From a virus: a stretch of 32,164 nt of DNA. This document shows, piece by piece, positions 1 through 32,164 of this stretch. The notes beneath the pieces are model-generated. The model saw only the letters and a program-made list of their open reading frames with translations, had not been told where the DNA came from and ran no database searches. The stretch's first letter is position 1. Each line of letters starts with the position of its first letter. The stretch spans positions 1 through 32,164 of the IMG/VR virus record IMGVR_UViG_3300020167_000005; one strand, written 5' to 3'. The translations under genes were made by a program, and so were the position numbers.

Positions 1-2
1 CC

Positions 3-3000
3 CCCGCGCCAGCACCTGTTACCCCAGCACCCGTAGCCCCGGCGCCTGCAACTGCCAAGCCAAAAGGACCAGAACCAACCGTTGAACAAACTCTCAATGA
101 AGCCTTAGAGGCTAACCGCGATTTGCCAAGTGCGTGGGAAAGTTTGGATAATCAGGTAAAAGCGCTGGAGGGCAACGAAGCAAACAAGGCTGATATTAAG
201 CGACTCAACGCTGCCAAACGCAAAATTGAAAACACGTTGGAAGAAGAGTCGCGGCGCGCAGAAACCGAACAATTAGAAGTAGAACAGAATAAAGGATACG
301 AGTTGCTTTCAAGTATTAAGCAACTTGGTGGTTTGCCAACTCTTGGCGAAAAAGGACGCTATGCTACTGGCGAGTTAAAACGTATTGCCGAAGCATCCAA
401 AGGAGCATTTTTGAGTTTCTTTCGCAAAGGCGCAAAGTCCTTAGATCAATTGCGAGAGAGTTTAAAAGAACGTGGATTTGATTTTGAAACGCCAGAGCAA
501 ATGCTTATGGCAATTGAGGATTCGCTTGCAACCGGCAAAAAGTCATACGGCAGTCAATTTCCAGAAGGATATATGGGCGGGCCTGGCGCAATGGGGCCGA
601 TGGAGGCTGCGTATCAGGCAGCGTCACGTAAAGTTTTCCAGTCTGCACAAGAGCCAATTCAGCAACGGCGCGTTGCTGAGCAGCGTGGGGACCGCGAAGA
701 ATGGCTGCGGCGCTCTGATCCTGACCGCATGGCGGAGGCGGAGGCAATTATGGAAAGGGACCCGAAGGCTGGTCAGAAATTAGTGGACAGCATTAACGCC
801 GGCGAAACCAAATCCGCTACCGATGTTCAAGAATTAATTCTTGCCCGCGAATTGATAGACCAATACGCGGCACGCGACGCGGCGGCAGAACGTCTTGCTG
901 ACCCTGACCCGACAATCACGCCAACGGAACGAGCTTTTTTTGACAAAGAATTTAACGCAGCAAACGAACGCATTGGTAAAACTGAGGACGCATCTGACAA
1001 GACTGGCAGCGAGAAAGGCGCAGGATTTCGGATGCGGCGAATGATGATTGCAGACGATTATTCATTGCAGGGACTTTCGCGCAAGGAACGCAAAATAAAA
1101 GGGCGCGATTTGACACCGGAAGAAGTCGAGGCGCTGCGTAAGGAATCCAACGCAATTAAGAAAAAACAGGAAGAAATTGACAGCGTTGTTGAGAAGGAAA
1201 GCAAAGAAATAGAGGAAGCTGCCGTGGATTCGGTCTTGGCTGCTGCTATTGCTGATAGGGAAGCTCAAAAGCTTGACGCGCAAAGGACTGGCAATTTGCC
1301 GTATAACCCATCTATTCTTGCTCGCGCCGAAGAAATTGTAAAAGGCATTGAATCTAAACGCGACGAACTGCGCGCTAAAGTAAATTGGCGGCAGCTTTTT
1401 GGTAGCGAGTCTGGCGCAATAGGCGGAATTGGCGGACCAAAGGGAGAAGGAAAATATCTTGGATCAAAACCAAAAACAGAATCAAACAGTGCAAATACCG
1501 CCGCTGCTGTAGAATATCTTGCTTATGAAATTGCATCGCATATTAGCCGATTCAGCGTAAATAGAGCAAAAACCCTGGAAGTGATGCTTGCGCGTTTTGA
1601 CGAAAGCATTAAACCTTTTTACGGCAAAGCGTGGGATACGGCGCAGAAGATTATTGGTGGTAAAATCAAATCTGAAAAACCCAAGGTTGCAGAAGCTGTA
1701 AAGACCGGAGCAACCGCACCTGAAAAACAGCCAAAACCACCCAAGTCCAAGGACACGTTGGTAGGCGAAGGACGAGCAGCAATTGAAAGGGGCGACGGAA
1801 TTAGCAACATAGTAGCTCAAATTGTTAATGGCATCATTGACTCTGGAAACCGAAACAGATCGGACATTTTTACTCGTGCCACCAAAATTGTTCAAGAATT
1901 TATGCCGGAAGCCACATTGCGCGACGTAAATCGGGCGTATGTGGACTACGGAAAAAAGAGCTACCCGAATCCCGACGAAGCGGCAGCGTTCAAGCGCAAA
2001 ACGCGGCAGGCGGTGAAGATTGAGGAGGATATTGCCCGCATCAAAAACGAGAAGCTTCGCCCGGAACTGCAAGGGTATCAGCGCGAAAAGCTGGATCAAG
2101 AGCTTCGCCGTTTAACGCAAGAGCGTAGCGAGCTTTTGAAAGATTCGTCGTTGCCTCAAGAGCCTGGCGCGTTTGCATCAAAAGACGAGGCCAAACAGAC
2201 AAGAATTAAAAACCGTATTGCGGAATTGGACGGCTACTTGAAGGGCGAAAAGCCTGTTGAAAAAAGGCCGACGCAGCCGGACAGCGCAAAAACCGAGCAG
2301 ATGCGCGCTGAGAAAGAAGCGCTGGAAGCCTACGTAAAGGAAGTAGATGCCGTTAAAAATCCACCTTTGTCTGATGCTCAGAAGGCATTGGATTCGGCTA
2401 TGATAGCACGGGAGCGTGCCGGACAGACCTTGGACGACATTTCCACCGGCAAAGTGAAAGACCCGGCGAAGATCAAGGAGGCGCTGACGCAACTGGAAGA
2501 AGACGTTCGCCTCGAAACCGACGCACTCAAGGCACTCGCCGCCGAGATGCGTCGCGACGCCAAGAATCCGGGCGATCCTGGATATCTGAAAGAGCAGTCG
2601 CAAATCAAGTCGCTTGAACGCGCTATTGCTAATTACGCTGATAAAGTAGCAAAAGGCGACTTGGCTGGCAAAAGCAAGATACAAGGGCCGGACTCGCGCC
2701 GTGTTGCGCAATTAAAAGCTATTCGCGATTCGCGCCGTGCCGCGTATCAGGCTGCGCGCGACGCTGGCAAGCCTGTGCGCTCGCCAGAGGACCGTTACAA
2801 CGATACGCGCCTGAACGCAATGAAACGACGTGAGGCTGATTTAAAAGCGCGTGGGGTGCGGCAAGCCGCTGGCGACTTTTCAAAACGTCCAAAGCCCGTC
2901 ACGCCCGCGCTTCGCCGCGATGTCCTGAACAAAAAGGCGGAGCTGCAAAAGATGAAGGACGAAATCGACCTTCGCCAAAAGGAGTATGAGCTAAGTCAGC

Positions 3001-4172
3001 AACCGGCATGGAAGAAGGGCGTCAGGGCACTGGGCGAGGTGCGCGGCATCATCCTTGGCGGCGATCTTGGCGTCTTGACTCGGCAAGGTGCGTTTGCGTG
3101 GTCGCGTCCGATCAACGCGACTGTCGCTGTGATAAACGCAACCAAGGCAATGTTTTCGCCAGAGGCAATGGGCAGGTGGGAAGTGGAGATGCGCGAGCGT
3201 GTCATTGACGGAAAGCCGGTCGCGCCGATTCGCAAGGAACATGGGCTGCAAACCACGGACACGATGAGTCACCCGGAAGAATTGGTGATTACGCGCCTGC
3301 TATCACGGATGCCTGACATAAAGATTGGCGGAAAGACGATCAAGGCTTCCGTTTTCTTCAAGGGACTGGAGCGATTCCAAACCACGTTCATCAACGATGT
3401 TCGGATGCGGACGTTTGACGCGGCGGTTAAGCGCGGGTTCACGCCGGAAGAATTGAAGCTGCGCGCGAACTTCATCAACAGCGCTACGGGCCGGAGCAAC
3501 GCCAAGATGGTCGGTCCTTTGATGTCGGCGATTTTCACGTCTCCGCGTTACGAGCGGTCGCGGTGGGAGATGCTGGCGCAACCTGTTCGCAATTTGGGCA
3601 GATTGGCTATTGATGGATACAAGGGCGAACTCAATCGGGCGGCATTGGCTAATTTGAAAGACATGGCCGTGACTGCGGCTGGCGTTGTGGTGCTTTTCCA
3701 GCTCGCCGCAACAGCGGGAGGCTACAAGGTGAATTGGGACCCAAAATCCACCGACTTTCTCAAGATGCGGAAAGGCAACGAGGTTTGGGACGTGATCGCC
3801 GGACTCGCGCCGCGTATCCGCGATTTGATGCGGCTTTGGGTTGGGTTCAATCATCCTGATTACAAGGAGAACTGGATGAAGACGGGCGGCAAGATGATTG
3901 TCAGAGCGATCAACCCGGCGCTAAAAACGCCAGCGGAACAGCTTTCCATCGCCAAGCAGCGATACGAGAGAGCGCACGAGCCAAAATCTCCATTTACCGG
4001 GTTCAAATCTCCAGAGGAGAGCGAGGGGCTGATTACACTCGCACCTCTGATTGTTCAAAGCATGAAACAGGCGATGAAAGAAGATGGGGTTGAAGCTGCG
4101 GTGTGGGCTGGTGCGCGCGAGTTTGTTGGTTCATCGGTTAGTCGTTACCCAAAACCTAAAAATGACCGCTAA
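3..4172 (+). CDS. Giant phage polyvalent/internal virion-type protein, 5' partial
   Basis: The frame is open from the first bases of the window, so the real start lies upstream; about 1389 residues are visible. It opens with a Pro/Ala-rich linker (bases 3-60). A very long Lys/Glu/Ala-rich region with coiled-coil character follows, to about base 3000. The last ~390 residues look globular, with a TSPRYERSRW motif near base 3539 and one hydrophobic stretch near 3665-3720. That C-terminal pattern resembles the conserved end of large polyvalent phage proteins, which are thought to be packaged in the virion and injected. I see no catalytic motif. It lies just upstream of the terminase gene and overlaps it by 11 bases. 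Likely role, by inference: internal virion or ejection protein. A missing N-terminal enzymatic domain cannot be excluded. Confidence 0.6.
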   Translation, partial: PAPAPVTPAPVAPAPATAKPKGPEPTVEQTLNEALEANRDLPSAWESLDNQVKALEGNEANKADIKRLNAAKRKIENTLEEESRRAETEQLEVEQNKGYELLSSIKQLGGLPTLGEKGRYATGELKRIAEASKGAFLSFFRKGAKSLDQLRESLKERGFDFETPEQMLMAIEDSLATGKKSYGSQFPEGYMGGPGAMGPMEAAYQAASRKVFQSAQEPIQQRRVAEQRGDREEWLRRSDPDRMAEAEAIMERDPKAGQKLVDSINAGETKSATDVQELILARELIDQYAARDAAAERLADPDPTITPTERAFFDKEFNAANERIGKTEDASDKTGSEKGAGFRMRRMMIADDYSLQGLSRKERKIKGRDLTPEEVEALRKESNAIKKKQEEIDSVVEKESKEIEEAAVDSVLAAAIADREAQKLDAQRTGNLPYNPSILARAEEIVKGIESKRDELRAKVNWRQLFGSESGAIGGIGGPKGEGKYLGSKPKTESNSANTAAAVEYLAYEIASHISRFSVNRAKTLEVMLARFDESIKPFYGKAWDTAQKIIGGKIKSEKPKVAEAVKTGATAPEKQPKPPKSKDTLVGEGRAAIERGDGISNIVAQIVNGIIDSGNRNRSDIFTRATKIVQEFMPEATLRDVNRAYVDYGKKSYPNPDEAAAFKRKTRQAVKIEEDIARIKNEKLRPELQGYQREKLDQELRRLTQERSELLKDSSLPQEPGAFASKDEAKQTRIKNRIAELDGYLKGEKPVEKRPTQPDSAKTEQMRAEKEALEAYVKEVDAVKNPPLSDAQKALDSAMIARERAGQTLDDISTGKVKDPAKIKEALTQLEEDVRLETDALKALAAEMRRDAKNPGDPGYLKEQSQIKSLERAIANYADKVAKGDLAGKSKIQGPDSRRVAQLKAIRDSRRAAYQAARDAGKPVRSPEDRYNDTRLNAMKRREADLKARGVRQAAGDFSKRPKPVTPALRRDVLNKKAELQKMKDEIDLRQKEYELSQQPAWKKGVRALGEVRGIILGGDLGVLTRQGAFAWSRPINATVAVINATKAMFSPEAMGRWEVEMRERVIDGKPVAPIRKEHGLQTTDTMSHPEELVITRLLSRMPDIKIGGKTIKASVFFKGLERFQTTFINDVRMRTFDAAVKRGFTPEELKLRANFINSATGRSNAKMVGPLMSAIFTSPRYERSRWEMLAQPVRNLGRLAIDGYKGELNRAALANLKDMAVTAAGVVVLFQLAATAGGYKVNWDPKSTDFLKMRKGNEVWDVIAGLAPRIRDLMRLWVGFNHPDYKENWMKTGGKMIVRAINPALKTPAEQLSIAKQRYERAHEPKSPFTGFKSPEESEGLITLAPLIVQSMKQAMKEDGVEAAVWAGAREFVGSSVSRYPKPKNDR

Positions 4173-5988
4173 AGCCAAGCTCGCGCCGCGCATTAGTTAC
4201 GACAACTTTGCGTTGCCTCCCGGTTACGAGCCGTGGCATCTGTGCCTGACCAAGTTTGGACTTGGTAAAGGCGAAGAAAAGTTAAAATGGTTTAAGCGTC
4301 TTGTTACTGAGCTTTGGCCGGAACCGCTATTCATGTGGGACAGGTGGAGCGACCTGTTCTTTGGCGCGTTGTGCGGGGCAAGGGAAACTGTTGAGCAAAC
4401 TATTGGTACAAAGATTGAATCCGATTATCCGTGGTGGGAGCAATTAACAGCCACAGGAGCCGCGGGAACGGGGAAAAGTTCTAGGGCCGCGTTGTGGGTT
4501 CTTTGCAACTGGCTGTGCGCCCGCGAGCATACAACCTGTATGTTGACCTCAACCAGCGTTACTGCGCTTAAGCAGCGTATCTGGAGCGAACTGGTGGACT
4601 GGATACAGAAATGTAAACAGCCATTGTCCGACCCCACAATTGGCTGGCTACAAATTGTGCCATCAGACACCATTATCCGGTGGAGCGGTGAGGATACGAA
4701 AAGCGCAATCTTTGGGCGTGCAGTCGATCAAGGAGGTTCTGTGGACAACGCGGTTGGGCGTATCAAAGGTATTCACAACCGTCGCGTGTTTGTTGTGACG
4801 GATGAGATGACGGCTATGCCTGAGGCTATTGCCAAGGCGTGTCGCAACTTGGATTCCGGCACAATGGAGTTTCAATTTATTGGGCTAGGCAACGCTACTG
4901 ACTATTCTGACCAACACGGTATTTACTGCGAGCCGGTGGACGGCTGGAACAGTGTTACGGTGAATGACGAGTTCTGGTTGACCAAGCTGGGCGGTTGTTG
5001 CGTGCATTTGGATGGGCATAAGTCGCCATCATTGGATAATCCGGCCAAGTATCATTTTTACATTGGACGCAAAAAGCTGGAAAAGGATGCGCGGTTTTTT
5101 GGTGGCGAGAACACCCCTGACTATTGGCGCGAGTGCCGAGGCTTTTGGGCACCGTCTGGATTGTCTACAACGGTCATGGATGCGTTCCTGCTATCACAGT
5201 TTAATACCGCTGACAAAGCTGTGTGGAAGGCTCGCTGGGAGATGGGCGCTGGCTTTGACGTAGCGTTTGAGGGCGGCGACAGGCGCGTGCTTTATCCGTT
5301 CAAGTTTGGCGAGTTTGCCAGCGGCGTTAAAGGCATTGAGTTTCAAGCCCCGGTCATTGTGAACATCGACATGACGCAGGACAAACGCTTCATCCACTAC
5401 GGCATTGCTGCTGCTGTAGAAGAGACATGCCGGAACTACAAGATTGACGGCAAGCCGCATCCAATCCTTCCCCACAATTTGGCGTGTGACGTAACAGGCG
5501 AGGGTGCCGGTCCGTTCGGAATTATGTCTGGAAGCTGGTCACGCGACATTATTCCCGTGGAGTTCGGTGGAGCAGCGGAAAAGACGGCGGTATCCGCAGA
5601 CAGACCAACAACGTGGCATGAGCTTTACGGGAACAAAGTGACGGAAATCTGGTATTCAATGCGTCGATTTATTGAAGGCGGACAGGTGAGAGGACTCACC
5701 GACGCTGACACAATACGCGAGTTGACTTCCCGCGATTACGTCCGTAAGAACAACAAGACTCATGTGCTGCCTAAGAGTGAGATGAAGAAGCTCAAGTCTC
5801 GCAGTCCCGATTTGGCGGATGCAGCCTGCATTGCCGCCTTTGTCCTTCGCAAGAAGGGGATTATGCCAGCAAGCGTAGCGGACAATGTGGTGATAGATTC
5901 AACCGCTTGGAACGCGGCTGCTGAGAAAATGAACATGGAAGGAAACGAATCAGACTACGAAGATTCAAATTCAGCTTTTGCAATATGA
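4162..5988 (+). CDS. terL: Terminase large subunit (packaging ATPase-nuclease)
   Basis: This is the motor that cuts concatemeric DNA and pumps it through the portal into the prohead. From the chosen ATG the protein has 608 residues. Walker A is GAAGTGKSS at residues 99-107, and Walker B is VFVVTDE at 209-215, followed by the Thr/Met-rich coupling region. The C-terminal RNase H-like nuclease shows acidic residues at D366 (GFDVAFEGGD) and D443 (ACDVTGEG), and a final SPDLADA motif typical of TerL. The frame is open to 4084, but the ATG at 4162 gives the usual short overlap with the upstream stop codon. No small terminase subunit is visible. The portal follows after one small gene. Confidence 0.95.
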   Translation: MTAKAKLAPRISYDNFALPPGYEPWHLCLTKFGLGKGEEKLKWFKRLVTELWPEPLFMWDRWSDLFFGALCGARETVEQTIGTKIESDYPWWEQLTATGAAGTGKSSRAALWVLCNWLCAREHTTCMLTSTSVTALKQRIWSELVDWIQKCKQPLSDPTIGWLQIVPSDTIIRWSGEDTKSAIFGRAVDQGGSVDNAVGRIKGIHNRRVFVVTDEMTAMPEAIAKACRNLDSGTMEFQFIGLGNATDYSDQHGIYCEPVDGWNSVTVNDEFWLTKLGGCCVHLDGHKSPSLDNPAKYHFYIGRKKLEKDARFFGGENTPDYWRECRGFWAPSGLSTTVMDAFLLSQFNTADKAVWKARWEMGAGFDVAFEGGDRRVLYPFKFGEFASGVKGIEFQAPVIVNIDMTQDKRFIHYGIAAAVEETCRNYKIDGKPHPILPHNLACDVTGEGAGPFGIMSGSWSRDIIPVEFGGAAEKTAVSADRPTTWHELYGNKVTEIWYSMRRFIEGGQVRGLTDADTIRELTSRDYVRKNNKTHVLPKSEMKKLKSRSPDLADAACIAAFVLRKKGIMPASVADNVVIDSTAWNAAAEKMNMEGNESDYEDSNSAFAI

Positions 5989-6620
5989 ACGAGATGACTC
6001 TAACCAACAAAACAATGGTGCCGCCTGGGGGATACCCGTTTAAACACCCAGCTACCGGCCACAATTTCAACAGTGGCACATACTCCCTCTTGCTTGGGCA
6101 AGTTCGTGACTACTGCACCGCCAACGGTTTTCCGCCAATTGACGAGCTAGACATTGAGCAATACATCTGCGAGCAGCTTGGAGCAAAGACCGCCCGCCGT
6201 TTTTGTTCTGGTGACGGCATTTCAGTTGACGGAGTTGATTTAGACTGGCGCGATATATGGAACGGCACAAAGGTTATGGCGTCATTTATTGCTGGTGGAC
6301 GCCAAACTGTGGATCGCGCCGAAGCCGAACGACGTGCCGCCATCTGTTTTCTGTGCAGCCGAAACGCTAAATACTCTAGGCCATGTGGCGGCGACTGCAC
6401 AGAGCTTGCGGAATTGATTGTTTCCGTTGTTGGCGGTGAAGGAACATCCATAGATTTGGACCTCCACGCCTGTTCGGTGTGCAAATGCAGCAACAAAGCG
6501 CAGGTCTGGGTGCCGATTGAGCATCTAAAACGTGGCGTTACACCGGAAATGATGGGGCTTTTTCCGCAAAAATGCTGGAAAAAACAAGAAATTGAGGCGT
6601 TGGACGCAGAAACAAATTGA
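5985..6620 (+). CDS. Cys-rich putative zinc-binding phage protein
   Basis: The 211-residue product starts in an ATGA overlap with the terminase stop. The C-terminal half carries a cysteine array: C121-x2-C124, C134-x3-C138, C163-x2-C166-x-C168 and C197. This is consistent with one or two structural zinc sites. The N-terminal half is acidic and contains short helices. I recognise the general pattern of Cys-rich proteins found near terminase genes in phages of Gram-negative bacteria, but I know of no assigned function. Its place between terminase and portal suggests a packaging or head-assembly accessory role, which is inference only. Confidence 0.8.
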   Translation: MNEMTLTNKTMVPPGGYPFKHPATGHNFNSGTYSLLLGQVRDYCTANGFPPIDELDIEQYICEQLGAKTARRFCSGDGISVDGVDLDWRDIWNGTKVMASFIAGGRQTVDRAEAERRAAICFLCSRNAKYSRPCGGDCTELAELIVSVVGGEGTSIDLDLHACSVCKCSNKAQVWVPIEHLKRGVTPEMMGLFPQKCWKKQEIEALDAETN

Positions 6621-6624
6621 CTAC

Positions 6625-6641
6625 TTACGTAAATAACGTAA
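6625..6641 (+). repeat. Inverted repeat ahead of the portal gene
   Basis: TTACGT (6625-6630) pairs with ACGTAA (6636-6641) around a five-base AAATA loop, in the 34-base gap before the portal ATG at 6655. The portal start has no Shine-Dalgarno sequence. The hairpin may influence portal translation or bind a regulator; nothing in the sequence decides between these. Confidence 0.4.
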
Positions 6642-6654
6642 AAACCACCTACAG

Positions 6655-8973
6655 ATGTATAACCAAGAGACTCCAGACGGAAAACTTGCTGACCTGACCG
6701 AGTCGGGTGAGGTGGTAAAATCTCGCGTCTCGGACCCAAAACATGCGTTAAAAATCTGTCAGCGATTTGTCAACGACGACAGGCTGCGTGCGGCTCGTCG
6801 CGCCAAGGTTCAAGGCGCATTTGACGGCAACGCACCAAAGGCGCAGAACGATCTTGTTCGGGCCGGGCGCGGCAACGACTCCAATCTAAACTTTAAACGG
6901 CATCGCGGGAACATTATGAACGCGTGGACGCCGTTCTTCGACATGGTGTGCGAGGTTCCTTTGTGCATTGACGGCGATTTGGAATATGCCGACTCGGCGC
7001 AGGACGCAGAATTGATGCGTGGATTTGCTGAGTATTTCCACAGCATGGTCTTCAACTGGCGCGGGTTTGATGACATGAGCCAGCTTTGCGACTTGCAGAT
7101 GCTCCTGCATGGCCCTGGCATCTTGGCGTGGGAGGATTCTTTGGACTGGCGACCAAAAGCAATTCTGGCTGGAAACATCTACTTCCCAGACGGCACCGAG
7201 ATTTCTTTGGACAATTGCGAGATGGCGATGGTCTTTACGCCAATGAGCGCAGGACAGCTTTGGCGCAAGATTGAGAACGAGAAGGCGGCAACGGCAGCGG
7301 GCTGGAATGTTGCGGCAGTAAAATCTGTCATCATGGATAGCGCCAACAACAACAGCGATGCCTACGGCTGGAATCGCGATTGGCAGAGGTGGAATCAGGC
7401 GTTCAAGAATGGCGACATCTACGTGACCCAAACGCAGACCAAACGAATCTCGCTCTACACGTTGTTTGTTGAGGAAATGGACGGAACAATTTCTCAAAAG
7501 ATTGCTCCTGCAAAAGATGGGGTGGCAGATTATGCGTTTCTTTTTGACAGCGAAAGCAAGTATGAGGGGTGGGATCAGTGCCTTTGCCTGTTTCCCTACG
7601 ACATCGGGGCAGACGGAACGTATCATTCCATCAAGGGGCTTGGCACGGACATCTACCCGTTCTGTGCGTTGCTTAACCAGATCGACAACAGCATTGCCGA
7701 TCTTGTGGTGACGGGCATCAAGCCGATGTGGCAACCGACCACAAACGCCAAGCTGGAAGACTTTAAGATGGTCAAATGGGGTGGTGGCAATTTCATCCCC
7801 AACGGGATTAATCCGCTCCAGTTGAACATGAGTCAGGGGATTAACCCTGCGCTACAGGTTTCTGCTGCGTTTACGCAAACGCTAATCCAGAACACGGCAG
7901 CATCTAGCCAGCAAGATTTAAGCGCTCCTACGGTGGAGGAAACTGCCAAGGGCGCAATGATCCGCGCTGCCGAACGGGCAAAGATTTCCAAAGGTTTGTA
8001 TAACCGTTACATGCGGTGCAAAGACCGGCAGTATTCGGAAATGTGGCGTAGGGCGACAAACCCTAATTTAAAGTCGTATCATCCAGGCGCAAAAGAAGCG
8101 TTAAAGTTTCAAGAGCGATGCTATATGCTTTGCGACAAACTTGGGGTTGAACGCGAAGCATTGCAGGCTGTTACAAACATCCGCGCTAATCGTTCCCTCG
8201 GACTAGGAAGCGCAGCTATGCGGATTGAAATTGTCAATCAGTTGATGGCAAACATCGACCGCTTTGATGAGATTGGACAAAACGAAATCAAGCGCCAGTT
8301 TGTTTCCGTGATGACAAGTTACCACAGTGTGGACTCAATCATTCCCAGCATTACAACTGGGCGAGACGCTACAAACGATTCTGCGTTGGCAGCGCAGGAG
8401 GACAATGGGTTCTCTATGTTGGGCGAAGAAGCACAGGCCATAGTAGCTCCAAGACAGAATCACGTTCTCCACTTGGAAGTTCATATTCCATCTATGCAGA
8501 AAGACATGGAAATGTGTCAGGCCGGAGAGCAGGAACCACAAGAATGTTACGACCGTTTGGAAGCAAAAGGTAAACACGCGGAAGAACATCTTGCAAGATT
8601 GGCTTCAAATCCCACACGCCAAAAAGAATACAGAGCGTTCAATGGCGCGCTTGATGAATTGGCTGCGTTTAAGGACGAGATTCAAGCCATGCTGGAACAA
8701 CAGAAAGAAGACGCGCCACCGCCGCCCGATCAGCCGACGCCGGAGATGGCAAAGGTGCAGGGCAATTTGGAAATAAAAGCGCAGAAGGAACAATCTACGA
8801 TGGCGCTTCGTCAACAGAAGCAACAGTTTGAGCAACAGATGAAGTTGCAACAGGCGCAATTTGACAAGGCTCTGGCTGATGCCAAAGCTGCGGCAGACAT
8901 CAATCGTTCTACAGCAGAGAGTCGCGCTTATACCGCGATGGACATGGAGAAACAAAAACCAAAAATTGAATAA
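6655..8973 (+). CDS. Portal protein
   Basis: The 772-residue product lies between terminase and scaffold, the usual portal position. The dodecameric portal ring sits at one head vertex, docks TerL during packaging and later joins the tail. The first ~590 residues look globular. The stretch from about residue 400 (NMSQGINPALQVSA, then a long helix with AKGAMIRAAERAK) fits portal stem and crown helices. The last ~100 residues are a Gln/Lys/Ala-rich coiled coil, preceded by a Pro-rich patch (PPPPDQPTPE). The length fits the larger portals of podoviruses. No Shine-Dalgarno sequence precedes the ATG. The assignment rests on synteny, size and general pattern rather than on a single diagnostic motif. 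Confidence 0.8.
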   Translation: MYNQETPDGKLADLTESGEVVKSRVSDPKHALKICQRFVNDDRLRAARRAKVQGAFDGNAPKAQNDLVRAGRGNDSNLNFKRHRGNIMNAWTPFFDMVCEVPLCIDGDLEYADSAQDAELMRGFAEYFHSMVFNWRGFDDMSQLCDLQMLLHGPGILAWEDSLDWRPKAILAGNIYFPDGTEISLDNCEMAMVFTPMSAGQLWRKIENEKAATAAGWNVAAVKSVIMDSANNNSDAYGWNRDWQRWNQAFKNGDIYVTQTQTKRISLYTLFVEEMDGTISQKIAPAKDGVADYAFLFDSESKYEGWDQCLCLFPYDIGADGTYHSIKGLGTDIYPFCALLNQIDNSIADLVVTGIKPMWQPTTNAKLEDFKMVKWGGGNFIPNGINPLQLNMSQGINPALQVSAAFTQTLIQNTAASSQQDLSAPTVEETAKGAMIRAAERAKISKGLYNRYMRCKDRQYSEMWRRATNPNLKSYHPGAKEALKFQERCYMLCDKLGVEREALQAVTNIRANRSLGLGSAAMRIEIVNQLMANIDRFDEIGQNEIKRQFVSVMTSYHSVDSIIPSITTGRDATNDSALAAQEDNGFSMLGEEAQAIVAPRQNHVLHLEVHIPSMQKDMEMCQAGEQEPQECYDRLEAKGKHAEEHLARLASNPTRQKEYRAFNGALDELAAFKDEIQAMLEQQKEDAPPPPDQPTPEMAKVQGNLEIKAQKEQSTMALRQQKQQFEQQMKLQQAQFDKALADAKAAADINRSTAESRAYTAMDMEKQKPKIE

Positions 8974-8982
8974 ACCGAAGAG

Positions 8983-9027
8983 ATGGAAACAACCGAAGTA
9001 ATTGAAGAACCGATGAGCAATGACTAA
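8983..9027 (+). CDS. Possible 14-residue leader peptide or portal readthrough tail
   Basis: An ATG ten bases past the portal TAA opens a 14-codon acidic frame, METTEVIEEPMSND. It is in phase with the portal gene, so readthrough of the portal stop would append it. Its stop overlaps the ATG of the next gene at 9020, which fits translational coupling. It is too short for codon statistics to support it. Confidence 0.25.
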   Translation: METTEVIEEPMSND

Positions 9028-9295
9028 AGCAGATTTCATTAAAGAGTGGGGCGCCGACTGGCGCAAACTGGCAGGCAAACCAGTATTCTCGGCGTTGCTA
9101 TCAGCGATAGACGACGAAAGCCCTTCGCGAATTATTACAGCGCGAAGTGATGCAGACGTGCTACATGGCGGACCTGTGCTTGCTGCTGAGATTCGTGGAC
9201 ACGAACGGCTGCGGGCCTTTCTGGTTTCCCTTTCCACAGAGCAAGACAAACACTTTGAACCAGACGACAAATTCTCCGAGTCAGAAACCATCTAA
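9020..9295 (+). CDS. Small hypothetical protein between portal and scaffold
   Basis: The 91-residue product is acidic at its C-terminus (DKHFEPDDKFSESE) and has two predicted helices in the first half (ADFIKEWGADWRK, VFSALLSAID). No membrane segment, signal peptide or catalytic motif is visible. I do not recognise the family. The gene sits 12 bases before the scaffold start. Its constant small size and place inside the head operon suggest a head-assembly accessory factor, which is a position-based guess. Confidence 0.7.
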   Translation: MTKADFIKEWGADWRKLAGKPVFSALLSAIDDESPSRIITARSDADVLHGGPVLAAEIRGHERLRAFLVSLSTEQDKHFEPDDKFSESETI

Positions 9296-9307
9296 TACCA
9301 AAACAAT

Positions 9308-10462
9308 ATGAGTACCACCATTGCAGAAACATCGCCAGCCGAAACCAAATCAAGTCCGTTTAGTGCGGCACTAGAAAATGCGTTTAACGGAGATAACGCT
9401 TTGCCTGTTGAAACCGAAAGCACATCACAGGAACCAGCTAAGGTTGCAAAAGAAAGCTCCAAGTCAGTTCCTGACGCTTTGTTCAAGAGGGCTGACTCTG
9501 ATACCCGATCCGTTGAAGAGTCGCTGCCAGAAAAAACTGCTGCGGATGAAATTGCCGAACCGCCAAAACTGGACGCCAAGGGCAAAGCTGGCTGGGAGGC
9601 ATTGAAGAAAACGGCGCGAGAAGAATCCACCAAACGGGCGGAACTAGAACGGCAAATTGAAGATTGGAAATCCAAGGGCCGCGATCCTGAGACACTGGAA
9701 AAACACCTTTCTGAGCGCGACAAACGAATTGCTGACTACGAAGAGCGTGTTGCTCGCGTTGATCTGGAGCTTACAGACAGCTTTAAACGAGACATCATTG
9801 AACCGCGCCAAAAGGAAATTGGTAAAGCCAAGGCACTTGCGGATGAGATGGAAGTCAATCCAGACGAAATGAGTTCTGCTCTTAACTTGAGGGGCAAGGC
9901 TCGTTCTAATGCGCTTCGTGAAATGGGAATTGATCCTGATGGCGGTCGCATTAGCCGCATCATGGATAACCTGGATGAAATCCATGACCGCGCCGAGTAT
10001 GATCGTGCTAATGCCAAGCAAGCTCTGGAATATCGCATTGAACGCGAGCGCATGGATAAGCTGTCCGAGCATGGCGAGTTTGTAAAAACCAAGTTCTTGC
10101 AATTTGATGACATGACCAAACGGATGCGATCAAAACTGGAAATCTTAAATCAAGTAGATGGGCATGAGGATTGGAACACCAAGTCAAGGGGGGTAGTAGA
10201 AAGCGCACGCGCCTACATTCAGGACAATCCTTATGCCGATGTGGAAGCGGTAATTGAGGCGAAATCCATGCCAGTATATCGCGAACTGTTTCTGGAAACC
10301 CGCGAGCGTGAGGCTGCGCTGGAATCTAGGGTGGCAGAAATGGAGAAGGAGTTGAAAGCCATTCATGGACGCTCGCCTTCTCTGACGCAACGAGGACAGG
10401 CGGCAACCACTGGCAATTCAAAACCGTTTAGCTCTATGATCGCGGAGGCGTTTGGACAATGA
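9308..10462 (+). CDS. Capsid assembly scaffolding-like protein
   Basis: The 384-residue product is highly charged and almost entirely helical. It has a Ser/Thr/Glu-rich disordered N-terminus, long coiled-coil stretches (residues ~95-180 and 330-350) and few aromatic residues. This composition, together with the position after the portal and upstream of the major capsid gene, fits an internal scaffold that guides prohead assembly and then leaves. The A-rich leader (CCAAAACAAT) has no Shine-Dalgarno sequence. Scaffolds diverge quickly, so composition and synteny are the only evidence. Normally the capsid gene would follow directly; here 5.4 kb of sugar genes intervene. Confidence 0.75.
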   Translation: MSTTIAETSPAETKSSPFSAALENAFNGDNALPVETESTSQEPAKVAKESSKSVPDALFKRADSDTRSVEESLPEKTAADEIAEPPKLDAKGKAGWEALKKTAREESTKRAELERQIEDWKSKGRDPETLEKHLSERDKRIADYEERVARVDLELTDSFKRDIIEPRQKEIGKAKALADEMEVNPDEMSSALNLRGKARSNALREMGIDPDGGRISRIMDNLDEIHDRAEYDRANAKQALEYRIERERMDKLSEHGEFVKTKFLQFDDMTKRMRSKLEILNQVDGHEDWNTKSRGVVESARAYIQDNPYADVEAVIEAKSMPVYRELFLETREREAALESRVAEMEKELKAIHGRSPSLTQRGQAATTGNSKPFSSMIAEAFGQ

Positions 10463-11376
10463 TTCTTGTCATTGCGTTCTGTCATAAAGACAAAGCAAAA
10501 GCCGTTTGTCTTGCCAACTGGATTGCAGAGTTGGGCGGCACTAACAAACATGATCTTTTGCTTGGGTATCACGAAGACACCACACCGGACCCAATTCACG
10601 AAATCCTTAAGCCCCACTTCAACCACGTTGGCGGATTTAAGATCAGCGACTCGGAGACAAACTATCCGGCAATTGCCAATATCATGTGGCATGAGTGTTT
10701 GAAAACCGTTGCAGATCAATTTAATGCACCGTGGTTCTGGATGGAGCCAGACGCCGTTCCGTTGACGCCAGATTGGCTAGACAAGATTGAGGACGAGTAT
10801 CTTAAGGCCAAGAAGCCCTTTATGCTTGATCGCGTAATTACCCCAACACGCTCACACAACAGCGGCGTTGGAGTGTATCCTGGCAGGGTGCGCGACTACA
10901 CTACGCGCTTGTGGGAGCTTTCAAACATGCCGTGGGACGTGTTTTTGGCCGAGGAGATCACGCCGTTCACACATCACACAGAATTGATTCACGACAAATT
11001 CTATCGTGTGTGGGACGACCCAGACAGCGGACCTCCAGTTTTTCCTGACGCCAATTCCCTTTCCATTATTGAACCAAGTGCCGTGTTGTTTCATCGAAAC
11101 AAGGATGGCAGTTTGATTGAACGTCTTCGCGAATCGCGGGGTAGTGTAAGTGTAACACACCCCGTTCTCATCGGCGGGGAGATTGCCGGTGCGACCCCGG
11201 CCCCCGCAACTGTTGACGTTGTCGCCATGCTTCGTCAAATTGCTGAATTGCAGGAAAAGCTAAAAGCGCAAACTGTAACAACTCCGGTTACAGATGGGAA
11301 AAGGCAGCGCACGCCAACGCAAATTCAAGCCGCAAAAGATCGCATGGCAAAAGCGCGAGCAGGGAGAAAGCCGTGA
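10459..11376 (+). CDS. Glycosyltransferase-like protein 1 (GT-A type)
   Basis: The 305-residue product starts in an ATGA overlap with the scaffold stop codon. The first ~230 residues look like a nucleotide-sugar transferase: an N-terminal beta-strand MILVIAFCHKDK, then WMEPDAVPL with an ExD motif at residues 96-98, where GT-A enzymes carry the metal-binding DxD. A later SGVGVYPG segment fits the acceptor side. The last ~80 residues are a linker, a short coiled coil and a very basic tail (KDRMAKARAGRKP), not typical of soluble glycosyltransferases and perhaps a docking segment. It is the first gene of the seven-gene sugar cassette. Donor and acceptor are unknown. Confidence 0.65.
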   Translation: MILVIAFCHKDKAKAVCLANWIAELGGTNKHDLLLGYHEDTTPDPIHEILKPHFNHVGGFKISDSETNYPAIANIMWHECLKTVADQFNAPWFWMEPDAVPLTPDWLDKIEDEYLKAKKPFMLDRVITPTRSHNSGVGVYPGRVRDYTTRLWELSNMPWDVFLAEEITPFTHHTELIHDKFYRVWDDPDSGPPVFPDANSLSIIEPSAVLFHRNKDGSLIERLRESRGSVSVTHPVLIGGEIAGATPAPATVDVVAMLRQIAELQEKLKAQTVTTPVTDGKRQRTPTQIQAAKDRMAKARAGRKP

Positions 11377-12062
11377 ACTGCGACATCTTCATTCGTAGCT
11401 ACGAAAAGGATTTCGAGTGGTTAAAATACTGCCTTCGTTCAATCCAGCGTTTTGCTACCGGATTCAGAAACGTAATTGTGGTGGTTCCAAATGGGCAAAC
11501 GCCACCAACCGGACCAGTCGAAAAAGTTTTCTATGTCCATGAAGGATGCGATGGATACATGCACCAGCAGCTAACCAAGCTGCACGCGGACTGTTTTTCC
11601 GACGCCGAGGTGTTTCTGTTTATGGACAGTGACACCATATTCACGCGGCCAATTTCGGCCCGTAATGCGTTTGATTCGTGGCTCTACACACCATACTCCA
11701 GTCTAAATGATCCAAACACGATGACATGGAGGAAGGTTGTGGAGAAAGCCATCGGAGTATTTCCAGAATACGAGTTTATGCGAAGGCATCCGTTGAGCGT
11801 CCAGAAATGGATGCTGCAAGGATTGCGCGATTTCTTTTGGCAGAAACACGGCATGAGCTTGGAAAGCTACATCATCGCGCAGCCGGGCCATGAGTTCAGC
11901 GAGTGGAATGTCATCGGAGCGTGGCTGTGGTATTTTCATCGCAGCAAGGTGCAATGGCAGAACACCGACGAAAAACTGGGAGTTCCGTTTGTCCATCAGT
12001 CGTATTCTTGGGGCGGACTCAACGATGACATTCGCAAGAACCTGGAGGAGGCGTTGGCATGA
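11373..12062 (+). CDS. Glycosyltransferase-like protein 2 (DxD motif)
   Basis: The 229-residue product starts at a GTG behind an AGGGAGAA Shine-Dalgarno and overlaps the upstream stop. The N-terminus (CDIFIRSYEKDFEWLKYCL) and the strand VIVVVPNG are typical of small GT-A transferases resembling the DUF6492 group. The metal-binding motif is DSD at residues 85-87 within FLFMDSDTIF. The C-terminal WSWGGLNDD-like end closes the fold. No membrane segment is present, so the enzyme should be cytoplasmic. Together with its neighbours it probably adds one sugar of a short glycan. Specificity cannot be read. Confidence 0.75.
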   Translation: MNCDIFIRSYEKDFEWLKYCLRSIQRFATGFRNVIVVVPNGQTPPTGPVEKVFYVHEGCDGYMHQQLTKLHADCFSDAEVFLFMDSDTIFTRPISARNAFDSWLYTPYSSLNDPNTMTWRKVVEKAIGVFPEYEFMRRHPLSVQKWMLQGLRDFFWQKHGMSLESYIIAQPGHEFSEWNVIGAWLWYFHRSKVQWQNTDEKLGVPFVHQSYSWGGLNDDIRKNLEEALA

Positions 12063-12784
12063 GCAATGTGCTTGTGCTTGTGCTGAGTTCCCGCCGCGAA
12101 CCGTGGGGCGATCTGATGGATGTCTCACTGGCAACGTGGGATGCTGACCCCCATTCTGATGTGCAGACGCTTTACTACTGCGCCCACGGCAGCAATCAGC
12201 TTATCCGTGACAATGTGCGCTATTCGGCAATGGAAGATTCTTTGGAGAATATCAGCCCCCGCACTTTGGAAGCGTTGGGATGGGCGCTGGAACTGCCGGA
12301 TTGGAAGTATTTGGCGCGACCTAACTCAAGCTGCTACGTCCATAAGGGTAATCTAGCCAAGCATTGCGACACGTTGCCGGAGACGGACGTATTGCGAGGT
12401 GCATGGGCTGGCGGTGATTCCGCCAATCCGTCTGTTGGATTTCTATGGGGAGGCGGTCAATACATCATATCGCGTGATGTTGTGGAGCGAATGGTCAAAG
12501 CTGGGGCTGGGTGGAAGAACGGACTCATGGATGACGAGGCCATAACGGACTGCGCCAAAGGAGTTGGCATTTCAATGAATCAAGGGTGCGTATTTGCTAC
12601 GATTGACGACCAGTTTGAGGGCAAGTGGTTGTGCATGTGTTACGGACTTGGTGAACCGTTTACATTTACCGACTTTGCCGACTTGAAAAAAGCCGATGGG
12701 CATTTCTTCTTTCGCGTAAAGCAAGATCATAATAGGCGGCTAGATGAGAAGCTGATGCGGGAGCTAAAGAAGAACCTGCCATGA
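12059..12784 (+). CDS. Glycosyltransferase-like protein 3 (GT31/Fringe-like)
   Basis: The 241-residue product begins in an ATGA overlap behind a strong GGAGGAGG site. Residues 87-98 (RPNSSCYVHKGN) resemble the R-T-N-x-S-S-F region of galactosyltransferase-like phage enzymes. Residues 131-142 (GGGQYIISRDVV) match the glycine-rich S-R-D motif of GT31-type enzymes. The acidic MDDEAI near residue 157 fits the downstream catalytic E/DD. All three landmarks are in the expected order. No signal peptide or membrane segment is present. The sugar donor is unknown. Confidence 0.6.
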   Translation: MSNVLVLVLSSRREPWGDLMDVSLATWDADPHSDVQTLYYCAHGSNQLIRDNVRYSAMEDSLENISPRTLEALGWALELPDWKYLARPNSSCYVHKGNLAKHCDTLPETDVLRGAWAGGDSANPSVGFLWGGGQYIISRDVVERMVKAGAGWKNGLMDDEAITDCAKGVGISMNQGCVFATIDDQFEGKWLCMCYGLGEPFTFTDFADLKKADGHFFFRVKQDHNRRLDEKLMRELKKNLP

Positions 12785-13539
12785 TCTACACCTTTGACAC
12801 CAAGCGGGCGCAACTGCGGGATGGATTCTATCAGACCGGCAGCGGGACGCGTTGTGTGTTGATTGTCGGTTCCTGCCGGACAATGGCGTTCTTAAACTAT
12901 CTTGCAGCTTGGAATGAGATAAGCGGAAACGGTTTTACGATTCGCTATATCAACCCGTTTGACTGGCACTGGAACGCAGCAGACGAACTGGTGGACTTAG
13001 AAAAGGCAATTGATGCTCTAGAAATTAACAGCGGAATCCTTGGTGTAATAGGCAACACCGAGATATTCATCCACGAACACTACGGAAACTACGGGATGTT
13101 CAATACGTCGAGAGACGCTGCAAAGAATATCTATCAGTTCGGAATGAACGCGAACACGGACATTGGTATTCCAAACTTTCACGATCACTTCATTCTCTAC
13201 AACGATTTTGCGGCGTTCGGTGAAGTGCCAGAGGATTGGAAAGAGCGTGGGTTAGCGGCAGTCGATAAGTTCTGTGACCTCTGCGCCAAGACCAGTTTTC
13301 CAGATATGGCTGAATACTTCCGAAACAACTGGCAAAACATGCGCTTGTTCTGGACTCCAAACCATACCAGCGGGGCGTTTACACTTTACCTGTTTCGCAG
13401 GATGAATGAAGTGTTCCTGCATCTTCCACTAGACAATGATTTCTGGCAGCGGATTGGTGGTGACGATATGTTCCGCGATCCACATACTCCCGTTCATCAA
13501 AAGGACATCGAAACATACAAACTTACATGGAATCACTAG
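12781..13539 (+). CDS. WcbI-like polysaccharide biosynthesis protein (putative)
   Basis: The 252-residue product has an N-terminal strand ending in VLIVGSCRTMAFL, with GSCRT at residues 30-34. WcbI-type capsule proteins carry a similar Cys/Ser-containing loop after the first strand of an SGNH-like fold. A late HTSGAF and a DPHTPVH segment could supply the histidine of such a site. WcbI proteins are believed to act as acyl- or acetyltransferases in capsule synthesis. The match is by motif and context, not firm homology. It overlaps genes on both sides in the cassette (4 bases upstream, 13 downstream). Confidence 0.5.
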   Translation: MIYTFDTKRAQLRDGFYQTGSGTRCVLIVGSCRTMAFLNYLAAWNEISGNGFTIRYINPFDWHWNAADELVDLEKAIDALEINSGILGVIGNTEIFIHEHYGNYGMFNTSRDAAKNIYQFGMNANTDIGIPNFHDHFILYNDFAAFGEVPEDWKERGLAAVDKFCDLCAKTSFPDMAEYFRNNWQNMRLFWTPNHTSGAFTLYLFRRMNEVFLHLPLDNDFWQRIGGDDMFRDPHTPVHQKDIETYKLTWNH

Positions 13540-14081
13540 CCAACATATTTACGCGCATTGGACATTTTGGAAGCGATGCTGGTCATAATGACAAAGGATC
13601 AACTCATTCCTACATTGAATCATACGAGCGTTTGTTTTCACCGTATCGGGAATTTGCCGACGTTCTAGAAATTGGACTGGCATCAGGAAAGTCATTGGAC
13701 TTGTGGGGTGAATACTTCGGACCAAAAAGCACTATAATCGGTGTGGACATTTCTGTGGTGTTTGACACGTCGCGATTCCAACCACCGCGATTTAATGTGA
13801 TCCAGGCAGATGCAACAAGCCAAGCGGCTATTGTTGCGCTTGGTCAAGCAAAGTTTGACATTATCATTGATGACGGAAGCCACATGCAAGCCGACCAAGA
13901 GGCGGCGTTTCGCCTGCTATCACCGCGAGTCAAGGCGGGTGGTCTTTACATTATTGAAGACATCCTCAGTCCCGAATCTAGCGTCCCATCGCTCCGCGCT
14001 CTTCATCCAAACTGCGAGGTAATTGACCTGCGTGGAGTGAAGGGACGGTTTGATGACATGCTGTTGGTTTATCGTTTCTAA
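13527..14081 (+). CDS. Class I SAM-dependent methyltransferase, probably sugar O-methyltransferase
   Basis: The 184-residue product has motif I VLEIGLASGKSL, motif II IIGVDIS and the post-I acidic FDIIIDDGSH, then IIEDIL. This order and the N-terminal GSDAGHNDKGSTHSYIESY pattern resemble sugar O-methyltransferases of the MycE/TylF/CmcI type, where the DDGSH acid-rich loop binds a metal. The overlap with the upstream stop is 13 bases. It is shorter than MycE-type enzymes (around 240-400 residues), so it may be a minimal catalytic domain. Expected role: methylation of a sugar hydroxyl on the glycan made by the cassette. Confidence 0.75.
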   Translation: MESLANIFTRIGHFGSDAGHNDKGSTHSYIESYERLFSPYREFADVLEIGLASGKSLDLWGEYFGPKSTIIGVDISVVFDTSRFQPPRFNVIQADATSQAAIVALGQAKFDIIIDDGSHMQADQEAAFRLLSPRVKAGGLYIIEDILSPESSVPSLRALHPNCEVIDLRGVKGRFDDMLLVYRF

Positions 14082-14083
14082 TT

Positions 14084-14761
14084 ATGAAAATGCTCGTCAC
14101 AGGAAAAAGCGGGTTTGTAGGTCGTCACGTTGTCCGCGAGTTGGAAAGCCGTGATGTTGAGATTGTGCCAGACTTCACTGACCGTCCCGAGGCGGTGATC
14201 CATCTCGGCTGGGGGCATCTTCCTAATTACGAATCATATCTACACTCGGCGCAAGTCCAGTGGCATCACGGCTTCCTAAGCGCAGTCATCGGAGATGGCA
14301 TCACAAACATTACCGCAGCGGGAAGCTGTTTGGAGTTGGTGGACGATCCTCCGGTTTATGGACTCGCCAAGATTAGCGTCCGCGATGGTTTGTTGTGGCG
14401 GCTTCCTACGGCCAAGTGGGTTCGGTTTTGGAATGTCTATGGGCCAGGGCAACGCGAAGAATGTTTGCTGCCGAGTCTTCGGCGCGCAATGGAGCGTGGA
14501 GACGAATCTTTCCAAGTCATTGACGGAATGCGCGATTTTATACCCGTTCAAGATGCGGCAAAGCGGCTGGTGGATATTGCGCTGCAAGAGGAGGAGTCTG
14601 GCGTATTCGATTGCGGAAGCGGCACCGCCGTTCCAGTGATTGATTTCTGCCGCAAATTCACGGGTGATAGCACGATCCGACTAGAAACAGGATACCCAAT
14701 GCCGTCCTACGAACCAAAAGTGTTTTCAATCCGCAACCGCAATGAACACGGCGATAGATAG
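14084..14761 (+). CDS. NAD(P)-dependent sugar-nucleotide epimerase/dehydratase family (SDR)
   Basis: The 225-residue product has the Rossmann motif TGKSGFVG (residues 6-13), a S81 candidate and the catalytic pair Y92-x3-K96 in VYGLAK. A WNVYGPGQR segment follows, which is typical of GalE/RmlD-like extended SDRs. The F-I-P-V-x-D-A segment (DFIPVQDAA) also fits. It is short for the family (about 300 residues), and several helices of the NAD-binding half look reduced. Probable role: epimerisation, reduction or dehydration of an NDP-sugar donor for the neighbouring transferases. No nucleotidyltransferase is present, so the NDP-sugar must come from the host. Confidence 0.8.
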   Translation: MKMLVTGKSGFVGRHVVRELESRDVEIVPDFTDRPEAVIHLGWGHLPNYESYLHSAQVQWHHGFLSAVIGDGITNITAAGSCLELVDDPPVYGLAKISVRDGLLWRLPTAKWVRFWNVYGPGQREECLLPSLRRAMERGDESFQVIDGMRDFIPVQDAAKRLVDIALQEEESGVFDCGSGTAVPVIDFCRKFTGDSTIRLETGYPMPSYEPKVFSIRNRNEHGDR

Positions 14762-15899
14762 ATGTTTGTGCTGCGAGGGGGCGCTGGTTCCTCTGGTAAA
14801 CTTTGGGCAGATGCCGTTGGTAAATACCTACGGTGTGACGGAAAAGTTTCCGTTGGCGGTCAACCGCTGCAAGGTCTGCTGCCATTTGCAGTTGTCGGAG
14901 GCGGTTGATCCGCTGGTGCTTTACAGTGATTACGCCTACTGTTCTGGAACTGGAAAAACCGCATTGGACTTCTTTTCAGGGTTTGCTCGCACGGCGTTGT
15001 CCTACGTTCCAAATGCCAAGCGGGTTCTGGACATTGCCAGCAATGATGGGAGCCAGTTGGATGCGTTTAAGTTGCTCGGGCTTTCAACGTCGGGAGTTGA
15101 CCCGGCAGAAAATCTGGCAGGAATTGCCGCAGCCAAAGGGCATCTCATTCGCATTTCGCTTTTTGAAGATGTTAAATTCCAGTCAAACGAGACATTTGAC
15201 ATCATCACCGCGCAGAATGTGGTGGCGCACACGCACCGGCCTGTGGAGTTCCTGTCCCGATGCGCGGACATTATGCACAAGGAGTCGCGGCTATTCGTCG
15301 CAACCTCGCAGGCAAACATGGTGGTGTTGGGCGAGTGCGACACGATCTACCACGAACACGTCAGCTACTTCAATGCGGGGTCCATGATGCGCCTGGCCGA
15401 ACGCGCTGGGCTGCGACTGCTGGACATTGTGATGAACGACATCCACGGCACCAGCTACGTTTTTGTGCTTGGAATCGCTGGCGAGCCGTCCGTCCGTGTA
15501 GCGCAACGGATGCAATGGGAGAATGCGGTGGGGCTGACTAGACCGGGTCTTTACAGATGGTGGAAAACCCATATTGCAGAGAAGATCGAGCGGCTGGGCA
15601 GAACGATTGACGGATTCAAGAAGGATGGATTCCTCACTGTTGGCTGCGGAGCGGCGGCAAAGGGCATCTCCATGCTGAACATGGCAGGGGCAAAATTGGA
15701 CGTGTTGGCCGACAACACGCCGACAAAACATTACAAGATGACTAGCGAAATGCTGATTATGCCGTTTGACGAGATTGCCAATCTAAAAGAACCAAAGGTG
15801 TTGTTCGTGGTGCTGGCGTGGAATGTCGGCGTGGAGATTCGCCGCAACGTGGAGAAATTGCGAAGCAGGGCGGAAGATGTGTTTATTGAGATTCGCTAA
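14742..15899 (+). CDS. Sugar C-methyltransferase (NovU/TylC3/TcaB9-like)
   Basis: All three parts of this 385-residue family are visible. First is an N-terminal zinc module with C8-x2-C11 and C43-x2-C46. Next is a Rossmann methyltransferase core with motif I VLDIASNDGSQL (residues 95-106) and TAQNVVAHTH. Then come the diagnostic YHEHVSYF (E205, H206) and a C-terminal second Rossmann-like domain with GCGAAAKG. In TcaB9-type enzymes this protein adds a methyl group to C3 of a 4-keto dTDP-sugar, using the Glu/His pair as catalytic residues. The start overlaps the SDR gene by 20 bases. It ends the cassette and strongly implies a branched-chain, methylated deoxysugar. Confidence 0.9.
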   Translation: MNTAIDRCLCCEGALVPLVNFGQMPLVNTYGVTEKFPLAVNRCKVCCHLQLSEAVDPLVLYSDYAYCSGTGKTALDFFSGFARTALSYVPNAKRVLDIASNDGSQLDAFKLLGLSTSGVDPAENLAGIAAAKGHLIRISLFEDVKFQSNETFDIITAQNVVAHTHRPVEFLSRCADIMHKESRLFVATSQANMVVLGECDTIYHEHVSYFNAGSMMRLAERAGLRLLDIVMNDIHGTSYVFVLGIAGEPSVRVAQRMQWENAVGLTRPGLYRWWKTHIAEKIERLGRTIDGFKKDGFLTVGCGAAAKGISMLNMAGAKLDVLADNTPTKHYKMTSEMLIMPFDEIANLKEPKVLFVVLAWNVGVEIRRNVEKLRSRAEDVFIEIR

Positions 15900-15907
15900 A
15901 ATAACAT

Positions 15908-15936
15908 TTGACGTTTTTACGGAACCACCGTAGAAA
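15908..15936 (+). promoter_or_regulatory. Sigma70-like promoter for the capsid gene
   Basis: TTGACG (15908-15913, 5 of 6 consensus bases) is followed after exactly 17 bases by TAGAAA (15931-15936, 4 of 6). It lies nine bases after the stop of the sugar cassette and about 160 bases before the capsid ATG. It would let the capsid gene be expressed independently of the 5.4 kb of sugar genes. Assigned from consensus match and spacing only. Confidence 0.6.
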
Positions 15937-16022
15937 ACCATTCAGAGGTTCTATTAAGCCGTGCTCCTCCGGTAAAAAAACTTGGGCTGTATCACAGGGA
16001 TTGGCCCGCCTGAAACCAAAAC

Positions 16023-16052
16023 GTGCGCCCGCTATCGGCGGGAATTTCGCAC
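16023..16052 (+). promoter_or_regulatory. Two-part hairpin in the capsid mRNA leader
   Basis: GTGCG (16023-16027) pairs with CGCAC (16048-16052). Inside it CCCGC (16028-16032) pairs with GCGGG (16038-16042) around a five-base loop; AATTT bulges out on the 3' side. It lies between the proposed promoter and the capsid ATG. It may stabilise the abundant capsid mRNA or keep the Shine-Dalgarno-free start region open. There is no T-tract, so a terminator is unlikely. Confidence 0.5.
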
Positions 16053-16094
16053 GGTTTCACGTCCACAAATACGCAGTTTTACTTACTTACTATC

Positions 16095-17345
16095 ATGGCC
16101 TGTCCCAATCCGTTTGCAGCAATTCAAATCGCTACCGAGCATCTCGGCAGCGAAATCTATGGTATCCCCACTCCGGCGACACCTTACTTTAACTTCGTCG
16201 AACGCGGCGTGTTTCCTCGAAACATGGGCGTTACGATGTCAACCTTCATCGCTGGCCGCGTCGAGCCTGACAGCAAATCTGCTGGCTGGTCTGCCGTTAC
16301 TCTGGACAGCGCGGGTTCCGGTTCTACCGGCCCGTCCATTACTGGCGGCATCTGCGCGGACAGCTTCACTTCTGTCCCTGTTGGATTCGATACGTTGCAA
16401 TACTCGCCCCGCAAGCTCCAGCTTCAGGGACCGTCTATTTGCCGCGATACGCTTAGTTTCGCGCATCAGCCCACGAAGTTCATCCAGCAGCACTACATCC
16501 CGTCTCTCGCCCACTATGTGAAGCGCAAGATCGATTTGGAGTTCCGTGACCAGATCATCAAGTTTTCGAACAAGATGTCGCTGGCGGCTGGTGGATTCTC
16601 CAACGTCGTTACCGCATCTACCAATCCGACCATCAAGCCAACTTCGCAGTTGAACTGGTCGTGGCTGGACGGCGTGGCTGTTCGCCTTATTGGCGACGGT
16701 GCTGCCAACTCAGACGGCGAAGAAATTGAGATGGGGCCAGACGGTCCTGTGTTCCCGGCTTTCATCGGCCTGGAGGCTCTCAATCGCCTGTTCCAGAACG
16801 GTTCGGCTTCTTCGCCCAACGCCTTCCGGCAGGACTTCCAGTATGCCGACTCGGGCAAAGGCGCAATGGCTCAGACTCTGAAATCCATTGGCGCTTCCCG
16901 GCAGATCAAAAACTTCCGGTTTGCTCCGGTTGTGAATCCTCCGCGCTTTACCTACAACAACTCTATTCTTGTTGAAGTTGAGCAGTTTGAGTTTGTCTCT
17001 GCAACCCACGGCCAGAAGTCCACCGAAACCAGCGCGTATCAGAACGCCGAATACGAAGCCATCGTCATTCCGCATCGTCGCCAGTTCAAGGCGGACATCC
17101 TGACTCCTGACTACGCCGGGCTTGATTATGAGCCGTCTATGTGGACGGGCGATTGGAAGTTCATCACTGGCGGCGAGCGTATCGTATCCAACAACGTGTG
17201 CTTTGATCCTATGCACAAGTGGGGCGCGCACTTCGCCGAGTTCATCTACGCACCGGAACCGATCCACACCAACTACGGCTGGGTCCTTTTTTACAAGCGG
17301 TGCAGCGGCGATCAATCCATCACGGCCTGTACTTCCGGCCTCTAA
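16095..17345 (+). CDS. Major capsid protein
   Basis: The 416-residue product sits downstream of portal and scaffold with its own promoter, as expected for the most abundant virion protein. It is rich in Phe, Tyr, Asn and Pro, with no membrane segment. It shows alternating strand and helix regions compatible with an HK97-like fold, including a long basic helix region (KFIQQHYIPSLAHYVKRKID) and a late Y-A-G-L-D-Y-E-P-S-M-W loop. The frame is open back to 16023, but the ATG at 16095 is the first methionine and follows an untranslated leader of about 160 bases. No Shine-Dalgarno sequence is present before it. Assignment is by synteny, length and composition. Confidence 0.82.
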   Translation: MACPNPFAAIQIATEHLGSEIYGIPTPATPYFNFVERGVFPRNMGVTMSTFIAGRVEPDSKSAGWSAVTLDSAGSGSTGPSITGGICADSFTSVPVGFDTLQYSPRKLQLQGPSICRDTLSFAHQPTKFIQQHYIPSLAHYVKRKIDLEFRDQIIKFSNKMSLAAGGFSNVVTASTNPTIKPTSQLNWSWLDGVAVRLIGDGAANSDGEEIEMGPDGPVFPAFIGLEALNRLFQNGSASSPNAFRQDFQYADSGKGAMAQTLKSIGASRQIKNFRFAPVVNPPRFTYNNSILVEVEQFEFVSATHGQKSTETSAYQNAEYEAIVIPHRRQFKADILTPDYAGLDYEPSMWTGDWKFITGGERIVSNNVCFDPMHKWGAHFAEFIYAPEPIHTNYGWVLFYKRCSGDQSITACTSGL

Positions 17346-17349
17346 AGTC

Positions 17350-18042
17350 CTACGCATCCGCCGCGCCCTTCACTGGGCGCGGCGGCTTGCGCCCTTTCAT
17401 CAGATTCTCGCTCATCCACAACGGCTGCAAATTTGTAAAATGACAAGCCTGCTCAAGCTGCTCCGGGTCTGTAAGATCAAAAAATTCCAGCGGCTTGATA
17501 TGGTCGAGATGCCAGCCTCGAAAACTCCAGTTAGCCCAAGTCATGCCGGGCTTGAAGAGGGATTCGATATGAGCCTTCAATTCATCAATAGTGCATCCAA
17601 GCATGGCAATGGCGGTCTTGTGACGGCACTCGCGTCTAATTGCGCGAGCAAGGCGACTGCGGACGCGTACGGCCAGCTTCACTTGCGGATTCGCGTGGTA
17701 TTTCCTGCGCTTGTTAGCCGCAACTCGCGCCATATTTTTAGACCTCCAAGCATTACAGGTTTGCTTTACGCTCTCTTTGTTGGAATGGTAGTGGTCATGC
17801 GCCGCCGCCTTGCACTTCTCTTTGTTTGCAGCGTAGTAGGCACGCGCCCGCGCTCTGGCTTTTTCAGCATTTTCAGGAACAGCAAAGTAGGCCGCGTTGT
17901 AAGCGGTTCGATATTCTGGATTTGCGGCTTTCCACGCAGCATCTTTCGCCCTCATTTTTTTAGGTTCGCGCAGCCTTCTCAATCTTTCGCGCTCGCATTT
18001 CTTCAATCTCTGTTCTTCTGCGGTGAATCGTTTTATAGCCAT
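17350..18042 (-). CDS. Free-standing HNH homing endonuclease
   Basis: This is the only clear reverse-strand gene. From the ATG at 18042 it encodes 230 residues; a longer start at 18078 adds 12 hydrophobic residues and is less likely. The N-terminal two thirds is extremely basic and Ala-rich and contains repeats of the A-x-N-x-E-x-x-K type found in DNA-binding linkers. The C-terminus holds the catalytic HNH core: HLDHIKPL, then CHFTNLQPLW and SENLMKG. It is inserted tail-to-tail against the capsid gene (four bases between stops) and divergent from the fibre gene. This is typical of mobile endonucleases that target conserved head genes. It probably cleaves intron- or gene-less alleles of co-infecting phages. 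Confidence 0.92.
   Translation of the reverse strand: MAIKRFTAEEQRLKKCERERLRRLREPKKMRAKDAAWKAANPEYRTAYNAAYFAVPENAEKARARARAYYAANKEKCKAAAHDHYHSNKESVKQTCNAWRSKNMARVAANKRRKYHANPQVKLAVRVRSRLARAIRRECRHKTAIAMLGCTIDELKAHIESLFKPGMTWANWSFRGWHLDHIKPLEFFDLTDPEQLEQACHFTNLQPLWMSENLMKGRKPPRPVKGAADA
17358..17385 (+). terminator. Perfect 11-bp GC hairpin after the capsid gene
   Basis: CCGCCGCGCCC (17358-17368) and GGGCGCGGCGG (17375-17385) are perfectly complementary around the loop TTCACT. The stem starts 13 bases after the capsid stop and lies inside the 3' end of the convergent HNH gene. It can therefore act on transcripts from both sides. No T-tract follows, so termination would need help. Protection of the capsid mRNA 3' end is an equally good reading. 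Confidence 0.6.
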
Positions 18043-18047
18043 TCCAA

Positions 18048-18075
18048 AGCATAATTCAAACGCTGCCAATATCAA
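18048..18075 (-). promoter_or_regulatory. Possible reverse promoter giving a leaderless HNH mRNA
   Basis: Read on the - strand, TTGATA (18075-18070) and TATGCT (18053-18048) are separated by 16 bases. The expected transcript start falls on or beside the HNH ATG at 18042, so the mRNA would be leaderless. Both boxes match only partly and the region is AT-richer than its surroundings, so this may be chance. Confidence 0.25.
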
Positions 18076-18082
18076 CAACTAA

Positions 18083-20110
18083 ATGGCGAATATTACCGTA
18101 ACGCTCTATTGGGACATGGACCTTCGCAAGTGGACAACCACTTTAGGGGGCAGCACAGAGACAGACCCAATTCAAGGGCTGGTCCAAGGCGACATCGTAA
18201 AATTTGCAGTGCGCTTTGTGCAAACTGGAGTGGCGGTGGTATTGGCTGCACCGGTCTTTACGGCATCTGGAATAAAAGCTGACAACGACTTTACGGGCAG
18301 CTACCTGATCCAGCTTTCGGCACCTGTGTTGAGCGACACCACGCTCTACACGTTCACGGTAAACCCGCTCAACAGCGCGCAACTTAACACGTTCTTGCAG
18401 ACGTATCGCAATACGTGGTGTGCGCTAGAAATCTACGACTCGGTCAACGGCATCCTGACAACTCCGCTGGAACTGCAAATCATGCCAGGTTACAGCCTGA
18501 GCGGAACGCCAACAGATAATGTGGCTGGCGTTATTGTAGTCGCAGCAGGCAAGACAGTCACCTTCCCGCAAAGCCTAACCTTTCCCAGCGCACTCGGCAC
18601 AAATGGCTTCCAGCTTGCCACAGACGGCGCAGGCGCGTTGACTTGGACCGCGAGCGGCGCACTGACAGACGGCGACAAGGGGGAGATCACGGTAAGCGCA
18701 AGCGGTGCGACTTGGACTATCGACAACGATGTGGTGACGCTGGCGAAGCTAGCGCACATGGCTACCGCTCGCGTGATCGGTCGCACTACAGGTGGGACAG
18801 GCTCACCGGAACTGCTGACCATCAGCGGCACTGGTAGCGTAGCGATGACCAACACGCCGACGCTTGTGACTCCGGTGCTGGGAGCAGCAACGGCGACTTC
18901 CATCAATGGAACCTTTATTGGTAGTTCGGCTAACCTCACTAGATTTGTCAGCATGGCAGACAGTGTTTCCTACATCAACCTTGAAGGGAATACTTCGGGA
19001 GGATATATTGACACATCCGCAACTGTAGGTGGGCCATCATATTCGGGTGGATACATTAGCACAGCAGGCGGTTTAACCAGTTTAGGCGGGAATATCAACA
19101 CATCAGGTTCGGGTTCTAACGCTGGTGGTAGCATCACCACCAGCGGCGGCGGCGGCTCCATAGACACCACAGGCACAGGCAGCATCGGCCTAGGCACAAC
19201 CGCAAACCGCACATATCTTGTCAGCACAGCGGGCAACAACGAAAAGACAGCCACCTTCCCTAACGTCAATGGCACCGTAGCAGTAGCAACGCCAAGCGGC
19301 ACCACTAACCTAGCGCTGTTCACCACATCCACTAGCGGCGCACCTGCCTATCGTGGGATAGCCTCGGCAGACATCGCCACCGCGCTGACCACACCGGGAC
19401 CCATCGGCGGGACTACGGCAAGCACTGGCGCTTTTACGACGAGCAGCCTAAAGGGAGCGACAAGTGGCGTGGTAACACTGGCTGCGCCAGCCACAGCAAC
19501 TACAGCCACTGTCACGATTGCCCCTGCGGCAAGCGTGACGATGACGCTGCCCTCGACTAGCTTTACTGCGGCTCGCGCGGATGCCGCACAGACTTTTACG
19601 GGCACGCAAACCTTTTCCAGTGCGCCTGTTATTCCGGCTGGAAATAACACCACGCCTTCCATTGGCTTTGCCAGCGATACAACCTCCGGCCTTTGGGACG
19701 GAGGGTCGGCTGGACGCATCGGATTCATCACAGGCGGAGTAAATCGGATGAGCTTGGCGGCGACGGCTTACAACCTCGCAAGCAACATCACCATCAGCTT
19801 CAACAGCGCGACCAACATCGGCGGATACAATGACACAACGCTTCGACGCGGCGGCATTGGTCTGCTAAATATCTGCGCGGGTACTGCCTCGTCTGATTCC
19901 ACCACGACAGCAAACGCAAAGGTGGGGATGGGCTGCGCGGTGCTGACTCCTACAACCGTTGCGAATCTCCCTGCGTCCCCGGCGGCGGGCTGGATGGCGG
20001 CAGTGAACGATGCCAACGCTCCGGTTATCGGGTTGACCGTGGCAGGCGGCGCGGCTGCGTTTGCTCTTGTCTGCTACAACGGCAGCGCATGGAAAGTTGT
20101 CGCTATCTAA
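18083..20110 (+). CDS. Tail fibre/receptor-binding-type protein
   Basis: The 675-residue product is dominated by Thr, Ser, Gly, Ala and Asn with few charges, as in trimeric beta-structured fibres. The N-terminal ~140 residues are a compact domain ([16 protein letters not shown]) that may attach to the virion. Residues ~306-370 form a Gly/Ser/Thr-rich block with repeated GG-x-I-x-T units. Residues ~505-535 hold a phage-fibre motif ([16 protein letters not shown]). The last 70 residues include a Pro/Ala stretch and end in [11 protein letters not shown], a common fibre C-terminus. It lies directly after the capsid/HNH locus. It should recognise the host surface; the receptor cannot be predicted. 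Confidence 0.85.
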
Positions 20111-20121
20111 GCTCAAAACAA

Positions 20122-20481
20122 ATGAAAACACTCAATCAAATCCAAGGTGAAGTCAGCCCAGAAACGTGGGACTCGCTCGTTGAACACTTCGCGATGCAAA
20201 AGCAGCAGTGCGAAACAGAGAAGGCTGCCGCACTTGCCGCAAAGGATGCCGAGAAAGTCGCCGCCGTCGAAGCCGAGGGGCGCGCCGTTCACAACCGCCT
20301 CGACGCGCTAGTGCAGGCAGGCCAAGAGGCGCACGCAGCAGGCGATCTCGACGCACTAGGCAAGGTGCTGGTTGCGGCTTACGGATACACCTCCGGCGCA
20401 CGGCGCGCAAAGCTGGAAGCGGATCTCGCTACCGCGCAGTCCGCAGTCACAGCAGCCGCTGACAAGCTCGCCGCTCTCTGA
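20122..20481 (+). CDS. Small Ala-rich helical protein after the fibre gene
   Basis: The 119-residue product starts at the ATG at 20122 with an A-rich leader; an upstream in-frame ATG at 20089 overlaps the fibre gene and is less likely. It is about a quarter alanine and almost entirely helical, with a coiled-coil stretch (residues ~28-60) and a second helix at the end (DLATAQSAVTAAADKLAAL). No membrane segment is visible. Small helical proteins behind fibre genes can be fibre chaperones or connectors, which is inference from position. Family not recognised. Confidence 0.75.
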   Translation: MKTLNQIQGEVSPETWDSLVEHFAMQKQQCETEKAAALAAKDAEKVAAVEAEGRAVHNRLDALVQAGQEAHAAGDLDALGKVLVAAYGYTSGARRAKLEADLATAQSAVTAAADKLAAL

Positions 20482-20484
20482 CCT

Positions 20485-20784
20485 ATGGACAACGAGCAAC
20501 AGCAGCATCAAGACCTAACCGAGATCCGCGCCATCGCGGAGAAGTCGTTTGGCTTCATCCGCATGGTGTTGGCTCCGCTCATCGGCCTAGGCATCGCCTC
20601 GCTTGTCGGCGGCTGCTGGCAAGTCCATGACATGGGCCGGGACTTCAAGAACATGCAAACACAGCAGACCGAATTGAATGCAAAGCTGGAGAGCATGAAC
20701 GAGAAGGTGTTGCGAATGTTTTACGCAGGCGGATGGGACAAGCGGGAGATGACCGGCAAAGCAGTCAAGGACGCGGCGCAGTAG
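20485..20784 (+). CDS. Single-pass membrane protein of the lysis region
   Basis: The 99-residue product has an acidic Gln-rich N-terminus, one membrane segment at about residues 25-46 (MVLAPLIGLGIASLVGGC) and a following coiled coil (residues ~50-80, QTQQTELNAKLESMNEKVL). It is the first of four lysis-region genes. The topology could suit a holin-like or antiholin-like protein, but the long coiled-coil tail is unusual for a pinhole or canonical holin. Function open. Confidence 0.65.
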   Translation: MDNEQQQHQDLTEIRAIAEKSFGFIRMVLAPLIGLGIASLVGGCWQVHDMGRDFKNMQTQQTELNAKLESMNEKVLRMFYAGGWDKREMTGKAVKDAAQ

Positions 20785-20835
20785 AGCGGTGGGCTTTGCT
20801 GTTGACCACGGGCGAAACGGTGGCAAGATGACCGC

Positions 20836-21318
20836 GTGAACCGCCTCGCCTTAATTGCGGCAACGATACTCCTGACATCATGCCAAAGCGCACCAAGCCA
20901 AGCTCGAAAGATCATGTGGCCGATGACGAAGAAAGCCGAGCAGGCAAGCGCGCTGGTCGAGCGTCAGACCGGGAGCATAGCAAGGCTGCGGGGAAGCGTG
21001 GCGGACGCCGCGCAGACGGCAAAGAAGCTCAACGAAGGCAGACCGGACGGCGACACAGCCGCGCTAATTCTTTCCCTCCGCATCGCAACGAGCGAGACGG
21101 ACTTGCTACGTGGAACGAATGACGATCTCAGACTCAACATTGCCGGCATGGAACTCGCAATCGCGCACGCTCAGGACAAGGTGGCGGTCGAGATCGCGGG
21201 GGCCGAGGCGTGGAGGACGTGGGCGTGGAGATGGTGGTGGGCGTTTTCGGCGACAGTTGCGGCCATCGCTGCACTGGTATATTTTCGCCATTCAATCCCT
21301 CTCTTGAGGTTCCTTTAA
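20836..21318 (+). CDS. Unimolecular spanin (u-spanin)
   Basis: The 160-residue product starts at a GTG. It has an N-terminal lipoprotein signal with lipobox L13-T14-S15-C16; Q17 at position +2 favours outer-membrane sorting. The middle (residues ~30-120) is helical and charged. The C-terminus carries one membrane segment at about residues 132-152 (WWWAFSATVAAIAALVYF). Outer-membrane lipid plus C-terminal inner-membrane anchor in one chain is the defining topology of u-spanins, known from phage T1 gp11. They link and fuse the two membranes after peptidoglycan is cut. Position between lysis genes agrees. It implies a Gram-negative host. Confidence 0.8.
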   Translation: MNRLALIAATILLTSCQSAPSQARKIMWPMTKKAEQASALVERQTGSIARLRGSVADAAQTAKKLNEGRPDGDTAALILSLRIATSETDLLRGTNDDLRLNIAGMELAIAHAQDKVAVEIAGAEAWRTWAWRWWWAFSATVAAIAALVYFRHSIPLLRFL

Positions 21319-21322
21319 CCAT

Positions 21323-21673
21323 ATGAAAATGATCACCCGCTACGGCTCGCCGCTCCTGCTCTTCATTGCCTGTGTTGCGTCTTGGCTACTGTCCTCGATC
21401 TACACCGAGCAGTATCAAGCGAGTGTCGGCCCTGACTTTCTGACTCGGCTTCCCACGAAGGTAATCAACCTGGCCGTCGCGCTGCTTCTCACGCGCTACC
21501 TAGTTGGCTTTGTGTTTCCGACTATCGGTAAATTCACGACAACCAGCGGCGGCAAAAAGGAAAGCCAGTTTGCTTATGCGTGGAAAAACGATCAAACCGA
21601 CCCAAGACTATGGATTTCCGTTCTGGTGTATCTCGGATCCTTATTTGTGCTGTCTCAGCTTTTGCTGGGCTAG
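21323..21673 (+). CDS. Three-segment membrane protein, holin candidate
   Basis: The 116-residue product has membrane segments at about residues 9-26 (LLLFIACVASWLLSSIY), 47-66 (VINLAVALLLTRYLVGFVF) and 97-115 (WISVLVYLGSLFVLSQLLL). A positively charged loop lies between the second and third. Three segments in about 116 residues is the class I holin pattern. The gene directly precedes, and overlaps by 64 bases, the endolysin gene. A holin forms the inner-membrane lesion that times lysis. Because the endolysin has its own signal peptide, a pinholin-like depolarising role is also possible. Confidence 0.6.
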   Translation: MKMITRYGSPLLLFIACVASWLLSSIYTEQYQASVGPDFLTRLPTKVINLAVALLLTRYLVGFVFPTIGKFTTTSGGKKESQFAYAWKNDQTDPRLWISVLVYLGSLFVLSQLLLG

Positions 21674-22188
21674 CCTCGGCTGCTGAGGTAGATGCGCCAA
21701 CTGGCAAGCGACTGCTGCCTGTGGATGTGGCTGCTTTGCTCAAGACGTTTGCCTCATACGTCGGGATCAAAGAAGACCCGATGGGCAGCAACAACGGCTT
21801 GATGGTAAACAAGTTCAACGCATCCTGTGGACTCAAGCCGTCAGACCACGCGCCTTGGTGCGCCTCGGTGGCTCATTACGGCTACCTAGTCAACGACGCG
21901 CCTGACCGACCCGGCGCCTATTCGCCAAGCTGGTATTCCAAGGTTCGAGTGATTTCTGCAGCAATGGTTCAGCCCGGTGACGTAGGACTGATCTACTTCC
22001 CCAGCAAGGGCAGATACGCGCACGTCATCAGCGCCATCGAAAGGGTCAACCGCTCTGGCCGCATCGTATCCTCCTACACCACGCTCGAGGGTAACACATC
22101 GCAAATGACAGGCTCCCGCGAAGGTGATCAATTCTGCCGCAGGGTAAGACCAGCAGACACAGTGAAAATAGTGAGATGGACAAAATGA
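21610..22188 (+). CDS. CHAP-type endolysin with signal peptide
   Basis: From the ATG at 21610 the 192-residue product begins with a signal peptide (MDFRSGVSR, hydrophobic ILICAVSAFAGLASA, cut near A24). A GTG at 21580 would add ten residues and is less likely. The catalytic Cys is C84 in APWCASVAHY and the His is H138 in YAHVISAIE, with E160 and N162 in LEGNTS completing the Cys-His-acid centre of CHAP-like peptidoglycan amidase/endopeptidases. GDVGLIYF before the His strand is also typical. It is exported by Sec and should degrade the host wall at lysis. It overlaps the holin candidate. Confidence 0.85.
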   Translation: MDFRSGVSRILICAVSAFAGLASAAEVDAPTGKRLLPVDVAALLKTFASYVGIKEDPMGSNNGLMVNKFNASCGLKPSDHAPWCASVAHYGYLVNDAPDRPGAYSPSWYSKVRVISAAMVQPGDVGLIYFPSKGRYAHVISAIERVNRSGRIVSSYTTLEGNTSQMTGSREGDQFCRRVRPADTVKIVRWTK

Positions 22189-22442
22189 AAAAAACAAACG
22201 AGACAAGATACGGATTCAAAATCTTCAACGGGCGCGTCAAGGTTTATGTGAATGACTATGTAATGTTCACCTTCAACCAGATTGACTTCAAGGGCTACTA
22301 CGCCTACAAAGACGACACGCTTCTCTACGGACTCGACGTATATCTGATGAACGAAAAAGGAGGCGCGACAACGATGGAAATCTATTTTAAGACCAAAGAG
22401 AACTGGCTCGGCATTTTGCGCCTGCTGGACGAAAATCTATGA
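22185..22442 (+). CDS. Small hypothetical protein after the endolysin
   Basis: The product is 85 residues from ATG 22185, which overlaps the endolysin stop; an ATG at 22176 would add three residues. It is rich in Tyr, Phe and Lys with alternating hydrophobics (FKIFNGRVKVYVNDYVMFTF), consistent with a small beta-sheet fold. No signal peptide, membrane segment or catalytic motif is seen. Family not recognised. Its ATGA junctions on both sides place it in the lysis operon. Confidence 0.7.
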   Translation: MKKTNETRYGFKIFNGRVKVYVNDYVMFTFNQIDFKGYYAYKDDTLLYGLDVYLMNEKGGATTMEIYFKTKENWLGILRLLDENL

Positions 22443-22543
22443 TCCTGGCCGACTCCTATTCTGTCGGCGTCTCGTTCATCGCGCTCATCGGGCTCGTCAT
22501 TTTTCTCTGGATCGTCTGGATCGCGGTGAGGTCGCAGCCTTGA
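22439..22543 (+). CDS. 34-residue membrane micro-protein
   Basis: The ATG overlaps the upstream stop (ATGA). The peptide has a short N-terminus (MILADSYS), one strongly hydrophobic helix (VSFIALIGLVIFLWIVWIAV) and an RSQP tail, an ideal single-pass membrane protein. Short single-pass proteins near phage lysis genes include pinholins, antiholins and superinfection factors, but this one has no diagnostic motif. Support comes from the coupled start and the coherent hydrophobic helix. Confidence 0.5.
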   Translation: MILADSYSVGVSFIALIGLVIFLWIVWIAVRSQP

Positions 22544-22623
22544 ATCCGTCCCGATGCGCGATCTGCTGGGCCGTCGCAACGCTCGCAATTGCCGGACTGC
22601 TGCTGTGGGCGGATAGAAAATAG
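22540..22623 (+). CDS. 27-residue membrane micro-protein (TTG start)
   Basis: A TTG overlapping the previous stop (TTGA) opens a frame with an N-terminal MNPSR, two Cys (CAIC) and a hydrophobic helix (WAVATLAIAGLLLW) ending ADRK. The coupled start and the second coherent membrane helix in tandem with the preceding micro-gene support reality. The rare start codon and shortness keep confidence low. Confidence 0.35.
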   Translation: MNPSRCAICWAVATLAIAGLLLWADRK

Positions 22624-22687
22624 CTTCGCGTAAAGCGTTGAGGAATAGCGACTTGCAAACCAAATGCAGGAAAGCCCAAAGTTTATT

Positions 22688-22716
22688 TTGACAGATGCCC
22701 CACATTGCCCCATCTT
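22688..22716 (+). promoter_or_regulatory. Candidate promoter of the regulator operon
   Basis: A perfect TTGACA (22688-22693) follows an AT-rich stretch. Seventeen bases on is CATCTT (22711-22716), which matches only three consensus -10 bases. The 10-bp repeats overlap the spacer and the -10, as expected for a repressible promoter. A weak -10 is common when an activator is needed. No other good promoter lies ahead of the small-gene block starting at 22729. Confidence 0.4.
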
Positions 22717-22725
22717 GCCCCACAC
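22696..22725. repeat. Three 10-bp direct repeats, putative operator
   Basis: TGCCCCACAT, TGCCCCATCT and TGCCCCACAC are contiguous, each one helical turn long, sharing TGCCCCA. They lie over the -10 side of the candidate promoter and end three bases before the ATG of a putative ribbon-helix-helix protein. Such regulators typically bind tandem short repeats cooperatively, so autoregulation is plausible. Confidence 0.6.
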
Positions 22726-22728
22726 CAA

Positions 22729-22896
22729 ATGAGCCACGCCCGCCAAGTTCGTATTCAAGGATACATCGCAGACAAGCTGCTTTCGTTCTATCACAAAAAC
22801 CCATTCACACCTTCGTTGACGCAACTCGTTAATCGCGAACTAGCGGCAGCAATTAACGCAAAGCCAACAGCAAAACAAAAACCTAAATTAAAATGA
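22729..22896 (+). CDS. Putative ribbon-helix-helix DNA-binding protein
   Basis: The 55-residue product from ATG 22729 has a beta-strand RQVRIQ, helix A (YIADKLLSFYHKN), a turn (PFTP) and helix B (SLTQLVNRELAAAIN), then a basic Lys-rich tail. This order and spacing match Arc/CopG-type dimeric repressors, in which the strand pair contacts the major groove. An in-frame ATG at 22705 would lie within the upstream repeats. It heads the operon running towards ERF, so it may control early gene expression. The homology is inferred from predicted secondary structure, not a hallmark sequence. Confidence 0.5.
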   Translation: MSHARQVRIQGYIADKLLSFYHKNPFTPSLTQLVNRELAAAINAKPTAKQKPKLK

Positions 22897-23117
22897 AAAA
22901 CAACTCACCGTGGGGAGACACAGAAGCAGAGCGCCAAGAAGCAGATGACCGCAGGTTTCAACGCTACACAGAAAGAATTGAAAGCGAGGCAGCGTTTTTT
23001 CGGTGCAAGATTCTTACGCTTGCTCTGTTGACTGCCACCGCAACTCTGGTCTGGTCCTTGTCTAGCACGGAAAACGGCAAGCAAGTTTGTCAAATCATCT
23101 CGGAGATGTTCAAATGA
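22893..23117 (+). CDS. Small single-pass membrane protein
   Basis: The 74-residue product starts in an ATGA overlap. A highly charged N-terminal half (DTEAERQEADDRRFQRYTERIESE) precedes one membrane segment at about residues 40-57 (ILTLALLTATATLVWSL), then a short C-terminal tail. Net charge suggests the N-terminus faces the cytoplasm. Not recognised; possible roles include host-membrane modification. Confidence 0.65.
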   Translation: MKNNSPWGDTEAERQEADDRRFQRYTERIESEAAFFRCKILTLALLTATATLVWSLSSTENGKQVCQIISEMFK

Positions 23118-23323
23118 CTTTACGCTCACCTTCTAGGGATAATGTTACGAGGATAATTTGCGACTGTGGACAACGTGCAACCATCAAACGCAATAGTGTA
23201 AAAATCTGTCAAGGCTGTGCTGACAAAGACAGCGAGTCTGTTCCATTAGTAGCAGGAACAAAAAGCTATTGGGGTGAAACTGTTGAACGCGAATATACAG
23301 TGACGCTAGGAGGTTTGAAGTGA
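23114..23323 (+). CDS. Small protein with a CxC/CxxC zinc-finger-like core
   Basis: The 69-residue product starts at ATG 23114 in an ATGA overlap (a longer frame from 23087 is less likely). It has CDCGQRATIKRNSVKICQGC: a C-x-C pair followed 14 residues later by C-x2-C, fitting a zinc ribbon. The remainder has no motif. Small zinc-ribbon phage proteins often bind host polymerase or other regulators, but no function can be assigned. Confidence 0.65.
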   Translation: MTLRSPSRDNVTRIICDCGQRATIKRNSVKICQGCADKDSESVPLVAGTKSYWGETVEREYTVTLGGLK

Positions 23324-23520
23324 CTGCGTGGGAGATGGCGATGGCGGCGATGCAAGAGGACGAGGACATGCGGTCCCCCGAAGCTGCGCGCCTGGCACAA
23401 GCAGACGCCGAGGGCTACCGGTATCTCGGCCCGCTAAATCCTCTCAAGCACATGCTGCCAGACGTAGGAGCAGCCGAGCGTCACGCGGCCAACAAAGTGC
23501 GGCAGGAGGCAGGTAGATGA
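23320..23520 (+). CDS. Small hypothetical protein (GTG start)
   Basis: The 66-residue product starts at a GTG overlapping the upstream stop (GTGA). It is Ala/Glu/Met-rich with two helices and no motif. Its stop overlaps the next ATG, so it belongs to the coupled chain of small genes. Function unknown. Confidence 0.6.
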   Translation: MTAWEMAMAAMQEDEDMRSPEAARLAQADAEGYRYLGPLNPLKHMLPDVGAAERHAANKVRQEAGR

Positions 23521-23768
23521 GCGCATCCCTGCCATCTGAAGAGCTACCACGCCGCCTCGACCGCGAGGTAGCGGAAGAACTACGCGCACGGCTCGAAATG
23601 GATATTGCTGACATGTTGGCCGAGATGCGCCGACTGCGGGAAGACGAACTGCCAATGCCGCTGACTGGCTTGGTCAATATACCGATTGGACCACTAGACG
23701 ATTTCTGGCAGGAAGAACCTGCAACCGCATCCGGGCAGACCGATGACAACAAACTAGATACAAAGTAA
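23517..23768 (+). CDS. Small acidic coiled-coil protein
   Basis: The 83-residue product has a long helix at residues ~8-45 (LPRRLDREVAEELRARLEMD) with coiled-coil heptads and an acidic C-terminal tail. It starts in an ATGA overlap. No catalytic motif or membrane segment is visible. Not recognised. Confidence 0.65.
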   Translation: MSASLPSEELPRRLDREVAEELRARLEMDIADMLAEMRRLREDELPMPLTGLVNIPIGPLDDFWQEEPATASGQTDDNKLDTK

Positions 23769-23769
23769 T

Positions 23770-24012
23770 ATGGCCTACGAAATGAAAGAAATGAGCGGCT
23801 CCCTCTTCGTTAATTCGAAGAAAGAGAAAGACACGCATCCTGACCGCAACGGAACCGCGCTTATTGGCGGCGTCGAGTATTGGGTTTCTGGATGGATCAA
23901 AGAAACTAAGTCAGGCGACAAGTGGTTGTCGCTTGCCTTCAAGCCCAAAGAGGAAGCACCGCGCAAACCGGTGTCATTTGGCAAGGGCGACGAGGACGGA
24001 ATCCCGTTCTGA
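23770..24012 (+). CDS. Small beta-rich phage protein next to ERF
   Basis: The 80-residue product contains a pattern seen in many phages of Gram-negative bacteria: MSGSLFVNSKKEK, then HPDRNGTALIGG, then SGWIKETKSGDKWLSLAFKP. It is probably a single small beta-barrel or sheet with a disordered acidic/basic tail ending in DGIPF. A C-terminal acidic tail with terminal Phe also occurs in single-strand binding proteins, and the neighbour is a strand-annealing protein, so a DNA-binding role is possible. No function is established. Confidence 0.75.
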   Translation: MAYEMKEMSGSLFVNSKKEKDTHPDRNGTALIGGVEYWVSGWIKETKSGDKWLSLAFKPKEEAPRKPVSFGKGDEDGIPF

Positions 24013-24013
24013 T

Positions 24014-24490
24014 ATGCAACGCTCTGACTCCATCGCTGCTCTTGCTTGCTCGCTTTCCAAGGCGCAAGCAACAATGGGTGCAGCTAAAAAGGACAGCACC
24101 AATCCGCACTTTAAGTCAAGGTATGCCGACCTAGCTTCCATTTGGGACGCATGCCGCGAGCCGCTGACAAAAAACGGACTGGCCGTCGTGCAACTGCCAG
24201 GCAAAGACGAAGCAGGGTATTACGTCGAGACTGTGCTGACTCACGCCAGCGGTGAGTTCATCGGCGAGAAGCTGCACATCGTCCCTACCAAGGACGATCC
24301 ACAGGGACTCGGCAGCGCCATCACCTACGCTCGCCGATACGGCCTTTCGGCTGTCGCTGGTATCGCACCAGATGACGATGATGCCGAGGCAGCTATGGGT
24401 CGCACTGACGTTCGCCGTGAGCAGTCAGCAAGAGCGGTAGCGCAAGGCAAGCCACAGCCAATCAGCAAGTCTTCACCGGAAGACTTCTAA
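24014..24490 (+). CDS. erf: ERF-family single-strand annealing recombinase
   Basis: The 158-residue product has the ERF signature: NPHFKSRYADLASIWDACR near the N-terminus, then GLAVVQLPG, then GSAITYARRYGLSAVAGI followed by a DDDDA cluster. ERF proteins anneal complementary single strands and serve phage recombination and genome circularisation. The ATG at 24014 follows the upstream stop directly; a longer frame from 23864 only overlaps the previous gene. The C-terminal 35 residues are disordered, ending in SSPEDF. Confidence 0.95.
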   Translation: MQRSDSIAALACSLSKAQATMGAAKKDSTNPHFKSRYADLASIWDACREPLTKNGLAVVQLPGKDEAGYYVETVLTHASGEFIGEKLHIVPTKDDPQGLGSAITYARRYGLSAVAGIAPDDDDAEAAMGRTDVRREQSARAVAQGKPQPISKSSPEDF

Positions 24491-24507
24491 CCCAAATCAA
24501 CTCCGAC

Positions 24508-24535
24508 GCCGAGCGGAAGAATCTCGGCACTTTTT
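24508..24535 (+). terminator. Rho-independent terminator after ERF
   Basis: GCCGAG (24508-24513) pairs with CTCGGC (24523-24528) around a nine-base loop, followed by AC and five T. It lies 18 bases after the ERF stop and ends three bases before the next ATG, so readthrough rather than a new promoter probably feeds downstream genes. Confidence 0.7.
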
Positions 24536-24538
24536 CAA

Positions 24539-24949
24539 ATGATCTGCAAAACTCTACTAGAACAAGGCTGGAAGGAATACCCTAACCAGTTTAAGCAATA
24601 CGCTCGCTGCTTATATAAGCGGTTTGCGACACCTACATCCTGCGCCCTTAATCAAGGGAAAGATGGAATCCAAATAGAAGTGTCAGTGTCAGAATGGAAG
24701 GGTGCAGAAAGCTGCGAACTAGAACTAGGCGGCGAACTTGCCGATGGAACTTGGATGAATTTTCACAACCACGGACTACCAAAAGACATTGATGTCGTGC
24801 TGGCTCTAATTCCGAGGATGCTCATGGTCTGGGAAGCTTCAAACAAAGGACAGCTAGAACTCATGGCCGAGCGAGGCGCGAAGGCGTGGAAGGATGTGCC
24901 AGACGCCAGCGCATGGGTGGAAGAGCTAAGAGGGAACGACGCCCCATGA
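24539..24949 (+). CDS. Hypothetical protein between ERF and the RusA-like gene
   Basis: The 136-residue product has mixed alpha/beta character: an N-terminal Trp/Tyr/Cys-rich part (KQYARCLYKRF), a central acidic beta region (IQIEVSVSEWKGAESCELEL) and C-terminal helices. No signal peptide or known motif is visible. The start directly follows the terminator T-tract. The ATGA junction with the next gene implies shared translation and possibly a shared role in recombination. Confidence 0.7.
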   Translation: MICKTLLEQGWKEYPNQFKQYARCLYKRFATPTSCALNQGKDGIQIEVSVSEWKGAESCELELGGELADGTWMNFHNHGLPKDIDVVLALIPRMLMVWEASNKGQLELMAERGAKAWKDVPDASAWVEELRGNDAP

Positions 24950-25317
24950 TACCAGTAGAAATGACCGACGCAATGCGGCGCTGCATGCACCGCGAGCCAA
25001 CCCTTAAACCAAATGCTAACCATAACACTAACGATACCGGGAAAACTCCCATCCCTCAACGCACTGCTGGCAATGCAACACTGGTCGAGGCACAAGTTCA
25101 AAGCGGAACTGGCGACCGTATTCTCATCCGCATTGAGAGCGTCAGAAAACGACTCCTGGATGAGGACAACCTTGTTTCCAAATATCACACAGACCTTTGC
25201 CGATACTCTGGACTCATACCTTCGGACGCGCCGGGAGTCTGCAAAATTGAAACAAGCCAACGCAAAGCCGAGAAAGGCGAAGAGGAGAGGACGGAGATAA
25301 CCATTAATTACCCGTGA
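24946..25317 (+). CDS. RusA-like Holliday junction resolvase
   Basis: The 123-residue product starts in an ATGA overlap. Its C-terminal half shows the RusA pattern: IRIE strand, LDEDNL with D72 and D74, and LIPSDAP with D94, followed by a SQRKAEKGEEERTEITI strand. E. coli RusA uses Asp at 70, 72 and 91 with nearly identical spacing. RusA cuts four-way junctions symmetrically and would resolve concatemers made by ERF recombination. The first ~55 residues are low in structure and not RusA-like; the RusA-like N-terminus appears in another frame (25013-25300). Either the N-terminus has diverged or the locus is frameshifted. Confidence 0.6.
   Translation: MIPVEMTDAMRRCMHREPTLKPNANHNTNDTGKTPIPQRTAGNATLVEAQVQSGTGDRILIRIESVRKRLLDEDNLVSKYHTDLCRYSGLIPSDAPGVCKIETSQRKAEKGEEERTEITINYP
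25013..25300 (+). CDS. Second-frame ORF overlapping the RusA-like gene
   Basis: In the frame one base ahead of the RusA-like gene, a 95-residue ORF begins with an I-T-L-x-I-P-G-K-L-P-S-L-N segment and an MQHW motif. This resembles the N-terminal strand and Asn loop of RusA proteins. The rest turns Thr/Arg/Lys-rich and lacks the catalytic Asp residues. It may be the displaced N-terminal part of the resolvase, an independent overlapping gene, or a relic. The start has no evident ribosome site. Confidence 0.35.
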   Translation: MLTITLTIPGKLPSLNALLAMQHWSRHKFKAELATVFSSALRASENDSWMRTTLFPNITQTFADTLDSYLRTRRESAKLKQANAKPRKAKRRGRR

Positions 25318-25355
25318 AAACCATTATAAACCAAGTAACAAAACAGGAAACAATT

Positions 25356-25574
25356 ATGAGCGACCAAGACAATGAATCGTGGTGGGCAGACCAAGCCGAG
25401 AAAACCAGAGGCGAGGCCAACCCAAAGCGCAGGGTGTATCGCTGCCGAGACAGGATGTGTGGAGGCGAGGACTGCGCTACTTGTCAGGGCGAGTCAGCAG
25501 CACGGGACTTTATGAGCCAAGAGCAGCAATGGGCACAAGACTTTATGAACCAACAACAAGAAGAAGAACAATGA
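25356..25574 (+). CDS. Small Cys- and Gln-rich protein
   Basis: The 72-residue product starts at ATG 25356 behind ACAGGAAAC, a good ribosome site; a GTG at 25314 overlaps the resolvase stop and is less likely. Residues ~25-42 hold CRDRMCGGEDCATCQ, four Cys that could bind zinc or iron. The tail is Gln/Glu-rich (MNQQQEEEQ). Function unknown. Confidence 0.6.
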   Translation: MSDQDNESWWADQAEKTRGEANPKRRVYRCRDRMCGGEDCATCQGESAARDFMSQEQQWAQDFMNQQQEEEQ

Positions 25575-25720
25575 GCGAAGAACTACAAGAGCGCGCCGAA
25601 TCACTTCGGCGCATGGTCGAGACGCGTGACCTAATCATCGCAGACCTGGAGCGCGAGATCCGCGAACTGAACGCGATGCTCAACGGCGTTCCTGATCCGT
25701 CTTGGCATTATCGCGGATGA
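25571..25720 (+). CDS. Small coiled-coil protein
   Basis: The 49-residue product starts in an ATGA overlap and is essentially one amphipathic coiled coil (ERAESLRRMVETRDLIIADL and onward, residues ~5-38) with a short PDPSWHYRG tail. It resembles many small phage coiled-coil proteins; no role can be assigned. Confidence 0.55.
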   Translation: MSEELQERAESLRRMVETRDLIIADLEREIRELNAMLNGVPDPSWHYRG

Positions 25721-25721
25721 T

Positions 25722-25740
25722 GGAGGACGCACAATGACCA
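25722..25740 (+). repeat. 19-bp direct repeat over a ribosome site and start codon, copy 1
   Basis: GGAGGACGCACAATGACCA here is identical to bases 26359-26377. It contains a GGAGG ribosome site, the ATG of the gene at 25734 and the first codons. The two copies are 637 bases apart and bracket two small genes. Confidence 0.85.
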
Positions 25741-26087
25741 TTTACCATCTGACTACATTTATGAAAACACCAGAACAACTATACGCTCACCAAGCGTCAC
25801 TCCCACCTCTTCGGAGCTACTTCATCGTCTGGGAGCGGCCTCACGGCTCTTACACATGGACGCAACTTGGCGACATGTTCACCGAGCGCGATAAGGCTAA
25901 CGAGTTCGCCAAGCTCCGTGTTGACCACAAGGAGCGACCGATCTGCGACTGTGTGGTGAGTGAGTCAAAGATGGCTAGGATGCCAGCACCGGAAGGCAGT
26001 GAGCCTGTGGCATTGCTGCTATCTACCAACGCAGAGGATGAGGAGAAACATGCTTATCCTTATTACGGAAAGGGCCACGCCCGGTGA
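25734..26087 (+). CDS. Hypothetical protein with a duplicated start region
   Basis: The 117-residue product has a well-spaced GGAGG site. It contains a central aromatic strand region (YFIVWERPHGSYTWTQLGDM) and a basic/acidic mix, with no known motif. The tail is Glu/Lys-rich and ends GKGHAR. It overlaps the GTG of the next gene by four bases. Family not recognised. It lies between two identical 19-bp sequences, so it may be a cassette that can be lost. Confidence 0.65.
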   Translation: MTIYHLTTFMKTPEQLYAHQASLPPLRSYFIVWERPHGSYTWTQLGDMFTERDKANEFAKLRVDHKERPICDCVVSESKMARMPAPEGSEPVALLLSTNAEDEEKHAYPYYGKGHAR

Positions 26088-26374
26088 AAATCTACAAGAA
26101 CACCCACAAGGGCGCTCCGCTCATGGATGCCATCGACGAATACGCAAGCAACTACGAGAAGAGAAAGGCTGTTTCGCGCATAGACCTATGGCGATGGGTA
26201 AAGGCGCATATAGCCGCGAAGCTCCGCGTGCCAGAAAAGGAAGTGACCGACAAAGACCTAGCTTATTTTGTGAGGCGCATGGGTGTCACATATCTTATTC
26301 GGCAAACTTACGGCATGACCACGGTGACTGCCGAACACATGCTGCTATGGGCAAACAGGGAGGACGCACAATGA
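26084..26374 (+). CDS. Small hypothetical protein, helical and basic
   Basis: The 96-residue product starts at a GTG (GTGA overlap). It is helix-rich (ASNYEKRKAVSRIDLWRWVK; EVTDKDLAYFVRRMG) with positive charge, consistent with a small nucleic-acid or protein-binding fold. No hallmark motif is visible. Stop and next start overlap, and the 19-bp repeat follows at 26359. Confidence 0.65.
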   Translation: MKIYKNTHKGAPLMDAIDEYASNYEKRKAVSRIDLWRWVKAHIAAKLRVPEKEVTDKDLAYFVRRMGVTYLIRQTYGMTTVTAEHMLLWANREDAQ

Positions 26375-26377
26375 CCA
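26359..26377 (+). repeat. 19-bp direct repeat over a ribosome site and start codon, copy 2
   Basis: Identical to 25722-25740. This copy covers the GGAGG site and ATG of the gene at 26371. Confidence 0.85.
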
Positions 26378-26676
26378 CGCTATTCGATTGGCAGGCCGAG
26401 CGAGACTCCGCACTGGAAACAGTAGAGCGCAACGCAGGCGAGGTGTTTAAGGAACGCGCAATGGCGTTCGCGCTGCAATGGATGGCTGGCAAAGGCATAG
26501 TCTCTGGCGAGGACATCACCGACGCATGCAAGGCCGCAAACATCGTCCCGCATACAGACCGTGCTTTCGGGCCTGTCTATCTCGCGCTCGCAAGGCAGGG
26601 TGCCATTGTGCGCGTCGGCTACATTAGCCGTCGCCGTGGACACGGTGCGCCTGCGCCAGGATGGAGGCTCGCGTGA
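26371..26676 (+). CDS. Winged-helix-like conserved phage protein
   Basis: The 101-residue product from ATG 26371 (longer frames upstream overlap two genes) ends in DITDACKAANIVPHTDRAFG and GYISRRRGHGAPAPGWRL. Many phages of Gram-negative bacteria carry small proteins with this pattern near replication or modification genes. Helices around residues 17-40 and 48-57 plus the final strands suit a winged helix. DNA binding is likely but the target is unknown. Confidence 0.7.
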   Translation: MTTLFDWQAERDSALETVERNAGEVFKERAMAFALQWMAGKGIVSGEDITDACKAANIVPHTDRAFGPVYLALARQGAIVRVGYISRRRGHGAPAPGWRLA

Positions 26677-26692
26677 GCTTTACTTTTGATCT

Positions 26693-27652
26693 ATGACAAC
26701 CACCGAACAAAAAGAATACGACCACCTTGCGAACCTATGGCACGCCACCGAGCCGATGACGGCAGTGCAAACTAAACGCATGGACGACCTGCACGCTCTG
26801 ACACTTAAGCCTGACCCAATACACATCATTAGCCTAGGTGCTGGCGTGCAGAGCAGCACGATGGCGCTGATGGCAGCCCATGGAGAGATCACGCCGCACC
26901 CTACAGCAGCGGTTTTTGCTGACACACAGGCAGAACCAGCAAGCGTCATGCGCTGGCTAGACGTTCTGGAAGGGCTGATAAACGCCGCTCCGTTTCCTTT
27001 TCCTATTGTGCGCGTAACTCGCGGGAGTTTAACAGAAGCTAGTCTCAAAATACACAATAGAAAAACCCGATCAGGAACACGGGTGCAGACAATCATCCCG
27101 GCGTTCACGCTGAACAAGAAGGACGGAACCAGAGGTATTCTTGGAAGGTCATGCACGGCTGATTTCAAGGTTGCAATGCTGTTGCGCGAGTCTCGAAAGA
27201 TAGCTGGAATCAAGCGTGGGCAAAAGACTATAGGAGTTATACAGTGGATTGGAATCTCTCTAGACGAAGCGCACCGTATGAAGCCAAGCAGGGATAAATG
27301 GGTCGAACACAGATGGCCGCTTATTGACTTAGGAATGAAGCGCCACGACTGCCTCCGATGGATGGAGCGGAATGGTTATCCTAAACCGCCGCGATCTGCG
27401 TGTGTTTACTGCCCATTTCACTCAGACGCAGAATGGACACGACTAAAGAATGAAGAGCCAGAGGAGTTTGCAGGTGCGATAGCATTTGAACGGAAGCTAC
27501 AAGCAGCGCATGAACACGACGATACTAGACGCGGCGTGCCGTATCTGCACAACTCTTGCATACCGCTAGACAAGGTTGATCTGTCTACCGACATCGAACG
27601 AGGCCAAGGAGAGCTTTTCGGCAACGATTGCACCGGACTGTGCGGAGTATGA
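26693..27652 (+). CDS. PP-loop ATPase / PAPS-reductase-like protein
   Basis: The 319-residue product has the PP-loop SLGAGVQSS (residues 47-55), FADTQAEP, the RSCTADFK motif with C153, a C236-x2-C239 pair in SACVYCPFHS and a terminal C-x3-C (CTGLC). It belongs to the N-type ATP pyrophosphatase superfamily, related to PAPS reductases and tRNA thiolation enzymes. Phage members are usually labelled PAPS reductases, but sulfate reduction is not proven for them. The extra Cys pairs suggest a metal or Fe-S site. Possible roles include nucleic-acid thiolation or other modification. The start is preceded by a weak ribosome site. Confidence 0.8.
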   Translation: MTTTEQKEYDHLANLWHATEPMTAVQTKRMDDLHALTLKPDPIHIISLGAGVQSSTMALMAAHGEITPHPTAAVFADTQAEPASVMRWLDVLEGLINAAPFPFPIVRVTRGSLTEASLKIHNRKTRSGTRVQTIIPAFTLNKKDGTRGILGRSCTADFKVAMLLRESRKIAGIKRGQKTIGVIQWIGISLDEAHRMKPSRDKWVEHRWPLIDLGMKRHDCLRWMERNGYPKPPRSACVYCPFHSDAEWTRLKNEEPEEFAGAIAFERKLQAAHEHDDTRRGVPYLHNSCIPLDKVDLSTDIERGQGELFGNDCTGLCGV

Positions 27653-27918
27653 CCAATCCACAAATCACCGCCAAGCTAACCGCCGAGCGTGCTACGCCGG
27701 AGACGGATGCTGTTTGGGCTGACAAAAGCCGCAACATCCTCGCGCACTCACACAACCTTGAGCGCCAGCGGGATGAGGCAGTAGCCGAGCGGGACGTCGA
27801 GCAAGCCGCTCGAAAGGCACTTACCAAGGCTCTGATGATCTGCATCAGGTATGCTGATAGCAGCGCAGACACGGAGCAGGCTCACGCTGCTCTGGCACTC
27901 GCTGCCAAACTGCCGTGA
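27649..27918 (+). CDS. Small hypothetical coiled-coil protein
   Basis: The 89-residue product starts in an ATGA overlap. The N-terminal ATPETDAVW is followed by a long helix (LERQRDEAVAERDVEQAARK) with coiled-coil heptads and an Ala-rich C-terminus. The T-P-x-T-D-A ... L-E-R-x-R-D-E-A pattern recurs in small phage proteins, without a known function. It ends the run before the structured region at 27961. Confidence 0.65.
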   Translation: MTNPQITAKLTAERATPETDAVWADKSRNILAHSHNLERQRDEAVAERDVEQAARKALTKALMICIRYADSSADTEQAHAALALAAKLP

Positions 27919-27960
27919 GTAACCGCTTGCAATCGGCTCAAACACAAGTATAACTCAGGT

Positions 27961-28066
27961 GCCGAAGTAGAAAGCGGCTTTTCCTTATGAGACCAACCAA
28001 CTTTCCCGTCACCGGGCCAACACTGCCAGTCTCAGGACTTTCTACCAGTGCCGGTGGCGGGCTTTT
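27961..28066 (+). ncRNA. Structured leader RNA with nested stems (possible attenuator)
   Basis: The gap 27919-28072 holds several helices. GCCG (27961-27964) pairs with CGGC (27975-27978), followed by TTTTCC. A long stem pairs CCCGTCACCGG (28005-28015) with CCGGTGGCGGG (28051-28061), one G-T pair, followed by CTTTTATT. Nested inside are CACTG/CAGTG (28021-28025 / 28046-28050) and AGTC/GACT (28028-28031 / 28036-28039). GTAGAAAG (27967-27974) is also the exact complement of CTTTCTAC (28038-28045), so an alternative fold competes. No known riboswitch consensus was recognised. Confidence 0.5.
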
Positions 28067-28072
28067 ATTGTC

Positions 28073-28717
28073 ATGAGCCTATTTATTCGAGTCCAAACAT
28101 CGTTCTGGACACACCGGAAAACCATGAGGCTACGGGCCAGAATTGGCGACTCTGCCTTTTGGCTTCCTCCTCGCCTTTGGAGCTACGCAGCAGAGAATCA
28201 GCCAGACGGAAACTTTGCAGACTATTCCGCGCAGGAATTGGCGATGCTTTTAGGATATTCGGATGATGCTCAAGCAATGCTTGAAGCATTACAAGAGCTT
28301 GGATTCATGGACGGAATGGAAATTCACGACTGGCATGACCACAACGCCTATCACCAGACTTTTGCTGACCGGGCTAAAAAAGCAGCGGAGGCCCGTTGGA
28401 GGGGAAAAGACAAGACAAGACAAGACAAGAAAGGAGACAAGCAATGCTTAAATTCTACTCAAGCAATGCTTCAAGCATCCGGCCAGAGTATTTCCAAAGC
28501 AAAAGGAACCATCCAAGACCTTCGTTCATTCTGCGTAGAGCTTGGCCTTCCCGCGTCTGACGGCGACTCCTGCTTCTACAAGTGGGAGGGGAACGGATGG
28601 AAAAACGGAACCGCTGCAATCAAAGATTGGCAGATGACGATTCGATCATGGAAAAGCGCGGGCTATCTTCCAAGTCAACGCAACGAGAAACCAAAACCTA
28701 AAGCCTCAGTCAGATGA
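28073..28717 (+). CDS. Replication initiation/helicase-loader-like protein
   Basis: The 214-residue product precedes the DnaB gene (ATGA overlap). Its N-terminal part has an all-helical, DNA-binding-like character (LWSYAAENQPDGNFADYSAQ). The middle contains IHDWHDHNAYHQTF and a basic RAKKAAEARWRGK, typical of phage replisome-organiser proteins. The C-terminal part carries FYKWEGNGWKNGTAAIKDW, which resembles DnaT/phage replication proteins that recruit the helicase. A low-complexity KDKTRQDKKGDK segment encoded by AAGAC repeats links the parts. It probably opens the origin or loads DnaB. Confidence 0.7.
   Translation: MSLFIRVQTSFWTHRKTMRLRARIGDSAFWLPPRLWSYAAENQPDGNFADYSAQELAMLLGYSDDAQAMLEALQELGFMDGMEIHDWHDHNAYHQTFADRAKKAAEARWRGKDKTRQDKKGDKQCLNSTQAMLQASGQSISKAKGTIQDLRSFCVELGLPASDGDSCFYKWEGNGWKNGTAAIKDWQMTIRSWKSAGYLPSQRNEKPKPKASVR
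28407..28426 (+). repeat. Four perfect AAGAC pentamers
   Basis: AAGAC is repeated four times inside the initiator-like gene and is followed by AAGAA. Because five is not a multiple of three, gain or loss of one unit would shift the reading frame after codon ~113 and remove the C-terminal helicase-contact half. Four units is short, so slippage may be infrequent. Confidence 0.6.
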
Positions 28718-29967
28718 CACCATCATTCCTCCGCCACGCCGAAGAATCCCAGTGTGCTGCTCTCAGCGCGCTCCGCAACAATCTGACCGAAGCCGGGGCG
28801 CTGCTCTCGACCTCGGGAGTGACCGAAGCCCATTTCTACGATCATCACCGGGAGGTTTTCACCGCGCTGATGGAGATGTGGCAGCAGGCGAAGCCCTTCA
28901 ATTTCCGCTCGCTGGCGATCCGACTACGCGAGATGGGGTCAACCATTGAGGAAACCGCGTTGCAAACCATCTTCTCTGAATCCTCACCGATGCACGCGCT
29001 TCCAGCCACCATCGGCGCGCTGATGCGTTGCGAGGCGTCCAGGCGCCTCTACAAACTCGGGCAGCGGCTTTCAGGCAGCGCGTTCGACCTCACCGCTGAC
29101 ATTGAAGAGAATCTTGCCAACGCTCGCGCTGAACTGGACGCCGTGAGCGTGGAGCCGGATCGCGAGGAAACCAGCCTGGCCTATTTTCTCAAGCAGGCGG
29201 TGCTGGAATTGGAGGGTCACTCGGCCAGTCCCGACGTGATCGAATTTGGCCTCGGCCTGGACCCGGTAGCGGGACCGTTCATGAGGGGTGATCTGATCGT
29301 GATAGCAGCCGAAACCAAGGGAGGAAAATCGGCTATTGCAGGCAACATCGTGGAAAACGTCGCTGCCGGCGGCAATCGGTGCTTGGTGTTCTCGCTCGAG
29401 ATGACGGGAGTGCAGACTGCCGAACGGATGTTGGCAAGTCAGGCGCGCGTGGACATCCGCTCGATGAAGATGCGGATGCGGATGCGCCACGAAATGCAGT
29501 TTACATCGCAGGATAGCTCCGAGTTGGCGCGCATGGAGTCTTGTGTGGCGCGGATGCGGGACTGGCCTGTGGACATCATCACGAAAAAAGGCAGTGTCGC
29601 CGCGATGTCCGCCGAGATCATCCGCCGAAAGCCTGCGCTCGCTGTGGTGGATTACGCACAGCTCACAGAGGGAATCCGCAAAGGAAACGACAACCGGGAG
29701 CGCGAGGTTGCCAGCATTTCCTCGACGCTGAAACGCGCTGCCGGGTTCGCAAACTGCGCGGTGATCCTGCTCTCACAGCTAAACGAGGACGGAAAACTGC
29801 GCGAAAGCCGCGCACTCGGTCAGGACGCAAACTGTGTGCTTTTCTTGGAGGGCGACGAAAAGGACAAGCGCACTGTGCGCGTCGGTGCTGCGCGATCCGC
29901 GCCGTCTGGTGTGGAGATCGAACTCGACTGGCGTCCGCAGTTCACCCGCTTTTCCGCAAATGACTGA
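28714..29967 (+). CDS. dnaB: DnaB-type replicative helicase
   Basis: The 417-residue product has the N-terminal DnaB helical domain (residues ~1-110) and a RecA-like core. Walker A is AETKGGKS (199-206), lacking the first Gly of the classical motif. ARGMGKT-like SLEM (227-230) corresponds to motif H1a, Walker B is LAVVDYAQL (309-317) and ILLSQLNEDG is motif H3. The hexamer unwinds DNA at phage forks and recruits primase. It is shorter than bacterial DnaB (about 470), and no primase is seen in the window. The gene overlaps the initiator-like gene by four bases. Confidence 0.95.
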   Translation: MTPSFLRHAEESQCAALSALRNNLTEAGALLSTSGVTEAHFYDHHREVFTALMEMWQQAKPFNFRSLAIRLREMGSTIEETALQTIFSESSPMHALPATIGALMRCEASRRLYKLGQRLSGSAFDLTADIEENLANARAELDAVSVEPDREETSLAYFLKQAVLELEGHSASPDVIEFGLGLDPVAGPFMRGDLIVIAAETKGGKSAIAGNIVENVAAGGNRCLVFSLEMTGVQTAERMLASQARVDIRSMKMRMRMRHEMQFTSQDSSELARMESCVARMRDWPVDIITKKGSVAAMSAEIIRRKPALAVVDYAQLTEGIRKGNDNREREVASISSTLKRAAGFANCAVILLSQLNEDGKLRESRALGQDANCVLFLEGDEKDKRTVRVGAARSAPSGVEIELDWRPQFTRFSAND

Positions 29968-30178
29968 CGCCGAGCTTGCCGAGGAAATGCACACGCTCAC
30001 CAATCAATTTGCGGATGCAGTGCGCGCTGCTCTGCCAGACGGAGTGAGTTCCGAAGAGTGGGAGGGAGCGTTCCGGTGGGCGCTGGAGAAGCCTGACAGT
30101 GTTGAGGTGCGCGCCTACGCCGAGAAGGCTCTCGCTGCGGCTACGATGGCAGCGGATAGGGAGGGTATGGGGAGATGA
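29960..30178 (+). CDS. Small acidic hypothetical protein
   Basis: The 72-residue product starts at ATG 29960, eight bases before the end of the helicase gene; the longer frame upstream overlaps the helicase and is unlikely. It is acidic, helical and Ala/Glu-rich (MTDAELAEEMHTLTNQFADA) with no motif. Its position between helicase and methylase suggests an accessory role only by context. Confidence 0.55.
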   Translation: MTDAELAEEMHTLTNQFADAVRAALPDGVSSEEWEGAFRWALEKPDSVEVRAYAEKALAAATMAADREGMGR

Positions 30179-31254
30179 GTAAATTCCACCTTGATCTTTT
30201 TTCAGGCATCGGAGGTTTTTGCGTAGCCGCGCAAGCCTGCGGTTATACAACCATCGGCTTTTGCGAAAGAGAACCATATGCACAACAAATCCTCAAAGAA
30301 CGGTTTGGCGCGGTTCTGGCCGACGCCAGCACCACGCGACCACCACGCTCAGGGTGCGAATCACAATCAAGCCGCACACAGCAGCAGCCTTGCAACGGTG
30401 ATTCAAAAGCCCCGCGACTCCATGATGACATCTTCACCCTCAACGGAGCCGACTACGCCGGAGTCGACCTGCTCACAGGTGGATTTCCTTGCCAACCTTT
30501 CAGTGTCGCCGGGAAGCGACTCGGCAAGGCAGATAACCGAGCGATCTGGCCGGAAATGCTGCGAGTTATTAGGGAAGCCAAGCCTACTTGGATCATTGGT
30601 GAGAACGTTGCTGGAATCGTCACGATGGAACTCGACAATATCCTTTCTGACTTGGAAAGCCTCGGCTACTCCGCGTGGCCGCTTGTTATTCCGGCTTGTG
30701 CCGTCGATGCCAGACACCGACGCGACCGAGTTTGGATCATCGCAAGAAAGTCTCTGGTCGACACCACAAGCGCGGGATTTCCGCAGCGGGGACGATCCGA
30801 ATGGGATTCGAGCGACGAGAAAACGGGAACAGGGATGGTCGCAGAACCTCAACGATCAAGTCAGGATGTGGCCCACGCCGCAAGCGAACAAGACGACGGA
30901 AAGCGGGGACATCGTGAACGCGGACGGGACGGAATGGGACGGCATGAGCAAGCCGCACGGCGCCGCAACGGGCAGGCCGATAACAACAGCACTGGCGGAC
31001 AAGGTGAAGATGTGGCCCACGCCGACAGCGCAGGACGGCGAGAACTGCGCGGGGCCGAGCCAATGGAATCTAGCAACAATCCCGCTAAATGTTGCTGCGC
31101 ATGGCCCGACGAAGCAGCTTGGTTCGCTGAATCCGGCATGGGTCGAGTGGCTCATGGGATACCCCATCGGTCACACCGCCTGCGCGGGTTGGGAAACGCG
31201 ATCGTCCCGCAAGTCGCCGAAGAAATCATCCGCGCAATCACCAACCTGATATGA
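30175..31254 (+). CDS. C5-cytosine DNA methyltransferase (Dcm type)
   Basis: The 359-residue product has all core motifs in order: motif I FSGIGGF (9-15), motif IV GGFPCQPFS with catalytic C106, motif VI GENV (142-145), motif VIII RHRRDRVWI (180-188) and motif IX/X RLRGLGNAIVPQ near the C-terminus. It methylates cytosine at C5 in a specific site, probably protecting phage DNA from restriction. The target-recognition part (~191-300) is Arg/Gly/Asp-rich and repetitive (DVAHA at 30865 and 31009), and a ~35-residue insertion lies at 50-83. Both unusual regions are exactly where a second frame (30278-31249) encodes its own motifs. Confidence 0.93.
   Translation: MSKFHLDLFSGIGGFCVAAQACGYTTIGFCEREPYAQQILKERFGAVLADASTTRPPRSGCESQSSRTQQQPCNGDSKAPRLHDDIFTLNGADYAGVDLLTGGFPCQPFSVAGKRLGKADNRAIWPEMLRVIREAKPTWIIGENVAGIVTMELDNILSDLESLGYSAWPLVIPACAVDARHRRDRVWIIARKSLVDTTSAGFPQRGRSEWDSSDEKTGTGMVAEPQRSSQDVAHAASEQDDGKRGHRERGRDGMGRHEQAARRRNGQADNNSTGGQGEDVAHADSAGRRELRGAEPMESSNNPAKCCCAWPDEAAWFAESGMGRVAHGIPHRSHRLRGLGNAIVPQVAEEIIRAITNLI
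30278..31249 (+). CDS. Nested second-frame protein with four WPTP modules
   Basis: This 323-codon frame lies entirely inside the methylase gene, shifted by one base. Its ATG follows GAAAGAGAACCAT, a weak ribosome site. Residues 105-145 hold LESSRWNSTISFLTWKAS and TPRGRLLFRLVPSMP. Four W-(P/S)-T-P-x-A modules follow the pattern at residues 14-17, 160-163, 198-201 and 246-249, mostly with D/Q-D-G afterwards. The end carries SLNPAWVEWLMGYPIGHT. I recall this combined pattern from many phage proteins annotated beside or as cytosine methyltransferases, so chance seems unlikely. Function unknown; a methylase accessory or specificity factor is one possibility. It could also be a non-translated shadow kept by constraint on the methylase. 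Confidence 0.55.
   Translation: MHNKSSKNGLARFWPTPAPRDHHAQGANHNQAAHSSSLATVIQKPRDSMMTSSPSTEPTTPESTCSQVDFLANLSVSPGSDSARQITERSGRKCCELLGKPSLLGSLVRTLLESSRWNSTISFLTWKASATPRGRLLFRLVPSMPDTDATEFGSSQESLWSTPQARDFRSGDDPNGIRATRKREQGWSQNLNDQVRMWPTPQANKTTESGDIVNADGTEWDGMSKPHGAATGRPITTALADKVKMWPTPTAQDGENCAGPSQWNLATIPLNVAAHGPTKQLGSLNPAWVEWLMGYPIGHTACAGWETRSSRKSPKKSSAQSPT
30865..30880 (+). repeat. 16-bp repeat inside the dual-frame locus, copy 1
   Basis: GATGTGGCCCACGCCG here is repeated at 31009-31024, 144 bases (48 codons) away and in the same phase. It encodes DVAHA in the methylase frame and MWPTP in the nested frame. Confidence 0.8.
31009..31024 (+). repeat. 16-bp repeat inside the dual-frame locus, copy 2
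   Basis: Identical to 30865-30880; see that entry. The in-phase spacing preserves both frames, which points to duplication of a dual-coding unit. Confidence 0.8.
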
Positions 31255-31502
31255 GCAGCCTCAAAGACATCCACGCCCTGCTCGACGCCGCAGTGCGGGC
31301 AGGCACCGCCGCTTCCGACGCAATCGCAAGCCACGCCGCCAATCCATTCGCAGTCATGCTGCTGCAACGCACCCGTCTTGCGACCTCGGAACATCGGAAA
31401 AGCAGAGACGAACTAAAGGTCGCAATGATTGCTCTGCACAAAAAAAGCCAAGCTGCTGCGCTCAAACCAGTTGACATTCCGCCAAAGAAGTCCAAAAAAT
31501 GA
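31251..31502 (+). CDS. Small basic helical protein
   Basis: The 83-residue product starts in an ATGA overlap with the methylase stop. It is Ala/Lys/Arg-rich, nearly all helical (LDAAVRAGTAASDAIASHAA; HRKSRDELKVAMIALHKK) and ends in PPKKSKK. It may bind nucleic acid. Family not recognised. Confidence 0.65.
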   Translation: MSSLKDIHALLDAAVRAGTAASDAIASHAANPFAVMLLQRTRLATSEHRKSRDELKVAMIALHKKSQAAALKPVDIPPKKSKK

Positions 31503-31508
31503 TGGTGT

Positions 31509-31826
31509 ATGGACAAGAAGCCGATCATGAAAAAGCTGGGGTTGTCTGGCTACAACCAGCCAAAGCGCACGCCCAGCCACCCCACGAAAAGTCATGTGGT
31601 GCTGGCAAGGGCAGGTGGAGAAGCCAAGGTAATCCGTTTCGGACAGCAGGGGGCTTCGACCGCTGGAAAGCCGAAACCCGGCGAATCTGCGCGAACGAAG
31701 GCTAGGCGTAAATCCTTCAAGGCGCGGCATCTGGCGAACATTGCAAGGGGCAAAATGAGTGCGGCTTATTGGGCCAATGCCGTAAAATGGATCGTAGCTG
31801 CACAGTTGTTTTTTTCTAACTTATGA
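31509..31826 (+). CDS. Small basic conserved phage protein
   Basis: The 105-residue product contains a pattern I recognise from many phages: KKLGLSGYNQPKRTPSHPTK, VIRFGQQGA, then SFKARHLANIARGKMSAAYW and VKW. An alternative start at 31527 would begin at MKKLGLSGY, the usual family start. It is Lys/Arg-rich. The last 12 residues (IVAAQLFFSNL) extend past the usual VKW end through a T-rich stretch. Function unknown; the basic nature suggests nucleic-acid contact. Confidence 0.8.
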   Translation: MDKKPIMKKLGLSGYNQPKRTPSHPTKSHVVLARAGGEAKVIRFGQQGASTAGKPKPGESARTKARRKSFKARHLANIARGKMSAAYWANAVKWIVAAQLFFSNL

Positions 31827-32119
31827 AATCACTGGAACATTATGAAAACGAGGAACGCACACAAATCGAAATCTTGACTGGCAGCGCGGCTCTCGCTAAG
31901 GCGTGCCAAGACCCATTCGACTACGCCATGAAACTTCGCACTGGGGAAGTGATAGACTTCTCATTTGCGAAAGTGCTGAACAAGGAATGGGTGCATCTCC
32001 ATATCAAGCCGATGGACGAACAGCCAGAGGCCAACCGAATCGCCTATCCTGCCGACCGAGGCGTGGATGTGCGACTGTCTGACATCGTGTGGGTGATGGA
32101 CGCACCGCGAGGCAGCTAA
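31823..32119 (+). CDS. Small acidic hypothetical protein
   Basis: The 98-residue product starts in an ATGA overlap. It has an N-terminal helix (SLEHYENEERTQIEI), then a beta region (EVIDFSFAKVLNKEWVHLHI) and RGVDVRLSDIVWVMDAP, suggesting a small SH3-like or mixed fold. No membrane or catalytic motif is present. Not recognised. Confidence 0.65.
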   Translation: MKSLEHYENEERTQIEILTGSAALAKACQDPFDYAMKLRTGEVIDFSFAKVLNKEWVHLHIKPMDEQPEANRIAYPADRGVDVRLSDIVWVMDAPRGS

Positions 32120-32125
32120 CAATCT

Positions 32126-32164
32126 ATGAATAAACCTAAATCAAAAGTCAACGAAGCCGGGAAC
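32126..32164 (+). CDS. Partial gene cut by window end (SKVNEAGN-type phage protein)
   Basis: Thirteen codons, MNKPKSKVNEAGN, are visible before the window ends. I recognise this start from small basic phage proteins that usually continue with a Y-T-K-P-T-M-R-K-x-L-type segment; function unknown. It sits seven bases after the preceding stop. Confidence 0.6.
   Translation, partial: MNKPKSKVNEAGN

Follow-up and report, generated by a model that had tools for sequence, protein, structure and literature searches.

Does a phage cytosine methylase gene encode a second long protein in the same bases, and if so, what could this protein do for the methylase? The question is raised by a locus in a stretch of virus DNA of 32,164 nt (IMG/VR record IMGVR_UViG_3300020167_000005, positions 1 to 32,164; hereafter the window), for which an initial annotation had described a stop-free frame of 323 codons (30278-31249) inside the methylase gene and had proposed that selection acts on both frames. 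The frame is present, in phase +1 relative to the methylase ORF (30175..31254, plus strand, 359 aa). The product of this ORF is an orphan C5-cytosine DNA methylase, as indicated by its profile matches (PF00145, E 6e-37; TIGR00675, E 4e-31), by the invariant residues in the alignment and by the motifs of the class: motif I (~30193), PCQ of motif IV (30487-30495), ENV of motif VI (30601-30609), motif VIII and GNA of motif X (31192-31200). A recognisable motif IX and a globular target-recognition region (TRD) were not found in the methylase frame, and hhalign aligned it with ordinary C5 enzymes over motifs I-VIII only.

The nested ORF (30278..31249, plus strand, 323 aa) matched the HMM of PHROG 1008 with an E of 2e-37 (profile positions 24-286 of 329) and has an open extension of 17 codons 5' of its ATG (30227..30277). 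Its elements, all on the plus strand, are: a first WPTP module (30314..30412), which in the alignments falls into a part of the methylase N-terminal to motif IV (residues ~49-85 of the methylase) that is missing in many relatives; a conserved core (30428..30763, nested residues ~51-162), which overlaps methylase motifs IV-VIII and contains a predicted beta-hairpin (residues 121-145, 30638-30712); the modules WSTPQA, WPTPQA and WPTPTA (30752..31120), which correspond to the TRD of the methylase and are under more constraint in the nested frame; and a GSLNPAWVEWLMGYPIGHTAC motif (31121..31183), which overlaps ESGMGRVAHGIPHRSH of the methylase and in which V289, L292, G294 and P286 are conserved at 96-100%, versus 18-30% after synonymous shuffles. 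The four places at which a motif had been noted in either reading were all recovered (methylase/nested: VLADAST/FWPTPAP at ~30314, SLVDTTS/LWSTPQA at 30752, DVAHAAS/MWPTPQA at 30865 and DVAHADS/MWPTPTA at 31009), as was the 16-bp direct repeat GATGTGGCCCACGCCG, the copies of which (30865..30880 and 31009..31024) stand at the start of modules 3 and 4, 144 nt or 48 codons apart, where 0 are expected by chance. The ending ascribed to the nested protein, SLNPAWVEWLMG, is present at residues 283-294, but it lies 29 residues short of the C-terminus and is not the very end. The extra WPTP module at 30314-30412, found in the window's clade, has the same +1 phase as the TRD modules, as if a module could be copied to a different place in the gene.

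Searches of Pfam, NCBIfam and the PDB gave no match for the nested family. The AlphaFold model of the nested protein (pLDDT ~60) had only a beta-hairpin that was confident and gave no fold match, no MTase fold or domain was detected, and no biochemical activity is readable from the predicted structure. The matches in a viral structure library are apparently relatives of the family itself, some of them labelled methyltransferase.

Several other genes of the window were recorded alongside: i) a run of sugar-type genes (10459-15899) with putative glycosyltransferases, two SAM methyltransferases (one of them sugar C-methyltransferase-like) and an NAD epimerase; ii) a minus-strand ORF (17350-18078) with an HNH-like LDHIKPLEF...NLQPLW and no Pfam match, which overlaps a plus-strand ORF of 310 aa (17122-18054); and iii) an ORF (26693-27652) that resembles PAPS-reductase/DndC-type proteins (SLGAGVQSSTMALMA), again with no Pfam match. 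An annotated phosphoadenosine phosphosulfate reductase gene is also found near the methylase in phage C72C1 (L084).

Taken alone, the open +1 frame of the window is only moderately unusual: when the synonymous codons of the methylase were permuted with the methylase protein kept (a null that ignores codon-pair context), the shuffled genes had 2.85 +1 stops on average and 2% were fully open. The second frame was therefore judged on its relatives, and not on the window's open frame by itself. A first collection comprised 248 distinct loci that were selected by the nested protein from viral contigs, named phages and bacterial genomes (249 if the window, which recurs as L082, is counted a second time); because these had been picked by the nested protein, a second collection of 166 loci was selected by methylase similarity only. 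The nested frame was found at exactly +1 inside the methylase ORF in 248/248 and at +1 in 166/166 of these loci, respectively, and at +1 inside the ORF in 46 of the 49 loci of a third methylase subtype, all sets being best-match samples and not a census, with viral contigs that are metagenomic. Within the nested ORF, a count of +1 stops would be circular as regards the observed value, and stops were therefore counted between the methylase anchors PCQ and GNA (~235 codons). The +1 frame was without a stop in 141 of the 156 methylase-selected loci, the +2 frame averaging 12.4 stops, a result that is decisive for the second frame.

The 19 ordinary C5 methylases that were taken as controls from host genomes of such loci had 4-40 +1 stops and a nested-family score of at most 27 bits, versus 120-346 bits for the phage-type methylase genes in the same host genomes. 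Standalone homologues of the nested protein, which had been expected, were not encountered among the nested-selected, methylase-selected and genome-contig loci. In a draw of 149 genomes from one phylum, nested matches occurred in 2, both of them strong, and one of these was the already known copy in G001. Of 322 nonredundant loci, 14 had a split methylase and 6 an extra stop in the nested frame. Examples of a methylase split by an in-frame stop, with the nested frame open, are L002:2736-3848 (on the same contig as L254) and L062:1639-2766. At L492:1754-2683 an N-terminal methylase part and a C-terminal nested part (TNPEWIEWLMGFPIGWTEL) share a single frame, as though an indel had joined them.

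The proposal that dual coding is under selection in both frames is backed by these stop counts and by three further lines of evidence: synonymous-shuffle nulls, fourfold-site rates and diagnostic codon choice. With a profile derived only from clade A, clade-B loci reached 84 bits and their shuffles 8, with 66 of 67 loci beating every shuffle; the window scored 70.6 bits against the clade-B profile (shuffle mean -1.2, maximum 9.3). With a profile of the same clade the shuffles still score ~81 bits, and some of the nested-frame conservation is therefore forced by the methylase. The rates at fourfold sites, derived from 103 disjoint pairs, separate the two readings. Methylase fourfold sites changed at a rate of 0.449 before and 0.371 after the overlap, against 0.195 (core), 0.142 (TRD) and 0.147 (C-terminus) inside it, which is the predicted depression of the synonymous rate, by a factor of 2-3. 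At the fourfold sites of the +1 frame, where changes alter the methylase, the rate was 0.132 in the catalytic core and 0.339 in the TRD, so that constraint acts on both readings in the core but mainly on the nested one in the TRD. Changes in the TRD that alter the methylase yet are silent in the nested frame are frequent, so that the earlier suggestion of a TRD shaped by its nested partner holds in a strong form (0.339 at nested versus 0.142 at methylase fourfold sites).

The choice of methylase codons points the same way. In the RVA[DHN]G motif of the methylase, Val is encoded by GTG in 88/89 cases (GTG makes up 30% of all Val codons), and the codon for D/H/N has T in its third position (NAT) in 133/133 (~40% overall). 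Methylase codons are chosen such that nested residues are kept: V289 is retained in 96% versus 18% when forced by the methylase only, L140 in 99% versus 24% and W126 in 99% versus 33%, and G294, L292 and P286 are also among the near-invariant nested residues that lie far above methylase forcing. We consider it almost certain, from these comparative data, that the same DNA encodes the methylase and a second protein.

The codon-position pattern and the distribution of Shine-Dalgarno sites would fit translation of the nested frame. In the relatives, 51% of the nested-frame ATGs upstream of PCQ are preceded by a Shine-Dalgarno match, versus 15% of the control ATGs in other frames, and a common form has AAGGAG 7 nt upstream of a start codon that is positioned 16 codons before PCQ. 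No Shine-Dalgarno match was found at any candidate nested start in the window, including the ATG at 30278; this ATG is conserved in the relatives L002, L005, L008 and L009.

A maximum-likelihood tree parted 51 methylases with a nested frame from the 19 ordinary C5 methylases by a single branch (support 100/97), and the third subtype, which carries the same +1 family and includes Mycobacterium phage SG4, fell on the nested side (support 100). Probably the overprinting happened a single time, at the root of the phage-type C5 methylase branch, and the gene was kept since; a single origin without loss in the sampled loci is the simplest reading of the tree, the long branches of which advise caution. 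Among the hosts given in the records are Firmicutes, Proteobacteria, Bacteroidetes, Acidobacteria and Actinobacteria. The data suggest an old protein family that has usually been missed or mislabelled as methylase.

The existing annotation of the family is mixed. The nested protein of the window and all 88 aligned relatives match phrog_1008 (PHROGs 26627, 27243 and 31772 belong here as well), the label of which, 'DNA methyltransferase', describes the other frame and not the nested family. The same arrangement with the same families was annotated as two overlapping CDS in Paenibacillus phage Diva (gp49 and gp50, the 'g49 internal gene') and in Escherichia phage K1G (ORF31, a C-specific methylase, and ORF30, a 'putative Mte8-like protein'). 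The initial statement that the two motif sets occur in separately annotated phage proteins is thus correct in that the nested proteins have a CDS of their own, but Diva gp50 and K1G ORF30 are the same overlapping frame and not standalone genes. Both cases were annotated individually, and many relatives have only one of the frames annotated. In Salmonella phage W5_chr3 (L453:1195-2124) this is the nested frame, called 'Mte8-like', and the true methylase ORF is unannotated. The BASEL phages Bas71, Bas72, Bas74 and Bas77, which infect laboratory E. coli K-12, have the two overlapping genes as well. The name 'Mte8' is present only as a gene name (PMC5582158), and the internal gene is absent from the main-text discussion of the Paenibacillus phage papers. 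Single pairs have been annotated before, and we found no account in the open-access literature of the pairs as one conserved and selected overlapping-gene family; an earlier notice may exist elsewhere.

What the second protein does may be approached from its N-terminus, which often carries QLTLF, QMDLF, QKDLF, QTIDLF or a similar, beta-clamp-like sequence. The bacterial clamp-binding consensus is QL(S/D)LF or QLxLF (PMC9690074, PMC4549789). QLxLF was present in 54 of 310 nested N-terminal regions, versus 0.95 expected from synonymous shuffles (~57 times above), and was found nowhere else in the nested protein nor in the methylase frame. A broader clamp pattern was present in 108 of the 310 regions, or about a third of the nested proteins, versus 4.05 expected (~27 times above); the pattern set is post hoc, the motif having been noticed first and tested afterwards, and the excess is large nonetheless. 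The nested copy of the window has QVDFL only and no canonical clamp motif, which is also missing from most of clade B. In the lineages that bear the motif, the nested protein rather probably binds the clamp. Replication genes are found near the methylase/nested pair: a DnaB-type helicase just upstream in the window (28714-29967), and a helicase or polymerase in Diva and K1G.

We propose that two proteins are made from one stretch of DNA and that the nested one serves the methylase as a partner or targeting subunit which is often clamp-tethered, a proposal that, taken as a whole, we regard as evenly balanced. The nested +1 frame would be translated on its own from an internal start, and its product would act together with the methylase, the target choice or positioning of which would depend on it. 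In the lineages concerned, the QLTLF/QMDLF-type N-terminus would tether the methylase to the replication clamp, and new phage DNA would be methylated at the replication fork, as PCNA does for Dnmt1; the clamp motif suggests such targeting to the fork. The nested protein is tentatively taken as a partner, with slightly less than even confidence, because it was never found apart from the methylase, because this methylase branch was never found without the nested frame and because the TRD-coding DNA is kept for the nested reading. Target choice or positioning would probably run via the nested protein, since the TRD DNA is kept mainly for the nested reading and the methylase reading drifts almost freely; the enzyme must still be directed, which makes the nested protein the obvious candidate for directing it. 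A far-reaching version, in which the DNA that coded for the TRD was taken over by a separately translated, often clamp-tethered protein that provides target choice or placement at the fork, is rather unlikely to be correct.

The strict co-occurrence of the nested protein with the methylase could reflect shared DNA and not shared function. The chief alternative, possible if doubtful, is that dual coding is real and that the nested protein serves something unrelated to methylation, for example counter-defence or the seizing of the host sliding clamp and replisome, the gene staying where it arose since it cannot leave the methylase gene unless copied whole. Phage proteins that target bacterial clamps are known, and the clamp-like motif, the start sites that the nested frame has of its own and the failure to detect an MTase fold or domain would all be in line with this; a useful independent gene is nevertheless expected to move, whereas no copy was found outside the methylase gene in any set, and the nested conservation concentrates in the TRD-coding DNA. 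It is less plausible, and in our estimate improbable, that the methylase is split and that the nested protein supplies in trans the TRD and motif IX part lost from the methylase frame, on a principle resembling that of two-subunit C5 enzymes such as M.AquI; LNPxWVEWLMGYPxGWT would then derive from motif IX (LTxRExARIQGFPDxW) by a shift of frame. When the profile of the nested family is placed on that of ordinary C5 methylases, the best position falls exactly on motif IX, in 166 of 197 nested frames no other register matches motif IX as well as WLMG does, and the restriction of the methylase alignment to motifs I-VIII would follow, but the placement is not significant (hhalign E 0.11, probability 0.6%), the median motif score is 4.5 versus 35-55 for a true motif IX, and the remainder of the nested protein, which lies over motifs IV-VIII, cannot be a TRD. 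The reading that a second protein does not exist, and that the conservation of the methylase, a codon bias or an RNA element produced the open +1 frame with its similarity as a by-product, was rejected on the synonymous shuffles and the ordinary C5 controls and is extremely improbable: the ~81 bits of same-clade shuffles do show +1 similarity to be partly methylase-forced, but shuffles otherwise lose the nested family and introduce stops, ordinary C5 methylases contain +1 stops and lack a nested score, the slowing of methylase fourfold sites is confined to the overlap, the codon-position pattern and Shine-Dalgarno sites fit translation, and an RNA structure would be needed that explains +1 codon choice across three methylase subtypes.

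Overlapping genes on one strand that are both long and conserved have rarely been established in bacteria and their phages. The nested gene spans three methylase subtypes in phages or prophages whose hosts range from Firmicutes to Proteobacteria, Bacteroidetes and Actinobacteria, with a clear trade of constraint between the frames, and provides hundreds of natural replicates for the study of overprinting; it also offers a connection, open to test, from an orphan phage methylase to the sliding clamp of the host. For annotation it means that the label 'DNA methyltransferase' has been given to a PHROG that stands for another protein, and that in many phage records the annotated CDS is in the wrong frame or one of the two is missing. 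If the proposed partnership is true, the same bases encode both an enzyme and the factor that targets it.

Three known systems offer comparison. M.AquI is a two-subunit C5 methylase, the subunits of which are encoded consecutively with a very short overlap. The likeness is that the enzyme may be active only together with a second product of the same gene region; the nested protein described here differs in lying almost wholly inside another frame, and its resemblance to motif IX is not significant. The closest case found in the open-access literature is the ShiLan domain, an out-of-frame HNH endonuclease that is a mobile homing insertion in the methylase of some mycobacteriophages (PMC11855218). 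There too, a protein is hidden out of frame in a phage methylase and the methylase frame is left open, but this is a mobile insert of another kind: the nested overlap covers the catalytic core of the methylase itself, in all members examined, and no match to an HNH or other nuclease was found for the nested frame in Pfam or the PDB. Finally, as with Dnmt1 and PCNA (PMC9690074), a clamp motif could direct a cytosine methylase to newly synthesised DNA, with the difference that the motif is here carried, in about one third of the relatives only, by a separate protein that is encoded by the same DNA.
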